This document shows positions 1 through 64,000 of a stretch of 64,000 nt of DNA, piece after piece. The stretch spans positions 124,001-188,000 of the forward strand of contig NZ_ATZE01000007.1 in the NCBI RefSeq assembly GCF_000428045.1, read 5' to 3'. A program made the position numbers and the translations under genes. The stretch is from Sedimenticola selenatireducens DSM 17993. GTDB lineage: Bacteria; Pseudomonadota; Gammaproteobacteria; Chromatiales; Chromatiaceae. Below the pieces are notes generated by a model. The model was not told where the DNA came from, ran no database searches, and saw nothing but the letters and a program-made list of their open reading frames with translations. Numbering within the stretch: position 1 is the first letter of the stretch; every line of letters begins with the position of its first letter.

Positions 1-327
1 ACCTGGAAGGGTATGGGTGAGACCCAGCAGGGTCTGCTGGAGATGAGCTGCAAGGCCGCCATGCTGGATGGCCTGGCACTGGGGGAAGCGATCCAGTTCC
101 CGCAGATGAAGGAGAATCTCCAGAAGAACGGCGTGGAGAACCGCTACTGGTCTCCCGAGATCCTGGATGCATTCGAGGGTAAGTGGAACGAGGTTGTGGC
201 AGAAGAGTCGGCCAAGGACCCTGAGTTCAAGGCGATCTGGGACAACATGCAGAGCTTCCGCAGCGACTACGCCATCTGGAACAAGTGGGCCTTCCTGCCC
301 CGTCCGGGCACTGTGCGCGAGCAGTAA
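1..327 (+). CDS. dctP: TRAP transporter substrate-binding protein, DctP type (3' end only)
   Basis: This is the last 108 codons of a periplasmic solute receptor; the gene begins before the window and is read in the frame of base 1. The visible part has the C-terminal character of DctP receptors, including a Trp- and Tyr-rich end (YAIWNKWAFLPRP). DctP proteins bind carboxylate solutes in the periplasm and hand them to the DctQM permease. The dctQ and dctM genes follow directly, and a 2-hydroxyacid oxidase-like gene comes after them, so the substrate may be lactate, glycolate or a similar acid; that is inference. The ligand-binding arginine region is outside the window. A strong hairpin follows the stop codon. 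Confidence 0.85.
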   Translation, partial: TWKGMGETQQGLLEMSCKAAMLDGLALGEAIQFPQMKENLQKNGVENRYWSPEILDAFEGKWNEVVAEESAKDPEFKAIWDNMQSFRSDYAIWNKWAFLPRPGTVREQ

Positions 328-337
328 ACTGCTACAG

Positions 338-370
338 GAGGGGCCCGGGTTTCGGGGCCCCTCTTTTTTT
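338..370 (+). terminator. Rho-independent terminator between dctP and dctQ
   Basis: AGGGGCCC and GGGCCCCT can form a GC-rich stem around a short loop, followed at once by a run of T. The hairpin sits 10 bases after dctP and about 75 bases before dctQ. In TRAP operons the receptor is needed in excess over the permease; partial termination here would give that ratio. I see no clear separate promoter for dctQ. Confidence 0.8.
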
Positions 371-444
371 ATCCGCCCCATTTATCCCCCTATCTGCGTG
401 ACGATGCGTGGGTGGAATATTCCTGGAATTTATCGAGGCAAGAG

Positions 445-1083
445 ATGAATCAACCCAACGATCTGGAATACCGCATTCCCATCGTCGATGCCCTGAATGG
501 ATTTGTGCAACGTATCGGCCAGGTGATGGCCTGGAGCAATGTGCTGCTGATCGGCATAATCCTGGTTCAGGTCGTCCTGCGTTACGGCTTCAATCACGGA
601 CTGGTTTATCTGGAGGAGCTGATCTGGCACATCTATGCCGTCGGCTTCATGTTCGGCCTCAGTTTCGCCATTACAAATGATTCACACATTCGTGTGGATA
701 TCGTGCATATGAACCTCTCCCGCGCCAATCAGCACCGCTGGGAGATCTTCGGCATCCTGTTTCTGCTGTTGCCCTTCATTGTGGTGATCTTTCTGCACAG
801 CCTGGAGTGGGTCTACTACGCCTACGAAACTGGTGAGAGCTCCGCCAACCCCACCGGCCTGCCTTATCGCTGGGTGGTTAAATCGGTCATCCCGCTCAGC
901 TTTGCCCTGTTGTTTATTGCGACCATCGCACGCCTGGTGCGTGAGGTTACGCTGCTGTTGCATCTGGCCCGGGAGCCGGAGGAGGCCTATCCGGGACGCG
1001 TCTCCATGCTGCGTCACCTGTTTCAGGTGCAGGAGCAGGGCAGTGGTGACACCAGCGACAACCATCAGCGCGGGGAGGGCTGA
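445..1083 (+). CDS. dctQ: TRAP transporter small permease subunit (DctQ)
   Basis: This 212-residue inner-membrane protein has four hydrophobic segments, at about residues 25-46, 55-75, 98-120 and 145-170, as expected for DctQ, which supports the large DctM subunit. Family-type features are the EELIWH stretch at the start of helix 2 and the SHIRVDIV stretch after it. I chose the ATG at 445 because a purine-rich GAGGCAAGAG precedes it; an in-frame ATG at 412 would add 11 residues without a good ribosome site. The stop codon lies 3 bases before dctM, so the two are translationally coupled. The tail after residue 180 is hydrophilic and has no recognised motif. Confidence 0.9.
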   Translation: MNQPNDLEYRIPIVDALNGFVQRIGQVMAWSNVLLIGIILVQVVLRYGFNHGLVYLEELIWHIYAVGFMFGLSFAITNDSHIRVDIVHMNLSRANQHRWEIFGILFLLLPFIVVIFLHSLEWVYYAYETGESSANPTGLPYRWVVKSVIPLSFALLFIATIARLVREVTLLLHLAREPEEAYPGRVSMLRHLFQVQEQGSGDTSDNHQRGEG

Positions 1084-1086
1084 GCC

Positions 1087-2475
1087 ATGGAGATGAACGA
1101 GATCCTGGTTATCGCGATGTTCGTCAGTTTCATCGCGCTGCTGTTTACCGGTTTTCCGGTCGCCTGGGCGCTGGCCGGTATCGGTGTGCTGTTTGCCGGT
1201 GTGGGTTATCTGGCGGACAACCACCTGGATACCATGACCGGCCTGGACTATTCCACCCTGGGCCTCGCGGTGGGGCGTATCTTCGGCATCATGGACAACT
1301 GGGTGCTGGTGGCCCTGCCGATGTTTATTTTCATGGGCCTGATGCTGGACAAATCGGGTGTCGCCGAACGCATGATGCACGCCATGCAGGGGCTGTTCGG
1401 CCGGGTCCGTGGCGGGCTGGCCATAGCGGTCACCCTGATCGGTATTATCCTGGCCGCCTCCACCGGTATTATCGGGGCCTCGGTGGTGTTGCTCGGTGTG
1501 ATGTCCCTGCCGGTGATGATGCGTCAGCAATACAGTAAGACCCTGGCACTGGGCACCGTTGCCGGTGCCGGTTGTCTCGGTATCCTGATTCCGCCCAGCA
1601 TCATGCTGGTGATCATGGGAGATCAGATGGGCCTCTCGGTGGGTGATCTGTTTATGGGTGCCGTGTTTCCCGGCATCATCCTGGGGATCTTCTATATGCT
1701 CTATATCCTCGGTTTCTCTTTCTTCCGTCCCGCCGCGGCGCCGCTCGCGGACAATGCCCAGGCGGTCAGTCTCGCGGTGGTCTGGAGCGTGTTGAAGACC
1801 ATTCTGCCGCCAGCGGCCCTGATCCTGGCAGTGCTGGGTTCCATCTTCGCCGGTATTGCCACGGTAACCGAGGCCAGCGGCATTGGCGCGCTGGGTGCCA
1901 TCATCATGGCCGCCAGCTATCGTCAGCTCAGTTGGTCGGTCATGAAAGAGGTGGTGATCAACACCTTCAACACCTCGGCCTATATCTTCGCCATCTTTGT
2001 CGGTGCCACGGTGTTTGCCCTGGTGCTGCGGGAGCTGGGTGGTGATGAGCTGATCGAGTCTACCCTGACCGGCCTGCCGTTCGGGCCCTACGGTATTATC
2101 GCCTTTATTCTCGGCGTGGTATTTCTGCTCGGCTTCTTCCTCGACTGGATCGAGATCAGCCTGATCATCCTGCCGCTGCTGGCGCCGGTGATCAAGGGGC
2201 TGGGGCTGGATATCGACGGCCACGGGGTGGTGGACAATCCCGAACTGGTCTGGTTTGCCCTGCTGGTGGCGGTGACCCTGCAGACCTCGTTCCTGACGCC
2301 GCCGGTCGGATTTGCCCTATTCTATCTAAAAGGGGTCTGTCCACCGGGCATTTCCCTGATGGATATCTACAAGGGGGTGATTCCATTCATTGTGCTGCAG
2401 CTGCTGGGTCTGCTGGTGGTGGCCTTCTTCCCCGAGGTGGTGACCTGGCTGCCGTCGGTGGCTTATGGTAAGTAA
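1087..2475 (+). CDS. dctM: TRAP transporter large permease subunit (DctM)
   Basis: This 462-residue, strongly hydrophobic protein matches DctM, the ion-coupled translocation subunit of TRAP transporters. About twelve membrane spans can be drawn. The conserved glycine- and proline-rich re-entrant segments are present: GIIGASVVLLGVMSLP near residue 125 and GILIPPSIM near residue 160, with a second LTPPVGFALFY near residue 405. Length is normal for the family. It follows dctQ with a 3-base gap and is followed after 60 bases by a 2-hydroxyacid dehydrogenase-like gene on the same strand, which suggests uptake and oxidation of the same substrate. Confidence 0.95.
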   Translation: MEMNEILVIAMFVSFIALLFTGFPVAWALAGIGVLFAGVGYLADNHLDTMTGLDYSTLGLAVGRIFGIMDNWVLVALPMFIFMGLMLDKSGVAERMMHAMQGLFGRVRGGLAIAVTLIGIILAASTGIIGASVVLLGVMSLPVMMRQQYSKTLALGTVAGAGCLGILIPPSIMLVIMGDQMGLSVGDLFMGAVFPGIILGIFYMLYILGFSFFRPAAAPLADNAQAVSLAVVWSVLKTILPPAALILAVLGSIFAGIATVTEASGIGALGAIIMAASYRQLSWSVMKEVVINTFNTSAYIFAIFVGATVFALVLRELGGDELIESTLTGLPFGPYGIIAFILGVVFLLGFFLDWIEISLIILPLLAPVIKGLGLDIDGHGVVDNPELVWFALLVAVTLQTSFLTPPVGFALFYLKGVCPPGISLMDIYKGVIPFIVLQLLGLLVVAFFPEVVTWLPSVAYGK

Positions 2476-2535
2476 GGCAAAGGTTTTCTGATGAGTGATG
2501 GTTGTGGGTTATTAACCCTTGGATACAGGTAAGGC

Positions 2536-5373
2536 ATGTCAGCGGACTACACGGCATTAAAGCGCGAACTGGGATATTTCATCGGCGACGACCGGTTGAT
2601 TGATGACCCGCTGCGCACCCTGGCCTACGGCACCGATGCCAGCTTCTACCGGTTGATACCGAAACTGGTCGTCAAGGTGAATGACGAGGCCGAGATGGTG
2701 CGGATTCTGGCGGCCGCCCACCGTTTCAACACACCGGTTACCTTCCGGGCGGCCGGTACCAGTCTCTCCGGGCAGGCGATCAGCGATTCGGTGCTGTTGC
2801 TGCTCTCGGGCGACTACTGGCGGGGCTATAGCATCAGTGACGATGCGGTGATTATTCGCCTGCAACCGGGGGTGATCGGTGCCTGGGCCAATAGTTACCT
2901 GGCTTCCTATCAGCGCAAGATCGGTCCTGACCCGGCCTCCATCAACGCGGCCAAGATCGGTGGCATCGCCGCCAACAACGCCAGCGGCATGTGTTGTGGC
3001 ACGGCCCAGAACAGCTACCACACCCTCGCCAGTCTGCGCCTCATCCTGGCCGACGGGACGGTACTGGATACGGCAGACCCGCAATCGGTCACCGCTTTCC
3101 GGGATTCCCATGACGAGTTGTTGAAGTCACTCTCCGTGCTGGCGGCTGAAACGCGCAACAATCCCACACTCGCCGAACGTATTCGTCACAAGTACCGGTT
3201 GAAAAACACCACCGGTTACAGCCTCAATGCACTGATCGATTTTGCTGATCCGATTGATATCCTGCAGCACCTGATGATCGGCTCCGAGGGAACGCTCGGC
3301 TTCATTTCGGAGATCGGTTACCGCACGGTGGTGGATCACCCCTGCAAATCCACCGCCCTGATCCTGTTTCCCACGGTGGAGATCGCCTGCCAGGCGGTGG
3401 CGCTGCTCAAGCAGGCCCCGGTGACGGCGGTGGAACTGATGGACCGCGCTGCCCTGCGTTCAGTACAGGATAAGCCGGACATGCCGGCCTACCTGCATGC
3501 GCTGGATGATGAGGTGGCCGCCCTGCTGGTAGATGTGCGCGCCGCCGATCCGGAGACGCTGAAACTCCAGGTGGCGGAGATCCTGGCGGTGCTGAAAAAT
3601 ATCCAACTGGTGCGCGAGGCTGAGTTCACCTTCGATTCGGTGGCCTATCAGGCGTTGTGGAATATTCGCAAGGGGCTGTTCCCGGCGGTGGGGGCGGTAC
3701 GTACCACCGGCACCACGGTGATTATTGAAGATATCGCCTTTCCGGTACCGCAACTGGCGGCGGCGGTCAGGGGGCTGCATCAGTTGTTCGAGAAATATCA
3801 CTATCACGAGGCGCTGATCTTCGGGCACGCCCTGGAAGGCAATCTGCACTTTGTCTTTACCCAGGATTTTGGCACCGCCGCCGAGGTGCAACGTTACCAG
3901 GGTCTGATGGACGAGGTGTGTGCGCTGGTGGTGGGCGAGTACGGTGGATCGCTGAAGGCGGAACACGGCACCGGTCGCAACATGGCTCCATTCGTGGAGA
4001 TGGAGTGGGGCAGCGATGCCTATCGCCTGATGTGGCAGCTCAAGCGGCTGTTCGATCCGGCCAATCTGCTCAATCCCGGCGTCATCCTCAACGCGGATGC
4101 CGAGATTCATCTGAAGAATCTCAAACCGCTGCCACCGGCTGACCCGCTGATTGACAAGTGCATCGAGTGCGGTTTCTGTGAGCCGATCTGCCCCTCGCGC
4201 AATCTCACCCTGACACCACGCCAGCGCATCGTCTCCTGGCGCGAAATCTCGCGGCTGAAAAAGAGCGGTGAAGATGCCCAGCGACTTGCGCGCTTTGAAC
4301 ACGACTTCGCCTATCAGGGGCTGGATACCTGTGCGCTGGATGGACTCTGCGCCATCGAGTGTCCGGTGGGCATCGATACCGGCAAGCTGACCAGGCAGAT
4401 TCGCCAGTCACAACATGGCAGCGCCGCGGCACGTATTGGTGATTGGGTGGACAGGCACTTCTCCACGGTTGCCGCTACGACCCGTGCCGGTCTCCGGCTG
4501 GCGGCACTCTCCCAGGATCTGCTGGGTGACCGGCTGATGGGCAAAACCAGCGGCCTGATGCGACGCCTGAGCGGTGAACGTATCCCGCAATGGAATCCGG
4601 CCATGCCGCGCGCCGCCGGCAAGCTGCCGGCATCGGTTACCGATGTCCCCGGGCGCAACGGCACGGTGGTCTATTTTCCCAGCTGTGTCAGCCGCACCAT
4701 GGGACCGGCCAAGTCCGATCCCTTTCAGGCCGATCTGCATCAGGTGATGCAATCGCTGTTGTACAAGGCCGGCTACCGGGTGATTATCCCCGAACGTCCG
4801 GAGGGGCTCTGTTGCGGCATGGCGCTGGAGAGTAAGGGGTTGTTGGCGCAAGCGGACCAGAGTCTGCTGCGGCTGGAGCAGGCTTTGTGGGCTGCCAGTG
4901 AACAGGGCCGCTATCCAGTCCTGTGCGATACCAGCCCTTGTACCTTCCGCATGCTCGAACAGATCAGGCAACCGTTGCAGATACACGAGCCGGTGGGCTT
5001 CATCAATCGCTACCTGTTGGAACACCTGCGGCGCACATCGCAAATGGCGAGTGTGGCGCTGCACATCACCTGCACCAGCCGCAAGATGGGTCTGGCCGAT
5101 GAGATGCGCCGGCTGGCGCAACAGTGCGCGCAACAGGTGTTCCTGTCCGAGGACAAGGGCTGCTGCGGATTTGCCGGCGATAAGGGATTCACCCGTCCCG
5201 AGCTGAATGCTTCGGCACTGAAACGGCTGAAGGCGTCGCTCCCGGCAGATTGTGAAATGGGCATATCCAACAGCCGCACTTGCGAGATCGGGCTGTCGCT
5301 GCATGCCGGTCTCTCTTATCAGTCCATCGTCTACCTGGTTGATCGATGTTTCGAGGCAGAGTATCCCGCTTGA
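2536..5373 (+). CDS. FAD-linked D-2-hydroxyacid (D-lactate) dehydrogenase with Fe-S domain
   Basis: This 945-residue protein joins a GlcD-like FAD domain to a GlcF-like iron-sulfur domain. The PCMH-type FAD fold covers about residues 35-260 (RAAGTSLSGQAISDS near 72) and the FAD-linked oxidase C domain about 270-520. Two ferredoxin motifs follow: CIECGFCEPICP from residue 542 and CALDGLCAIECP from residue 599. Two CCG motifs, at residues 759 and 876, are typical of the GlcF and HdrD cysteine-rich domain. The architecture matches quinone-linked D-lactate dehydrogenases of the Dld-II kind; D-2-hydroxyglutarate or glycolate oxidation is also possible. It probably forms a unit with the upstream TRAP genes. 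Confidence 0.88.
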   Translation: MSADYTALKRELGYFIGDDRLIDDPLRTLAYGTDASFYRLIPKLVVKVNDEAEMVRILAAAHRFNTPVTFRAAGTSLSGQAISDSVLLLLSGDYWRGYSISDDAVIIRLQPGVIGAWANSYLASYQRKIGPDPASINAAKIGGIAANNASGMCCGTAQNSYHTLASLRLILADGTVLDTADPQSVTAFRDSHDELLKSLSVLAAETRNNPTLAERIRHKYRLKNTTGYSLNALIDFADPIDILQHLMIGSEGTLGFISEIGYRTVVDHPCKSTALILFPTVEIACQAVALLKQAPVTAVELMDRAALRSVQDKPDMPAYLHALDDEVAALLVDVRAADPETLKLQVAEILAVLKNIQLVREAEFTFDSVAYQALWNIRKGLFPAVGAVRTTGTTVIIEDIAFPVPQLAAAVRGLHQLFEKYHYHEALIFGHALEGNLHFVFTQDFGTAAEVQRYQGLMDEVCALVVGEYGGSLKAEHGTGRNMAPFVEMEWGSDAYRLMWQLKRLFDPANLLNPGVILNADAEIHLKNLKPLPPADPLIDKCIECGFCEPICPSRNLTLTPRQRIVSWREISRLKKSGEDAQRLARFEHDFAYQGLDTCALDGLCAIECPVGIDTGKLTRQIRQSQHGSAAARIGDWVDRHFSTVAATTRAGLRLAALSQDLLGDRLMGKTSGLMRRLSGERIPQWNPAMPRAAGKLPASVTDVPGRNGTVVYFPSCVSRTMGPAKSDPFQADLHQVMQSLLYKAGYRVIIPERPEGLCCGMALESKGLLAQADQSLLRLEQALWAASEQGRYPVLCDTSPCTFRMLEQIRQPLQIHEPVGFINRYLLEHLRRTSQMASVALHITCTSRKMGLADEMRRLAQQCAQQVFLSEDKGCCGFAGDKGFTRPELNASALKRLKASLPADCEMGISNSRTCEIGLSLHAGLSYQSIVYLVDRCFEAEYPA

Positions 5374-5456
5374 TTTGATGGCTGGTCATCAATGGGTGAA
5401 GTGTGGATACTAGCGCCTTTTAAAATTCAATCAGTAGCATTCGGATCGTCCCTTCC

Positions 5457-6341
5457 ATGCAACAGATATTCAGCATTGTCTTTCCCATTTTCGCCATCGT
5501 CCTGGTGGGCTATCTTTATGGACGCCGGCATGCGCCGGATATGGCGGCAGCCAATCAGCTCAACCTGGATATCTTTGTCCCGGCGCTGATTTTTCATGTG
5601 CTGTCACAGAAGAGCTTTGAGCTGGGTGCCTACCAGGAACTGGCATTGGCATCACTGCTGGTGGTGTTGGGTTCCGGGGTGCTGGCCTGGGGCGTGGCCC
5701 GTTTGCTGAAGTATGAGGCCAAGACCTTTGTGCCGCCCATGATGTTCTCCAACTCCGGCAATATGGGACTGCCACTGGCGCTGTTCGCCTTTGGTGAGGC
5801 GGCGCTACCGGCGGCAGTGGTGTTGTTTATTGTCGAGAACACGCTGCATTTCAGTATCGGCATGAAGATGCTGGATCACCGTACCTCGCTGATCGGTATT
5901 CTGCGTATCCCCATGGTGCTGGCGACGGTTGCCGGTATCGCCTTCAGTCTCACCGGCTGGGTGCTGCCCAATGTGTTGTCGGTTTCCATTGAGATGGTGG
6001 GGCAGGTGGCGATTCCCCTGATGCTGTTTTCCCTCGGTGTGCGCCTGACCGGGGTGGATCTTCGGGACTGGCGCATCGGTGTCATTGGTGCCCTGGTCTG
6101 TCCCGCCACCGGTCTGATTATTCTATTGATGATCACCCCCTTCCTGGACCTGCCCGCACTGCAGTACGGACAACTGCTGGTGTTCAGTGTATTGCCCCCT
6201 GCGGTGCTCAACTTCATGGTGGCGGAGAAGTACAACCAGGAGCCGCGCAAGGTCGCATCAATTGTCATGCTCGGCAACCTCGGCAGTCTGCTGGTGATTC
6301 CGCTGGCATTGGCCTATATCCTGGCGCAGAACGGGTTGTGA
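5457..6341 (+). CDS. AEC family transporter
   Basis: This 294-residue membrane protein resembles the auxin efflux carrier (AEC) family, to which bacterial malonate and malate carriers such as MdcF belong. About ten hydrophobic segments are arranged as two five-helix halves. The family-type segment NSGNMGLPLALFAFGE is at about residues 98-113, and the matching half-site LFSLGVRL near residue 192. It lies 83 bases downstream of the Fe-S dehydrogenase on the same strand, so it may move a related organic acid; direction and substrate cannot be read from sequence. The start follows weak ribosome-site sequence, so a slightly different start is possible. Confidence 0.85.
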   Translation: MQQIFSIVFPIFAIVLVGYLYGRRHAPDMAAANQLNLDIFVPALIFHVLSQKSFELGAYQELALASLLVVLGSGVLAWGVARLLKYEAKTFVPPMMFSNSGNMGLPLALFAFGEAALPAAVVLFIVENTLHFSIGMKMLDHRTSLIGILRIPMVLATVAGIAFSLTGWVLPNVLSVSIEMVGQVAIPLMLFSLGVRLTGVDLRDWRIGVIGALVCPATGLIILLMITPFLDLPALQYGQLLVFSVLPPAVLNFMVAEKYNQEPRKVASIVMLGNLGSLLVIPLALAYILAQNGL

Positions 6342-6419
6342 TTCAGCATTGCGGTTGGATTCACTCGACCGGGGCTGCGGTGTAGCTGTTCCGTTTCCCA
6401 AAACTTCATCCGACGCCGC

Positions 6420-7451
6420 TCACCTGCTTCGGCCGGGATCAGGTAGCTGAAACTTGCGGCGATACATTTTCGGTGTCATGCCGGTGATACGTTTGAACAG
6501 CCGGCGAAAGAATGCCGGATCTTCGTAGCCTACCCGCCAGCTGATCTCGTCCACCGGGGTATCTGTCTCCTCCAGCTCAGATTTGGCTTGGGTGATTCTC
6601 AACTGCTGGACATAGTGGATTGGGCTGAGCCCGGTTGCCTGACAGAAACGGCGGCTGAATGTGCGCGGTGAGAGTCCCGAATTCTGCTGTGCCCGCTTCA
6701 ACGGACGGGGCAGGTGGCTGTGCGCTTGCAGCCATTGCTGGGCGGCGAGGATGACACCGTCGCCATGCTGGCGGTTGTCCTGGAAGATTATGTAGGGCGC
6801 CTGTCCATCGGTGTGGCTGTTGAGCAGGAAAAACTTGGCTATGACGCGAGCGGCCTGCGGTGAGCTGTAGCGGGCAATCAGGTAGAGCACCAGGTCGTGC
6901 CAGGCGGCTGAGGCTCCGGACATGATGATGCGGTTGGATGCACCGGTTATGAGCAGTACCTTGTCGATGTTCAACCGCACCCTGGGGAAGTGCTCGCGGA
7001 ACAGGGCCTCGAAGGCCCAGTGCTGGGTGGCTTCATGGCCATCCAGCAATCCGGTTTCCGCCAACAGCATGGCACCGGTGCAGGCGGAGCAGATCAGGCT
7101 GCCCCGTTGATGCATGCGCCTGATCCATTCGGTCAGGTCGGGGTAGGGGTCCCTGGGCCAGTTGGAAGTCAGCAGATAGAGCGATGGAATGATCAGCACA
7201 TCGGTCTGGTCCACCTTGCTCAGTCGGGTCTGCATCGGCAGAGGCATGCCCATGACGTTCGTAATGATGTTGCCGCCAGGTTCGGCGCACTCCAAAACCG
7301 AATCCGGTACTACCACATTGGCGCGGAATGACACTGTATCCGGTACCATGTGAGCGACGCTGTTGAGCACACCGTGTAATCCACCCAGAGCGGAGACATC
7401 CACCTCGGGTGTCGCCACCAGACTGACATGGATTGTTCGTTGGTCGGGCAT
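6420..7451 (-). CDS. GlxA-type AraC family transcriptional regulator
   Basis: This is a 343-residue two-domain regulator. Residues 1 to about 190 resemble the DJ-1/PfpI (class I glutamine amidotransferase-like) fold, with the nucleophile-elbow-like SACTGAMLLAE; residues about 240-335 form an AraC double helix-turn-helix ending in VGYEDPAFFRRLFKRITGMTP. The combination is that of the GlxA/FtrA/CdhR regulators. I chose the ATG at 7451, where the conserved N-terminus begins (MPDQRTIHVSL); the open frame runs about 300 codons further upstream, but that part lies opposite the divergent methyltransferase gene and is not protein-like. Its target may be that divergent gene, 132 bases away. Confidence 0.88.
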   Translation of the reverse strand: MPDQRTIHVSLVATPEVDVSALGGLHGVLNSVAHMVPDTVSFRANVVVPDSVLECAEPGGNIITNVMGMPLPMQTRLSKVDQTDVLIIPSLYLLTSNWPRDPYPDLTEWIRRMHQRGSLICSACTGAMLLAETGLLDGHEATQHWAFEALFREHFPRVRLNIDKVLLITGASNRIIMSGASAAWHDLVLYLIARYSSPQAARVIAKFFLLNSHTDGQAPYIIFQDNRQHGDGVILAAQQWLQAHSHLPRPLKRAQQNSGLSPRTFSRRFCQATGLSPIHYVQQLRITQAKSELEETDTPVDEISWRVGYEDPAFFRRLFKRITGMTPKMYRRKFQLPDPGRSR

Positions 7452-7583
7452 ATTCCCTCCCACGCTGGCTGAAATGCCCCGGTTCTGCCCATTTTGCCTC
7501 TTACCCCCACGAGACTCAATTGGCATGCTGATACCTACTGTCAGACGAGTCCGCCTGCCCGGTGGGCGGACGGGAGGTTCGCA

Positions 7584-8405
7584 ATGGATGGTCAATATTC
7601 GGGATCGTCGGCGGAGATCTACGAACGGCACTTTGTGCCCGCGCTGTTTCGCCAGTGGGGGAATATCATGGTCGACCGGTTGGGCGTTGGCCTGGGAGAC
7701 CGGGTGCTGGATGTGGCTTGCGGCACCGGCGTACTGGCCTGTGCTGCTGCTACTCGCGTGGGGAATGATGGCTGCGTGGTGGGGCTGGATATCAATCCCG
7801 AGATGCTTGCCGTCGCCAGACGAAAAAATACCGTCATTGACTGGCAACAGGGACCGGCCGAGGCGCTTCCGTATGAGAATGGGAGTTTTGACCGGGTGGC
7901 CAGTCAGTTCGGTTTCATGTTTTTCGAGGATCAGGCAGGCGCCTTGCGGGAGATGCTGCGGGTGCTGCGGCCGGGCGGACAACTCGCCGTTGCGGTCTGT
8001 GATGCGCTGGATCATTCGCCCGGCTATGCGGTACTTGCGGAACTGCTGCATCGGCTGTTCGGCAGCGCCGTGGCCGACGCTTTCCGCGCCCCCTTCAGCT
8101 GCGGGGACCGGGAGCTGCTGCTGTCCCGCAGTGCGCAGGCGGGCATTACTGCCGCCGGTTGCCGAAGGGTGGCGGTCACTCGACATGACGGACTGGTTGA
8201 ATTTCCCTCCATTAAGGCGTTGGTTTCCACTGAACGAGCTTGTGTCTGGACCCTGGGTGGGCTGCTCGATGACCGGCAGTTCGAACGACTGACGAGCAAG
8301 GCAGAGGAGTCCTTGCGGCCGTTTGTAGAAGCGGATGGGCATGTCCGTTTCAACATGCCGGTGCTGATTTTGAGCGCCACCCGTTATGGCGAGGCTTCGG
8401 GCTAG
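7584..8405 (+). CDS. Class I SAM-dependent methyltransferase (UbiE-like)
   Basis: This 273-residue protein carries the Rossmann-type SAM-binding motif VLDVACGTGVLA at residues 41-52, the acidic residue of motif II in GLDINPEMLAVARR, and MLRVLRPGGQLAVAV as motif post-III. These place it in the Methyltransf_11/25 group, whose substrates range from quinones to small metabolites; the substrate here is unknown. The ATG at 7584 is preceded by GGGAGG at good spacing; an in-frame ATG at 7494 would add 30 residues reaching into the divergent promoter region. It is divergent from the GlxA-type regulator, which may control it. Confidence 0.85.
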   Translation: MDGQYSGSSAEIYERHFVPALFRQWGNIMVDRLGVGLGDRVLDVACGTGVLACAAATRVGNDGCVVGLDINPEMLAVARRKNTVIDWQQGPAEALPYENGSFDRVASQFGFMFFEDQAGALREMLRVLRPGGQLAVAVCDALDHSPGYAVLAELLHRLFGSAVADAFRAPFSCGDRELLLSRSAQAGITAAGCRRVAVTRHDGLVEFPSIKALVSTERACVWTLGGLLDDRQFERLTSKAEESLRPFVEADGHVRFNMPVLILSATRYGEASG

Positions 8406-8436
8406 TGGTCCGGATTACCGGATGGTAAGGGGCATG

Positions 8437-8793
8437 CTATTGCGTCAGCATTGAATCTATATACTCTTTTAGTGCGATTGCGTTGTTGTATTGTCGCTCT
8501 TTTGATCCATACAGAAGCATGACAGTTGGCTTGTCAAGGTAGTTTACGAGCTCACTTACCGCCTCGGAATTGTTGTCGAGTTCGGCAAAATACCGCTTCT
8601 TGAATTCAGGCCACTTTGGGATGTCATGTTGATACCATTTTCTAAGTTCATTTGATGGCGCGACAGCCTTCAGCCAAACATCAATTTTCGCGTCATCTTT
8701 TGACAAACCTCTTGGCCATAATCGATCAACCAATATCCTGAATCCGTCCTTTGAATCCGGTTTGTCGTACACACGTTTAACTAGAATTTTCAT
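8437..8793 (-). CDS. DUF488 family protein
   Basis: This 118-residue protein matches the short DUF488 (YeaO-like) family: RVYDKPDSKDGFRILVDRLW at the N-terminus, then WPRGLSK, and a central WYQHDIPKWPEFKKRY. No catalytic activity is established for the family. The gene is visibly more A+T-rich than the methyltransferase it faces, and it marks the start of a 7-kb accessory stretch with the same bias. It converges on the methyltransferase gene with a 31-base gap. Confidence 0.85.
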   Translation of the reverse strand: MKILVKRVYDKPDSKDGFRILVDRLWPRGLSKDDAKIDVWLKAVAPSNELRKWYQHDIPKWPEFKKRYFAELDNNSEAVSELVNYLDKPTVMLLYGSKERQYNNAIALKEYIDSMLTQ

Positions 8794-9140
8794 AGATTGA
8801 ATTTCATCCTATATTGCATACAACATTAGGACATCCTTCGACTGTTATTGCTGATTTTTGGCGTTTCATTGGCGTAGGCAAAAACGTTTCCCACCCCACC
8901 TGGTTATAAATGCACTTTATTAAGTGGTTGCTTCCCATTTTTATAAATGTGAACTGACGCACCGATTGTCTGAAAAGCTTACTGTATTGATAGGTTTACT
9001 GGAATTAGACCGGTTCAAAATATGAAGCGGTCAGATAGCAATCAAGGTGCAGGAATCAAAGGGAATTAGAAATTAGTTCCAGCTCGGAGTTATTCAATCA
9101 GGGGCGGTATCTCACATTTCCTCCAGAAGAGGACAGATCA
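8794..9140. other. A+T-rich intergenic region upstream of the multiheme cytochrome gene
   Basis: These 347 bases lie between two divergent genes and hold no protein-like ORF. The sequence is A+T-rich and must carry promoters for both genes, but I cannot assign one with confidence. The only clear signal is the purine-rich AGAGGACAG just before the ATG at 9141, a plausible ribosome site. Confidence 0.5.
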
Positions 9141-11900
9141 ATGACAAATAACTTGTCTTACGTGCGCACCCAAAAAGAACTACCGGCATCGAAAAAGACC
9201 TTTTCAGAATTTCGTCAGCGAATCAAAGAACTAGCTCCACTTGTATTGATTGCGGTTGCGCTGGCTATCATCATACCAGGCGAGGCCGATGCCTCTGTCA
9301 CGCTTGATAGTGCCGTATGGAATACAGCGAAAGAGCGGCTAACAGTAAGAGGCACGAGTGATGAGGATTTTGATATTCAAGTGGTCAATGCTTTTGATCA
9401 CAATCTGGTTATCGGCGAGGATGATCCCAACAGAAGGGGTAGGTGGAAAGTTACAGAGCGTGATCTGGAAATTGTGCCCTGCCGCATTAGCATATTTGAG
9501 GCCGGGACCGACAATAATCTGGGTGAAGCCGATGTAACAAACGCGCCGGCAGATTGTTACCCAAAGGTTGTGGTCGAGCCACCACCCGTCGAACCGCCGC
9601 CGGTTGAGCCACCTCCGGTTGAGCCACCTCCGGTTGAGCCGCCAACAGACCCTTCCAGTAACGTCTCTATCAACTCTACCAGCCAGAATGGTTTACCTTG
9701 GACTCCCGTCGAGGAACAGCCACTCATCATCGGACAGAATTACAAGGTCTTCGCCATTAATGACCTGGGAATGCATTGCGGTGACTTCGATACCCGAATC
9801 TCAAGTATCCTGCCGCCGTTCAATGTCCTGCATGCGACGGTCATACAAAGGGGCGTGGAGCCGAACGTCCTTACTCCCGCAGACGGTGTGAGTGTGGTTT
9901 ATTCGGCGGCCTCCAACCCGAATGATCCGATTCTGACAGGGGTTAACTCCGCGGGTACCGGGCCGGTTTATTCGAGCATGCTGGCAGATGGAACGGTCTA
10001 TAAAACCAATTTCTGGGAGGTGGCGAGAGAGGCATACGACGCCTTCTATCCGCCAATGATACTCCCGGCATTCTACCCGGCGGGTGCCAATATTCTGGAC
10101 CTGGGATTACCCATGCCCAATGTTGAACGCTTCTATCTCGGTGATGGTGCACTGACAGCCGATCAGCAATCCATGCCGGGCCGTCATGCTCCCTATCTGG
10201 ATAATCTGGTTGAACTGTTTGAGGCCTACGTGGTGGATCAACCGTTCTTCATGAATCCGGCATTCCGGTTTGGTTATGTCTCGGAGGGCGTCAACTGGTA
10301 TGAGGCCGCGGGCATTCCTGTATCCGCTTTTGATGACTACGGTCGTGAAAACCCCTGGCCCCTGTATCGGGTGCAGGCCCATGATGCGAGCGGAAATATC
10401 CTGGCAACGAATGATACTGTCGTGCCAATCTCCGGCGAGGCCAACTGCGGCGCCTGTCATGGTGCGACCGTTGATGGTGGCAATGGTGCTGCCACGGACC
10501 GCCTGGTCCAGGCGGGTATCGAAGTCGCCACGGTTCTGGATGATCCCAAGCTGGATGAGGTTCCGCTGGAAGTGAGCAAGGAGTATGCGGCCGACGTCAA
10601 TCTGCTACGCCTGCATGACCTGAAGCATGGGTCAGGTATTGCGCAACCCAAATACACACCTGACCTGGTTGATCAGACACCGGTTGTCTGCCAGTCCTGC
10701 CACTACACACCGGCGCTGGACCTGGCTCAACTCGGGCCGCTGGGGGAAGAGAATGATCCTGGAAACTCGCTCCATAATGGACGCGACCAGATAAAAAACA
10801 AATCGATGTCCAATGTTATGCACAGCCATCACGGCACTGTCACGGATAAAGATGGCAATCGGTTGTTCCCGGACATGCCGGCGATCGAAAAGGATGAAAA
10901 TGGTTTCGTGCTCAATGTGGTGGAGCGCCGGCAAGTTCTTGAAGAGACCTGTTACCAGTGCCATCCCGGTCGACGTAGCGACTGCCTGCGCGGCGCAATG
11001 GCCAATGGCGGCATGCTCTGTCAGGATTGCCACGGCAGCATGGAGCAGGTCGGCAATGATTTCACCCGAAATGTAACACCGGACAACCCCGGCGCCTTTG
11101 AGCTGGGTGGTGACTTCTACACCAATGCCGATCAGCCCCGTGTACCCTGGGCGAATGAGCCGGGTTGTGGTTCCTGTCATACCGGTGATGCAGTGGACAA
11201 TATGTCTGGGCATGCCGATGTCATGGTTAATCCTGGTAACAGCGCTGGAGCCACTGATGGCATACGGCTGTTACAGGCCTATCTGACCAATGATCCGAAG
11301 GCGACCCCTATTGTTCCGACCAACAAGCGTTTTGCTGAAAATGTCATCACCGCAGAGAATCCCGCTGTGATCGATGCTGCCCAGGAGGCCGGTACCGATC
11401 CGGCTGATGATCCACGGGTCGGTAACCCGATGCTCTACCGGGTAAGTACCGGGCATGAGGGTATTTTCTGTGAGGCGTGCCATGGTGCGACTCACGGTAT
11501 TTGGCCAAACAAGAACCCCGAGGCCAATGACAATGTGGCGGCCGTTCAACTCCAGGGGCATCGTGGGACGATCACCGAGTGCAGCACTTGTCATGACGCA
11601 CGGGCCTTCGAGGACAGTGGCAAATTCGAGCTGACCATGAATGGCCCCCACGGTATGCATCCGGTGGGCAGTCGTCACTGGAACACGCACCACAAGAAGG
11701 CCCAGGAAGATGGTCCGAGGAACAGCTGCCAGGCGTGCCACGGTACTGACGGTCAGGGTACGGTGCTCTCGGCAATGGCAACCAACCGGATTCTGGAATG
11801 TAAGGACGACGAGGGGCAATTCTGTGCCGATGAGGGTCCTAAAGAGTTTCCGAAAGGTCACCAGGTCGGCTGCGCGGATTGTCATGAAAATGAGATCTGA
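9141..11900 (+). CDS. Nine-heme c-type cytochrome with proline-rich hinge
   Basis: This 919-residue protein has nine CXXCH heme-binding motifs, at about residues 436, 517, 604, 627, 676, 777, 814, 863 and 911, the last only four residues from the end. A hydrophobic segment at residues 32-46 after a long basic N-terminus looks like an export signal. Residues about 50-140 look like an Ig-type beta domain; a Pro/Val/Glu repeat (EPPPV, four copies) at about 146-166 forms a hinge; residues about 170-430 are heme-free and contain a NDLGMHCGDFDTR stretch. It is probably a periplasmic or outer-surface electron carrier or multiheme enzyme. No cytochrome maturation or porin gene is adjacent. I do not recognise a named family. 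Confidence 0.85.
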   Translation: MTNNLSYVRTQKELPASKKTFSEFRQRIKELAPLVLIAVALAIIIPGEADASVTLDSAVWNTAKERLTVRGTSDEDFDIQVVNAFDHNLVIGEDDPNRRGRWKVTERDLEIVPCRISIFEAGTDNNLGEADVTNAPADCYPKVVVEPPPVEPPPVEPPPVEPPPVEPPTDPSSNVSINSTSQNGLPWTPVEEQPLIIGQNYKVFAINDLGMHCGDFDTRISSILPPFNVLHATVIQRGVEPNVLTPADGVSVVYSAASNPNDPILTGVNSAGTGPVYSSMLADGTVYKTNFWEVAREAYDAFYPPMILPAFYPAGANILDLGLPMPNVERFYLGDGALTADQQSMPGRHAPYLDNLVELFEAYVVDQPFFMNPAFRFGYVSEGVNWYEAAGIPVSAFDDYGRENPWPLYRVQAHDASGNILATNDTVVPISGEANCGACHGATVDGGNGAATDRLVQAGIEVATVLDDPKLDEVPLEVSKEYAADVNLLRLHDLKHGSGIAQPKYTPDLVDQTPVVCQSCHYTPALDLAQLGPLGEENDPGNSLHNGRDQIKNKSMSNVMHSHHGTVTDKDGNRLFPDMPAIEKDENGFVLNVVERRQVLEETCYQCHPGRRSDCLRGAMANGGMLCQDCHGSMEQVGNDFTRNVTPDNPGAFELGGDFYTNADQPRVPWANEPGCGSCHTGDAVDNMSGHADVMVNPGNSAGATDGIRLLQAYLTNDPKATPIVPTNKRFAENVITAENPAVIDAAQEAGTDPADDPRVGNPMLYRVSTGHEGIFCEACHGATHGIWPNKNPEANDNVAAVQLQGHRGTITECSTCHDARAFEDSGKFELTMNGPHGMHPVGSRHWNTHHKKAQEDGPRNSCQACHGTDGQGTVLSAMATNRILECKDDEGQFCADEGPKEFPKGHQVGCADCHENEI
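9575..9642 (+). repeat. In-frame 15-base tandem repeat encoding EPPPV
   Basis: About four and a half copies of a 15-base unit (gagccacctccggtt and variants) lie in frame inside the multiheme cytochrome gene and encode a Pro/Val/Glu hinge. The last two units are identical in DNA, which points to recent slippage; copy number may vary between strains. Confidence 0.85.
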
Positions 11901-11942
11901 TTGATCTGTGTAATGAGCAGTCTTACTGCTTATGCCCTATAA

Positions 11943-11969
11943 CACCCCTCTCCCTCAGGGAGAGGGGTG
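11943..11969. terminator. Perfect 12-bp hairpin after the multiheme cytochrome gene
   Basis: CACCCCTCTCCC and GGGAGAGGGGTG form a perfect 12-bp stem with a three-base loop, 42 bases past the stop codon. There is no T run, so factor-independent termination is uncertain; it may instead protect the transcript end. A similar CTCTCCCT palindrome lies at 19770-19790, so this may be a dispersed intergenic hairpin family. Confidence 0.55.
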
Positions 11970-12173
11970 GGTGGGACCCGCCAGCGCGGGCATATCCATG
12001 GCATAAATACTGTCGATATTTTTTACAAAATAGTCTAATTGTTCTTAATAATAAAAATAATTAACTGAGCATCTGTTTGATTCCCAATAGTATATTTTTC
12101 TTGGCTCGTTATTTGCTGAAGTGCATGTCAGGCATTAATACTCTAAATCTGAACTGCATTGCGGGAAATAATA

Positions 12174-12803
12174 ATGAAAATACTTTTGTGTGGGGTCATT
12201 TGGATCGCAACGCTGCTACCTGTCACTGTTTCGGCTTCTGTAATCTACAGCTTTGGTAACGGAGGCGATGGTAGCACCTCACATACGGTATCGGTTGACG
12301 GTCTGACCGTCGAGGTCTCGGGATATGATACCGATTACAATGCAACCACGAACACCGGTACGGCCGCCAATATAAACCGTCATGCCAATGGCTGGGGCAT
12401 CCAGACCGATCCGGCTGATCACAGGATTGGTCTGGATGAAGCGATGGTATTTGACTGGGCATCAAAAACCGTCTCGCTTTTGTCGAGTGTGGTGTTTGAA
12501 AGAGGCGGTACCCCAATCGAATTGTTCGATCTGTATATAGACGGATTACTTGTTTTGAATGATTTTGCCGTCACGCCGGATCTTGCTGGAAGCAATTTTG
12601 TTAGCCTGGATATGAGCGGTTTTGCCCTTTCAGGATCCCGGTTTGCCTTTGTCGGACAAACACCAACCACTAACGGTGATGGTAACCAGGGCATTAGAAT
12701 TCAACAGTTGGAGGTGGCTGTGGTTTCTGAGCCCTCAATCCTTATTCTCATGAGTGTAAGTCTTCTGGGACTTGGTTTGGTCAGGCGCAGAACGCAGGGT
12801 TGA
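12174..12803 (+). CDS. PEP-CTERM sorting domain protein
   Basis: This 209-residue exported protein has an N-terminal signal (residues 1-20) and ends in a variant PEP-CTERM tripartite tail: SEPS, a hydrophobic helix (ILILMSVSLLGLGLV) and RRRTQG. Such tails are cut and anchored by exosortase (EpsH/XrtA), usually with exopolysaccharide export. The body is a beta-rich, Gly/Asp/Asn-rich domain of unknown role with no cysteine. I chose the ATG at 12174, which has GGGA 7 bases upstream; the TTG at 12159 would add five residues. No exosortase or polysaccharide gene lies in this window, so the partner must be elsewhere. Confidence 0.82.
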   Translation: MKILLCGVIWIATLLPVTVSASVIYSFGNGGDGSTSHTVSVDGLTVEVSGYDTDYNATTNTGTAANINRHANGWGIQTDPADHRIGLDEAMVFDWASKTVSLLSSVVFERGGTPIELFDLYIDGLLVLNDFAVTPDLAGSNFVSLDMSGFALSGSRFAFVGQTPTTNGDGNQGIRIQQLEVAVVSEPSILILMSVSLLGLGLVRRRTQG

Positions 12804-12812
12804 ATCCCACAG

Positions 12813-12837
12813 CGCGGGCACGTTTATCGTGCCCGCG
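12813..12837. terminator. Hairpin downstream of the PEP-CTERM gene
   Basis: CGCGGGCACG and CGTGCCCGCG form a perfect 10-bp GC-rich stem with loop TTTAT, 9 bases past the stop codon. No T run follows, so it is a weak or factor-assisted terminator candidate. The following bases up to 13073 hold no gene I can support. Confidence 0.55.
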
Positions 12838-13073
12838 TCGCTATTCGCTAAATAGATCACCAGCCGCCGTAAAAAGCCCGATCTGTTTCCGCATTGATGA
12901 TCCCCGCAACATCGTTGCCAGGTTGTCTATTCCCGAAGTTTGCGTTTCGACCCTTTTATCTATCCGGGACGATTACAGTCCGTCGTACAGGTATTTAGGG
13001 TCAGTGAATAAATGACCCAATGCCAGGCTCGGTTTTACACGGATCCCAATTACTTTGCCTGGCTTGCTATATT

Positions 13074-13403
13074 TTAGTGGCCAATCGTTCCTGAAAAAAT
13101 ATGAATTACCCCTACGCCCGAAATAATCAGTCCCATACCTATTATGGCGGGGATATCCGGGATCTGTTTATACAGCAATGCACCAGCAATGGTGATCATG
13201 ACGATGCCGGCGCCTGACCAGATTGCATAAGTAATTCCTACCGGTATGGTTCTTAAAACCAGGGTCATGAAATAAAACGCAAAGCCATAGCCAACAATAA
13301 CCACCAGGCTTGGATATAGCTTAGAGAACTCTGCGGATGCCTTCAGTGCACTTGTTGCTACAACCTCTGCAATGATAGCAATAGCCAAATATATGTACGC
13401 CAT
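13074..13403 (-). CDS. SMR family multidrug/quaternary ammonium efflux protein (EmrE-like)
   Basis: At 109 residues with four hydrophobic helices, this matches the small multidrug resistance family almost exactly in length (EmrE has 110). The essential membrane glutamate is present as E13 in the first helix (IAIIAEVVATSALK), and helix 3 carries the family motif YAIWSGAGIV. SMR proteins work as dual-topology dimers that exchange protons for cationic compounds. I chose the ATG at 13403, preceded by AGAGAAAAAG; the longer frame to 13442 adds 13 hydrophilic residues not seen in the family. It lies 77 bases downstream of the isochorismatase-like gene on the same strand. Confidence 0.93.
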   Translation of the reverse strand: MAYIYLAIAIIAEVVATSALKASAEFSKLYPSLVVIVGYGFAFYFMTLVLRTIPVGITYAIWSGAGIVMITIAGALLYKQIPDIPAIIGMGLIISGVGVIHIFSGTIGH

Positions 13404-13480
13404 ATCTTTTTCTCTGGAATCCGGTTTTTGGATTAGGGTCAATCAGGTCGTGTCGGTTGTCATAGGTTCGCCCGACTGTG

Positions 13481-14020
13481 TTACTTGATAAGCCCGAGTA
13501 TTTCCTTGAACTCGGTGGCTCGACAGTCACCCACCAGCTCATACAGACACATCTCGACACTGGTCTTCCCGGCACCTTTGGAAGTGAGTTTGGAAATGGC
13601 GATTTCTTTATTGGATAGTGCTCTGGAAGAGACGCAATCACAAACCAGTTCGATTTCATACCCGAGGCGAATCAGGCTCGATACGGTCTGGTAAACACAA
13701 ATATGTGCTTCAATACCACATACCAGCCATGTGGTGACATTCGACTGTTTTACGGCTTTGTCAAATGCCTCCGAACCACAACCATCGAACATATATTTGG
13801 TTATTGGCTCAAGCGGAGTTAATGCTTCACTAATCTCCGGAATCGTCGCGCCCAGTTTTTCCGGGTTTTGCTCCAGCCACAAAATGGGCATATCGAGGGC
13901 CTTCATGCCCTTGATTAAAGCTACCGCATTTGCGACTAGCCTGTCGCTGTCATGAACAATATTTGCCAACTTGCCTTGTATATCTATAACAATAAGACCG
14001 GTGTTGTCTCTTCTTAACAT
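13481..14020 (-). CDS. Isochorismatase-like cysteine hydrolase (YcaC type)
   Basis: This 179-residue protein has the catalytic triad of the isochorismatase-like superfamily: Asp13 in LIVIDIQGKL, a lysine in ITKYMFDG (about residue 75) and Cys108 in CGIEAHICVYQT. The short length and lack of a carrier-protein domain place it with YcaC-type hydrolases of unknown substrate rather than with true isochorismatases. The end (KGAGKTSVEMCLYELVGD) is also typical of the YcaC group. The SMR gene follows on the same strand. Base composition is lower in G+C than the surrounding core genes. Confidence 0.9.
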   Translation of the reverse strand: MLRRDNTGLIVIDIQGKLANIVHDSDRLVANAVALIKGMKALDMPILWLEQNPEKLGATIPEISEALTPLEPITKYMFDGCGSEAFDKAVKQSNVTTWLVCGIEAHICVYQTVSSLIRLGYEIELVCDCVSSRALSNKEIAISKLTSKGAGKTSVEMCLYELVGDCRATEFKEILGLIK

Positions 14021-14120
14021 GAGTGCCTCTATGGCTTTCGCATTATAACGGTAGAGTCTTGACGGGTGGGCACAGAAGTCGCGTCTACCCCGGCGGTAAA
14101 TGGGCCTGTTTTTCTGTTAC

Positions 14121-14747
14121 TCACGTCAATCTGGGATTGATTATATAAGTGCCTGTGAGACTGGCGCTGGCCAGCACATGACCTTCAATGGCCGCGAGCG
14201 CCTCGGGGCCGCCAAAACGGCCGCTGAGTCCGCAGCCCTCAATATCCAGTGCGTAGAGCGTGAAGTGGTAGTGGTGCACAATGCTGTCGTTCCAGGGAGG
14301 GCAGGGACCATCGTAGCCGTAATAGTCTCCCGCCATGTCGGCATCACCCGCAAACCAGTCGGTGTAGTTGTTGATGCCACGAATGCCCCCGGCAGGTGAG
14401 GGGCCTCCCGGCTTTCCCTTCGCCGTGACCCCGTCGGCATCAGCAGCGGCAGCAATCTGTCGCTGATCGGCTGGGATATCCACCAGCACCCAGTGATAAA
14501 AATCGACCCGGGGCAGGTCGGCCGGTACTTCGCGCCCCTCCTGGTTCACGTCATCCGGTTTGCTAGGTACATCCGGGTCGTGGCAGATCAGGACAAAAGA
14601 GCGCGTTCCCTCAGGGACGTCATCCCAGCTCAGGCCCGGATTCTGATTGCCGGCAAGTGCCACGTGACTGTTTTTGTCATGCTTGCCAAAGGCATTGGTT
14701 ACGGGGATGGGCCGGTTATCCTTGATCTGGTCGCTGGTCAGTTTCAT
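14121..14747 (-). CDS. YbhB/YbcL family Raf kinase inhibitor-like protein (PEBP)
   Basis: This 208-residue protein matches the bacterial phosphatidylethanolamine-binding family. The N-terminal half has NPGLSWDDVPEGTRSFVLI followed by CHDPDVP, the D-P-D ligand-pocket motif, and YHWVLVDIP; the C-terminal half has GPCPPWNDSIVHHY and HFTLYALD, the second pocket motif. Bacterial members are cytoplasmic or periplasmic and have no settled role; this one has no signal peptide. The start ATG is preceded by AGGAGAATTCG. It lies 26 bases downstream of the cupin gene on the same strand, so the two are probably co-transcribed. Confidence 0.92.
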   Translation of the reverse strand: MKLTSDQIKDNRPIPVTNAFGKHDKNSHVALAGNQNPGLSWDDVPEGTRSFVLICHDPDVPSKPDDVNQEGREVPADLPRVDFYHWVLVDIPADQRQIAAAADADGVTAKGKPGGPSPAGGIRGINNYTDWFAGDADMAGDYYGYDGPCPPWNDSIVHHYHFTLYALDIEGCGLSGRFGGPEALAAIEGHVLASASLTGTYIINPRLT

Positions 14748-14773
14748 CGAATTCTCCTCTTACTTCTTCCGTA

Positions 14774-15217
14774 TTATAAATGTACCGTGACGCCGTTTTC
14801 GCTCACCACTTCTATGATTTTTTCCACATCCTGAGAATCTGCTGGAATTTGCTTGTCGACCGCCGTGAACATTTGGGAAGCTATGCTTCCGGCACCTGTT
14901 ACTTCAAGCATCTCGCCACCATCGGGACCATATTTGAATGCGTGTATCGTTCCACCGGGAATGAAAACCAGTGTGCCCGGTGTACACATATCCGCCTTCC
15001 CGTCGCAGGTGAACTCAACACTTCCTTTAAGCACAAAGAATGCTTCGTCCCAATCATGGCTGTGCGGAGGAGGCCCCATGTTATTCTCGCCGCTCTGGAA
15101 GCTGAATTCCTGTCCTTTCGTGTCCTTGTTTGAGGCAAGCACTGTTACTTTCGTGCCGACGACATTTAGCGCCGGTCCATAATTATTCTGGTTGACGATT
15201 AGCGGAGTTCTACTCAT
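14774..15217 (-). CDS. Single-domain cupin protein
   Basis: This 147-residue protein has both cupin motifs. Motif 1 reads PPHSHDWDEAFFVLKGSVEF and gives two histidines and a glutamate as metal ligands; motif 2 contains GTLVFIPGGTIHAFKYG with the fourth histidine. Such small cupins act as dioxygenases, isomerases or sensors, and the substrate cannot be read from sequence. It is the first gene of a short minus-strand run with the PEBP gene. The 226 bases upstream hold no gene I can support. Confidence 0.88.
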   Translation of the reverse strand: MSRTPLIVNQNNYGPALNVVGTKVTVLASNKDTKGQEFSFQSGENNMGPPPHSHDWDEAFFVLKGSVEFTCDGKADMCTPGTLVFIPGGTIHAFKYGPDGGEMLEVTGAGSIASQMFTAVDKQIPADSQDVEKIIEVVSENGVTVHL

Positions 15218-15443
15218 TGGCTTGCTCCTGATGGATTTGATGGGCCGGGTTGCAGCATCATGGGTGAGCTCGGTTGACTGGCATTACATAGTGTAGTTCA
15301 GCGAATCGACATGATGGCTGGTCAACGTGAGCGATTGGTCTACGACCGGCAGGGGGTATGAACCAATGGGATGAAAGTCCGCAGAATATTGATGGTTGTA
15401 GCGAAAATCATTCAAATCCAGACGGGTTTCTACACTGACCCCA

Positions 15444-15851
15444 TTACTTGGGTGAGTCTTCAAGCATTGGAATCTTTTCCAGGTCTTTGTCCCAATCTGC
15501 CCTGTTAGAAACAAAAATATGCGCATCCGGCCTGACCGGTAAATCGCCATCAAGACTACCAGCAGGTACCACCAAAAGCTTTCCTTCCATTTGATGATTA
15601 GGAAGTGCCGAGCCGCAAATAGAACAAAAGCATTTAGTGTGTTGAGTTGATGGCAGAGTGAAAATTTTAACTTTATCTTTGCCGGATACCCATTTTAGCG
15701 TCGCAGTGGTAGAAAAAAGATTGGCTGCATGGGCTGAGCCGGTATCTTTACGGCAACGACCACAATGACAAAGATAGAAACTTTCAAAGTTTCCCTCTAT
15801 TTCGAAACGTATTTCACCGCAAAGGCACGAACCAACTTTTTTAGTATTCAA
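15444..15851 (-). CDS. GFA family zinc protein (glutathione-dependent formaldehyde-activating-like)
   Basis: This 135-residue protein has the cysteine pattern of the GFA/CENP-V fold: Cys9 and Cys11 in VGSCLCGEIRFE, then CHCGRCRK, and CFCSICGS near residue 95, which together bind two zinc ions. The family was named for the formaldehyde-glutathione adduct-forming enzyme Gfa, but most members have no proven activity. Length is normal for the short bacterial form. It belongs to the A+T-richer accessory stretch. The region just upstream of its start contains a poly-C tandem repeat. Confidence 0.9.
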   Translation of the reverse strand: MNTKKVGSCLCGEIRFEIEGNFESFYLCHCGRCRKDTGSAHAANLFSTTATLKWVSGKDKVKIFTLPSTQHTKCFCSICGSALPNHQMEGKLLVVPAGSLDGDLPVRPDAHIFVSNRADWDKDLEKIPMLEDSPK

Positions 15852-15904
15852 TGACCGATCTCCAATTTAAGAAACGATGGAACAATCAGGTCAAGTCTGA
15901 CCCC

Positions 15905-15952
15905 AAACATCCCCCCCAAACATCCCCCCCAAACATCCCCCCCAAATATCCC
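15905..15952. repeat. 13-base poly-C tandem repeat
   Basis: Three full units of aaacatccccccc followed by a partial aaatatccc copy lie between the divergent GFA gene and the 3' end of the hydrolase-thioredoxin gene. The C7 runs make this a slippage-prone tract. It is 54 bases upstream of the GFA start, so length change could alter that promoter; this is inference. Confidence 0.85.
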
Positions 15953-16005
15953 AGGCATCATACCAGTAGGCAGGTTGGACTCAATCGCGTTCATCCAAAT
16001 ACGTA

Positions 16006-17268
16006 TCAAGGTGTCAGTAACGCCCTCAGTTGGTTGACAACCTCGGGTGCATCCCAGTGAATCGCCCCGTTCACGCCGTAAGCGATTTGTCCATTCGGGC
16101 CAATCACGAAGGTGGAGGGAAATACCAGCACGTTCCACTTGGCTGACTCCGTGCCATCCTCGTCCAGCAGGACCGGAAAATCGACCTTCACCTGCCCCAT
16201 GAATTTCTGTACCTGCTCGGCACCCTCAGCGTAGTTTACAGATATCAGTTCGAATGACTCGCCGGCCATCTGTTCCCGCAGGTTATTCAGCGAGGGTATC
16301 TCCTCCACGCAGGGACCGCACCAGGTGGCCCAGAAATTGACCAAGGTAACCTTGCCGCGATAGTCGTCCCTGGAGAGGTGCTGCCCTTTAGCGTCAACCA
16401 GGTCAATGGGCGGCGGAGCCGGGTTGCCACGAAAGGCTGTCAACTCGGAATCAAGGCCGCTGGACAATGCGGCAACCTTGTCCGCCAGGGGCAGGGCATG
16501 TCCTGGCGTTGGTGTTTTATCAAGCAGGTCCAGGCCTCGGACAATCTGTGCCGGGACCCTCTTCAGCGCGTTCAGCGTGGCAGGTGATTCATCGTCATCG
16601 TAGAAAAGGCCAGTGACTCCGGGCATCACCTGCACATACACCGTGGCGCCCCCTTTCTCCAGACGCGACAGCAGCTTGCCCAGTTGCCAGCGGTTTCCCC
16701 CCTTCTCTGCCTGGTAGAGAATTATCGGCACATTGGTGGCATCCACAATGGGCTCATAAACCGGCTCCAGGCCCAATGCCGGCACCGTGGCATAGAGTTC
16801 GGGTGAGAACAGCATGGCGCCCGACAGATAGGTGGTGGCCTCACCGCTGTTCTGCTGCGCCTGCTGCCAGTGCTGAATTCCGCGCAGGGTCGGAATGGCC
16901 GAATAGCCGCGGCCGATCACGGTGATCGTCTTACCGGTTCTTGCATGCGCCGCCGCTATCAAGCCTGACACATACTTGCCATCGATGGTCCGCATGGTCT
17001 GTGGCCCCTTGATGAGGAACAGGCTCTCCGCCAGATCCACCAGCCAGACCTCCACACCCAGCCCGGAGAGCTTCACCGCCGTTTCCAGCATGCGTGTCGG
17101 CTCACCCAGCCCCGGCATCAGCCAGATGGCCAGATGGGTGCCTTCGGCGGGATAGCGAACAATGGTAAGTTCCTGATCCGCCACCGGAACGAGCAGCTCG
17201 CCAGGTGGATCCTGTGCGAATACGCAGAAGGAAACAAGCAAGGCGAACATGAGGGTAATTAACTGCAT
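16006..17268 (-). CDS. Alpha/beta-hydrolase-like protein fused to a TlpA-type thioredoxin domain
   Basis: This 420-residue exported protein has a signal peptide (residues 1-18, ending VFAQ). Residues about 30-260 resemble a DUF3530/esterase-like alpha/beta fold (WLMPGLGEP, then VIGRGYSAIPTLRGI as a candidate nucleophile elbow). Residues about 285-420 are a TlpA/ResA thioredoxin with the active site WCGPC at 316-320 and the cis-proline segment VFPSTFVIG. TlpA-like proteins reduce disulfides in the periplasm, often for cytochrome c maturation. I chose the ATG at 17268, where the signal peptide starts; the open frame extends 19 codons further. The fusion is unusual, and the partner of the hydrolase part is not known. 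Confidence 0.82.
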   Translation of the reverse strand: MQLITLMFALLVSFCVFAQDPPGELLVPVADQELTIVRYPAEGTHLAIWLMPGLGEPTRMLETAVKLSGLGVEVWLVDLAESLFLIKGPQTMRTIDGKYVSGLIAAAHARTGKTITVIGRGYSAIPTLRGIQHWQQAQQNSGEATTYLSGAMLFSPELYATVPALGLEPVYEPIVDATNVPIILYQAEKGGNRWQLGKLLSRLEKGGATVYVQVMPGVTGLFYDDDESPATLNALKRVPAQIVRGLDLLDKTPTPGHALPLADKVAALSSGLDSELTAFRGNPAPPPIDLVDAKGQHLSRDDYRGKVTLVNFWATWCGPCVEEIPSLNNLREQMAGESFELISVNYAEGAEQVQKFMGQVKVDFPVLLDEDGTESAKWNVLVFPSTFVIGPNGQIAYGVNGAIHWDAPEVVNQLRALLTP

Positions 17269-17602
17269 TGGGTGCCACCGGGTTAAATGACGTGGGCCGA
17301 TTATAGACAGTTGTACCCGACCCAAACCATTACCATTTACCCGAACCGGTTCAACAGTGGAGTTTGAAAGTTTGGATGGAAGTTTTAGGTCGTATGGAAA
17401 GCCACCGATGGAGCTATGTGTGCGACATTTAGTTTTTCATCTGACGCCAGATATCTTGGGTGGCATTGGTCTTTCGGCCATGTTGCTGGTGCGTTTTATT
17501 ATGGTTTAACCTTTTATTTCATCAGGTTAAGGCATGTTGGCCTGCAATCCTGGAGCCAAACCGGTATACTGTTCCGTCAACTTTGTTCACGGTGCTCCCC
17601 CC

Positions 17603-19735
17603 ATGCAAGCGGCTCCCAATCTCTTCTCTTATCGCCAGTACTGGGCCAAGCGGTTCGGTACCGCACCGGTGCTGCCCATGTCCCGTGCGGAGATGGATGC
17701 GCTCGGCTGGGACAGTTGTGACGTGATCCTGGTGACCGGGGATGCCTATGTGGATCACCCCAGTTTCGGCATGGCGCTGATCGGCAGGCTGCTCGAGGCG
17801 CAGGGTTTCCGGGTGGGGATTATCGCCCAGCCGGACTGGCGCTCGGTGGCCGATTTTCAGCGTCTCGGCAAGCCCAACCTGTTTTTCGGCATCACCGCCG
17901 GCAACATGGACTCCATGGTCAACCGCTATACCGCCGACCGCAAGATCCGCTCCAACGATGCCTATACGCCGGACGGGGAGGGGGGCAAGCGGCCGGACCG
18001 CTCGGTGGTGGTCTACGCCCAGCGCGCCCGGGAGGCGTTCAAGGGGGTGCCGATCATCATTGGCGGCATCGAGGCGAGCCTGCGCCGTATCGCCCATTAC
18101 GATTACTGGTCGGACAAGGTTCGCCGCTCCATTCTGCCGGACTCCAAGGCCGATCTGCTGATGTTCGGTAATGCCGAGCGGGCGATTGTAGAGGTGGCGC
18201 ACCGGCTGGCCCAGGGCGAGGCGATCGGTGACATTACCGATGTGCGCGGTACCGGCTTTATGCGCCAGGACATCCCCGATGGCTGGCTGGAGATTGATTC
18301 CAGCAGCGTGGATGAGCCCGGACAGATCGATCCCAAGCCTTCGCCCTATGCCGAGGCGCCGGCCTGCGAGACGCCTCCGGCAGAGAGCAAGGTGGTCAGC
18401 TTTCATCAGCGGCCGAAAAAGTCGGATCGTGCCCACGCGGTGGTGCGCGTCCCCTCCTATGATCAAGTGGTGGCGGACCCGGTGCTCTACGCCCACGCCT
18501 CGCGGGTGTTTCATCTGGAGACCAATCCCGGCAACGCCCGGGCGCTGGTGCAGCAGCATGGCAAGCGTGATGTCTGGCTCAATCCGCCGCCGATCCCGCT
18601 GGAGACCGACGAGTTCGACCGGCTCTATGAGTTCCCCTACACCCGCAGGCCCCATCCGGCCTATGGCGAGGCGAGCAATCCCGCCTGGGAGATGATCCGC
18701 TTCTCAATCCCCATTATGCGTGGCTGCTTCGGCGGTTGTACCTTCTGCTCCATTACCGAGCACGAGGGGCGCATTATTCAGAACCGCTCCCATGAGTCGG
18801 TGATTCACGAAATCGAGACCATCCGCGACACGGTGCCGGGTTTCACCGGCACCATCTCTGACCTGGGTGGACCCACCTCCAACATGTACCGCATGCGCTG
18901 CGAGAGCGAGCAGATCGAATCCGCCTGCCGCCGTCTCTCCTGTGTGTTTCCCGATGTCTGCAAGCACATGCAGATCGATCACAGTTCGCTTACCCAGCTT
19001 TACCGCAAGGCGCGTGAGGTGAAAGGGGTGAAGCGGGTGCTGATCGCCTCGGGCCTGCGTTACGACCTGGCGGTGCGCGATCCGGAGTACATCAAGGAGC
19101 TGGTGACCCACCATGTGGGGGGCTATCTGAAGATCGCCCCGGAGCACACCGAAGAGGGGCCGCTGGATAAGATGATGAAGCCGGGCATCGGCACCTATGA
19201 CCGCTTCAAGAAACTGTTCGAGAAGTATTCCCGGGAGGCGGGCAAGGAGCAGTACCTGATCCCTTATTTCATTGCCGCCCATCCCGGCACCTCGGACCAG
19301 GACATGCTCAACCTGGCGCTGTGGCTGAAGCGGAACGACTTCCGCCTGGACCAGGTGCAGGCGTTCCTGCCAACGCCGCTGGCCATCGCCTCGGCCATGT
19401 ACCACACCGAGCGCAATCCACTGAAGAAAGTGAAGCGCAACTCAGAACAGGTATCAACGCCCAAGGGCGGGCGTCAGCGACGTATCCACAAGGCGTTCCT
19501 GCGCTACCACGACGCGGAGAACTGGCCGCTGCTGCGCGAGGCGCTGAAGCAGATGGGCCGGGCCGATCTGATCGGCAACGGCAAGCGCCACCTGGTGCCT
19601 TCATGGCAGCCGGAGGGGACGGGGCGGTCAAAAACGCGTCGCAGTGGCCCGGCCAAGCGTATCACGCGTGGTGCCAGGTCGCCGGTGATCGGGTCCGCGG
19701 CCGGTAAGAAAGCGGGCACCAGAAAGCGGCGTTAG
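17603..19735 (+). CDS. YgiQ family radical SAM protein
   Basis: This 710-residue protein matches the YgiQ family. An N-terminal B12-binding-like or UPF0313 domain (about residues 1-330) precedes a radical SAM domain whose cluster-binding cysteines are C375, C379 and C382 (CFGGCTFC). The C-terminal part contains [14 protein letters not shown] and a basic, low-complexity tail ([10 protein letters not shown] and KKAGTRKRR), which are usual in the family. No reaction has been proven for YgiQ. The ATG at 17603 matches the conserved N-terminus ([14 protein letters not shown]); the frame opens 23 codons upstream without conservation. It stands alone on the plus strand. Confidence 0.93.
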
Positions 19736-19769
19736 CGCTGCTGGGTTTGAAAAACACCCTCACCCCAGC

Positions 19770-19821
19770 CCTCTCCCTCGGAGGGAGAGGGAACCCGGTG
19801 GGCACGCTCTTTGCGCCCACG
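19770..19821. repeat. Paired palindromes downstream of the ygiQ gene
   Basis: A perfect CCTCTCCCTC / GAGGGAGAGG palindrome at 19770-19790 is followed by a second hairpin (GTGGGC / GCCCAC) at 19799-19821. The first resembles the hairpin at 11943-11969, and such CTCTCCCT palindromes are common intergenic repeats in proteobacteria. It may help end the ygiQ transcript. The rest of 19822-19953 shows nothing I can name. Confidence 0.6.
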
Positions 19822-19953
19822 CGGACAACGCCGTGAAAACCGCCAGGCACCAATCCCGCAGACCATGAGCATGTCCGGTCTTCGGTGCACTCCCAGCGGA
19901 TGGTGTGGATTCATTTAACGTACTTACCCTACAGGCTGTGACGCGGATGGAAT

Positions 19954-20583
19954 TCAGAGTGCCGGGGTATAGCGAAACAGAAAATAGTTGAACTGCTGGT
20001 CGGCGCCAGCGGGTGTTTTGTGGGTCTCCTGTCGGGTCTGTTGCAGTTCAAAGGCATGCCCCAGCTCCATGGAAATCTTCCGGCTGTCATATTGAACGAT
20101 ATCCAGATTACTGCACTTTTTCGGTCCCTCGGGGGCGAAGGCGGCGATGATCAGGTGGCCGCCGGGCAGCAGGGTCTTTTTCACGTTGGCGATGTAGGCG
20201 TGGCGGTCATTGGCCTGGATGAGGAAGTGGAACACCGCCCGGTCATGCCAGAGGTGCACCTGGTGCGCCAGTTGGAAGTCGGTAGCATCCGCCTCCAGCC
20301 AGTCGACCCGGTTGGCCGCCTCACCAAGTCGTGAACGGGCCACCTCCAGCGCCGCCCGGGCAATATCCAGCACCGTGATGGATTGGTAACCGGCCTCGAT
20401 CAGATGATCGACCAGCTTTGATGCGCCGCCACCTACATCCACAATGGAGTCTTCGGGGGTGAGGTTGCACTGCTCAATCAGCTCCAGTGACAGGGCCGGG
20501 GTTGGTTGAAACCAGCTCACTTCATCTGAAGGGCGGGTCTGATAAATATGTTCCCAGTGTGTTTTGCGGTCGGTAGTGGTCAT
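19954..20583 (-). CDS. Class I SAM-dependent methyltransferase
   Basis: This 209-residue protein has the SAM motif SIVDVGGGASKLVDHL at about residues 45-60, an acidic motif II (VLDIARAALEVAR) and a motif IV-like HDRAVFHFL. The start, HWEHIYQTRPSDEVSWFQ, is typical of a group of small methyltransferases annotated as thiopurine- or trans-aconitate-type; the true substrate is unknown. No domain outside the methyltransferase fold is present. The gene stands alone on the minus strand, and the 300 bases upstream hold an array of palindromic repeats. Confidence 0.88.
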   Translation of the reverse strand: MTTTDRKTHWEHIYQTRPSDEVSWFQPTPALSLELIEQCNLTPEDSIVDVGGGASKLVDHLIEAGYQSITVLDIARAALEVARSRLGEAANRVDWLEADATDFQLAHQVHLWHDRAVFHFLIQANDRHAYIANVKKTLLPGGHLIIAAFAPEGPKKCSNLDIVQYDSRKISMELGHAFELQQTRQETHKTPAGADQQFNYFLFRYTPAL

Positions 20584-20665
20584 GATGGTCTCTTCCTGTT
20601 TGCTACAGGATACCGCCAGTGTGGGGTTAATTCACCGGTCGAATCGTTTATGCGGCCGAATTTTT

Positions 20666-20851
20666 CGGATTATGCGGTGCTAATCAGGTCTATGGATAAA
20701 TCTGCCATATCCCGTCGTGTTTTGTCGGATTACGTTGCGCTAATCCGACCTACAGCTGATTTATACAGGGTTCCGTCGGATTATGCTGCGCTAGTCCGAT
20801 CTGTGGGGCTGAATGCATCGCAGGTCGGGTTAGCCGAAGGCGTAACCCGAC
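20666..20851. repeat. Array of four REP-like palindromes
   Basis: Three related units with the core cggattaygytgcgctaatc occupy 20666-20695, 20724-20755 and 20775-20806, and a fourth, distinct palindrome (GTCGGGTTA / TAACCCGAC) occupies 20824-20851. Each can fold on itself. Spacing is about 50 bases with non-identical sequence between, so this is not a CRISPR array. Such GTCGGATTA units are frequent intergenic repeats in gammaproteobacteria and sit here between two minus-strand genes. Confidence 0.8.
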
Positions 20852-20882
20852 AGGAATCGGCGGTTTTCGCTGTGGCCGCTAT

Positions 20883-22328
20883 TTAACCGTCGTTTGAATC
20901 CGATCCCTCGAATGAATAGGGGAAGGCGCTACGGGCATTCTCATCGATACTGATTCGCCGGGAGAGGGGCGGAAAGGCGCGTTGCGGGCAGTCCCTCCGC
21001 TCACATACCCGGCAGCTTACGCCGATCGGTTCCACGGCATCCTGGTCCTCCAGGTTGAGACCGGTGGAGTAGATCAGTTTATGGGCATGTTTGATCTCGC
21101 AACCCAGACCGATGGCGAACTTGCGCTGCGGCTGCAGGTAGCTGGTGCCGCTCTCGTGCACGGTACGCGCCAGGCAGAGATAGGTTTTTCCGTCCGGCAT
21201 TCTCGCCAACTGGCGCAGGATAGTGCCGGGAGAGGAGAACGCCTCGTGCACATTCCACAGCGGGCAGACCCCGCCCAGGCGGGCGAAATGGAAACTGGTG
21301 GCGCTCTGCCGCTTGGAGATATTGCCGGCCATGTCCACCCGTACAAAGTAGAAGGGGACCCCCTTGTCGCCCGATCGCTGCATGGTGCTCAGGCGATGAC
21401 ACACCTGCTCGAAACTGGTGCCATAGAGTCCGCTCAGGCAGCCGATGTCGTAGCGCAGTCTTTTCGCATTGTTGAGGAACTGGCTGTAGGGCATCAGCAG
21501 GGCGCCGGCGAAATAGTTGGCCAGGCCCACCCGGCAGATCGCCTGCGCCTGGCTGCTGACCAGCTCGGCGTCTTCCAGCTCCTGGTCGATCAGGTCATGA
21601 AACAGCAGCAGGGCGATCTGATGGGCGATATGAAAGGCGCGCCGGGCCGGTGAAGAGGGTTTTGTCAGGTAAAGAATTTTGTTGCTGGCATCAAACTGTT
21701 TCTGCAGTGAGCGCTTCTCTTCAAAACTGTTCAGCCGCACCGCGATGCCATATTCCTGCCGGACGAAATCGGTCAGGTTCTGTTCCAGGTCGTCGATATT
21801 GAACTGCTGTTGTTCAAACAGGGATTCGGCGGCGTGGTCCAGTGACTCGATGTGGTTGTTGCGCCGGTAGAAAAAATCCCGCACCTCTTCATAGGGAAAC
21901 TGGGCGCCATGCAGTGCCTTGATGCGCTCTTCACCGGCAATCGATTCAGAGAGCGTCTGGTGATCCACCTGGAGGCGCTGATAGGCGCGAAACAGTTGCA
22001 GGAAACGGTCGGCCAGCCGGGGCGAGGTGGAGACTACCTCGCGCAGTTCGTGTGTCGCTATGTCGGTGCCCCGGAAAAGGGGGTCGCTGAGGGATTCCCG
22101 AAGCTGGTTGGCACGCCGGTCCTCATCTTCGGTCCAGTCGGTGAAGTCGATATTCAGGGCGAGTTCAAGCTTGGTCAGTATCCGCTTGTTGAGAGGTCTG
22201 GCATCGTTCTCGATCTGGTTCAGATAACTGGCCGAGATGGCCATCTTTTCTGCCAGGGCGGCCTGGGTCAGGCCCTTTTGATCCCGCAGTTTGCGGATAC
22301 GGCTACCCAGATTGGTCAGTTTTGTCAT
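20883..22328 (-). CDS. PrpR/RamB-like short-chain fatty acyl regulator (XRE + ImmA/IrrE-like + DUF2083)
   Basis: This 481-residue protein joins an XRE helix-turn-helix (about residues 7-60, ending in SASYLNQIENDARPL), an ImmA/IrrE (peptidase M78)-like domain (about 170-290) and a DUF2083-type domain (about 310-460). Members with this order include mycobacterial PrpR and corynebacterial RamB, which sense acyl-CoA and control propionate and acetate metabolism. The protease zinc motif HExxH is degenerate here (HIAHQ), fitting a sensor rather than a peptidase. A late cysteine cluster, C439, C442 and C447 (CRVCERRDC), may bind an iron-sulfur cluster. A TTTGCAAA palindrome lies 28 bases upstream of the start. 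It is divergent from thrC. Confidence 0.87.
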   Translation of the reverse strand: MTKLTNLGSRIRKLRDQKGLTQAALAEKMAISASYLNQIENDARPLNKRILTKLELALNIDFTDWTEDEDRRANQLRESLSDPLFRGTDIATHELREVVSTSPRLADRFLQLFRAYQRLQVDHQTLSESIAGEERIKALHGAQFPYEEVRDFFYRRNNHIESLDHAAESLFEQQQFNIDDLEQNLTDFVRQEYGIAVRLNSFEEKRSLQKQFDASNKILYLTKPSSPARRAFHIAHQIALLLFHDLIDQELEDAELVSSQAQAICRVGLANYFAGALLMPYSQFLNNAKRLRYDIGCLSGLYGTSFEQVCHRLSTMQRSGDKGVPFYFVRVDMAGNISKRQSATSFHFARLGGVCPLWNVHEAFSSPGTILRQLARMPDGKTYLCLARTVHESGTSYLQPQRKFAIGLGCEIKHAHKLIYSTGLNLEDQDAVEPIGVSCRVCERRDCPQRAFPPLSRRISIDENARSAFPYSFEGSDSNDG

Positions 22329-22355
22329 TCGATTGAGACTCGTGGAATATGCTTA

Positions 22356-22376
22356 TTTGCAAATATACTTGCATAA
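22356..22376. promoter_or_regulatory. Candidate operator for the PrpR/RamB-like regulator
   Basis: A perfect TTTGCAAA palindrome at 22356-22363 is followed by a half-matching CTTGCATAAA at 22369-22378, and an ATTTGCAT copy lies near 22438. The family is reported to bind TTTGCAAA-containing sites (RamB and PrpR), so autoregulation is likely. The site is in an A+T-rich divergent promoter region shared with thrC, which could also be affected. Seen directly: the palindrome and its place; the binding is inferred. Confidence 0.5.
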
Positions 22377-22549
22377 AAATATATAACAAACAGAATCTTA
22401 TGATATAAATTTCGCATTAGCAATATAGCTTCGAAAAATTTGCATGGCAGTTTTTTTATGCGCAGGTTGGAATCTGAATCTCCGCACAAGGCTGGTATAC
22501 TGGGCCGCTGTTACTTTTTTACGAATTTCAGGATCGAGGACGATCAACG

Positions 22550-23932
22550 ATGCGTTATGTGAGTACCCGAGGCGGCATAGAGCCGGTTACCTTTTCCCAG
22601 GCCGTAATGATGGGCCTGGCCACCGATGGTGGTCTGCTGTTGCCGGAGTCCTTTCCGCAGATCGATGCCACGACCCTGCAGCGCTGGGCCGAATTGCCGT
22701 TCAAGGCACTGGCGGTTGAGGTGATGTATCCCTATGTCGGTGAGGATATCTCCCGGGTGGAACTGGAAAAGCTGGTCGAGGAGTCCTATGCCAGCTTTAG
22801 CCATCCCGAGGTGACGCCGGTCGTGGAGGTGGGGGATCTGCGCATACTGGAGCTGTTCCACGGCCCGACCGCCGCCTTCAAGGATGTGGCGCTACAGTTT
22901 CTGGGGAATCTGTTTGAGCTGCTGCTGGAGCGCAGCGGCGGCCGTCTGAATATCCTCGGCGCCACCTCCGGCGATACCGGTTCCGCCGCCATCTACGGGG
23001 TACGGGGTCAGGAGCGGATCGATATCTTTATCCTGCATCCAAAGGGGCGGGTATCGCCCATCCAGGAGCGCCAGATGACCACGGTGCTGGATGCCAATGT
23101 GCACAACATTGCCATCACCGGCACCTTTGATGACGGCCAGCGCATTGTAAAAGAGCTGTTCAACGATCTCGCTTTCAAGCAGGAGTACACGCTGGGCGCG
23201 GTCAACTCGATCAACTGGGCGCGCATTCTGGCCCAGGTGGTCTATTACTTCTATGCCTGGGGCCGGGTCAGCGGCGGAGATGTGGATCAGAAGGTCACCT
23301 TCTCGGTACCGACCGGTAACTTTGGCGATATTTTCGCCGGCTATGTGGCCATGCGCATGGGCCTGCCGGTAGAGCGCCTGATTCTGGCCACCAACCGCAA
23401 TGACATCCTCAGCCGCTTCGTCAATAGCGGCGTCTATCAGACCGGCGAGGTGTATCCCACCATCAGTCCTTCGATGGATATCCAGATATCGTCCAACTTC
23501 GAGCGCTATCTCTACTACTTGATGGATCAGGACCCGGCCAAGGTGCGGGCATTGATGGATCAGATGGGCCGGGAGGGCAAGTTGGAGGTGCCGGCTGAGA
23601 AACGGGCCGAGGTAGCCGCACTGTTCCAGGCGGCGGCCGTGAGTGAAGAGGAGACCCGGGACCAGATTCGCGACACCTATGCCCAGACCGGCTACATCCT
23701 CGATCCCCATACCGCCGTGGGTGTGCATGCCGCCAAAGAGATCCCCGGGGCGATCTGCCTGGCGACGGCCCATCCGGCCAAGTTCGGTGCGGCGGTGAAA
23801 GAGGCGATCGGTGTGGAGTCTGAACCACCAGCCTCGCTGCAGGGACTGATGGAGAAAGAGACCCGCTGTGCCGTTCTGGAAGCAGATGCGGCGGTGATCC
23901 GGGATTTCATGAAGACTACCCTGGCCGGTTAG
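22550..23932 (+). CDS. thrC: Threonine synthase
   Basis: This 460-residue PLP enzyme converts O-phosphohomoserine to threonine. It has the long-form threonine synthase N-terminus (MRYVSTRGG) and the PLP lysine at residue 111 in HGPTAAFKDVALQF. Further family motifs are LGATSGDTGSAA, which cups the cofactor phosphate, and VPTGNFGDIFAGY. Length fits the fungal and gammaproteobacterial class. Homoserine dehydrogenase, often just upstream, is absent; instead the divergent PrpR-like regulator is there. A strong terminator follows the stop codon. Confidence 0.96.
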   Translation: MRYVSTRGGIEPVTFSQAVMMGLATDGGLLLPESFPQIDATTLQRWAELPFKALAVEVMYPYVGEDISRVELEKLVEESYASFSHPEVTPVVEVGDLRILELFHGPTAAFKDVALQFLGNLFELLLERSGGRLNILGATSGDTGSAAIYGVRGQERIDIFILHPKGRVSPIQERQMTTVLDANVHNIAITGTFDDGQRIVKELFNDLAFKQEYTLGAVNSINWARILAQVVYYFYAWGRVSGGDVDQKVTFSVPTGNFGDIFAGYVAMRMGLPVERLILATNRNDILSRFVNSGVYQTGEVYPTISPSMDIQISSNFERYLYYLMDQDPAKVRALMDQMGREGKLEVPAEKRAEVAALFQAAAVSEEETRDQIRDTYAQTGYILDPHTAVGVHAAKEIPGAICLATAHPAKFGAAVKEAIGVESEPPASLQGLMEKETRCAVLEADAAVIRDFMKTTLAG

Positions 23933-23963
23933 GGCGGGTTTTATTAAATATGTCGGATCAAAT

Positions 23964-23995
23964 GGATCGGCCGCTCGTCCGGCCGGTCTTTTTTT
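23964..23995 (+). terminator. Rho-independent terminator of thrC
   Basis: GATCGGCCG and CGGCCGGTC form a GC-rich stem around a short loop, followed by CTTTTTTTG. It lies about 30 bases past the thrC stop. Confidence 0.8.
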
Positions 23996-24020
23996 GTCCA
24001 GGGATGGTCGGAAGGGCGCG

Positions 24021-24088
24021 CGTACGTTTCGCCTGCATGGGTGTAGGTGAGGGGCGTTAGCTGGGAGCGGCAAGCTTTGCCTATCCTA
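24021..24088 (+). repeat. Dispersed intergenic repeat, copy A
   Basis: This 68-base sequence is present again, inverted, at 28455-28522 with nine or ten differences by eye (shared core TGTAGGTGAGGGGC). It is followed at 24105-24135 by a GTAGGGTGGA...GCGCATCCACC palindrome, which is a common intergenic motif. It lies between thrC and the LeuA-like gene, in non-coding DNA. Confidence 0.75.
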
Positions 24089-24178
24089 CTCATTGCATCC
24101 GATTTTGTAGGGTGGAAAAGCGAAAGCGCATCCACCGTTTGCGAACAGCGACAATTTAAATAATAGCGAAACTGAACC

Positions 24179-25720
24179 ATGGCAACAGAGTCCAGACAGA
24201 TCAAGATCGTCGATACCACCCTGCGGGATGGCGAACAGACCCAGGGGGTCTCTTTCTCACCCGAGGAGAAGTTGAACATTGCCAAGGCATTGCTGGAACT
24301 GCTGAAGGTGGACCGCATCGAGGTGGCATCGGCACGCATCTCCGAGGGGGAGAAGGCGGCGGTCGCCGAGATCATTCGTTGGGCCGACAGTGTGGGACTG
24401 GCAGACCGGGTCGAGGTGCTGGGTTTTGTCGATTTCAAACGCAGTGTGGACTGGATTCGTGAGACCGGTGGCCGGGTCATCAACCTGTTGGCCAAGGGCA
24501 GCGAGAACCACTGCGTCAATCAGCTCAAGAAGACCCTCGTCCAGCATGTGGGAGATATCAAGAAGACCATCAATTACGCCCACAAGCAGGGCATGCAGGT
24601 TAATCTCTATCTGGAGGACTGGTCCAACGGCTACCGGGATAATCCGGAGTACGTCTACGAACTGATGAATCGTCTGCAGGGACTGGGTATCGAGCACTTC
24701 ATGTTGCCGGATACCCTGGGTGTGCTGACTCCGGATGAGGTGTTCAACGATCTGACTGACATGATCCAGCGCTTCCCCGAATGTCAATTCGATTTTCATC
24801 CCCATAACGATTACGGCCTGGGCACCGCCAATGCCGTAATGGCGGTCAAGGCGGGTGTCTCGTCCATCCACTGTACCCTGAACTGTCTGGGCGAGCGGGC
24901 CGGTAACGCTTCGCTGGCAGAAGTGGCGGTTAACCTGAAAGATCAGATGGGCATGAAGCTGGGGATCAAGGAGTCCCACCTGGTACTGCTCAGCCAGATG
25001 GTGGAGAGCTTCTCGGGCAAGCGCGTCGCGGACAATGCACCGATTATCGGTGCCGATGTCTTTACCCAGACCAGTGGTATCCATGCCGATGGCGACAAGA
25101 AGGGCGGACTGTATCAGACCAAGCTGACGCCCGAGCGTTTTTCCCGCCGCCGCAGTTATGCCCTGGGCAAGATGAGTGGCAAGGCGTCACTGCAGAAAAA
25201 CCTGGAGAAGATGGATATCTCCCTGTCACCGGAGAATCTGGAGAAGGTACTGAAGCGGGTAGTGGAACTGGGCGATGAGAAAAAGGCAATCACGTCGGAT
25301 GATCTGCCATTCATCATCGCCGAGGTGCTGGAGAGCAAGGATTATCACCATATCGAACTGATCAACTGTTCCATCACCTCGGGGCTTGATCTGGAATCGA
25401 CCGCCAGTATCCGGGTGCTGATTCAGGGCGAGGAGATTCGTATGGCCGGGATCGGGAATGGCGGGTTCGATGCCTTCATGAATGCCATTGGCAAGGTGCT
25501 GAAAAAATATGATGTCGTGCTGCCGAAACTGGTGGATTTCGAGGTGCGCATCCCGCGTGGCGGCAAGACCAATGCGCTGACCGAGGCAACTATTGCATGG
25601 GAAATAGCTGGCCGAAGCTATAACACCCGGGGTATTCACTACAACCAGGTGTTTGCCGCCATCAACGCCACCATGCGCATGCTCAATATCCTGCTGCATC
25701 GGTTGGAAAAGGCTGGTTAG
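24179..25720 (+). CDS. LeuA-like alpha-isopropylmalate/citramalate synthase family protein
   Basis: This 513-residue protein has the DRE-TIM metallolyase core (about residues 8-290) with [16 protein letters not shown] at the start, and the metal-ligand motif [14 protein letters not shown] near 205. [10 protein letters not shown] follows near 300, and a C-terminal LeuA regulatory domain covers about 360-505. It therefore condenses acetyl-CoA with a 2-keto acid, but the exact keto acid is unclear: it differs from canonical LeuA near the active site (SARISEGE where SFPxxS is usual), so a citramalate or other branch is possible. It lies alone, without leuBCD. The start ATG has only a weak ribosome site. 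Confidence 0.82.
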
Positions 25721-25801
25721 TATAAGCTGGTCGTTCTGAGATTCGGATGAATAGCGAAAGTTGTATGTTGTTAGCGTAGTTTTTCTACCAGTGAGGCAGT
25801 C

Positions 25802-26857
25802 ATGAAAGAGTCAGTTCAAGAGTATTACGGCAAGATCCTGCAGCACAGCAACGATCTGCAGACCAACGCCTGCTGTACCGGTAGCGCGGATACGCCGGAT
25901 TTTCTAAAGACAGCGATGGCCAATATCCATGATGAGGTGGCGGGCCGCTATTACGGTTGTGGACTGGTGCGTCCGCAACTGCTGGAGGGTATGCGCATAC
26001 TCGATCTCGGCAGTGGCTCGGGCCGCGACTGCTATTTGCTGGCCCAACTGGTGGGTGAGAAGGGCTATGTACTCGGGGTCGACATGACCGACGAACAGCT
26101 CGCCGTGGCCAACCGGCATGTCGAATGGCATCGGCAGCGTTTCGGTTTTGCCCGCTCCAATGTGGAGTTTCGCAAGGGTTATATCGAACAGCTGGATGAG
26201 CTGGAACTGGAAGAGAACAGTTTCGATATCATTGTCTCCAACTGCGTAATCAATCTATCACCCGACAAGGAAGCCGTGTTGCGGGAGGCGTATCGTCTGC
26301 TCAAACCGGGTGGTGAGCTCTACTTTTCCGATGTCTACTCGGACCGTCGGGTGCCGGCGGAACTGCTTAACGATCAGGTGCTGTATGGCGAGTGCCTGAG
26401 TGGCGCGCTCTACTGGAATGATTTTCAGAATCTGGCTAAAAAGGCGGGCTTTCTCGACCCCCGGCTGGTGGAGGATCATCCCATCGCTATCGGCAATGAC
26501 GAAATCCACCGCAAAATCGGCCATATCGGATTTTTCTCCGCCACCTACAGGTTGTTCAAGCTGGATGGGCTGGAGAGTCACAGCGAGGACTATGGTCAGG
26601 CGGTCATTTATCGGGGCGGTATTGCCAATAGTGAGCATCGCTTCGAGCTGGACAAGCATCACCTGATGGAGCGAGGGAAGATAATTCCCGTTTGTGGCAA
26701 CACCTATCGAATGCTGCGGGAGACCCGGTTCACGGACTACTTCGAGTTTTTCGGCAATCGGGAGATCCACTACGGCATTTTCGACGGGTGTGGTACCAGC
26801 CTGCCGTTTGCGACGGAATCGACGGTTGATAATGATCAGGGTGCCGGCTGCTGCTGA
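25802..26857 (+). CDS. arsM: Arsenite S-adenosylmethionine methyltransferase
   Basis: This 351-residue protein matches ArsM. The SAM-binding motif is RILDLGSGSGRDCYLLA near residue 65. Four cysteines fit the conserved set of characterised ArsM enzymes in spacing: C25 in NACCTG, C53 in RYYGCGLV, C148 in SNCVINLSPDKEAV and C198 in YGECLSGALY (the last two 50 residues apart). The protein ends in a CC pair. ArsM methylates As(III) in steps to volatile or less toxic forms, with glutathione or thioredoxin as reductant. No arsR, arsB or arsC is near. The start follows GTGAGGCAGTC, a usable ribosome site. Confidence 0.94.
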   Translation: MKESVQEYYGKILQHSNDLQTNACCTGSADTPDFLKTAMANIHDEVAGRYYGCGLVRPQLLEGMRILDLGSGSGRDCYLLAQLVGEKGYVLGVDMTDEQLAVANRHVEWHRQRFGFARSNVEFRKGYIEQLDELELEENSFDIIVSNCVINLSPDKEAVLREAYRLLKPGGELYFSDVYSDRRVPAELLNDQVLYGECLSGALYWNDFQNLAKKAGFLDPRLVEDHPIAIGNDEIHRKIGHIGFFSATYRLFKLDGLESHSEDYGQAVIYRGGIANSEHRFELDKHHLMERGKIIPVCGNTYRMLRETRFTDYFEFFGNREIHYGIFDGCGTSLPFATESTVDNDQGAGCC

Positions 26858-26961
26858 CGGAAACGCCCTGGCCTGGTGTGTCAATTGCCGGTCGGATTTA
26901 AAGATTTCGCTTTTGTTGTCGCTAACCCTGGATAGGCCGTGATCTGTTGGGAGATTGCTTG

Positions 26962-27432
26962 ATGGATAAAATGCGAAAACTCTTTGAGTCTGTGGATGCC
27001 TGCGCCGACAGACTGGATCAATTAAATAATCGATTTGCGCATCTGGCAACTGAATCAACCCACGAAAGTGTCGAGACCTGGAGGAGGGTCAAGGATCGTA
27101 TCCTGTTCGATTATGGTGATGAGAAGAAGGTGCATGAGAGTGGGCCCGATATCAAGGCCATAGCCATTGAGCTGCTGGAGAAGCAGGGCCACAGTCTGGA
27201 AGATGTACTCGATACTCTGAAGGCGGATCATGGGGTGGAAATTGACATCGCCGGTCTGGCCCAGGTCATCGGCCGCACGGTATACATCTCTGCCTTGAGA
27301 AAGGATGCGGCGGACCTGCTGAATAATGCGATCTCATTTTCCCAGATCGCCAGCCTCTGGAATGATCTGGACCGTCCCGCCTTCGGTGGCGAGAACTGGA
27401 CCGCCCGCAATGTCTCCATACTGGTTGAATAG
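26962..27432 (+). CDS. Hypothetical protein with recombinase-like C-terminal segment
   Basis: I do not recognise this 156-residue protein as a named family. It is charged and mostly helical in character, without signal peptide, membrane span or cysteine cluster. The C-terminal 32 residues (FSQIASLWNDLDRPAFGGEN, then WTARNVSILVE) resemble the end of the helical domain in large serine recombinases, where an I-A-x-W-L-N pattern leads to GG-x-W-T-x-x-x-V; no catalytic resolvase domain is present. The ATG at 26962 has GGGAG 8 bases upstream; a TTG at 26947 is possible. It lies between arsM and the HDOD gene on the same strand. Confidence 0.6.
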   Translation: MDKMRKLFESVDACADRLDQLNNRFAHLATESTHESVETWRRVKDRILFDYGDEKKVHESGPDIKAIAIELLEKQGHSLEDVLDTLKADHGVEIDIAGLAQVIGRTVYISALRKDAADLLNNAISFSQIASLWNDLDRPAFGGENWTARNVSILVE

Positions 27433-27558
27433 ATAAGAACACCGTATCCCGGTGGCGATTACCAGGTCAGAGTCTGGAAGTGGGATCAGCTTATCGCTCT
27501 GGATGTGGGCTGCCGTTATAATCCTCGAGTTGCTTTTTAATTCTTTTTTGGTTGCCGC

Positions 27559-28419
27559 ATGAGCTCCAGTGACAGTCCCAGATTCGATATGAAGGCCTTC
27601 GCGAATACACTCGTGGAGGATATCGAAAATAACCGTATTAAACTGCCCACCTTGCCGGCAATCTCCCTTGAAGCACTGCTGGTGGTGAACGATGCCGGCA
27701 GTTCCATGGCCGATGTGGCGCGGATTGTCAGTAAGGATACTTCCATGGCTGCCCGTCTGGTCAGATACGCCAACAGCCCGCTCTACCGGGGTGTGAATAC
27801 GGTCAGTTCCGTCAAGGCGGCCATCACCCGGATCGGCTTCGATGCAGTAAAGAACGCCATCCTCAGTCTGGCGATGCGGGATGTCTTCACCACCGCCTTC
27901 AAACCGATCCAGGCGCGTATGGAAGCACTGTGGAAGCACAGCGTGGATGTGGCCGCCAAGGCGACCGTTCTGGCGTCTCATTTTCCCCATCTCAACAAGG
28001 ATGAGGCCATGCTGGCCGGTTTGATTCATGACGTCGGGGCAATTCCCGTGCTGATCAAGGCGGCCGAGTATCCGGTGCTGCTGGAGAAGGAGGAGAATCT
28101 CGACAAGGTGATCGACAAGCTGCACATGCCGATCGGCAAATTCTTGCTCTCACGGTGGAATTTTGATCCCGGGCTGGTGGATGTGGCTGCCAATCATGAC
28201 AAACTGGACCGCGTACCCAAAGGGAATATGGTGGACTATGTGGATATCATCCAGGTGGCCAATATCCTGAGTCACAAGGGGAACGAGAGCCGCTGGACGG
28301 AGGTGGATATCAACGACAACCTCGCCTGTATACGGGTGGGCCTGGATCTGATCTCGCACCTGGAAAACCGCACTGAAGAAGATGATTCCGAATCTGAATT
28401 GAGCAGCATGCTCAATTGA
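27559..28419 (+). CDS. HDOD domain protein
   Basis: This 286-residue protein has a single HDOD domain (about residues 25-225): LPTLPAISLEALLVVNDAGS, then ISKDTSMAARLVRYANSP-like segments, AITRIGFDAVKNAILSLAMR and LAGLIHDVGAIPVL. It lacks the full HD metal ligand set, as is usual for HDOD. Such proteins act as signalling or stress regulators in proteobacteria, often near chemotaxis or c-di-GMP genes; none is near here. The C-terminus is acidic and probably disordered (EEDDSESELSS). It follows the unknown recombinase-like gene by 126 bases. Confidence 0.9.
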   Translation: MSSSDSPRFDMKAFANTLVEDIENNRIKLPTLPAISLEALLVVNDAGSSMADVARIVSKDTSMAARLVRYANSPLYRGVNTVSSVKAAITRIGFDAVKNAILSLAMRDVFTTAFKPIQARMEALWKHSVDVAAKATVLASHFPHLNKDEAMLAGLIHDVGAIPVLIKAAEYPVLLEKEENLDKVIDKLHMPIGKFLLSRWNFDPGLVDVAANHDKLDRVPKGNMVDYVDIIQVANILSHKGNESRWTEVDINDNLACIRVGLDLISHLENRTEEDDSESELSSMLN

Positions 28420-28454
28420 ACGCAATGGGCGGCTGGTTGGAAAAAACGAAGAGG

Positions 28455-28522
28455 TAGGATGGGCAAGGCTTGCCACTCCAGCTAATGCCCCTCACCTACA
28501 TCCAAGTAGGCGAAGCGCAACG
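28455..28522 (-). repeat. Dispersed intergenic repeat, copy B (inverted relative to copy A)
   Basis: This is the inverted partner of the repeat at 24021-24088; the GCCCCTCACCTACA core is identical and most of the rest aligns with a few substitutions and one indel. It is in non-coding DNA between the HDOD gene and the tRNA-Gly terminator. Confidence 0.75.
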
Positions 28523-28608
28523 TGCCCATAAAGAGCGGATTGACGGTTTACAGGCTGACCGTCTCCAGTTATCCCATGCCGGTTCGATTCCCGGTATCGT
28601 GGCTGAAT

Positions 28609-28642
28609 AAAAAAAGGCCCGAAGCCTTGTGGCTTCGGGCCT
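28609..28642 (-). terminator. Rho-independent terminator of tRNA-Gly
   Basis: AAGGCCCGAAGCC and GGCTTCGGGCCTT form a 13-bp stem with loop TTGT. Read on the minus strand it ends in a run of seven T, which fits the minus-strand tRNA just upstream. Confidence 0.9.
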
Positions 28643-28651
28643 TTCTGTATT

Positions 28652-28727
28652 TGGAGCGGGAAACGAGATTCGAACTCGCGACCCCAACCTTGGCAAGGTT
28701 GTGCTCTACCAGCTGAGCTATTCCCGC
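28652..28727 (-). tRNA. tRNA-Gly (anticodon GCC)
   Basis: On the minus strand a 76-base sequence folds as a full cloverleaf: acceptor GCGGGAA / TTCCCGC, D-arm AGCTCAGCTGGTAGAGC, anticodon loop CTTGCCAAG giving GCC, T-arm GAGTTCGAATCTC, and an encoded CCA end. A promoter is readable upstream on the same strand: TTGACA at 28767-28772, 16 bases, TAGAAT at 28745-28750. Confidence 0.97.
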
Positions 28728-28744
28728 ATCAATCGAAGGCCGGT

Positions 28745-28772
28745 ATTCTATTGATTATGGTTGTCATGTCAA
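28745..28772 (-). promoter_or_regulatory. Sigma-70 type promoter of tRNA-Gly
   Basis: Minus-strand TTGACA (28767-28772) and TAGAAT (28745-28750) are separated by 16 bases and followed by a GC-rich stretch before the tRNA, as expected for a stable RNA promoter. Confidence 0.7.
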
Positions 28773-28821
28773 GCGCTAACTGCTGATTTTGGTGAATCCA
28801 GCCGGGCGCTGATCAGTGCTG

Positions 28822-29613
28822 TTACAGGCCTATCCAGTCAAGCAGCGCCGGATGGCTCTCCAGTAACAGCTTGGTGCTGATCAGGATGCAGACCAGCACG
28901 ATCATGGGGCGGATCAGGCGCACGCCACGTTTTACTACCAGCCGGGCGCCAAACCGGGCACCGATCATCTGCCCAAGGCCCATGGTGAGGCCGATGCTCC
29001 ATACCACGTGACCGCTGATGATGAAAAAGCTGAGTGAAGCGAGGTTACTGGTCAGATTCAATATCTTGGTGTGGGCGGTGGCCCGGGTCAGCCCAAAACC
29101 GAGCAGTCCGACAAAACCGATGGCAAAGAACGAACCGGCACCCGGTCCGAAGAAACCATCATAAAAGCCGACACCAAAGCCGATGGTTAAGGAGAACAAC
29201 AAGGGGGATGCCCTGGGGGTGCGATGTTCGTCGCTGATTGTGGGGGAGAGCAGAAAATAGAGCGCGATAGCGATCAGCAGCAACGGGATGACGCTGGCCA
29301 GAAACTGGGTGCTGATACGCTGCACGATCAGGGTGCCCATTGCCGCACCGACGAAGGTGCAGGCAATCATGAATTTCAACTCGCTCAACCTGATCAGATT
29401 GTTGCGGATAAAATAGAGCGAAGAGGAGAAGGTGCCGAAGGAGCCCTGCAATTTGTTGGTGGCCAGCGCCTGGGTGGGTGGCATTCCGGTTGCCAGCAGT
29501 GCCGGCAGGGCGATCAGACCGCCACCGCCGGCAATGGCATCCACCATGCCGGCCAGCATGCCGGTAAAAAACAACAGTGCCAGAATTTCCGCTGACAGTT
29601 CAATTGCGGACAT
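28822..29613 (-). CDS. TSUP family permease (TauE/SafE type)
   Basis: This 263-residue membrane protein matches the TSUP family, with about eight hydrophobic helices in two repeats. The family motifs are visible: GMVDAIAGGGGLIALPALLA near residue 20, where GGGG-L-x-P recurs in the family, and IGFGVGFYDGFFGPGAGSFF near residue 140. Members export or import sulfonates, sulfite, sulfoacetate or related organosulfur anions; the substrate is not readable. I chose the ATG at 29613 (MSAIELSAEIL); an upstream in-frame ATG at 29664 adds 17 residues that do not look like a membrane protein start. Confidence 0.92.
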   Translation of the reverse strand: MSAIELSAEILALLFFTGMLAGMVDAIAGGGGLIALPALLATGMPPTQALATNKLQGSFGTFSSSLYFIRNNLIRLSELKFMIACTFVGAAMGTLIVQRISTQFLASVIPLLLIAIALYFLLSPTISDEHRTPRASPLLFSLTIGFGVGFYDGFFGPGAGSFFAIGFVGLLGFGLTRATAHTKILNLTSNLASLSFFIISGHVVWSIGLTMGLGQMIGARFGARLVVKRGVRLIRPMIVLVCILISTKLLLESHPALLDWIGL

Positions 29614-29765
29614 GATGGCTGGCGAATATTGGTGTGTCGGGCATGGTTGGCACCTGTAGTACAAAGCAGCATGTTAGCCGAGATCACCCTGTCGGCATAC
29701 AATAGCTGCAAAACATGTACAACCTTCATGATTGACAGGCCGACGCCACAGAGGATGCGCCTTTT

Positions 29766-30248
29766 ATGAAAATCAAGATCTACACCACCGGTGGCACTAT
29801 CGACAAGATCTACTTCGATCAGAAGAGCGAATTCCAGGTGGGCGAGCCGCAGATTCTGGAGCTCTTGCGGGAAGCCAACATCACTTTTGATTTTGAGGTT
29901 GAATCACTAATGCGCAAGGACAGCCTGGATATGAGTGACGCGGACCGGGCACTGATTGCTGAGCGTATCCGCAAGGATCTGAATGAGCGCATTCTGTTGA
30001 CCCATGGCACCGACACCATGGTGGAGACGGCAAAGGCGTTGGTGGGCATCCCGGGAAAGACCATTGTCCTGGTCGGCTCCATGCAGCCGGCCCGTCTGCG
30101 TTATAGCGATGCCATTTTCAATATCGGTTACGCCGTCGCCACGGTGCAGATGATGCCGCCTGGGATCTATGTGGCGATGAACGGCCAGGTGTTCGATCCG
30201 TTGCATGCGCGCAAAAACGTGGCTGGTCACCGTTTCGAGGCTATCTGA
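29766..30248 (+). CDS. One-domain asparaginase-like protein
   Basis: At 160 residues, this is only the N-terminal domain of an L-asparaginase. The nucleophile region TTGGTID (Thr11) and the second catalytic pair in LLTHGTDTMVETAKAL (about residue 81) are both present, so the catalytic residues of the fold are kept. The C-terminal domain that normally builds the dimer-side part of the active site is missing, yet there is a clean stop and no trailing remnant. Short stand-alone asparaginase domains are known in proteobacterial genomes. It converges with the GCS2 and N-formylglutamate amidohydrolase genes. Substrate could be asparagine, glutamine or a gamma-glutamyl amide. Confidence 0.85.
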   Translation: MKIKIYTTGGTIDKIYFDQKSEFQVGEPQILELLREANITFDFEVESLMRKDSLDMSDADRALIAERIRKDLNERILLTHGTDTMVETAKALVGIPGKTIVLVGSMQPARLRYSDAIFNIGYAVATVQMMPPGIYVAMNGQVFDPLHARKNVAGHRFEAI

Positions 30249-30299
30249 GACGGTTCGGCTCTGTAGGGTGCCCATGCTGTCATCTCCCGTTGCTATATC

Positions 30300-30353
30300 C
30301 TGTAGGAGGCCCGCCCCCGGGCCGATTTCGCGGCGAGGCGCCGCTCCTACAGG
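30300..30353. repeat. REP-like palindrome
   Basis: CTGTAGGAGG at the left and CCGCTCCTACAGG at the right face each other around a GC-rich, self-complementary core. Such CTGTAGGAGCGG palindromes are frequent in gammaproteobacterial intergenic DNA. It lies between the converging asparaginase and GCS2 genes and may stop both transcripts. Confidence 0.75.
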
Positions 30354-30374
30354 TTGATTTTTGCAACGCTCGGT

Positions 30375-31514
30375 TTAATGCGGTTCGGTGCCGATCAGCG
30401 TCTCCCGGATCAGCAGATCCACTACAGCCCGCAACGCCGCTTCGTGTTCCATACCCCCGGCCAGTGCCTGTTCATAGACCTTGACCTGGCGATGCGCGCT
30501 GGTGCCTTCCCGAACAATGGTGCGCATGTGGCCGAGTTCCCGCTCACAGCCAAAGAATTCAGCATCTTCCTGCAGTAACTCCAGAATCTCTTCAATCAGA
30601 TCTTCGAAGCGGGTGATCTGTCCCTGACCAAAATCCAGCAGCCCCTCATCGATACCGTAGCGGTGGGCGCGCCAGCGGTTCTCATTAATCAAGAACAGGG
30701 TGTAGCGCCGCCAGCGCTGATTGCCGCGGCGCAGTCGGTAAAGCATACGCAGCCAGCAGCGGTAGAAAGCGGCCACGCAGAGAGCGTCATCCAGTCGGGT
30801 GCAAACATCGGATATGCGCATCTCCAGGGTGGGATAACGGCTGCTGGGCCGTATGTCCCACCAAATCTTGGTGGCATCCTCGATAACGCCGGCCTTCACC
30901 AGCACATCAATATGCCGTTGGTACTCGCCATAGCTGTCGAAATACTCCGGCAGACCGGTCCTGGGCATGCCGTCCCAGAGTGAAATCCGGTAAGACTTCA
31001 GGCCGGTATTGCGGCCGCGCCAGAAGGGGGAAGAGGTGGTGAGCGCCAGGATATGGGGCAGGATATAGGTTGTCTGGGCCATCAGGTCGGTGCGGAGGTC
31101 GTCATCCTCAATGCCGACATGGATGTGCATGCCACTGATCACCAGTTGCCGCACCACCTCCTGCAGGTCATTGGCCAACTGGTCATAGCGCGCCTTGTGG
31201 GTGTGTTCCAGTTGGCTTGGCTTGCCGAAGGGATGGGTGGACACGGCGACTACTGCCAGATTGTGCCGCTCGGCCACGCTGGCCACGGTACGGCGCAGAT
31301 AGGCGAGATCATCACGCGCCTCGCCCAGGGTATGGCAGACCCGGGTGCCCACTTCAATCTGACACTGCAGAAATTCCGGTGAAACCTGCCCTTCCAGCAG
31401 GGCTTCGCACTCTGCCAGCATGGTTTTCGGGGCCTGGCTGATCAGATTCCGGGAATCCTTGTCGACCAGCATGTACTCCTCTTCGATACCGATGGTAAAT
31501 GACGGTTCCTTCAT
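30375..31514 (-). CDS. GCS2 family carboxylate-amine ligase (YbdK-like glutamate-cysteine ligase)
   Basis: This 379-residue protein matches glutamate-cysteine ligase family 2. It begins with TIGIEEEYMLVDKDS, the acidic metal and ATP site. Family-type segments follow: ISGMHIHVGIEDDD near residue 130, WDIRPSSRYPTLEMRISDVC near 220, and a DENRWRAHRYG-like stretch near 285 (here NENRWRAHRYG). The enzyme joins a glutamate gamma-carboxylate to an amine in an ATP-dependent way; the physiological amine for YbdK-type members is unsettled. The ATG at 31514 has GGAGAGC upstream. It lies 40 bases after the N-formylglutamate amidohydrolase gene, and the two probably form an operon. Confidence 0.92.
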   Translation of the reverse strand: MKEPSFTIGIEEEYMLVDKDSRNLISQAPKTMLAECEALLEGQVSPEFLQCQIEVGTRVCHTLGEARDDLAYLRRTVASVAERHNLAVVAVSTHPFGKPSQLEHTHKARYDQLANDLQEVVRQLVISGMHIHVGIEDDDLRTDLMAQTTYILPHILALTTSSPFWRGRNTGLKSYRISLWDGMPRTGLPEYFDSYGEYQRHIDVLVKAGVIEDATKIWWDIRPSSRYPTLEMRISDVCTRLDDALCVAAFYRCWLRMLYRLRRGNQRWRRYTLFLINENRWRAHRYGIDEGLLDFGQGQITRFEDLIEEILELLQEDAEFFGCERELGHMRTIVREGTSAHRQVKVYEQALAGGMEHEAALRAVVDLLIRETLIGTEPH

Positions 31515-31554
31515 TTGCTCTCCAGATCGCCCGATTATTATTGTCGTTGACTAC

Positions 31555-32358
31555 TCAGGGAACAGTCACCTGAGTCAGAACCCGTTGCAAATGAGTATGG
31601 ATGATATCGGCCCATTCGACGACGCCGTCGTCGTGGCCGATCAGGTCCTGACGGATCTCCAGCAACAGGTGGGGATAACCGTTTTTTTCACCGTGAACAT
31701 CCATCGTATAGCCCACCGGGTTACGCGCATGGTACGGCTCATTGTCCCCCACACGGAACCGCCTGGCGGATCGCAGACTCTCCAGCAATGGGGTGGAGAG
31801 GCGCTGATCCCGGTCCCACAGCACACCGATATGCCAGGGGCGCTGAAAGCCCCGGAATATCGGGGTAAAACTGTGAATGGAACAGAGTACCGGTGTCTGG
31901 CCGCGGCTGATGATTCGGCCCAGGATGCGTTCGATCCGGTTGTGATAGGGCCAGAACAGCGCCTCTTCCCGCTGCCCAATCTGTTCGGGTGTCAGGGCGT
32001 GGTTGCCGGGGATCTCGATATTGTCGCTCACTTCCGGTATGGAAGAGCCATCCCCCGGGTGGCGGTTGAGGTCGATCACCAGGCGGGAGTAGTTGGCCAG
32101 CAGGGCGGTGGCATTGAACCGGCTGGACAACAGACGGGTCAGCTTTTCACAACCGATGTCATAGGCGACGTGCATGCCGAATACATTCAGATCCAGGCCG
32201 AGATGGGCCAGTTTTTGTGGCACCCGGTTGCTGGCGTGGTCGCAGAGCAACAGCAGCGGTGACGGGCTCTCGCTGTTCAGTTCCTCCCAGGCCGGTGGCT
32301 CTCCCGGTGTGAGAAGGTCCTGGCTGATCGGCGTATGTGCGGCGTCTGGGCGATCCAA
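31555..32358 (-). CDS. N-formylglutamate amidohydrolase family protein
   Basis: This 267-residue protein matches the FGase family, zinc-dependent hydrolases first known from histidine breakdown. Visible motifs are LLLCDHASNRVP near residue 38, IDLNRHPGD near 95 and SIHSFTPIF near 162, which supply the metal and substrate ligands. The initiator appears to be TTG at 32358, with AGGA 8 bases upstream and no in-frame ATG before the conserved core. No hut genes are near; instead it is paired with a GCS2 ligase, so the physiological substrate may be another N-acylated or amide-linked glutamate derivative. That is inference from context. Confidence 0.9.
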   Translation of the reverse strand: MDRPDAAHTPISQDLLTPGEPPAWEELNSESPSPLLLLCDHASNRVPQKLAHLGLDLNVFGMHVAYDIGCEKLTRLLSSRFNATALLANYSRLVIDLNRHPGDGSSIPEVSDNIEIPGNHALTPEQIGQREEALFWPYHNRIERILGRIISRGQTPVLCSIHSFTPIFRGFQRPWHIGVLWDRDQRLSTPLLESLRSARRFRVGDNEPYHARNPVGYTMDVHGEKNGYPHLLLEIRQDLIGHDDGVVEWADIIHTHLQRVLTQVTVP

Positions 32359-32504
32359 GAATGTTGTCCTGTGCGCTATGGCATAAGGCTCTGACAGTTA
32401 ACTGGAAGTATATCCGATGGTGGATAGTGCGACCATCCAGGCCGTCAAAGGTGTACCCATGTGGGTTGTTGCTGCGCCAATCCCACAGGTCTGACCGCTT
32501 GATT

Positions 32505-33554
32505 TCAAGCAAACCGCTCCTCCGCCAGTTGGTCCGCCAACTCATCAGTCGGTATATGCTGCTGTTCGGCGCGGTTGAAAATCTCCGACAGGGTATCGCC
32601 GATGGCGTCCACCTGCTGCACGATCTGCTGCTGATCCATTGCTATGCGTTCATAACAGACATCGATCACGCCACCGGCATTGATCACATAGTCGGGCGCG
32701 TAGAGAATGCCCTTTTTCATCAGTGCCGTGCCGTGACGTTTTTCCGCCAACTGATTATTAGCGGCCCCGGCCACGATGCTGGCTCGCAGACGCGGGATGG
32801 TTTCATCATTCAGGATGGCACCCAGGGCGCAGGGGGCGAACACATCCACCTCCTGGTCATAGATCTCCTCGTTGGCGACGGCCACGGCGCCCAGTTCAGT
32901 GACCATCTGTTGCACCGCGTCGCGATTGATGTCGGAAACCCAGATGCGGGCGCCGGCATCACACAGGAACCTGGCCAGGTGATGACCCACGTTGCCGACA
33001 CCCTGTATGGCCACCCGCACACCCTCCAGGCTCTCCCGGCCCAGCCTGTGCCGCACCGCCGCCTGGATACCGACAAAGGTGCCGCGTGCGGTCATGGGGG
33101 AGGGGTCGCCACTGCGACAGTTGCCTTCCGCGTCGCACTTTTCGGCAATGCCCGACACATGCCGGGTCAGCTCTCCCATCAGCAACATATCGGCAACACC
33201 GGTGCCGGAGTCTTCGGCCACAATATAGCGACCGCCCAGACGCTCCACCGCCTGTCCCATGGCGCGGATCAATTCTGGCGTCTTCTCACTGCGCGGGTCG
33301 CCGATAATGACCGACTTGCCACCCCCGAGGGGCAGATTAGCAACGGCTGATTTGTAGGTCATGCCCCGGGAGAGGCGCAGCACATCATTCAGCGCATCCG
33401 CTTCGCTGGCATAGGGATACATCCGGCAGCCGCCCAGGGCCGGTCCCCGGTGGGTGTTGTGTATGGCGATGATGGCCTTCAGTCCTGACGCCTTGTCATG
33501 GCAGAAGACCACCTGTTCATGATGGTCGAATTCATGATGAGTAAACAGTTTCAT
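32505..33554 (-). CDS. Glu/Leu/Phe/Val dehydrogenase family protein (leucine dehydrogenase-like)
   Basis: This 349-residue protein matches leucine dehydrogenase in length and motifs. The N-terminal domain has [20 protein letters not shown] near residue 32 and the catalytic-lysine segment [15 protein letters not shown] near 72. The Rossmann domain carries [20 protein letters not shown] near 178. These enzymes deaminate branched-chain or aromatic amino acids to 2-keto acids with NAD. The ATG at 33554 has AGGA 8 bases upstream. The next gene upstream is a 2-keto acid (indolepyruvate-type) oxidoreductase on the same strand, only 31 bases away, so the two could form one amino acid oxidation path. 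Confidence 0.92.
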
Positions 33555-33585
33555 GGTTATTATCCTGCTCTATTCATGGTTGTGG

Positions 33586-36500
33586 TCATGCCGCCCGGGT
33601 CTTGTCGACGGACGGTTGGTGGAACTGGGCAAGCAGCGCCTGCTGTCTGAGGGCCGCCTGCTCGGCCGCCGCCTGTTTGATGTAACCGAAACCACGAATC
33701 TCTTCCGGCAGGCGGGCCAGGGTGATGGCGGTCTCCAGATTGTCGCCTGTCAGGTGGGTGAGCAGTGTCTCAAGAGTGGATTCATAGTCACGGATCAGCC
33801 TCCGTTCCAGTTGCCGGTCGGGGTTGTTTCTGAACGGATCCAATCGACTGCCGCGCAGCCTTTTGAAACGGCTCAACAGACCCATTATTTTCAACATCCA
33901 GGGACCAAAACGGCGTTTGCCGTGTCTGCCGGTCTCCGCATCCGCCTTCGACAGGACGGGTGGGTCGAAATGAAACTCCAGGTGGAAGTCGCCTTCGAAC
34001 TGGTTGGTGATCTGCTCCCGAAAGTTCGGGTCGTTGTAGAGTCTGGCTACCTCGTATTCGTCCTTGTAGGCCAGCAGACGGGCATAGTTTTCCGCCACGG
34101 CCTCGGCCAGACCATTGAGATGCAATGCCCGCTCACGCTCCCTGACCCGTTCCACCAGGTAGCGATAGCGGGCGGCGTAGGCGGCGTCTTGGTAATCGGT
34201 CAGGTGTTGGCTGCGATGGGCAATCAGCTCATCCAGTGTCTTGGGCGGCTCAAGCGCCGGTTTGTCGGGCGCGGCCAGTTGCTGTACCGCTTCCAGATCG
34301 ACGGCGGCGCGCCGTCCCCAGAGCAGGGCGCGCAGATTGTCCTCGACCGACACGCCATTCAACTCGATGGCCTTTTTCAGTGCCTCCAGCGACAGCGGCA
34401 GATAGCCCTTCTGCCAGGCGAAACCGACCATGAACAGATTGGCGCCGATGGCATCCCCCAGCAACGATTCCGCCAACCGGCTGGCATCGATGAACTGGGC
34501 GTTTCGGGTAGTCTTCGCAAGTTGCGATTCCAGCGCCTGGGCCGGGAAGGTGAGATCCTTCTGCTTAATGAATCCGGAGGTCATGGTCTGGTGGCTGTTG
34601 ATCACCGCGTCGGTGCGCTCCGGGTTCAGTTTGGCCATCGCCTCGAAGCCGGTGGCCACCGCCAGATCACAGGCCAGCAGGGTGTCCGCCTGGCCGGCGG
34701 CAATTCGCATGGCGTGGATATCCTCGGGTTTTTTGGCAATACGTATGTGACTCACCACGGCGCCATATTTTTGCGCCAGGCCGGTCATATCCAGTACCGT
34801 TACGCCACGCCCGTCGATATGGGCCGCCATGCCCAGCAGGGCGCCGATGGTCACCACGCCGGTGCCGCCGATACCGGTCAGCAGGATACTGTGCGGGCGT
34901 TCCAGTTCGGGCAGCACCGGCAGGGGAAGGTCGGGCCACGCCAGACCGTCCGGCTGGTTGGCGGCGCGCTTCAGTTGACCGCCGTGCACGGTGACAAAAC
35001 TGGGACAATAGCCCTCCACGCAACGCATATCCTTGTTGCAGGAGGATTGGTCGATGGCCCGTTTGCGGCCAAACTCGGTCTCTACCGGGATTACCGAGAG
35101 GCAGTTGGACCGGGTGCTGCAGTCGCCGCAGTTTTCGCACACGGCGGTATTGATGAAGGGTCGCACCTTGGGATCTTCCAGGGTGCCCCGTTTACGCCGC
35201 CGTCGCTTCTCGGCGGCACAAGTCTGTTCATAGATCAGCACCGAGACACCCGGGGTGTTGCGCAGCTCGCGCTGGATCTTTTCCAGATCGTCCCGGTGAT
35301 TGAAAGTGGTGTCGGGTGCGAACTGGCTGCGCTGCTTGAATTTGTCCGGATGGTCGCTGACCAGGGCGATGCGTTTGACCCCTTCCGCCGCCAGTTGCTG
35401 GCTCAGTTGCTGGACACTGAACGGTCCGTCCACCGGCTGGCCACCGGTCATGGCCACGGCATCGTTATAGAGGATCTTGTAAGTGATGTTGACATTCGCG
35501 GCTAGTGCGGCACGAATGGCGAGTACCCCCGAGTGGAAGTAGGTGCCTTCACCCAGATTGGCAAAGATATGTTGGGTGTCGCTGAACGGGGCCTGGCCGA
35601 TCCAGGGCACACCCTCGCCACCCATCTGAGTAAAGGTGTCGGTGCCGCGGTCCATCCAGGTGGCCATGTAGTGGCAACCGATGCCGCCGGTGGCCCGGCT
35701 CCCCTCGGGCAGTTGGGTGGATGTGTTGTGGGGGCAGCCGGAGCAAAAATGGGGTACTCGGTCCAGTGTCACCCGGGGCAGTGCCAGCTCGGCCTCTTTC
35801 TTCTGCAGGAAATGCAGCCGCTTCTCGATCACTTCACTCTGGTGGAAACGCTCAATCCGGGCCGCGATCACCCGGGCAATGCGGGCCGGGGTCAGCTCAC
35901 CCGCCGAAGGCAACAGCCACTGGTTGGCGGTGTCGAACTTTCCCACCACTTTCGGTCGCACTTCCTCCTTCCAGTTGTAAAGCTGCTCCTTGATCTGGTT
36001 TTCGATCAGGCCGCGCTTCTCTTCCACCACCAGGATTTCGTCCAGTCCCTCGGCAAACTGACGTACCCCTTCACGCTCCAGCGGCCAGCTCATGCCGATT
36101 TTGTAGAGGCGGATACCGATCTGTGCAGCCCGCTCAGGGGTGATGCCGAGGTCCTCCAGCGCCTGCATCACATCCAGGTAGGATTTGCCAGTGGTGGCAA
36201 TGCCCAGCTTGGGTTCCGGGCTGTCGATGACAATCCGGTTCAGCTTGTTGACCCGGGCAAAGGCGAGGGCGGCATAGAGCCGATGCCGATGCTGCAGGCT
36301 CTCCTGGTCGAGCGGTGTATGGGGCCAGCGAATATTGAGTCCGCCCTCCGGCAGTACATAGTCATTCGGGATGGTGATCTTTACCCGCTCGGAATCGACC
36401 GAAACCGAGGCCGAGGTATCGACAGTCTCGGCAATGGTCTTGAGCGCCACCCAGCAGCCGGAGTAGCGCGACAGCGCCCAGCCGATCTGGCCGTAGTCCA

Positions 36501-37038
36501 GGATCTCCTGCACCCCGGCCGGGTTGAGGACCGGGATCATGGCGTCCATGAAGGCATATTCGGTCTGGTGTGGCAGGGTGGATGATTTGCTGTTGTGATC
36601 ATCGCCGGCGATCACCAGCACGCCGCCGTGGGGCGAGGTGCCGGCGGCATTGGCGTGCTTGAACACGTCGCCGGAGCGATCGACGCCCGGTCCCTTGCCG
36701 TACCACATGCTGAACACGCCGTCGTAACGGGCACCCTGGAACAGGTTGACCTGTTGGCTGCCCCAGATGGCGGTGGCGGCCAGGTCTTCATTGAGCCCAG
36801 GCTGAAAGGTAATGCGGTGCTGGTCCAGGTACTTTTTGGCTTTCCAGAGCTCCTTGTCCAGACCGCCCAAGGGCGATCCGCGATAGCCCGAAATAAAACC
36901 GGCAGTGTTGAGACCGGCCTGCTGGTCACGCTTTTGCTGCAGCATCGGCAGGCGGGTCAGTGCCTGAACACCGGTGAGATAGACGCGACCGGAGTCTAGG
37001 GTGTACTTGTCATCAAGCTTGATATCAGCTAACGCCAT
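33586..37038 (-). CDS. Fused indolepyruvate:ferredoxin oxidoreductase (IorA-IorB type)
   Basis: This 1150-residue protein combines both subunits of indolepyruvate oxidoreductase. The thiamine diphosphate-binding C domain starts with HFCSGCPHNTSTQLPEGSRA near residue 440. A cysteine-rich stretch follows near 635 (CENCGDCSTRSNCLS and CNKDMRCVEGYCPSF) for iron-sulfur clusters. Then comes the IorB-like gamma domain (LLTGIGGTGVVTIGALLGMA) near 710, and a DUF6537-like tail. It decarboxylates aryl- or branched 2-keto acids to acyl-CoA with ferredoxin or a like carrier. I chose the ATG at 37038, which has GGGAG at good spacing; an ATG 60 bases upstream is possible. It is followed closely by the leucine dehydrogenase-like gene. 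Confidence 0.93.
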   Translation of the reverse strand: MALADIKLDDKYTLDSGRVYLTGVQALTRLPMLQQKRDQQAGLNTAGFISGYRGSPLGGLDKELWKAKKYLDQHRITFQPGLNEDLAATAIWGSQQVNLFQGARYDGVFSMWYGKGPGVDRSGDVFKHANAAGTSPHGGVLVIAGDDHNSKSSTLPHQTEYAFMDAMIPVLNPAGVQEILDYGQIGWALSRYSGCWVALKTIAETVDTSASVSVDSERVKITIPNDYVLPEGGLNIRWPHTPLDQESLQHRHRLYAALAFARVNKLNRIVIDSPEPKLGIATTGKSYLDVMQALEDLGITPERAAQIGIRLYKIGMSWPLEREGVRQFAEGLDEILVVEEKRGLIENQIKEQLYNWKEEVRPKVVGKFDTANQWLLPSAGELTPARIARVIAARIERFHQSEVIEKRLHFLQKKEAELALPRVTLDRVPHFCSGCPHNTSTQLPEGSRATGGIGCHYMATWMDRGTDTFTQMGGEGVPWIGQAPFSDTQHIFANLGEGTYFHSGVLAIRAALAANVNITYKILYNDAVAMTGGQPVDGPFSVQQLSQQLAAEGVKRIALVSDHPDKFKQRSQFAPDTTFNHRDDLEKIQRELRNTPGVSVLIYEQTCAAEKRRRRKRGTLEDPKVRPFINTAVCENCGDCSTRSNCLSVIPVETEFGRKRAIDQSSCNKDMRCVEGYCPSFVTVHGGQLKRAANQPDGLAWPDLPLPVLPELERPHSILLTGIGGTGVVTIGALLGMAAHIDGRGVTVLDMTGLAQKYGAVVSHIRIAKKPEDIHAMRIAAGQADTLLACDLAVATGFEAMAKLNPERTDAVINSHQTMTSGFIKQKDLTFPAQALESQLAKTTRNAQFIDASRLAESLLGDAIGANLFMVGFAWQKGYLPLSLEALKKAIELNGVSVEDNLRALLWGRRAAVDLEAVQQLAAPDKPALEPPKTLDELIAHRSQHLTDYQDAAYAARYRYLVERVRERERALHLNGLAEAVAENYARLLAYKDEYEVARLYNDPNFREQITNQFEGDFHLEFHFDPPVLSKADAETGRHGKRRFGPWMLKIMGLLSRFKRLRGSRLDPFRNNPDRQLERRLIRDYESTLETLLTHLTGDNLETAITLARLPEEIRGFGYIKQAAAEQAALRQQALLAQFHQPSVDKTRAA

Positions 37039-37172
37039 GTGAGGATCTCCCAGGGCCTGATTCGGGCTGTTGGCCCGCATAGAGTCAGTAGCCGGCAATC
37101 AGCGACGACGCAACGGATTAACCGCAGCGAAGCTGTCGCGCGACGTGTGGAATCGATCTTTGGTAACGGCGG

Positions 37173-37274
37173 CTAACTGATCGGAGCGGATCGGCGGCGG
37201 GCGTCCGTCAGGTTGGGAGTGTTGTGCAGTTGCTTGGGTGGAGAAAACCACCGGGGGGTTGTGGCGTGAATCAT
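37173..37274 (-). CDS. Small ORF (33 codons) in the leader of the indolepyruvate oxidoreductase gene
   Basis: A 33-residue ORF starting ATG at 37274 (MIHATTPRWFSPPK...) has a textbook GGAGG 7 bases upstream and ends at 37173, 135 bases before the oxidoreductase start on the same strand. It contains adjacent Trp and Phe. Upstream of it, GAAGCCCC / GGGCTTTC can form a hairpin at 37341-37361. A leader peptide for an aromatic keto acid enzyme is conceivable, but there is no Trp or Phe run and no obvious terminator after it. The peptide shows no family. Confidence 0.3.
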   Translation of the reverse strand: MIHATTPRWFSPPKQLHNTPNLTDARRRSAPIS

Positions 37275-37545
37275 TGTTCCATCCTCCAATGCGGGGTCGC
37301 CGCGTTTGGTTGGCGCCTGAACCGGTCGGCTCGGGCTGATTGAAAGCCCTTTTGGGGCTTCAGATCAGTGCTTTATAACGGCCTTTGTGAGGCGCGTTGG
37401 GCGCAGACAATAGGATAACTCAGTAAATCCGTCAAGTTTGTTCGCAGCCGTTACGATTTCGTTACAGATAATTATAGGCGAGTTTTTTTTGTTGGGAATG
37501 GCATGCCCGGCGGTTGTGGTCCACCGGGCGAGGTGGTTTGTGAGT

Positions 37546-37713
37546 CTAGGAGTTTGTCGGGCTTGACCGATCGTAGCGAGGGAAAGCCGATTTGAGACAG
37601 ATTTTTTGATCTTTCGAGGCGAATAGTGGACCTATTCAACGAGGAAGATCGGGAAATATGGCCAAATCCGGCTTTTCCGCAGTAGATCAGTGTTAAGTCC
37701 GACAGGCTCCTAG
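37546..37713. mobile_element. 168-bp foldback MITE-like element
   Basis: The two ends are inverted repeats: CTAGGAGTTTGTCGGGCTT at the left and the complement of AAGTCCGACAGGCTCCTAG at the right (17 of 19 match). The whole interior is an imperfect palindrome centred near 37629 (GATCTT...AATAG / CTATT...AAGATC). There is no ORF for a transposase. If the ends are read as GGAG...CTCC, it is flanked by TA on both sides, as for IS630/Tc1-type targets. The right end overlaps the phaZ stop codon. Confidence 0.75.
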
Positions 37714-38870
37714 CGTGCGGCGGCTTGCTGGATGAAGGCGCGGATGCGCGGGGCGATCTCTTCGCGGAAGCGGCGGCCGTTGAAAATACCGTAGTGTCCG
37801 ACATTTGGCTGGGTCAGGTGTTCATGCAGTGGAGCGGCGGGGCAGAGTTTGTGGGCCGCCCGGGTCTGGCCTGGTCCGGTGATATCGTCCAGCTCCCCTT
37901 CGATGGTCATTAACGCGGTGGCGCTGATCAATTCCGGTTTAACCAACCGGCCTGTGCACTCCAGTATTCCCTTGGGCAGGTGATGCTCCAGGAAGACCTT
38001 CTGAATGGTCTCCAGGTAGAAGGGAGCGTCCAGATCCATGACAGCAAGATATTCGTCATAAAACGACTCATGCTGGGCCGCACTGTCGCCATCACCCGAT
38101 ACCAGGTGCTCAAAGTAGTCATGGTGGGCCGAGACGTGCCGGTCGAGATTCATCGAGAGGAAACCGGCCAGTTGCAGAAACCCGGGATAGACACTGCGGC
38201 CGGCGCCTCTTCGATTCAGCGGAACGGTGTGGATGGTATGCCGTTTGAACCAGTTGAGGTTGCGATTTTCGGCGAAATCATTGACCTCGGTGGGGGTCTT
38301 GCGAGTATCCACCGGACCGCCCATGAGGATCATGCTCAGTGGTACTTGCTCCTGGTCTTCCGACATCAGCGCAACTGCCGCCATGGCCGGCACCGAGGGT
38401 TGACAAACGGCCATCAGGTGCACGTCACCATCGAAATAGCGAATGAACTCGCGCAGATAATCGACATAGCTGTTCAGGGTGAAGCGGCCATCGGAGAGCG
38501 GCACGCTGCCGGCATCATGCCAGTCGGTGATATAGACGTTGTGATCCTGCATGAATTCCCGGACTGTTCCACGCAACAGGGTGGCATAGTGACCGGACAT
38601 GGGCGCTACCATGAGTAGATTGGGCTTCTTCACATCGACGGCACCAAACCGCAGCAGATCACCGAATGGTTTGCAGATTACCACGCTCTCCTCAATTCCC
38701 AGATCAAAGGCCGGTCGGGAGTAGGGGCGGGTATAACGTTCGAGCAACCGACTCGCGGCATGCCACTGTTTCAGCCAGGGGATATCCTTGGTCAGTGTGG
38801 CGTTGAGAAAGGCGTATAGATTGACCGAACGGGCCCAGAAAGTGCCCACGGCATGGAGGTTATAAAGCAT
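37710..38870 (-). CDS. phaZ: Intracellular polyhydroxyalkanoate depolymerase
   Basis: This 386-residue protein matches intracellular short-chain PHA depolymerases (PhaZ, DUF3141-free type). The catalytic elbow with cysteine in place of serine is MAVCQPSVPA, giving Cys156. Other family features are the N-terminal segment LHAVGTFWARSVNLY, the conserved SGHYATLLRGTVREF near residue 92, YITDWHDA near 113 and a histidine in HYGIFNGRRFR near 358. It degrades stored polyhydroxybutyrate to soluble products. The stop codon lies inside the inverted repeat of the foldback element at 37546-37713, so the last residues could have been altered by its insertion. No phaC, phaB or phasin gene is next to it. 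Confidence 0.93.
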   Translation of the reverse strand: MLYNLHAVGTFWARSVNLYAFLNATLTKDIPWLKQWHAASRLLERYTRPYSRPAFDLGIEESVVICKPFGDLLRFGAVDVKKPNLLMVAPMSGHYATLLRGTVREFMQDHNVYITDWHDAGSVPLSDGRFTLNSYVDYLREFIRYFDGDVHLMAVCQPSVPAMAAVALMSEDQEQVPLSMILMGGPVDTRKTPTEVNDFAENRNLNWFKRHTIHTVPLNRRGAGRSVYPGFLQLAGFLSMNLDRHVSAHHDYFEHLVSGDGDSAAQHESFYDEYLAVMDLDAPFYLETIQKVFLEHHLPKGILECTGRLVKPELISATALMTIEGELDDITGPGQTRAAHKLCPAAPLHEHLTQPNVGHYGIFNGRRFREEIAPRIRAFIQQAAAR

Positions 38871-39171
38871 AGCAACGACTCGATAGACTGCATCAGATGG
38901 TTTCTACAGTACCCCTAATAGTGCGGTGCAGCAACAGAAAGCGCGGGGTTCAGAGGTCCGCAACCGTGCTGAAAATCTGGCGGTTTGAATGGTAACAATT
39001 GTAACTGACTGAAATGTCAGGAGTAAGCGCTATATACCCTGTTATTTAAAGGTTTTTATTAAAAATGGCATGAAAATAGATAAACCGGCTTGAGATGCCG
39101 AACCCTACAACCTCCAGGTTTGTATTGTCCTGTTTTTAAGCTATAGCTGTTATGACTATCAGGAGGGCAGC
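38871..39171. other. Divergent promoter region between phaZ and msrB
   Basis: These 301 bases hold no gene. The middle (about 38985-39085) is markedly A+T-rich, with an ACAATTGT palindrome near 38996 and TATATACCC/TTATTTAAAGG stretches, so it probably carries both promoters. A clear AGGAGG ribosome site at 39161-39166 belongs to msrB. I cannot place -35/-10 boxes with confidence. Confidence 0.5.
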
Positions 39172-39642
39172 ATGTCCAGTGAAAACACATCAAAAGAAAC
39201 GCCGGCCTTTCAGCACCCTACGGATGAAGATCTGCGTAACAAGCTGACGGAACTGCAGTATCAGGTAACCCAGCAGGACGGGACCGAGCGGCCATTCCAG
39301 AATGAGTTCTGGGATGAGAAGCGGGAAGGACTGTATGTGGATGTGGTCAGTGGTGAGCCGTTGTTCTCTTCCCGGGACAAGTTTGACTCCGGTACCGGCT
39401 GGCCCAGTTTTACCCGGCCAGTGGATCAGGCGCGTATCGTCGAGCGCACCGATAAAAAGCTGTTCACGGAACGCACCGAGGTACGCAGCCGTGAGGGAAA
39501 TTCCCATCTGGGCCATCTGTTTCCCGATGGACCGGCGCCGACCGGACTGCGCTACTGCATCAACTCGGCATCCCTCCGGTTCATTCCGAAAGCGTCGCTT
39601 GAGGCGGAAGGATATGGTGAGTATCTCAAACTGTTCGAGTGA
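39172..39642 (+). CDS. msrB: Peptide-methionine (R)-S-oxide reductase MsrB
   Basis: This 156-residue protein reduces methionine-R-sulfoxide in proteins. Conserved MsrB segments are present in order: [19 protein letters not shown] near residue 62, [15 protein letters not shown] near 103 and the catalytic [14 protein letters not shown] with Cys129. The two CxxC pairs that bind structural zinc in many MsrB proteins are absent, so this is the zinc-free type. The ATG at 39172 follows AGGAGG at 5-base spacing, a very strong site. It is upstream of the metZ locus on the same strand but is separated from it by a promoter and riboswitch. Confidence 0.95.
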
Positions 39643-39662
39643 CCCCGGGTATGCACAATCGC

Positions 39663-39692
39663 TTGACAATACTGCCGTTGCCGACCTAGTCT
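39663..39692 (+). promoter_or_regulatory. Sigma-70 type promoter in front of the SAM-II riboswitch
   Basis: TTGACA at 39663-39668 and TAGTCT at 39687-39692 are separated by 18 bases. A start about 7 bases later would begin the transcript just at the riboswitch aptamer. Confidence 0.6.
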
Positions 39693-39698
39693 TAGCCG

Positions 39699-39752
39699 AA
39701 GCGCCGATTTATCTCAGATTGCGGGCGCTATAGAAATGCGGCTAAAGCGAGG
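39699..39752 (+). promoter_or_regulatory. SAM-II riboswitch upstream of metZ
   Basis: The segment matches the SAM-II consensus in order: P1 left arm AGCGCC, then GATTTA, ATTGC, P1 right arm GGCGCT, and then AAATG followed by GCTAAA, the pseudoknot strand. Spacing between these blocks fits the known aptamer. SAM-II elements lie in front of methionine and SAM synthesis genes; the gene here is metZ. The AAAGC of the pseudoknot strand (39744-39748) can instead pair with GCTTT at 39760-39764, so SAM binding would expose the terminator arm. The expected result is switch-off when SAM is high. Confidence 0.85.
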
Positions 39753-39756
39753 AACA

Positions 39757-39790
39757 CCTGCTTTGGCTGTGCAGCCAGGCGGGTTTTTTT
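39757..39790 (+). terminator. Riboswitch-controlled terminator of metZ
   Basis: A hairpin from CCTGC to GCGGG, with inner stem GGCT / AGCC, at 39757-39783 is followed by seven T. Its left arm overlaps the antiterminator pairing with the riboswitch. The metZ start follows at 39827. Confidence 0.8.
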
Positions 39791-39826
39791 ATGCCCGGGA
39801 TTTTATTCAAGAAAAGGTATTCCCAA

Positions 39827-41011
39827 ATGACAGAAGCGTATGATGACTGGGGCTTGGCAACCCGGGCGATCAGGGCGGGCCACATCCGGACCGCGGAGGG
39901 AGAGCACTCGGAGCCGATATTCACTACTTCCAGTTTTGTCTTTCAGAGTGCCGCCGAGGCGGCTGCCCGTTTCAGTGGCGACGAACCGGGTAATATCTAC
40001 TCGCGCTTCACCAATCCGACCGTGGCCTGCTTCGAGCAGCGTCTGGCAGCCCTGGAGGGGGGCGAGGCCTGCGTAGCCACCGCGTCCGGCATGTCGGCAA
40101 TCCTGGCCACCTGCATGGCGTTGTTGAAGGCGGGTGATCATATAGTCTCATCCCGCAGTATCTTCGGTACTACCAACGTGCTGTTCAACAAGTTTCTGGC
40201 GAAGGTGGGTATCAGCACCAGCTTTGTGCCGCTGAGTGATCTTTCTGCCTGGGAGGCGGCTATCCGCCCCGATACCCGCATACTGTATGCCGAGACTCCG
40301 TCCAATCCGATTACCGAACTGGGTGATATCGCCGCCCTGGCCGATTTGGCACACGCCAGGGGATTGCTGCTCGTGGTGGATAACTGTTTCTGTACCCCGG
40401 CCCTGCAACAGCCGCTGGCACTGGGTGCGGATATCGTCATCCACTCCGCTACCAAGTATCTGGACGGGCAGGGTCGCTGTGTCGGTGGTGCGGTGGTCGG
40501 TGATGCCAAGTTGGTGGGTGAGGAGGTGTTTGGTTTTTTACGCACCGCCGGGCCGACCATGAGTCCATTCAATGCCTGGGTATTTCTGAAAGGACTGGAG
40601 ACTCTGCAACTGCGCATGCGGGCCCATTCGGAAAATGCTCTGCAACTGGCGCGCTGGCTGGAGAGGCAGGATGCGGTTGAGCAGGTCTATTATCCCGGTC
40701 TACAGAGCCATCCACAGTATGCGCTGGCGCAGCGCCAGCAGAAGGCGGCCGGCGGCATGCTCTCCTTTGTGGTGAAGGGGGGGAGGGAGCAGGCGTGGCG
40801 ACTGATTGACGCCACCCGGATGATCTCCATTACCGCCAATCTGGGTGATACCAAGAGCACCATTACCCACCCGGCATCCACCACCCATGGCCGGTTGACG
40901 GATGAGGAGAAGGAGTTGTCTGGTATCGAAGATGGCCTGATCCGCATCGCGGTCGGGCTGGAGGATATTGAAGACATCCAGCACGATCTGGAAGCGGGAC
41001 TGGCTAACTAA
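39827..41011 (+). CDS. metZ: O-succinylhomoserine sulfhydrylase (MetZ)
   Basis: This 394-residue PLP enzyme belongs to the Cys/Met metabolism family (cystathionine gamma-synthase fold). The PLP lysine is K210 in HSATKYLDGQG, and TASGMSAILATC near 85 and YAETPSNP near 154 bind the cofactor. It makes homocysteine from O-succinylhomoserine and sulfide. The overall pattern (THGRLTDEEKELSGI near the end) fits MetZ rather than MetB or MetC. I chose the ATG at 39827, the conserved start; an ATG at 39791 is at the foot of the terminator hairpin and lacks a ribosome site. The stop is only one base from the next gene. Confidence 0.92.
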   Translation: MTEAYDDWGLATRAIRAGHIRTAEGEHSEPIFTTSSFVFQSAAEAAARFSGDEPGNIYSRFTNPTVACFEQRLAALEGGEACVATASGMSAILATCMALLKAGDHIVSSRSIFGTTNVLFNKFLAKVGISTSFVPLSDLSAWEAAIRPDTRILYAETPSNPITELGDIAALADLAHARGLLLVVDNCFCTPALQQPLALGADIVIHSATKYLDGQGRCVGGAVVGDAKLVGEEVFGFLRTAGPTMSPFNAWVFLKGLETLQLRMRAHSENALQLARWLERQDAVEQVYYPGLQSHPQYALAQRQQKAAGGMLSFVVKGGREQAWRLIDATRMISITANLGDTKSTITHPASTTHGRLTDEEKELSGIEDGLIRIAVGLEDIEDIQHDLEAGLAN

Positions 41012-41012
41012 A

Positions 41013-41594
41013 GTGGCTACAGAAAACGGACTGCTCGAGATGTGGAATCGCCGACATGCCGAGGCGGAAACCCTGGGGCGTGTGGCGGCGGTGCTGGAGC
41101 AGAACATTCACTTGGCCGCCCCCGGGTGCCGGGCGCTGGACCTGGCCTGCGGGCGCGGGGCCAACGCGCTCCACATGGCAGCGGCGGGGCTGGCGGTAAC
41201 GGCCTGGGATCTGTCTCCGGTGGCCATCAGTCGATTGGACAGCGCGGCAGTGGAAGAGGGGCTGGTTGTTGAAGCCGCCGTCAGGGATGTGATTGCCTCT
41301 CCACCGGAGCCCCGGACCTTTGATCTTATCCTGGTCAGTTTTTTTCTTGAGCGCAAGCTGGCGCCGGCCATTGCGGCGGCGCTGAAACCGGGTGGTCTGC
41401 TTTATTATCAGACCTACAGCCGGGCGGCTGTGACTGATGAGGGACCCTCGTCGGAACAGTTCCGTCTGGATGACAATGAGCTGCTGGAACTGTTTCCCAC
41501 GCTCAAAATCCGGGTCTATCGGGAAGAGCGGTGCTTGGGGGATACCCATCGCGGTTGGCGGGATATGGCCATGCTGGTGGCGGAGAAGACCTGA
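41013..41594 (+). CDS. Class I SAM-dependent methyltransferase, co-transcribed with metZ
   Basis: This 193-residue protein, starting probably with GTG at 41013, has SAM motif I ALDLACGRGANALHMAA near residue 33, an acidic residue in VTAWDLSPVAI and a LKPGGLLYYQTY motif. The N-terminal LLEMWNRRHAEAETLG is like small TehB-type methyltransferases. The substrate is unknown. Its start lies two bases after the metZ stop, so it falls under the same SAM-II riboswitch; a SAM-using gene in that operon is interesting. ATG at 41040 is an alternative start. A weak CCGGC / GCCGG hairpin follows at 41630-41642. Confidence 0.82.
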   Translation: MATENGLLEMWNRRHAEAETLGRVAAVLEQNIHLAAPGCRALDLACGRGANALHMAAAGLAVTAWDLSPVAISRLDSAAVEEGLVVEAAVRDVIASPPEPRTFDLILVSFFLERKLAPAIAAALKPGGLLYYQTYSRAAVTDEGPSSEQFRLDDNELLELFPTLKIRVYREERCLGDTHRGWRDMAMLVAEKT

Positions 41595-41795
41595 ATTCAC
41601 CTGGGGACCCTCTGACTGATTCAGAGGTTCCGGCAACGCCGGGTGGCTTTAATCAGCGCGTCCCTAGAGTTGCAGGGCGAGATGAATGATAATGTCAGTC
41701 GCTGTGCTGTCCCGGATCTCCTGGTTGGTCCAAGGGTAGTGGATTGAACGGCGGTTCGTATCGTGAGGTAATCGCACTACCCCGAGGAGAGTGAC

Positions 41796-42215
41796 ATGAA
41801 TGAGTCCACCCCCCGTGTCTGTGTACGGGACGTGATGAAAACCGAGTTTGGCCTGATCGAGGGAAGTGCCACGATTTTCGAGGCGCTGCTGTTGATGAAA
41901 AAGCTCCGCACCTCGCTGCTGGTGGTGGACAAGCGCCATGAGGATGATGAGTACGGTCTGCTGTTGATATCGGATATCTCCCGCCAGGTGCTGGCGCTGG
42001 ATCGCTCTCCCAAGCGGGTTAACGTGTATGAGGTGATGACCAAACCGGCCGTCTATGTCGATCCGGAGATGGATATTCGCTACTGTTCCCGCCTGTTTGC
42101 CCGCTTCGACCTGGTGCGCGCGCTGGTAGTGGACAACAAGCAGATCCTGGGTACCATCAGTCCCAATTTGCTGGTGCTGGATGGGATATTTTTCGGGCTG
42201 GAACAGCACCGATGA
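41796..42215 (+). CDS. CBS domain pair protein
   Basis: This 139-residue protein is made of two CBS motifs: CVRDVMKTEFGLIEGSATIF starts the first, near residue 9, and VYEVMTKPAVYVDPEMDIRY starts the second, near 75. CBS pairs bind adenosyl nucleotides such as AMP, ATP or SAM and regulate partner proteins. There is no other domain, so the partner must be separate. The ATG follows GAGGAG at 6-7 bases. The gene is followed by DUF2835 and two exported proteins in the same direction with very short gaps. Confidence 0.9.
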   Translation: MNESTPRVCVRDVMKTEFGLIEGSATIFEALLLMKKLRTSLLVVDKRHEDDEYGLLLISDISRQVLALDRSPKRVNVYEVMTKPAVYVDPEMDIRYCSRLFARFDLVRALVVDNKQILGTISPNLLVLDGIFFGLEQHR

Positions 42216-42225
42216 AAATCGTGTA

Positions 42226-42444
42226 ATGGTACGCCACCGCTTTAAACTGAATATCAGTGCGGAAACTTTTCTTCACTACTACCGGGGCGCGGCACGCGCG
42301 GTGATCGTCCAGGCCGAGGATGGTCGCACCATCCAGCTCCCGGCCAAAAACTTTCGACCCTTTGTTACCGCCAGTGGCGTTTCCGGACGCTTTGAGTTGG
42401 TTCTGGATGCCAACGACAAGCTGATTGAGCTACGTCGTCTGTGA
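42226..42444 (+). CDS. DUF2835 family protein
   Basis: This 72-residue protein matches DUF2835, a gammaproteobacterial family of about 70 residues with the shared pattern F-x-LNIS, FLHYYRGAARAVIV, DGRTIQLPAKNFRPFVT and GVSGRFELV. No function is known. I chose the ATG at 42226; the frame opens 15 codons earlier but that part overlaps the CBS gene. Its TGA overlaps the next ATG (TGATG), a sign of translational coupling. Confidence 0.88.
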   Translation: MVRHRFKLNISAETFLHYYRGAARAVIVQAEDGRTIQLPAKNFRPFVTASGVSGRFELVLDANDKLIELRRL

Positions 42445-43343
42445 TGTTTCGAATTCTTCTGCTGGTTGTCGGCATATTGTTTGCCATTAATCCGATCCAG
42501 GCACTAGAGCTACGTTATATATCGGGTGACGGCCTGACTGCCGCGGGTTCAGCGCGACCACCTGTGGATGATCCGCAAGCACTGCCGGATGCCGTGCTGG
42601 CAATGGGTACCGGTGCCGTTCGTTCTGCCTGGTTGGTGTTTCCCACCACCCGATATGACCATGCCATCCTGGGAGATGGCATTGAGGCGGAGGGGGTGCG
42701 GATTGAACTTGCCTCCGGTCAGCGCCAGACCTTCAGGCTCCCGGAGGATTCGGTATTTGAAGACCGCTATCCAAGGCTGGTCGATCTGGATGGCGATGGT
42801 GTGGATGAGATTGTTCTGGTCCGCAGCTATCTTGACCGGGGTGCGGCTCTGGCTGTTTTAAAGACCACACTAGACGGGCTTAAGATCCTGGCTGAATCTG
42901 ATCCGATTGGCCTGCCGCATCGCTGGATGAATCCGGTCGGCACGGGCGATTTCGACCGGGACGGCATCATCGAGCTGGCGGCTGTGGTCACTCCCCATAT
43001 TGGTGGTATTTTGACCATCTATAAACGCCAGGGTGGCCGACTGGTGCCGGTACATCGAATGTCCGGCTTTTCAAATCACCGTATCGGCTCTCTGATATTG
43101 GGACAATCGGCGGTTGTGGACCTGAATGGCGACGGAACCCCGGACCTGGCTGTTCCTGCACCAGGGTTCCATGAACTCCGGCTCATTTCCTTAACAAATG
43201 GAACGTTGAAGGAGATAAAAAAACTGGCGCATAGTAGTCCCATCGTCACCGCTTTGCTGGTTGTTGACCTGGATGGGGATGGTGACCAGGATCTGCGTTA
43301 TGGTCTGGCCGATGGACGACAGGTTGAACTGTTGTTGCCTTGA
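42444..43343 (+). CDS. Exported FG-GAP/VCBS-like repeat protein
   Basis: This 299-residue protein has a signal peptide (residues 1-20: FRILLLVVGILFAINPIQAL) and four Asp/Asn-rich calcium-binding-like loops spaced along it: DLDGDGVDEIVLV, DFDRDGIIELAAV, DLNGDGTPDLAVP and DLDGDGDQDLRYG. These mark blades of an FG-GAP or VCBS beta-propeller, probably in the periplasm or attached outside. The start at 42444 overlaps the DUF2835 stop; a GTG at 42441 is possible. Ligand and partners are unknown. It precedes a WD40 lipoprotein gene with a 48-base gap. Confidence 0.82.
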   Translation: MFRILLLVVGILFAINPIQALELRYISGDGLTAAGSARPPVDDPQALPDAVLAMGTGAVRSAWLVFPTTRYDHAILGDGIEAEGVRIELASGQRQTFRLPEDSVFEDRYPRLVDLDGDGVDEIVLVRSYLDRGAALAVLKTTLDGLKILAESDPIGLPHRWMNPVGTGDFDRDGIIELAAVVTPHIGGILTIYKRQGGRLVPVHRMSGFSNHRIGSLILGQSAVVDLNGDGTPDLAVPAPGFHELRLISLTNGTLKEIKKLAHSSPIVTALLVVDLDGDGDQDLRYGLADGRQVELLLP

Positions 43344-43391
43344 ATAATCAGTGCGGCACTGACCAAAGCTTAACTACACGCCGGGAGATTC

Positions 43392-44375
43392 ATGCGCCTC
43401 GCTGCCTGCCTGATTTTACTGTTAACGTGGCTGCTCGGCGGTTGCGCGGGACTTGAACCGGCGCAACCGCCCGATCTGAATATCCCCGACAGTCATCTGT
43501 TCGGTGTCACCCGACTGGCTTTTGATCCAAAAGGTGAGCGTGTCGCTTCGGCCGGCTTTAAGGGAGATTTGGCGGTCTGGTCGGTGCCGGAAGGTCGTGC
43601 AATCAGCAGACTCAATTGGCATAACACACCGGTGCGGGGACTGGCGTGGGTCGATGATGACCGGCTGTTGAGTGCGGAAGAGGCGGGCGTTATTGTCATT
43701 TCAGACCTGACCGAGGGCCGGGTGTTGGGCAAACACGTGACGATGCCGGGGCTGACGTCGCTCGCCTATATGGCACAAGCCAAACTGGTCGTTGCCGGCT
43801 ATGAGAACGGGCGGGTCATGGCCTTTTCCTATCCGGGTCTGGAACCGCTGAAACAGCTGGATCTCGGTTCCGCGGTGGTTGCACTGGCCAGCGATCATGC
43901 GGGTGACCGACTGGCGGTCTCCACCGATGATCAAGCTGTGCGCTTGCTGGACCGCACGCTCGCCGAGATCCAGCGGCTGGATTTACCCTCCGCCACTGCG
44001 CTGGAATTGAGTTTCTCGCCGGATGACCGGGAGCTGGCGTCCGGTGCCTGGTACAAGCTCTTCTACTGGGATCTGGCCACCGGCCGCCTGCGGGTTCAGC
44101 AGACTGAACACTGGGGAGCGGTTACCTCGATCGACTATCACCCGGACGGCCAGCGGCTGATCAGCCTGGGTCGCCATACCGATGCCAACCTGCGCCTGGT
44201 GACGGCAGATGCGGGTAAGGTGTTGCGCCGGTTGCAGGGACACCGGCTCTGCGGTGCCGCAGTGCGCATTAGCCCGGATGGACGTTATGTTGCCAGCGGC
44301 AGTGATGATGAGAGTATCCGGTTCTATGATCTTAGCAAACCGTACCGGCCGCAACGGGTAGGGAATAACTGGTGA
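43392..44375 (+). CDS. WD40-repeat lipoprotein
   Basis: This 327-residue protein begins with a lipoprotein signal: a hydrophobic stretch ending LLGGC at residues 14-18, so Cys18 would be lipidated. The rest is a WD40 beta-propeller, seen in HLFGVTRLAFDPKGERVASA, NTPVRGLAWVDDDRLLS, AVTSIDYHPDGQRLISLG and ISPDGRYVASGSDDESIRFY. About six to seven blades can be drawn. Bacterial WD40 lipoproteins act as scaffolds at the membrane. With the preceding FG-GAP-like protein it makes a two-propeller pair of unknown role. A tRNA-Asn terminator region follows. Confidence 0.88.
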   Translation: MRLAACLILLLTWLLGGCAGLEPAQPPDLNIPDSHLFGVTRLAFDPKGERVASAGFKGDLAVWSVPEGRAISRLNWHNTPVRGLAWVDDDRLLSAEEAGVIVISDLTEGRVLGKHVTMPGLTSLAYMAQAKLVVAGYENGRVMAFSYPGLEPLKQLDLGSAVVALASDHAGDRLAVSTDDQAVRLLDRTLAEIQRLDLPSATALELSFSPDDRELASGAWYKLFYWDLATGRLRVQQTEHWGAVTSIDYHPDGQRLISLGRHTDANLRLVTADAGKVLRRLQGHRLCGAAVRISPDGRYVASGSDDESIRFYDLSKPYRPQRVGNNW

Positions 44376-44462
44376 ACGGGATGATGATGGAGGATCGATA
44401 ACTCGTTTTGCAGGGTTATTAAATAACAGGTTAGGGAGACTGCGAAAAGCCCCCAGACAAAG

Positions 44463-44501
44463 AAAAAGGGTTAGTGGCTACTACTGCCGCTAACCCTTTC
44501 T
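44463..44501. terminator. Bidirectional terminator between the WD40 gene and tRNA-Asn
   Basis: AAAGGGTTAG and CTAACCCTTT (with flanking GTGG/CCGC) form a stem with a nine-base loop. A-rich and T-rich flanks lie on both sides, so it can end the plus-strand operon and the minus-strand tRNA transcript. Confidence 0.8.
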
Positions 44502-44506
44502 TTGTA

Positions 44507-44582
44507 TGGCTCCTCGGGACGGGCTCGAACCGCCGACCTAGTGATTAACAGTCACCCGCTCTACCAACTGAGCTACCGAGGA
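44507..44582 (-). tRNA. tRNA-Asn (anticodon GTT)
   Basis: A 76-base minus-strand sequence folds as a cloverleaf: acceptor TCCTCGG / CCGAGGA, D-arm AGCTCAGTTGGTAGAGC, anticodon loop CTGTTAATC giving GTT, T-arm GCGGTTCGAGCCCGT and an encoded CCA. A promoter (TTGACC, 17 bases, TAGTAT) is readable upstream at 44599-44627. Confidence 0.97.
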
Positions 44583-44598
44583 ATGTGTCGAGGCGCGT

Positions 44599-44627
44599 AT
44601 ACTAATCAGCTATCCGTGTGGGGTCAA
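44599..44627 (-). promoter_or_regulatory. Sigma-70 type promoter of tRNA-Asn
   Basis: Minus-strand TTGACC (44622-44627) and TAGTAT (44599-44604) are 17 bases apart and followed by ACGCGCC, a GC-rich discriminator typical of stable RNA genes under stringent control. Confidence 0.7.
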
Positions 44628-44688
44628 GGGTAGGTGGGAAAAAGTTTTATTTCGCCACACGGGCCGGCATTTGCTCTCTACGCTGACT

Positions 44689-45246
44689 TCAGGGGCAGTC
44701 AATCGGTGAACCGTCGGATTTGGTCTGTGACAGGCGCGGTCGTCCAGTATTTGAGACGATGACCGCCTTGGGTTCCACAACCTGTTGCTGATCACAGAAA
44801 CTGAGCGTCAGGTTGTAGCCGGGCGACATGCCCAGTGGGTTGAACAGGATGCGCTTGCGGAGAATAGTCGAGTGGACTGTTATCCGGTCACTAAGGCCCT
44901 GGAATACCCGCAGCAAGGTGTCGTCGGAATCAACGGTTTTATTATTGTTACTGTCTTCAACCAGGATATAACCCTGATCCCAGATAATGCTGTCGTTGCA
45001 AGTCTGACCGTCCAGACTGGGACAGAGGATGGTGCGTCGGGCGCGGGTTATCGCTTCGCTGCGCCCCAGTTGTATATGGCTGATCATGGTATTGATTGAA
45101 CTGGAGCGCGCATTGTTGCCGGTGAGTGCGCCCATGGCGGGTATCGCGAGGGAGAGAGTGATACCGCCGATGGCTAAAGTGATCAGTAGCTCCAGCAGGG
45201 TGAGTCCGTCACACCGGCGGGTAAACCCGTTTACATGAGATTTCAC
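44689..45246 (-). CDS. FimT/GspH-type minor pilin
   Basis: This 185-residue protein has a type IV prepilin N-terminus: a short basic leader ending in Gly, then LTLLELLITLAIGGITLSLAIPA with Glu5 of the mature form. The body contains SSINTMISHIQLGRSEAITR, typical of FimT/GspH proteins, and conserved cysteines in ILCPSLDGQTCND. FimT and GspH are initiator minor pilins; FimT-like proteins also bind DNA for natural uptake. The other minor pilin genes (pilV, pilW, pilX, pilY1, pilE) are not next to it, so it is an orphan. It lies between tRNA-Asn and uvrB. Start choice agrees with the leader length of the family. Confidence 0.9.
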   Translation of the reverse strand: MKSHVNGFTRRCDGLTLLELLITLAIGGITLSLAIPAMGALTGNNARSSSINTMISHIQLGRSEAITRARRTILCPSLDGQTCNDSIIWDQGYILVEDSNNNKTVDSDDTLLRVFQGLSDRITVHSTILRKRILFNPLGMSPGYNLTLSFCDQQQVVEPKAVIVSNTGRPRLSQTKSDGSPIDCP

Positions 45247-45540
45247 GATGACACTCCTTTGTCTGGTTGTGGCACAATTCCTTTGCGCCCGGCAGGATGG
45301 AATTTAACCCGGCGCGCGCGGGTGACGGATAGGATTGCCGTGAAGTCTCCGTAGGAGTTTTCCGATTGAGAGCATTGGAGAACTGCGAGAAGTGCGTAAC
45401 AGGCAAAATGGCTTTTTATCCGACCTGGTGGAATGCCAATCACGAACTGCTTTCGATGGCGGTGCAGAAATTTGCCCGTCTATCCTCTCTATTAAATGTT
45501 ATTCGCGGCTATCGCGGTTAAACGGTTTTAAGTAATTGAT

Positions 45541-47547
45541 ATGACAAAGGCCTTCCAACTCGTATCCGATTTTCAGCCCGCCGGTGATCAGCCGGAGGCG
45601 ATTCGCCAACTGCTGGAAGGTCTTCGGGATGGCGAGGCGGGGCTGACCCTGCTGGGAGTGACCGGGTCAGGCAAGACCTTTACCATTGCCAACGTGATTC
45701 AGGAGCTGCAACGTCCGACCCTGGTGCTGGTGCATAACAAGACGCTGGCGGCCCAGCTCTATGGCGAGATGAAGGAGTTTTTTCCGAACAATTCGGTGGA
45801 GTACTTCGTCTCCTATTACGACTATTATCAACCGGAGGCCTATGTTCCCTCCTCGGATACCTTCATTGAGAAGGACGCCTCGATCAACGAGCATATCGAG
45901 CAGATGCGGCTCTCCGCCACCAAGGCGCTGCTGGAGCGACCGGACACCATCATTGTCACTACCGTCTCCTGTATCTACGGTCTGGGTGATCCGCGCTCCT
46001 ATCTCAGCATGGTGCTGCACCTGGTACGCGGTGATGTGCTGGATCAACGCGCCATCCTGCGGCGTCTGGCCGAGTTGCAGTACACCCGCAACGATGTGGA
46101 ACTGCACCGCGCCACCTACCGGGTGCGTGGTGAGCTGATCGATATCTATCCGGCGGAGTCAGACGGAGAGGCGGTGCGGCTGGAACTGTTTGACGGCGAG
46201 GTGGAGTCGATTGCCCTGTTCGATCCCCTTACCGGTGAGATCCTGCGCAAGGTGCCTCGTTACACCATCTATCCCAAGTCTCACTACGTGACCCCGCGTG
46301 AGACCCTGCTCGCCGCCGTGGAACAGATCAAGGTGGAGTTGAAGCAGCGCCTGGAGCAGCTGCGCGAGGCCAACAAACTGGTGGAGGCACAGCGGCTGGA
46401 GCAGCGCACCCGTTTTGATATCGAAATGATCCTGGAGCTGGGCTACTGTTCCGGTATTGAGAATTACTCCCGTTACCTCTCCGGCCGCCAGTCTGGTGAG
46501 GCGCCGCCAACCCTGTTTGACTATCTGCCGGACAACGCACTGCTGGTGGTGGATGAGAGTCATGTCTCCATCCCCCAGGTGGGTGGTATGTTCCGCGGTG
46601 ACCGATCACGCAAGGAGACCCTGGTGGAGTACGGATTCCGGCTCCCCTCGGCCCTGGATAACCGCCCCTTGCGCTTCGAGGAGTTTGAGCAGCGTTCACC
46701 CCAGATCATCTATGTCTCCGCCACGCCACGCGACTATGAGCTGGAGCACTCCGGTGCAGTGATCGAGCAGGTGGTGCGCCCCACCGGTCTGGTGGATCCG
46801 GAGCTGGAAGTGCGACCGGCCGGCACCCAGGTGGATGATCTGCTCTCGGAGATCAATCTGCGTATCACCGTGCAGGAGCGGGTACTGGTCACCACCCTGA
46901 CCAAACGGATGGCAGAGGATCTGACCGATTACCTGCATGACCACGGTATCCGGGTGCGCTATCTGCATTCCGATATTGATACCGTGGAGCGGGTGGAGAT
47001 CATCCGCGATCTGCGACTCGGTGAGTTTGATGTGCTGGTGGGGATTAACCTGTTGCGTGAGGGGCTGGACATGCCGGAGGTCTCGCTGGTGGCGATCCTG
47101 GATGCCGACAAGGAGGGCTTCCTGCGTTCGGAGGGTGCGCTGATCCAGACCATCGGTCGGGCCGCACGCCATATCAACGGTAAGGCGATCCTCTATGCCG
47201 ATAGGGTGACCGGTTCAATGCAGCGGGCGATTGATGAGACCAACCGACGACGGGAAAAGCAGATCGCCCATAATCTGGCGCATGGCATCACACCCCAGAG
47301 CATCATCAAATCGGTAGCCGATATCATGGAAGGGGCGCGCCCCGGCGGGCCCATGTCGGCCAAGCGCTATGCCAGGGTGGCGGAGGAGACGGCTGAATAC
47401 GGTTCACTCTCGCCAAAACAGATGGCCAAGCGCATCCAGGAGCTGGAAAAGCAGATGTATCAGCATGCCCGGGACCTGGAATTCGAGGAAGCCGCCCGGC
47501 TGCGCGACCAGATCAAGTCGCTACAGGGAAAGGGGTTGCTGGCCTGA
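45541..47547 (+). CDS. uvrB: Excinuclease ABC subunit B
   Basis: This 668-residue protein is UvrB, the helicase-like damage verifier of nucleotide excision repair. Features in order: Walker [13 protein letters not shown] at residues 39-50, the beta-hairpin region [20 protein letters not shown] near 95, the DEAD-like [13 protein letters not shown] near 335, helicase motifs V and VI ([25 protein letters not shown]) near 507, and a C-terminal UVR domain ([17 protein letters not shown]) that contacts UvrC. Length is normal. I searched upstream for a CTG-N10-CAG LexA box and did not find one. Confidence 0.98.
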
Positions 47548-47551
47548 GTAC

Positions 47552-48310
47552 TTACGCCTGCTGGGTCGTTCCCCAGCTTCGCGGTAGTATGAAACCGAGT
47601 ACCCAGATCCCGAGGCGCTGCAGATAATAGGTGAGTGGGGTGCAGAGAATCCACGCCACCATCAGCAGTGCCAGCAGGCTGGAACCCACCAGATTGTCGG
47701 ACAACCAATGAGCGCCGGCCACCATGCGGGGCAGTAGGATCAGGGCGCCGATCAGCGTCGCCGCCACGCCCCAGCGCCAGCTGGCGAAGAACCAGATACA
47801 GCCGACCCAGATCATGGTGACAATACCATGGTCACCCGGAAAGCTGCTGTAGGTGGCATCCTTGGCCTTGATATGGGGCACCAGTTCGCTCAAGCGATAG
47901 ACCGGCTCCAGTACCAGTGACGGACTGGGCCGCACCACTGCGATAATCCGCGAATAGAGATCCACCAGTCCGCCATCCTGACTCAGCAGGATCATGCCGG
48001 ACATAATGCCGAACATGCTGAGGCGTTCAATGCGTAGTGTCTTGGGGCCGGTAAAGATGAATATGAAGAAGAACAGGATCATGACCAGCCCGGTGACTAT
48101 GTCGGCGGCCTTGGTATTGGCGGCCGCCCAGAAGGTGGACCACGGATCCCCGTTGGCCAGCAGGCCATTCAGCAGAAAAAAAAGTTCGCTGTCGAGGGTG
48201 TTCCAGAGTGCCCGGGTGGGTTCGGACAGCCAGCTGCCGTAGATCAGCAGCGCAAACAGATGGCAGAGAAAGAAGGGCAGGGGGTACCAGATGCGCTGTG
48301 TTTGCTGCAC
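47552..48310 (-). CDS. PAP2 family phosphatase
   Basis: This membrane protein has PAP2 (type 2 phosphatidic acid phosphatase) motifs: SFPGDHG near residue 155 (the PSGH-type motif 2) and RMVAGAHWLSDNLVG (motif 3, with the catalytic histidine and an aspartate). Motif 1 is less clear, near VVRPSPS. About six hydrophobic helices are visible. I chose the GTG at 48310, which has GGAG 8 bases upstream and gives 252 residues; the open frame continues to an ATG at 48442, but that part overlaps the tRNA-Val promoter. Likely roles are lipid A, undecaprenyl or phospholipid phosphate removal; none is proven. Confidence 0.78.
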   Translation of the reverse strand: MQQTQRIWYPLPFFLCHLFALLIYGSWLSEPTRALWNTLDSELFFLLNGLLANGDPWSTFWAAANTKAADIVTGLVMILFFFIFIFTGPKTLRIERLSMFGIMSGMILLSQDGGLVDLYSRIIAVVRPSPSLVLEPVYRLSELVPHIKAKDATYSSFPGDHGIVTMIWVGCIWFFASWRWGVAATLIGALILLPRMVAGAHWLSDNLVGSSLLALLMVAWILCTPLTYYLQRLGIWVLGFILPRSWGTTQQA

Positions 48311-48436
48311 AAAACCACTCCGACAGAAAAGAGATCGGTTTTTAGCTTCTATTTCCAGGGAAGTCAACCGACCCGCCGGTCCGCTGGGCGGACCGAAGCG
48401 CATTCCCGTTTTTCTTCCGGGATTTGCGTTTCCCGC

Positions 48437-48466
48437 TTGCATGATCGACCGTTGGGCGTGTATTAT
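48437..48466 (+). promoter_or_regulatory. Sigma-70 type promoter of tRNA-Val
   Basis: TTGCAT (48437-48442) and TATTAT (48461-48466) are 18 bases apart and followed by GCGCCC, a GC-rich discriminator. Confidence 0.65.
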
Positions 48467-48480
48467 GCGCCCTCTTTTAC

Positions 48481-48557
48481 AGGCGCGTAGCTCAGTTGGT
48501 TAGAGCACTACCTTGACATGGTAGGGGTCGTTGGTTCGAATCCGATCGCGCCTACCA
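48481..48557 (+). tRNA. tRNA-Val (anticodon GAC)
   Basis: A 77-base sequence folds as a cloverleaf: acceptor AGGCGCG / CGCGCCT, D-arm AGCTCAGTTGGTTAGAGC, anticodon loop CTTGACATG giving GAC, T-arm GTTGGTTCGAATCC and an encoded ACCA end. Confidence 0.97.
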
Positions 48558-48569
48558 ACACCCAAAAAA

Positions 48570-48595
48570 GCCTCCGCTGAAACGGAGGCTTTTTT
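48570..48595 (+). terminator. Rho-independent terminator of tRNA-Val
   Basis: GCCTCCG and CGGAGGC form a 7-bp stem around CTGAAA, followed by six T. Confidence 0.9.
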
Positions 48596-48834
48596 GTCCT
48601 GATTGGATTCCGGGTGGTGGGAGTGGCTTCGGTCGCAAAAGTGTTTGGTGAGGCCGCTGCGCTTTGCCTATCCTGTAACTCAATAGAGTTAAATTTGGTG
48701 TAGGGTGGATAGGCCGGCAGGCGCATTCGCCATTGACACAATGACATGCCTTGCACGTCACCCTCATGGATCATGAAGATCTGTTGTAATTCATGTGGCC
48801 TCTCGTATGGGTCACCACTGAGAGAGAGAATATA

Positions 48835-50745
48835 ATGCCTGTTATTACCCTCCCAGACGGCTCCCAGCGGAGCTTCGATAACCCGGTTTCCGTACACGAT
48901 GTTGCCGCCTCCATTGGTCCCGGTTTGGCCAAGGCCGCCCTCGCCGGGCGTGTGGATGACCGGCTGGTGGATACCAGCTTTCTGATTGAACAGGACAGCC
49001 GGCTGGCGATCATCACAGATCGGGACGACGACGGCCTGGATGTAATCCGCCACTCCACTGCCCATCTGCTGGCCCAGGCGGTCAAGCAGCTGTTCCCCTC
49101 TGCCCAGGTGACCATCGGCCCGACCATCGATGATGGTTTTTATTACGATTTTTCCTATGAGCGCCCCTTCACCCCGGAGGATCTCAAGGCGATCGAAGAG
49201 CGGATGAAGGAGCTGGCCAAGGCCGATCAGCCGGTTTCCAGGTCGGTCATGTCACGGGATGAGGCAGTAAAGTACTTCCGTGACATGGGGGAGTTGTACA
49301 AGGCGGAAATTATTGAGTCGATTCCGGCCAACGAGGATCTTTCGCTCTATACCCAGGGTCATTTCACCGACCTGTGTCGCGGTCCCCATGTACCCCGCAC
49401 CGGGCATCTGAAGGCGTTCAAGCTGATGAAACTGGCGGGCGCCTACTGGCGCGGCAACTCGGACAACGAGATGCTGCAGCGAGTATACGGCACCGCCTGG
49501 CGTGACAAGAAAGATCTGAAGGCCTATCTGCACCGGCTGGAAGAGGCCGAAAAGCGCGATCACCGCAAGCTGGGCAAGGCCCAGGACCTGTTCCATATCC
49601 AGGAAGAGGCGCCGGGTATGGTGTTCTGGCACCCCAACGGCTGGACCATCTATCGGGAAGTGGAGCAGTACATCCGGGAGAAGATCAGAAAGGCCGGCTA
49701 TAAGGAGATCCGTACTCCGCAGATTGTCGATCGCTCCCTGTGGGAGAAGTCGGGCCACTGGGACAAGTACCGGGCCGACATGTTTACCACGAATTCGGAA
49801 GAGCGGGATTTCGCCATCAAGCCGATGAACTGCCCCTGTCACGTGCAGGTGTTCAATCAGGGCTTGAAGAGCTATCGTGAGCTGCCGTTGCGCTTGGCGG
49901 AATTCGGTTCCTGTCACCGCAACGAGGCGAGCGGCACCCTGCATGGTCTGATGCGGGTGCGCAACTTTGTCCAGGACGACGCCCATATCTTCTGCACCGA
50001 AGACCAGATCCAGTCCGAGGTCTCCGCCTTTGTCGACCTCCTGTTCGAGGTGTATGCCGATTTCGGCTTCAGCGATATCCAGATTGCCCTCTCCACCCGT
50101 CCCGAGAAGCGGGTCGGCAGTGACGCGGTGTGGGACAAGGCGGAACAGGCCCTTGAGCAGGCGCTCAACGCCAAGGAGCTGGAGTGGCAGTTGCAGCCTG
50201 GAGAGGGCGCCTTCTATGGCCCCAAGATCGACTTTTCCCTGCGTGACTGCCTCGGACGGGTCTGGCAGTGCGGCACCATGCAGGTCGATTTCTCCATGCC
50301 GGGACGGCTGGATGCCAGCTATATCGCCGATGACAACAGCCGCCAGGTGCCGGTGATGCTGCACCGGGCGATCCTCGGGTCATTAGAGCGTTTTATCGGA
50401 ATTCTGATCGAGGAGTCGGCGGGTGCGCTGCCGCTCTGGCTGGCGCCGAAACAGGCCGTGATCATGGATATTACCGACCGGCAGGCCGAATATGTGAAAA
50501 AAGTGTCCGAAAACCTGGATAATCAGGGCTTCAGGGTGCAAATAGACTTGAGAAACGAGAAGATCGGCTTTAAAATTCGCGAACATACTCTGGCAAAAGT
50601 TCCCTACCTGTTGGTGGTGGGCGACCGCGAGATGGAAGAGGGGACAGTGGCCGTCCGCACACGCAGCGGCGAAGATCTCGGTAGCATGAGCATCGAAGAC
50701 TTCTCACAGCGCATGCGGGACGAAATCAGCCGCCGTTCAAATTAA
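48835..50745 (+). CDS. thrS: Threonine-tRNA ligase
   Basis: This 636-residue class II synthetase has all ThrRS parts: an N-terminal TGS domain (about residues 1-60), an editing domain with [16 protein letters not shown] near 75 and LCRGPHVP near 180, a catalytic core with [11 protein letters not shown] near 330 (zinc cysteine), and an anticodon domain at the end. I chose the ATG at 48835, which gives the normal [10 protein letters not shown] start and follows GAGAGAGAGAA; an upstream in-frame ATG at 48793 would add 14 residues. It is the first gene of the translation operon through ihfA. A hairpin with T run separates it from infC. Confidence 0.97.
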
Positions 50746-50761
50746 AGGCTTACCAGTTGAA

Positions 50762-50785
50762 AGCACCGGTTATCGGTGCTTTTTG
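50762..50785 (+). terminator. Hairpin with T run between thrS and infC
   Basis: AAGCACCG and CGGTGCTT form an 8-bp stem with a five-base loop, followed by TTTTG. It may end part of the thrS transcripts and lets infC be set separately. Confidence 0.75.
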
Positions 50786-50821
50786 TGTTGGTAGGCTTTG
50801 GTTCTGTGGAGGAACTGAGTT

Positions 50822-51337
50822 ATCGCTGCACCAAAAAGAAACCGGATGAACGATGAAATCGATGTCCGTGAAGTCCGTCTGATCGGCGCCGATGGCGAAC
50901 AGGTCGGCATTGTCCCAATAGATGAAGCCATGGCTGTCGCCGCAGAGAGCAGTCTGGATCTGGTCGAGATTCAGCCCAATGCGGAACCACCTGTCTGTCG
51001 GGTGATGGATTACGGCAAATTTGTTTTTGAGGCAAAAAAGCAGAAGTCAGCGGCCAAGAAAAAGCAGAAGCAAGCACAGGTTAAGGAGATCAAATTCAGG
51101 CCAGGGACTGGTGAGGGGGATTATCAGGTCAAACTACGCAACCTGATACGTTTCCTGAATGACGGGGACAAGACCAAGGTAACCATGCGGTTCCGCGGTC
51201 GAGAGCATGCCCATCGGGAACTCGGTCTGGAGTTGCTGCAACGTGTTGAGGCGGATCTGTCTGAATACGGTGAAGTTGAGCAGCAGCCACAGATGGAAGG
51301 CCGGCAGATGGTGATGGTTCTGCGTCCCAAAAAGTAA
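50822..51337 (+). CDS. infC: Translation initiation factor IF-3, with AUC start
   Basis: This 171-residue protein matches IF-3 along its length: the N-terminal [20 protein letters not shown], the linker with [11 protein letters not shown] and a lysine-rich stretch, and the C-terminal [20 protein letters not shown] and [14 protein letters not shown]. The start codon appears to be ATC at 50822: GGAGG sits 8 bases before it, and the residues from there align with the IF-3 N-terminus. The first ATG (50846) is eight codons in and has no ribosome site in range. Non-standard AUU/AUC starts of infC are known and allow IF-3 to repress its own translation, since it rejects them. rpmI and rplT follow. 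Confidence 0.93.
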
Positions 51338-51444
51338 GTATCTTAAAATCAAGATCCAAGGATCGAGACAGGTTGTCATCGCAGGACCGCATGGGTTCTG
51401 GATATCGACCCCGGTCGGCGGGTTAAATAGCGGAGTTACAGGTA

Positions 51445-51642
51445 ATGCCAAAGATCAAGACAAATCGTGGCGCTGCAAAACGGTTCAAGGTAACCGGTAC
51501 CGGCGCCATCAAGCGTGGCCAGTCCCACCGTCGTCATATCCTGACGAAAAAGAGCACCAAGCGTAAGCGTCAGCTGCGTTGTCCTTCACAGCTGCACAAA
51601 GCCGACGTGGCCGTAGCCCGTCGTATGATTCCATACGCTTAA
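51445..51642 (+). CDS. rpmI: 50S ribosomal protein L35
   Basis: This 65-residue, very basic protein matches bacterial L35 across its length ([20 protein letters not shown], then [15 protein letters not shown]). It lies 107 bases after infC, in the infC-rpmI-rplT order. In enterobacteria L20 represses this cistron by binding a leader structure; the 107-base spacer could hold a similar one, but I could not show it by eye. Confidence 0.98.
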
Positions 51643-51663
51643 GCCCGATAGGAGACTGAACAG

Positions 51664-52023
51664 ATGCCTCGCGTAAAACGTGGTGTACAAGCACACGCCC
51701 GACACAAAAAAGTGCTTAAAGCGGCCAAAGGTTACTATGGTGCCCGCAGCAAGATCTATCGTGTAGCCAAGCAGGCGGTCATCAAGGCCGGTCAGTATGC
51801 CTACCGTGACCGTCGCCAGAAGAAGCGCCAGTTTCGCGCACTCTGGATTGCCCGCATCAATGCCGGTGCCCGTACCAATGGTCTCTCTTACAGCCGCATG
51901 ATCAATGGGCTGAAGAAGGCGGGTGTGGAGATCGACCGCAAGATGCTGGCCGATCTGGCCATCTTTGACAAGCCGGCGTTTAGCGCCCTGGCAGAACAGG
52001 CCAAGGCCAGTCTCTCCAGCTGA
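51664..52023 (+). CDS. rplT: 50S ribosomal protein L20
   Basis: This 119-residue basic protein matches L20 along its length ([20 protein letters not shown] at the start, [20 protein letters not shown] in the middle). The start follows AGGAG at good spacing, 21 bases after rpmI, so the two are translated together. It organises 23S rRNA early in 50S assembly. Confidence 0.98.
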
Positions 52024-52073
52024 TAGCTTGTCATTGCGACCGGGAGTTCCGGCGCACTAGTGTGACAACGACA

Positions 52074-52103
52074 GGGGAAAGGCCTTTTGGTCTTTCCCCT
52101 TTT
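52074..52103 (+). terminator. Terminator or attenuator between rplT and pheS
   Basis: GGGGAAAGGCC and GGTCTTTCCCC form an 11-bp stem with one G-T pair and a TTTT loop, followed by TTTTG. In E. coli a pheM leader peptide controls pheS by attenuation; here I see no Phe-rich ORF before it, so it is probably a plain or partial terminator. Confidence 0.8.
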
Positions 52104-52145
52104 GTTTTGTGTGCAGTGTCCAGTCCGGCAGGTTCCTGGCGCTGA

Positions 52146-53198
<1,053 letters not shown>

Positions 53199-53284
53199 TC
53201 ATTCGCCCGCGACTCGAAGGAGTGTGGGGTTTAATTGCGATATTCGGCGCGCGATAGGCGCCCTTCAGGATTGGAAACGAGATT

Positions 53285-55663
53285 ATGAAATTCAGTGAAG
53301 CCTGGTTGCGTGAGTGGGTAAACCCAGCCGTTACGACCACTGAACTGGCTGATCAGCTCAGTATGGCAGGTCTGGAAGTGGACTCGGTTGAGCCGGTGGC
53401 CGGTGAGTTCGAGGGGGTGCTGGTGGGTGAGGTGCTCACTCGTGAGCAGCATCCCAACGCCGACAAGCTCAGCCTCTGTACGGTGAATGTGGGGGGCGAT
53501 GATCCGCTGCAGATCGTTTGCGGAGCGCCTAATGTGGCGGCAGGTCTCAGGGTGCCGGTTGCGGTGATTGGCGCCGTGTTGCCGGGTAATTTCAAGATCA
53601 AGCGGGCCAAGCTGCGCGGTGTCGAGTCGCAGGGTATGATCTGTTCCGCCTCGGAACTGGGTCTGGCGGCGTCGTCTGACGGTATTCTACCACTCGCTGC
53701 GGATGCCCCTGTCGGTGATGACTTCAGGGCTTATCTCTCGCTGAATGACAAGGCGATCGATGTGGATCTGACGCCGGACCGGGGGGACTGTCTGGGGCTG
53801 GCCGGTATCGCCCGGGAGGTCGGGGTAATCAACCGTACCCCGGTCACGCCGCCGGTCATGGAGCCTGTTCCGGCGGTCAATGACGAAAGCTTCCCGGTTT
53901 CCCTGGAGGCGCCGGGGGGGTGTCCCCGTTATCTCTGCCGGGTGGTGAAAAATATCAACCCCGCCGCCGAGACACCGCTGTGGATGCAGGAGCGGCTGCG
54001 CCGCAGTGACTTGCGCCCCATCAGCCCGGTGGTTGATGTCACCAACTATGTGATGCTGGAGCTGGGTCAGCCGATGCATGGCTTCGATCTGGCCGAGCTT
54101 GAGGGCGGCATTCGTGTGCGAATGGCGGACGAGGGTGAGAAGCTGGTACTACTGGATGGCCAGGAGATAACCCTGCGCAGCGATACCCTGGTGATTGCCG
54201 ACCAGGCCAGGCCGGTGGCCATAGCCGGTATCATGGGCGGGGAGCACTCCGGCGTGAATGACAACACCCGGGATATCCTGCTGGAGAGCGCCTTTTTTGC
54301 ACCGACCATGATTACCGGCAAGGCGCGCAGTTATGGTCTGCATACCGACTCTTCCCATCGCTTCGAACGGGGTGTCGATCCCCAGCTGCAGAGACAGGCC
54401 ATCGAGCGTGCCACCCAGCTGCTGCTGGAAATCGCCGGCGGAGAACCCGGCCCGGTATCGGAATCGGCCGACGAATCCCATATTGAACCCCGTCCAGAGA
54501 TCCTGCTGCGCCGCGAGCGGGTGGCCAGGGTGCTGGGGCTGGAGATTGACAATGACATCATTAGCGACATCCTGACGCGCCTGGAGATGCGGGTAGAGAA
54601 GGTGGATGAGGGCTGGAAGGTGATTGCCCCCAGTTGCCGTTTCGATATCAGCATTGAGGAGGATCTGATCGAGGAGGTCGGGCGGATCTATGGCTATACC
54701 CGGATTCCCACCCGCCGCAGCGCGACGGCCACGGTGATGCGGGCTGAACCAGAGGTAACCTTCAATCTGCAGCGGGCCAAGCGACTGCTGGTCGATCGGG
54801 ATTACCAGGAGGCGATTACCTACAGCTTCATCAGCAGTGAAATGCACGACCTGATCGATTCCGGACATGACACGGTGGTGCTGGCCAATCCGATATCGTC
54901 AGATATGTCGATTATGCGGACCACCCTGTGGGCCGGCCTGCTACAGACGGCCATGTACAATCAGTCACGCCAGCAAGCACGCGTCAGAATCTTCGAGTCA
55001 GGTCTTAGATTTATTAGGCAAGATGATGATATTAAACAAGAATCAATGATAGCTGGTCTTGTTTCAGGTGCAGCGCAGCCAGAAGGTTGGGGCACCCCTG
55101 CGCGGGCCGTTGACTTCTTTGATATCAAGGCCGACCTGGAGGCGCTGTTTGCCCTGACTGGGTGTGCTGATGAGTTTCGCTTCCAGGCCGCCAGCCACAG
55201 TGCATTGCATCCGGGGCAGAGCGCACAGATCATCCGTGGTGACAAAACTGTCGGCTGGATTGGCAAACTGCACCCGGAACTGGAACAGAAGCTGGATCTG
55301 ACCTCCGGCGCCTACCTGTTTGAGATTGGCCTGAATCATCTTCTGGAAGGGCGTTTGCCGGTTTTCAGTGCGCTTTCCAAATACCCCTCCATTCGGCGCG
55401 ATATTGCGATCGTGGTGGATCAAAAGGTGGGATTTGACGAGATTCGACAGACAATCCGGGAATCGGTGCCGGAAATTTTGAGAGAAATTCTGATTTTTGA
55501 TGTCTATACTGGTGAAAAGGTAGACTCAGGACGAAAAAGTCTCGCTTTGGGCTTGATTTTACAGGAAAGTTCCCACACTCTTACGGATGAAAAAGTGGAA
55601 CGCGTAATGGCGCAGATAGTTGCTGCGCTTGTCGAACGCTACAATGCACAACTGAGAGATTGA
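53285..55663 (+). CDS. pheT: Phenylalanine-tRNA ligase beta subunit
   Basis: This 792-residue protein has the PheT domain order: an N-terminal tRNA-binding OB fold ([20 protein letters not shown] near residue 40), the B3/B4 editing domain (about 200-390), B5 (about 400-475), the class II-like core, and a C-terminal FDX-ACB anticodon domain (about 695-790, [18 protein letters not shown]). The catalytic site is in PheS; the beta subunit binds tRNA and clears Tyr-tRNA. Near 55010-55060 codon use is briefly A+T-rich, within the core and without break in frame. The gene ends 4 bases before ihfA. Confidence 0.97.
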
Positions 55664-55667
55664 ACAT

Positions 55668-55967
55668 ATGGCTTTGACCAAGGCGGATATTGCCGAAAAA
55701 CTTTTTGATGAACTTGGCCTGAACAAACGCGAGGCCAAGGAGATGGTTGAAATGTTTTTCGAGAAAGTGCGCATTTCGCTGCAGGAAGGTTCACAGGTTA
55801 AGTTGTCTGGGTTCGGTAATTTTGATCTGCGCGAAAAGAAAGAGCGCCCTGGAAGAAATCCGAAAACCGGTGAAGAGATCCCGATTTCGGCGCGCCGCGT
55901 GGTGACATTCCGCCCGGGTCAAAAATTGAAGGCGAGGGTCGAAGCTTATGCTGGAAGCAAGCAGTAA
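55668..55967 (+). CDS. ihfA: Integration host factor subunit alpha
   Basis: This 99-residue protein matches IHF-alpha: [20 protein letters not shown] at the start, [20 protein letters not shown] and the DNA-minor-groove arm with [23 protein letters not shown] bends DNA at specific sites and helps transcription, recombination and replication. Position after pheT is the usual one in gammaproteobacteria. Its last 20 bases overlap the next gene. Confidence 0.97.
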
Positions 55968-56307
55968 TACTGCAGATCTGCCGGCAATACCCGGCAAGCG
56001 CTATTTCACTATTGGTGAGGTGAGCGAGTTGTGTGGCGTCAAGCCGCACGTGCTGCGTTATTGGGAACAGGAGTTCACCCAACTGAAGCCGATCAAGCGG
56101 CGCGGAAATCGTCGGTATTATCAGCGTCATGACGTATTGATGATTCGCCAGATACGCAGTCTGCTCTATGACCAGGGTTTTACTATCGGCGGGGCGCGTC
56201 AGCAGCTTTCCGGTGAAGGCGCAAAGGACGATCAGGACCAGAGTCACCAGATAGCCAGGCAGTTGCGGGCCGAGCTGGAAGAGGTGTTGCAGATACTTAA
56301 ACGCTGA
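55948..56307 (+). CDS. MerR family transcriptional regulator
   Basis: This 119-residue protein has a MerR-type winged helix (about residues 18-85): [40 protein letters not shown], then a helical tail that may form the dimer coiled coil. There are no cysteines for metal sensing in the tail. It starts inside the end of ihfA (20-base overlap) as is common in gammaproteobacteria, where this gene sits between ihfA and a tRNA-Pro. The target is unknown. Confidence 0.93.
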
Positions 56308-56318
56308 TTCGCTCAACA

Positions 56319-56347
56319 TTGACAACGGGGTGCATACCGCCTAGTAT
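56319..56347 (+). promoter_or_regulatory. Sigma-70 type promoter of tRNA-Pro
   Basis: TTGACA (56319-56324) and TAGTAT (56342-56347) are 17 bases apart and followed by GCGCGC, a GC-rich discriminator. Confidence 0.8.
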
Positions 56348-56361
56348 GCGCGCTCAGTTTT

Positions 56362-56438
56362 CGGGCGGTGGCGCAGTCTGGTAGCGTGCTTGTCTGGGGG
56401 ACAAGTGGTCGCAGGTTCAAATCCTGTCCGCCCGACCA
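56362..56438 (+). tRNA. tRNA-Pro (anticodon GGG)
   Basis: A 77-base sequence folds as a cloverleaf: acceptor CGGGCGG / CCGCCCG, D-arm GCGCAGTCTGGTAGCGT, anticodon stem CTTGT / ACAAG with loop CTGGGGG giving GGG, T-arm GCAGGTTCAAATCCTGT and an encoded ACCA end. Confidence 0.97.
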
Positions 56439-56442
56439 ATTG

Positions 56443-56476
56443 AAAAAGGGGGTGTCCGTGAGGACACCCCCTTTTT
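56443..56476 (+). terminator. Rho-independent terminator of tRNA-Pro
   Basis: AAAAAGGGGGTGTCC and GGACACCCCCTTTTT form a perfect 15-bp stem with loop GTGA, ending in T residues. Confidence 0.93.
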
Positions 56477-56540
56477 CTATGGTGTGCCAAGCAGGGCGAC
56501 GCGCATCTATTGCCCTTGATCCTGATCCTGAATTTCTCGA

Positions 56541-56749
56541 TTCAACCGCCAAGATCACAAAGTACGCAAAGAGATACCATGGCTTATCTTCATTTCCGTC
56601 CATGGGTCCGTAACCAGTTGTATTGCATCCTCGGTTCCGTAAGCGGTACATCCCTGCACCACTCCTCCGGCCCAACCCGGTTGGTGAGTAATTTGGCAAA
56701 TACAAGTCATTGTTGTCCTTCGTGTTCTTTGCGTCCTTAGCGGTTGAAA
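56541..56749. repeat. 209-bp element with terminal inverted repeats
   Basis: TTCAACCGCCAAGATCACAA at the left end faces the complement TTCAACCGCTAAGGACGCAA at the right end; the repeats extend about 32 bases with several mismatches, while the interior shows no coding potential. AACCGC...AAGGACGCAAAG inverted ends occur at many intergenic elements in bacteria, so this is a likely MITE-like or foldback unit. It lies between the tRNA-Pro terminator and pabB. Confidence 0.6.
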
Positions 56750-56853
56750 TAGTTTTTTTTAGGTTTATTTCGATGGACGGCGCCTGTGGCGGCAAGTGCT
56801 ATACTGCTCGGCCCGAATTCACAGCACCGTTTTCAGATATCGATCCCACTCCG

Positions 56854-58293
56854 ATGACGAGCCAGACGCCAACACTGTTGCGGGAACTTCCCTACATCGA
56901 GGACACCAGCCGGCTGTTTGCTCCGCTTGCCGGGCAGCCCTGGGCGATGTTTCTGGACAGCAGCGACCGGGGGAGCAAACAGGCCCGTTATGATCTGGTC
57001 ACCTGTGATCCGATGGCAACTCTGGTCACTCGAAATGGCCGGACCCGGATCACCCGGGCGGATGGTTCGGTGGTTGTCTCCGAAGATGAGCCGATGGGCC
57101 TGTTGCAGGCCTTGCTTCGGCAACACCGGATGGATTCCCATGAATCCTTACCCTTTCGTGGTGGGGCTCTGGGCTATTTTTCCTACGACCTGGCCCGCTC
57201 TCTGGAGCGGTTGCCGGTTGTGGCCAGGGATCAGGACCAGTTGCCGGAGATGGCCATCGGCATCTATGACTGGGCGCTGGTGGTCGACCACCAGGAGCAG
57301 CGTAGCTGGCTGGTCGGCTGCGGTTTTGATTCGCGTACCGTTACTCAGTGGCCAATGCTGGTGGAGCGGTTCTGCCGGCCCCCGGTAATGGTTGAGCCGG
57401 TACCTTTCAGGGTGAAGGGAGCGGTCGAGTTCAATATGTCCCGGCAACAGTATGCCGATGCCTTCCGCGAGATAAAGCGCTACATCCAGGAAGGGGATTG
57501 TTACCAGGTGAATCTGGCCCAGCGCTTCTCGGTGGCTACCGAGGGTGACCCCTGGCAGGCCTACCAGCAGTTGCGAAGACTCAATCCAGCTCCTTTTTCC
57601 GCCTATCTGAATACCCCGGCAGCACAGTTGCTATGTTCTTCACCGGAGCGATTTCTGGCGATCAGGGACGGGTTGGCGGAGACCCGGCCAATCAAGGGTA
57701 CCCTGCCGCGTGGCACAACCACCCAGGATGACAGGGCGCTGAAACAGCGTCTGCTGGCGAGCGAAAAGGATCGGGCGGAGAATCTGATGATTGTAGATCT
57801 GCTGCGCAATGATCTGGGCAAAAACAGCGCCTTGGGCACTGTGGAAGTGGGTGAGTTATTCGGTTTGGAGAGCTACGCCACTGTGCATCACCTGGTATCC
57901 ACGATCAGTAGTCGGCTGGCGGCAAATCGGGATGCGCTGGATCTGTTGCGTGGCTGCTTTCCAGGTGGTTCCATTACCGGCACGCCGAAGCTGCGGGCGA
58001 TGGAGATTATCGAGCAACTGGAACCGGATCGTCGTGGGGTCTATTGCGGTTCAATCGGCTATATCGGGTTTGATGGCAATATGGACAGCAATATCGCCAT
58101 ACGCACAATGGTGCATATTGATGGTAGGATGCGCTTCTGGGCAGGTGGCGGTCTGGTGGCGGATTCCGTGCTGGATAGCGAATACCAGGAGACTTTCCAC
58201 AAGGCCAACGCCATGCTGCGGCTGTTACAGCCGGAATATTCAGCACCCGGAAGTATCCGTGGCGGCCATGTTCCGGATCTGAAAACCGGTTGA
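56854..58293 (+). CDS. pabB: Aminodeoxychorismate synthase component I
   Basis: This 479-residue protein is of the TrpE/PabB chorismate-binding family. The core carries QEGDCYQVNLAQRFS near residue 215, the catalytic segment ETRPIKGTLPRG near 280, EKDRAENLMIVDLLRNDLG near 305 and GSITGTPKLRAMEIIEQLEP near 370. The PIKGT form with the reactive lysine is typical of PabB rather than TrpE. With a PabA glutaminase it makes 4-amino-4-deoxychorismate for folate. I chose the ATG at 56854 (MTSQTPTL); the frame opens 48 codons earlier into the inverted-repeat element. pabA is not in the window. Confidence 0.92.
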   Translation: MTSQTPTLLRELPYIEDTSRLFAPLAGQPWAMFLDSSDRGSKQARYDLVTCDPMATLVTRNGRTRITRADGSVVVSEDEPMGLLQALLRQHRMDSHESLPFRGGALGYFSYDLARSLERLPVVARDQDQLPEMAIGIYDWALVVDHQEQRSWLVGCGFDSRTVTQWPMLVERFCRPPVMVEPVPFRVKGAVEFNMSRQQYADAFREIKRYIQEGDCYQVNLAQRFSVATEGDPWQAYQQLRRLNPAPFSAYLNTPAAQLLCSSPERFLAIRDGLAETRPIKGTLPRGTTTQDDRALKQRLLASEKDRAENLMIVDLLRNDLGKNSALGTVEVGELFGLESYATVHHLVSTISSRLAANRDALDLLRGCFPGGSITGTPKLRAMEIIEQLEPDRRGVYCGSIGYIGFDGNMDSNIAIRTMVHIDGRMRFWAGGGLVADSVLDSEYQETFHKANAMLRLLQPEYSAPGSIRGGHVPDLKTG

Positions 58294-58306
58294 TTCGAAT
58301 AATACG

Positions 58307-59119
58307 ATGTTGATGCGCATAGCCAGCGTGCTCCTGTCACTGCTGGCCCATGGAACAGTTCTGCTCTATCTAGGCGGCTTTACTCCGCACGACAGGCCGC
58401 TACCGGCCACATCGGGCAAAAGTCTGCAGGTCGCTCTTGTGCGTGCTGAAAAAGGGCAGCAGGAGGCGATGGTTGCGCCTGTGCCCGAGGCGGCGCCGAA
58501 ACCGGCTTCCGCCAAGGCGGTGTATCAAGCCACGCCGGAACCGGTTGTCTCGCCCAATGAATCAGACCGGAGCAATGTCATTCAACAGTTGCTCGCCACA
58601 CAGGCCCCCACCGCGGCGGGGCGACCGGTAAAGAGCCCTGCTGCGGCAGTATCGAAAAAGCCGGAAGCGCCCGTCGTGCGACACGCCGAGCCGCCGCCCC
58701 CGATGCCTGAACCACAACCTGCCAATGAACCGATTGTACAGCGCGTGGCCAATCCATCATCCAGTGCCGGGCCGGTTGAGCAGCACGATTCCGCGGAGTC
58801 ACCGCAGCAGTCGGCGAAGGCTCTGCGGGAGATCGAACGAGCCTATATGAACGCCCTGGTTACCGCGATCGAAAGACACAAGCGCTATCCCCTGCGGGCT
58901 CGAAAAAAGGGTTATGAAGGAGAAGTCCTGGTGTTGTTTACCGTGCTCAGGGACGGCACCATCTCCGAGGTCGGAATCGGTAGCAGTTCACTCAGGGTGA
59001 TCCTGGACCGGGCTGCTTCAAAGGCGGTGACGGATCTGGGACGTTTTGAACCCATTCCACCCCAGTTGGATCGTGACTACTGGGAGTTTCGGGTGCCGAT
59101 ACGCTTTGCCATGAATTGA
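58307..59119 (+). CDS. tonB: TonB energy transducer
   Basis: This 270-residue protein has an N-terminal membrane anchor (about residues 5-23) with the histidine in LLAHGTVLLYLGG, a long Pro/Ala/Glu-rich periplasmic part, and a C-terminal TonB domain: YPLRARKKGYEGEVLVLFTV near 192, then LDRAASKAVTDLGRFEPIP. TonB carries proton-motive energy from ExbBD to outer membrane receptors. It starts 13 bases after pabB, and is followed by a cobalamin riboswitch and the btu genes, so it probably serves BtuB here. exbB and exbD are not in the window. The ATG at 58313 is an alternative start. Confidence 0.9.
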   Translation: MLMRIASVLLSLLAHGTVLLYLGGFTPHDRPLPATSGKSLQVALVRAEKGQQEAMVAPVPEAAPKPASAKAVYQATPEPVVSPNESDRSNVIQQLLATQAPTAAGRPVKSPAAAVSKKPEAPVVRHAEPPPPMPEPQPANEPIVQRVANPSSSAGPVEQHDSAESPQQSAKALREIERAYMNALVTAIERHKRYPLRARKKGYEGEVLVLFTVLRDGTISEVGIGSSSLRVILDRAASKAVTDLGRFEPIPPQLDRDYWEFRVPIRFAMN

Positions 59120-59229
59120 CCCCGCAATCAGAAATTCACCCATACACCTCATCCCGACAGGGCCAGTTTGTGCCACGGGTCCAGCCGCGGGGGGTAAATT
59201 CCCTTGTGGATTTTTCGACTTGGCTTAAA

Positions 59230-59412
59230 ATAGCCACCTCTGAAGGGTGCCCGTCATGGGTTAAAAGGGAACAAGGTGAGTCTGATCCAGACAAATCCTT
59301 GACTGTCCTCGCAACTGTAAGCAAGTAGTCCGGTCTCATGAAGCCACTGGTCCAACGATTGGGAAGGCGAAACCGGGTGTCGATCTGCAAGTCAGGAAAC
59401 CTGCCTTTCATG
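59230..59412 (+). promoter_or_regulatory. Cobalamin (adenosylcobalamin) riboswitch
   Basis: The conserved core is readable in order: GGGTGCCCGTCATGGGTTAA near 59245-59263, AAGGGAA, GCCACTGG at 59343-59350, GGGAAGGCG near 59361-59369 and the B12 box GTCAGGAAACCTGCC at 59391-59405. This matches the class I cobalamin aptamer in order and spacing. A possible promoter (TTGTGG, 16 bases, TAAAAT, 59204-59231) precedes it. The controlled genes are btuB and probably btuFCD; high cobalamin would shut them off. Between 59413 and 59614 a CTCCCC / GGGGAG hairpin (59583-59597) lies just upstream of the ribosome site GGAGAG and could mask it. Confidence 0.95.
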
Positions 59413-59614
59413 CGTCGCATTTCTACCGAACGGGGTATTCAGTAGAGCGGTCTTCCGTTAGCTGACGCATTCAGGCAGGTCGGAAAACCTGTACTTGTAT
59501 GCAGTCCCGCTGTGGCCCGTTCCGGTTTGGCCTGTCAGCATCAGCAAGTCTCTCTTTCCGTCCTGCATTTGTTCCAAATGCACTCCCCCCGGGGAGTAAC
59601 GGAGAGACCCAGCA

Positions 59615-61447
59615 ATGATTCGCAATAGATACTATCGGTCGGTTATTTTATCCGGCATCACCCTGGCGCTGCCCACGTGTGCAACCTATGCCGCCACCTC
59701 CCTGGACAGGGTTAATGTGACCGCCACCCGCATGGCACAGAGCATTGATGAAACCCTGGCGGCAGTCACCGTCATCACCCGGGACGATATCAAAAACAGC
59801 CAGGCCAAGGACATCACCCAGCTACTCGATGGTACCCAGGGACTGACCATGAGCAGCAACGGCGGACTGGGCAAGGTAACCGGCATACGTCTGCGGGGTA
59901 CAGATTCCAAACAGGTGTTGGTGTTGATCGATGGGATGCGTATCGGTTCCGCTACTTTAGGAACGGTCGCTTTTCAGGATATTCCGCTGGCGCAGATCGA
60001 ACGGATCGAGATCGTCAGGGGACCCCGCTCCCAGCTGTATGGTGCCGATGCCATGGGTGGTGTCATACAGATATTTACCACAAAGGGAAAGCCCGGCGGC
60101 TTGGTAACTGCCGAGGCGGAATACGGCTCACACAATACCCGACGAGTGGCCCTGGGACTGAATGCAACACAGGATAACCTGGATTACGGTTTTAGCCTGT
60201 CTGATCTGCGGTCGGACGGATTCAGCTCGCTGAAAAACAATAACCCGGATGAGGATGGTTATAAAAACCGTTCATTCTCTGGACATCTGGGTTATCGCTT
60301 TTCCAATGGCCTGAAGCTGGGTGTTACCGCTTTGCAGGCTAAAGGCGAGAACGAGTATGACAGTGCCTTCGGGCCGGCCGATTTTTTCGATACCGATTTT
60401 CTGCAACAGTCGCTCAGCAGCAAACTGGAGTATTCGCCCAATGACAGCTGGGACATCACACTCTCGTTCGGTGAGAGCCGGGATGAGACGATCAATTTTA
60501 CCAACAGCAGCTTTGCCTCATTCTTCAATACCAGGCGGCGTCAATTCTCCTGGCAGAACGACATTGCAGTCGATGAAGAGAGTGTACTCACGCTCGGTAT
60601 CGATTTTCTGCGTGATCAGGTTGAGGGTACCAGCAGCTACAGTGTAAATCAGCGGGATAACAGTGCGCTGTTTGCCCAGTACCAGACAGCGTTTGGCGCG
60701 AACGACGTGGTGATCGGCCTGCGGCATGATGACAATGAAGCGTTCGGCGACTACAACACCGGCAATATCGCCTGGGGACGGGAGTTAACCGAGACGCTAA
60801 GGCTGGTTGCCTCCTATGGCACCGGTTTTCGTGCCCCGACATTCAATGACCTCTATTATCAGGATCCCTGGGGTTCAAACGGCAACCCGAATCTGACCCC
60901 GGAAGAGTCAGAGAGCGTTGAATTGTCACTCAGGGGCAGTCAGTCGTGGGGCGGATGGAATATCAATCTGTTTCGTACCGATATTGAAGGCCTGATCGAC
61001 TGGGTCGAAATTGCACCCTTTACCTATCAGCCGCAGAACGTCGACCGGGCCAGAATTGATGGCCTGGAGGCGGGCATCAACACGCAACTGGCCGGTTGGC
61101 GGATTAGTGGTAATCTGACCCTGCTCGATCCTCGCAACCGCACGACGGGTAGATTGTTGACGGATCGAAATGAACAGGCGATTCGGATTGATATTGATCG
61201 GGCGTTCGGTCCCACTGAGCTGGGTGCCACACTACAGGCTCGCAGTCACAGCTACAGCAATGCAACCAATACCTTCAGGACTTCCGGCTTCGGTACCCTG
61301 GATCTGCGGGTGGCACACCATCTGAGCAGCGAGTGGACCCTGCGCGGTCAGGTGCGCAATCTGTTTGACCGGGACTATGAGACTATTCGTACCTATAACA
61401 CCGGCGGTCGTGAACTGTTTGTCTCTGTTCATTATGAAGCGAAATAG
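59615..61447 (+). CDS. btuB: TonB-dependent vitamin B12 receptor BtuB
   Basis: This 610-residue outer membrane protein matches BtuB in length and form. A signal peptide (residues 1-28) is followed by a TonB box-like DRVNVTATR near residue 32, a plug domain (about 45-155, with LVLIDGMRIGSATLG and IERIEIVRGPRSQLYGADAM) and a 22-strand barrel that ends in FVSVHYEAK. It takes up cobalamin with energy from TonB. The position right after a cobalamin riboswitch confirms the substrate class. The initiator ATG has GGAGAGACC upstream. A hairpin (CGGCCCCCTC / GAGAGGGGCCG) at 61458-61487 follows the gene without a T run. Confidence 0.94.
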   Translation: MIRNRYYRSVILSGITLALPTCATYAATSLDRVNVTATRMAQSIDETLAAVTVITRDDIKNSQAKDITQLLDGTQGLTMSSNGGLGKVTGIRLRGTDSKQVLVLIDGMRIGSATLGTVAFQDIPLAQIERIEIVRGPRSQLYGADAMGGVIQIFTTKGKPGGLVTAEAEYGSHNTRRVALGLNATQDNLDYGFSLSDLRSDGFSSLKNNNPDEDGYKNRSFSGHLGYRFSNGLKLGVTALQAKGENEYDSAFGPADFFDTDFLQQSLSSKLEYSPNDSWDITLSFGESRDETINFTNSSFASFFNTRRRQFSWQNDIAVDEESVLTLGIDFLRDQVEGTSSYSVNQRDNSALFAQYQTAFGANDVVIGLRHDDNEAFGDYNTGNIAWGRELTETLRLVASYGTGFRAPTFNDLYYQDPWGSNGNPNLTPEESESVELSLRGSQSWGGWNINLFRTDIEGLIDWVEIAPFTYQPQNVDRARIDGLEAGINTQLAGWRISGNLTLLDPRNRTTGRLLTDRNEQAIRIDIDRAFGPTELGATLQARSHSYSNATNTFRTSGFGTLDLRVAHHLSSEWTLRGQVRNLFDRDYETIRTYNTGGRELFVSVHYEAK

Positions 61448-61510
61448 GGGATAATCGCCCGGCCCCCTCATTACTGAGAGGGGCCGGATCAGGCTTAATC
61501 GGGCAGCAGA

Positions 61511-62350
61511 GTGGGTAAAACAATATTGAACCGGAGATCACTCACTTTTCTGTTATTGCTGTGGGTGGTTACAGGGGCCAGTGGGGCCGAACAGCCCCAA
61601 CGTGTCATCTCCATCAACCTCTGTACCGACCAGTTGCTGTTGATGTTGGGTAGACCGGATCAGATCGCGTCGGTCAGTCACCTGGCACTGGAGCCGAATA
61701 GTTCATACATGGCGGCACAGGCTGCCAACTACCCGGTCAATCACGCCAAGGCGGAAGAGATTCTGGCCCTGAAGCCGGATCTCGTTCTGGCCGGCGCCTA
61801 CACCGACCGCTCGCTGATTGCGCTACTGAAAAAACTCGGCTACCGGGTGGAGCAGTTTCCGCTTGCATCCAGTGTCGAGGATATCCGCGGCAATATTCAC
61901 CGAATGGCCGGGCTGATCGGCCGGGAAGCGCAGGGCCGCCAGATGATCGAGGCGATGGATGAACGATTGGAACGGATAAAACGGCAGCGACCCGAGATCA
62001 GACCCAGGGGAGCATTTTATCAGCCCAACGGCTATACCGGCGGCATCAATACCCTGCAGCACAGTGCCCTGGAACTGGCCGGGTGGGAGAATATTGCCGC
62101 CCTGGAGGGAGTGATTGGTTACGGCGCCATTGATCTGGAACGGCTGATCCTGGCACGACCGGTACAGCTGTTCACCTCCTCCTATGCTCCCGGCACCCAC
62201 TCCCGGGGCCAGCAGCTTTTGCAACATCCGGTCCTTCGGCAATTGACCCGGGGCAGGGCGCCGATTGAGGTGGCCTACCGCTACTGGATCTGTGGCGGAC
62301 CAATGATTGCGGAAGCGGTGGAGATATTGCACCGGAGCCTGCCTCGATGA
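61511..62350 (+). CDS. btuF: Cobalamin ABC transporter substrate-binding protein (BtuF-like)
   Basis: This 279-residue exported protein matches the helical-backbone periplasmic-binding family of BtuF. The signal peptide covers about residues 1-25, followed by RVISINLCTDQLLLMLGRPD. Other family features are a KAEEILALKPDLVLAG segment near 80 and a C-terminal lobe with GVIGYGAIDLERLILARP. It hands cobalamin from BtuB to BtuCD. The start appears to be GTG at 61511 with a weak ribosome site; a TTG at 61526 is possible. It overlaps btuC by 4 bases and lies 63 bases after btuB. Confidence 0.9.
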   Translation: MGKTILNRRSLTFLLLLWVVTGASGAEQPQRVISINLCTDQLLLMLGRPDQIASVSHLALEPNSSYMAAQAANYPVNHAKAEEILALKPDLVLAGAYTDRSLIALLKKLGYRVEQFPLASSVEDIRGNIHRMAGLIGREAQGRQMIEAMDERLERIKRQRPEIRPRGAFYQPNGYTGGINTLQHSALELAGWENIAALEGVIGYGAIDLERLILARPVQLFTSSYAPGTHSRGQQLLQHPVLRQLTRGRAPIEVAYRYWICGGPMIAEAVEILHRSLPR

Positions 62351-63354
62351 GCCGGCTGATGAATCTGCAGCAACAGACCCTGGTGGCGCTCCTCGTCATA
62401 CTGGTTTGTCTGCTGTTTGCCGCCTCGCTGTTTGTTGGCGCCAACCCCCTGCCGGTGCTGCAGGCGGCGCGTGAGAGCCTGCTGGATACGCCCACCGTGA
62501 TCGGCCTGATCTTCGGAGAGATCCGCTTGCCGCGAGCGTTGATCGCCCTGTTTACCGGTGCCACCCTGGGTCTGGCCGGTGCCGCCATGCAGGGACTGTT
62601 GCGCAATCCTCTGGCCAGTCCCGGGCTGATCGGCAGCGCCAGTGGCGCCGCACTTGGCGCGGTGGGGATGCTCTATTTCGGCCTGGGTGCGCTGTTGCCG
62701 CTGGCTGTTCCCATGGGGGGCATGGTTGGTGCGCTGCTGGCTACCTTTCTGGTCTACCTGATGGCTGGCCGGGAGGCCGGTACCCTCACCCTGATCCTCG
62801 CCGGCGTGGCGATCAATGCCCTGGCACTGGCGATGATATCGCTGCTGCTGAATCTGGCGCCCAGCCCCTATGCGGTACGGGAGATCGTACTCTGGATGAT
62901 GGGTTCCATCGCCAATCACAGCATGCATGATCTCTGGACCCTGTTACCCGGTGTCCTGCTGGGCTGGCTGCTTCTGCTGGGTACCGGCCGATCCCTGGAT
63001 GCGCTGACCCTGGGAGAGGAGACCGCCAGCACCATGGGTATCTCGCTCACCCGGCTACGCTGGCGTATCTTTCTGGCGATCGCGTTGTCGGTCGGTTCGG
63101 CGGTTTCCATCACCGGTTCCATCGGCTTTATCGGTCTGGTGGTGCCCCATCTGTTGCGGCCACTGGTTGGTTTTCAGCCCTCGCGGCTATTGCTCACCAG
63201 CGCCCTGGGCGGTGCTGCATTGCTACTGGCGGCGGATATCGCTACCCGCCTGTTTCCGGCCGGCTCCGATATCAAGGTTGGAGTGCTGACCTCACTGGTG
63301 GGAGCGCCATTCTTCCTCTATCTCATACTCAAGAGCCGGCGGTACCAGCTATGA
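62347..63354 (+). CDS. btuC: Cobalamin ABC transporter permease (BtuC, FecCD family)
   Basis: This 335-residue protein matches the FecCD permease family: EIRLPRALIALFTGATLGLA near residue 58, GAAMQGLLRNPLASPGLIG near 78, a WMMGSIAN segment near 183, LGISLTRL-type coupling region (GISLTRLRWRIFLAIALSVG) near 232 and GSIGFIGLVVPHLLRPLVG near 257. Ten helices are expected. Its start ATG overlaps the btuF stop by 4 bases and its stop overlaps the btuD start, so the three are coupled. Neighbouring btuB, btuF and the riboswitch make cobalamin the likely substrate over a siderophore. Confidence 0.93.
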   Translation: MSRLMNLQQQTLVALLVILVCLLFAASLFVGANPLPVLQAARESLLDTPTVIGLIFGEIRLPRALIALFTGATLGLAGAAMQGLLRNPLASPGLIGSASGAALGAVGMLYFGLGALLPLAVPMGGMVGALLATFLVYLMAGREAGTLTLILAGVAINALALAMISLLLNLAPSPYAVREIVLWMMGSIANHSMHDLWTLLPGVLLGWLLLLGTGRSLDALTLGEETASTMGISLTRLRWRIFLAIALSVGSAVSITGSIGFIGLVVPHLLRPLVGFQPSRLLLTSALGGAALLLAADIATRLFPAGSDIKVGVLTSLVGAPFFLYLILKSRRYQL

Positions 63355-64000
63355 ATCGGCTGCACGGTACCGGTCTGACGGTGTCACTGGGGGGCGTCAC
63401 CATCCTGAATGGGGTCGACTTCAATCTGAAAGCGGGTGAAATGCTCGGCCTGATCGGTCCCAACGGGGCCGGCAAGACCACGTTGTTGCGGGTATTGGCC
63501 GGCCTGCTGAAACCCCGGTCGGGAACCCTGTGCTGGGAGGAGGCGGATTATCTGCAACTGTCTCCCCAGGAGCGGGCCAAACGCCTCTCCTATCTGGCCC
63601 AGAGTGGCACCGCCCACTGGCCGATGAGTGTTGAACGCCTGGTTGCCCTGGGACGTCTGCCCCATCTCTCCGACTGGCAGCGACCGGGGGAGACGGATCA
63701 GGCGCTGATTGCGCAGGTGATGGCGGAAACCGACCTGAACGATTTTCGTACGCGGCAGTTCAATACCCTCTCCGGGGGGGAACGCTCCCGGGTGCTGCTG
63801 GCGCGTGCCCTGGTGGCGGAGCCCCAGGTGTTGTTGGCGGACGAACCGGTGGCGGCGCTCGATCTGGCGCACCAGATCGAGGTGATGTCACTGCTGCAGT
63901 GCTACTGCCAAAAGGGCGGAGCGGCGGTGGTGGTGCTGCATGATCTGCGGCTGGCGGCGCACTACTGCCACCGCCTGATGCTGCTGGTGGCGGGTGAAAC
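63351..64000 (+). CDS. btuD: Cobalamin ABC transporter ATP-binding protein (BtuD), 5' part
   Basis: The gene starts with ATG at 63351, overlapping the btuC stop (ATGA), and runs off the window after about 216 codons. The visible part has every ATPase motif: Walker A GPNGAGKTT near residue 37, Q-loop YLAQSGT near 80, signature LSGGERSRVLLARALV near 140, Walker B VLLADEPVAALD near 162 and the H-loop VLHD near 194. The conserved D-loop is AALDLAHQ. It powers BtuC. Only the last few dozen residues are missing. Confidence 0.94.
   Translation, partial: MNRLHGTGLTVSLGGVTILNGVDFNLKAGEMLGLIGPNGAGKTTLLRVLAGLLKPRSGTLCWEEADYLQLSPQERAKRLSYLAQSGTAHWPMSVERLVALGRLPHLSDWQRPGETDQALIAQVMAETDLNDFRTRQFNTLSGGERSRVLLARALVAEPQVLLADEPVAALDLAHQIEVMSLLQCYCQKGGAAVVVLHDLRLAAHYCHRLMLLVAGE

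Follow-up and report, generated by a model that had tools for sequence, protein, structure and literature searches.

In the pocket of the SAM-II riboswitch (RF00521; also called SAM_alpha or metA motif), the nucleotides U10-U12, U20-C23 and G42-A47 were reported to be completely conserved (PMC3764141). A 2007 study counted the elements in gamma- as well as betaproteobacteria (PMC2258182), and SAM-II in betaproteobacteria was mentioned again in 2009 (PMC2704228); their presence in betaproteobacteria is therefore already known. In an analysis of methionine regulons covering about 200 proteobacteria, SAM_alpha was listed, in the accessible part of the text, only for Rhizobiales and Rhodobacterales (PMC4239095). 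A terminator-type SAM-II was described before metZ of Sinorhizobium in 2022 (PMC9373788). The SAM-V riboswitch has the same fold as SAM-II and binds in the same manner, and the cores of the two are closely similar (PMC6061858).

Two further RNAs are found near methionine genes. The metXZ element (Leyn 2014, PMC4239095) is betaproteobacterial; its description comprises a terminator and a pseudoknot formed by regions 1-4 and 2-6. In 30 of 35 genomes it was placed before metXW, and a place before metZ was given for three Methylophilales, Nitrosospira multiformis and Thiobacillus denitrificans. The RNA Bp2_287 (RF02424) was found before methionine genes, with metX and metZ named in the figure legend, and a cis-acting role in methionine metabolism was suggested for it; the relevant section does not name SAM-II (PMC3521395). 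A review of 2024 still tabulated Bp2_287 as an sRNA (PMC10987360). Our literature search, mostly of papers outside subscription, found no publication joining metXZ or Bp2_287 to SAM-II.

Aptamer and promoter of the metZ leader

In our study, a complete SAM-II aptamer was read directly from the sequence at 39700-39752 of the window (the whole 64-kb stretch of DNA that was analysed), followed downstream by a terminator and the methionine gene metZ. The leader features, metZ and the gene after it are on the + strand. The P1 stem contained AGCGCC (39700-39705, aligned to RF00521 and to our model R1) and GGCGCT (39724-39729), which form six pairs around the L1 loop GATTTA (39706-39711); the 3' strand and the loop were placed by the RF00521 alignment. 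The nucleotides U39708-39710 would correspond to U10-U12 of the SAM pocket, the numbering being transferred by motif order. The ATTGC block was found at 39718-39722. Its TTGC (39719-39722), taken as U20 U21 G22 C23 in the RF00521 alignment, is the 5' strand of P2b and can pair with 39741-39745 in the P2 pseudoknot. The 3' strand of P2b, GC(U)AA with the next A (GCTAAA, 39741-39746), was taken as G42-A47 from the same alignment and the letters of PMC3764141. Beyond P2b, a P2a helix can form between CTC (39713-39715) and GAG (39749-39751). The AAATG block (39734-39738) contained L3, AAAT (39734-39737), which was invariant, as was P2b, in alignment A1 of 14 metZ leaders. All 13 pocket nucleotides listed in PMC3764141 were present at the metZ site, as numbered by motif order and without the crystal sequence. 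Each of the six blocks named in the original prediction, from AGCGCC to GCTAAA, was in its place.

A permissive Rfam scan of 39600-39900 (301 bases) gave RF00521 as the best match, at 39691-39762 and over its full length, with 21.7 bits and E 0.0067; the second-best match had E 0.92. The gathering score of RF00521 is 36 bits, and the metZ element is missed by annotation because its score lies below this cut-off. At curated thresholds, the Rfam scan of the whole 64-kb window reported no SAM-II; it gave one cobalamin riboswitch (59228-59422, 119.3 bits) and four tRNAs. With RF00521, the genome-wide search gave no match in the own genome, either at E 0.001 or at E 0.01. The original prediction had looked to RF00521 for its confirmation, which came as a full-length match at the site with 21.7 bits, short of Rfam's 36. 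The 36-bit threshold is an annotation score and no feature of the RNA, and the element is filed here under the class SAM-II and not under RF00521 as curated. The model R1, an aptamer model built from the 14 leaders of alignment A1, gave 85.1 bits at the metZ site, a score that is partly circular, the window's own copy (L001) being one of the 14; R1 found no further match better than E 4 in the 64-kb window.

A -35 box, TTGACA, was present at 39663-39668, starting 37 nt before P1, and a weak -10 box, TAGTCT, was found 18 nt after it at 39687-39692, matching the -10 consensus at three of six positions. The promoter scan listed no site at the metZ leader; of the promoter boxes predicted originally, the -35 box is perfect and the -10 box is weak. 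In the -10 region, CCTAGTCTT was conserved in all seven of the other same-genus leaders lying inside a contig. Transcription would start at about 39699-39700, and this promoter agrees with the SAM-II promoter described a few nucleotides ahead of P1 (PMC1273637). The wider set of elements used here comprised 154, that is, 81 matches in the first 80 of 118 listed stretches of a pattern scan and 73 R1 hits; 150 remained after four unparsed elements were dropped. The complete TTGACA began 29-50 nt before P1 in 79 of the 150, and five of its six letters were found in 39 more; in a control window 100 nt further upstream the respective counts were 2 and 10 of 148. The distance from TTGACA to P1 showed a peak at 36-37 nt.

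The gene msrB (39172-39642) lies upstream of the leader. The gene metZ (39827-41011) encodes O-succinylhomoserine sulfhydrylase (NF006003, 702.1 bits, cut-off 522; TIGR01325, 569.6 bits, cut-off 510), and its ATG start codon at 39827 is 76 nt beyond P2. It is followed by a gene for a TehB-like SAM-dependent methyltransferase (41013-41594, start provisional; PF03848 and PF13649 above cut-offs), likely the next gene of a metZ operon. The methyltransferase gene adjoins metZ and would share the same SAM switch.

Mutually exclusive pairings and the proposed switch

The aptamer was followed by an intrinsic terminator, made up of a stem-loop at 39757-39783 and a U-tract of seven T at 39784-39790, both read directly from the sequence as the original prediction had it. 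The terminator listing gave a stem at 39762-39779 inside this hairpin, and the hairpin of 39757-39782 had -11.7 kcal/mol. Folding also gave an antiterminator hairpin (39741-39767), in which GCTAAAGC (39741-39748) pairs with GCTTTGGC (39760-39767), with one G-U, and AGG (39750-39752) pairs with CCT (39757-39759). This hairpin has one bulge, the loop AACA and -13.0 kcal/mol. The pairings AAAGC/GCTTT and AGG/CCT predicted originally were thus found inside an antiterminator of larger extent. Because both hairpins use 39757-39767, antiterminator and terminator are mutually exclusive; the P2 pseudoknot and the antiterminator compete for 39741-39751.

The free RNA from 39700 was folded into P1 and the antiterminator (-32.3 kcal/mol), whereas with the P2 strands barred from pairing the terminator replaced the antiterminator (-28.7 kcal/mol). 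Among six RNA lengths from 39700, the antiterminator was absent from those ending at 39752 and 39760, and present in those ending at 39768, 39775, 39782 and 39789. Since these folds were computed without pseudoknots and without SAM, they demonstrate that two states are possible, and not that SAM chooses between them.

In our view the metZ leader is, with high probability, a SAM-II riboswitch that acts by transcription termination. The mechanism of the original prediction, which the modelled folds back in both of its states, appears the most likely one. Transcription would begin about 1 nt before P1. At low SAM, the P2 3' strand (39741-39752) would pair with the left arm of the terminator, and with this antiterminator formed the RNA polymerase would continue into metZ and the methyltransferase gene. 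At high SAM, the ligand would hold the strand 39741-39752 in the P2 pseudoknot, the terminator would form and transcription would stop at about 39790, which would make the leader an OFF switch controlled by the end product.

The measure of the antiterminator in the 150 elements was the longest helix that GCTAAANN can form with the 60 nt after it. An 8-bp helix was found in 41/150 elements as against 21/750 shuffled stretches, and a helix of at least 7 bp in 66/150 as against 13.6%, with shuffles that, here and in the covariation counts below, do not allow for sequence relatedness. GCTAAA was fully paired downstream in 73 elements. The seventh pair in these was G-C in 51, G-T in 11, A-T in two, C-G in one and non-standard in eight; the A-T and C-G pairs are compensatory changes, few in number. 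A T-run of at least five was present in 115/150 elements, and neither the antiterminator nor the T-run was universal. A stretch after the U-tract, for example (G)TGCCCGC, is able to base-pair with the terminator's 3' arm (39784-39798 here, and the equivalent region in relatives); this pairing was found in 47 of the 115 T-run loci, compared with 19.8% of shuffled stretches.

The aptamer itself showed some covariation. The outermost P1 pair, which our search pattern left free, was standard in 55 of 76 distinct named-genome aptamers (22 C-G, 20 A-T, 7 T-G and 4 T-A among the 55), with a shuffled mean of 33.5 and a maximum of 48; this pair covaries in relatives. The position next outside P1 is unpaired, being standard in 11/76. 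The second pair of P2a was standard in 113/143 aptamers (shuffled mean 95.6, maximum 108) and also covaries. The first P2a pair was C-G in 128/143 and is uninformative because it is nearly invariant, and beyond the second pair no covariation was found, the counts in the 143 aptamers being within the shuffles. The inner P1 pairs and P2b hardly varied and showed no covariation in the sets examined, partly because the model and the pattern had fixed those letters.

Could the aptamer be real, and the terminator work at a fixed rate, with SAM acting mainly via mRNA stability or translation? We regard this as improbable. In Sinorhizobium, the metA terminator was not predicted to be SAM-responsive and stability effects were described (PMC9373788); in our elements the T-run was missing from 35/150, and the antiterminator was missing from the leaders L016 and L022. 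At the metZ leader, however, the antiterminator and the terminator share 39757-39767 and the P2 3' strand is itself part of the antiterminator, whereas the start codon at 39827 lies outside P2, 76 nt past it. That the leader belongs to a different SAM class (SAM-V in particular) or contains an unrelated motif is considerably less probable still. The fold and the binding manner of SAM-V are common with SAM-II (PMC6061858), but RF01826 (SAM-V) gave no match at the metZ site up to E 10, although the same library gave a SAM-V match in another locus (L233, 39.5 bits, cut-off 41); the match at the site is to RF00521, and P2a can form. SAM-V was therefore rejected. A switch on the outer stem TTAGCCG (39692-39698)/CGGCTAA (39739-39745) is hardly credible and was rejected: it appears in the minimum-energy and centroid structures of 39690-39790, the fold from 39690 favours it together with the terminator, and TTAGCCG is kept in 2/7 other same-genus leaders (L002, L003), but its left strand is altered in the other five, which read TTTGCGGG, TTACGGG, TTACCCG (two) and TTAACCCG, and the stem coincides in part with the -10 region and probably precedes the start of transcription. 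Chance was rejected on the shuffled helices, the specificity of R1 in 64 kb and the gene-context controls given below. The SAM-II riboswitch of the transcription-termination type is the reading that we retain.

Distribution and target genes of the elements

The MetZ search of 38 genomes, the own genome included, gave matches in 37, and the SAM-II motif was present upstream of metZ in 16 of the 30 loci fetched. These 16 were the window, seven of eight same-genus relatives, four further members of the family and four loci from outside it. The motif was conserved in all eight same-genus leaders lying inside a contig (window included); the eighth relative (L006) is cut by a contig end and was counted among the 14 loci without motif. 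In ten of these 14, an open frame of 100 codons or more ended at most 100 nt before metZ, which leaves no space for a leader. Three loci were devoid of the motif despite space or the lack of such a frame (L026, with a gap of 178 nt, L020 and L021). The 8-bp part of the antiterminator (G-U allowed) was intact in 14 of the 16 leaders with the motif; the other two are L016 and L022. Conservation in relatives, one of the grounds on which the original prediction was to stand or fall, was found for the motif in 16/30 loci and for the antiterminator in 14/16 leaders; against it, metZ was kept without the motif in 14/30.

In the class-wide survey, R1 matched 198 of 369 genomes at E 0.01 or better and 166 at 1e-6 or better. 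In the same genomes the independent Rfam model RF00521 matched 135 at E 0.01, and only 30 passed its cut-off. All but two of the 135 genomes (133; exceptions G117 and G181) were also in the R1 list, and the places of the two models coincided in most pairs compared, such as G109:C226 and G162:C11. The best RF00521 match was elsewhere than that of R1 in G071, G209 and G314, which share one family code, and in one place in G382. MetJ was found in only four of the 369 genomes, none of them in the R1 list; four are too few for claiming an exclusion between MetJ and SAM-II.

From the R1 hits, 73 were chosen by hand, roughly one for each family code, with places already covered excluded. The element was upstream of a methionine or SAM gene (within 1.5 kb, same strand) in 65 of the 73. 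The downstream gene was metZ or metY-like in 49, metK in eight, metF in four, metN in two, hom or aspartokinase in one and metX in one, and none was recognised in eight. The metK count includes a second SAM-II copy of the own genome, before metK on contig C37 (L282:1311-1382). About 1.3 kb downstream of this metK-linked copy an SAH riboswitch was found (L282:2641-2722, 58.8 bits), and S. hydrogenitrophicus (L235) contained the same order of SAM-II, metK and SAH riboswitch. The MetK of the own genome, encoded on a contig other than that of the window, shares 96% identity over 390 residues with the MetK of S. hydrogenitrophicus (Chromatiales, Gammaproteobacteria), which places the organism near Sedimenticola.

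The pattern scan of named genomes listed at least 118 stretches (L164-L281) with 119 matches in them. Of the matches listed, 90 were accompanied by a same-strand methionine or SAM gene no more than 1.5 kb away. The genes among the 119 were metX (46), metZ or metY-like (26), metH-like (8), metK (4), metN (3) and hom or aspartokinase (3), followed by sulphonate-type transporters (9) and OsmC-like (2); 18 had none of the references. The labels were assigned by tblastn against ten references, nine of which were taken from the same loci, so that each of those counts itself once; the label metZ includes metY-like enzymes, and the transporter labels are loose. With the same references, a gene was found in 0/357 random window stretches and in 1/48 stretches upstream of elements. 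The genera among the matches listed included Variovorax, Comamonas, Rhodoferax, Thauera, Zoogloea, Nitrosospira, Halomonas and Sedimenticola, and also alphaproteobacteria such as Thalassospira and Microvirga.

SAM-II elements were found before sulphonate-type ABC transporter genes at L186, L188, L190, L194, L200, L203 and L231 (Bosea, Microvirga, Rhodoplanes); a sulphur or methionine compound might be taken up by this route. Within 220 nt after 11 of all 154 elements, a second core resembling SAM-II or SAM-V was present. These loci were L182, L212 and L228 of Halomonas, and L096, L140, L174, L177, L213, L224, L233 and L241. In the double cores of Halomonas, a hairpin resembling a terminator was found in the first, and a separate P1 (CCGCC/GGCGG) in the second. 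Further 3' of them, a TauD-like (L182) and an AzlC-like (L228) protein were encoded.

Comparison with described RNAs

Taken alone, the locus is a modest gain, one predicted SAM-controlled metZ operon of a Sedimenticola-like bacterium. The original prediction held a SAM-II switch in a gammaproteobacterium to be worth noting; for a single locus this is weakened by earlier reports (PMC2258182, PMC9373788), and the frequency of the elements and the missed annotation are more notable. The curated cut-off conceals many SAM-II elements (30 genomes, compared with 135 for RF00521 at E 0.01 and 198 for R1, of 369), and the same predicted switch precedes methionine genes in numerous beta- and gammaproteobacteria, mostly unnoticed by standard annotation. 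We think it likely that there is a large SAM-II group in beta- and gammaproteobacteria, perhaps the main SAM-sensing RNA where MetJ is absent, which spans most of the methionine cycle (metZ, metX, metK, metF, metH, metN, hom), was twice found as an unrecognised orphan (RF02424, metXZ) and has some members that are tandem SAM-II/SAM-II leaders. Control of metK, which encodes SAM synthetase, would amount to direct feedback by the product; we claim no novelty for metK control. The main interest is in the size of this hidden group, the metK target and two orphan RNAs that would be explained if the reading is true; RF02424 and metXZ, which look like the same thing as these SAM-II leaders, would gain a likely, testable ligand.

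The reverse-complemented consensus of RF02424 contained GCGUC, GAUUUG, CAGCUUGC, GGACGC and GCUAA in the SAM-II order (37 positions unprinted), and GCUAA was followed by a GC-rich hairpin and a U-tract. RF02424 differs in its entry, which is that of an sRNA gene ('Burkholderia sRNA') of the opposite strand, and its model has a small additional stem that lies after P1 and before the GCUAA block. On the opposite strand, RF02424 matched nine of the 15 element loci scanned, all below its cut-off of 70 and mostly weakly, the best score being 39.3 bits (L167) and that of the own genome's metK copy 29.9; the metZ site of the window was not matched by it up to E 10. To judge from these motifs, RF02424 appears to have been filed on the wrong strand as an sRNA gene, and its reverse would be a SAM-II leader with a terminator.

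The metXZ element is like our elements in genes, taxa, pseudoknot topology and terminator, and on these grounds, rather than on sequence, we infer that it is the same element as the SAM-II leaders. Its split between genes was mirrored among the matches listed, where those of Variovorax (L208, L243), Comamonas (L217) and Rhodoferax (L219) were before metX, and those of Nitrosospira (L178) and Novimethylophilus of the Methylophilaceae (L167) before metZ.

SAM-V (RF01826) differs in acting at translation, in its shorter P2a and in having an additional P3 (PMC6061858). The metZ SAM-II of Sinorhizobium meliloti (PMC9373788) has the same gene and a predicted terminator-type control; its host is an alphaproteobacterium, and the two were compared by their description. 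Compared with the consensus of RF00521, the metZ element is seven positions shorter (three in the loop before TTGC, four after GCUAAAG), scores below the cut-off and has a gammaproteobacterial host. It shares with SAM-II the P1 stem, P2b with the bulged U, P2a and the pocket nucleotides, together with a promoter close before P1, a terminator after P2 and a methionine gene on the 3' side (PMC1273637, PMC3764141).
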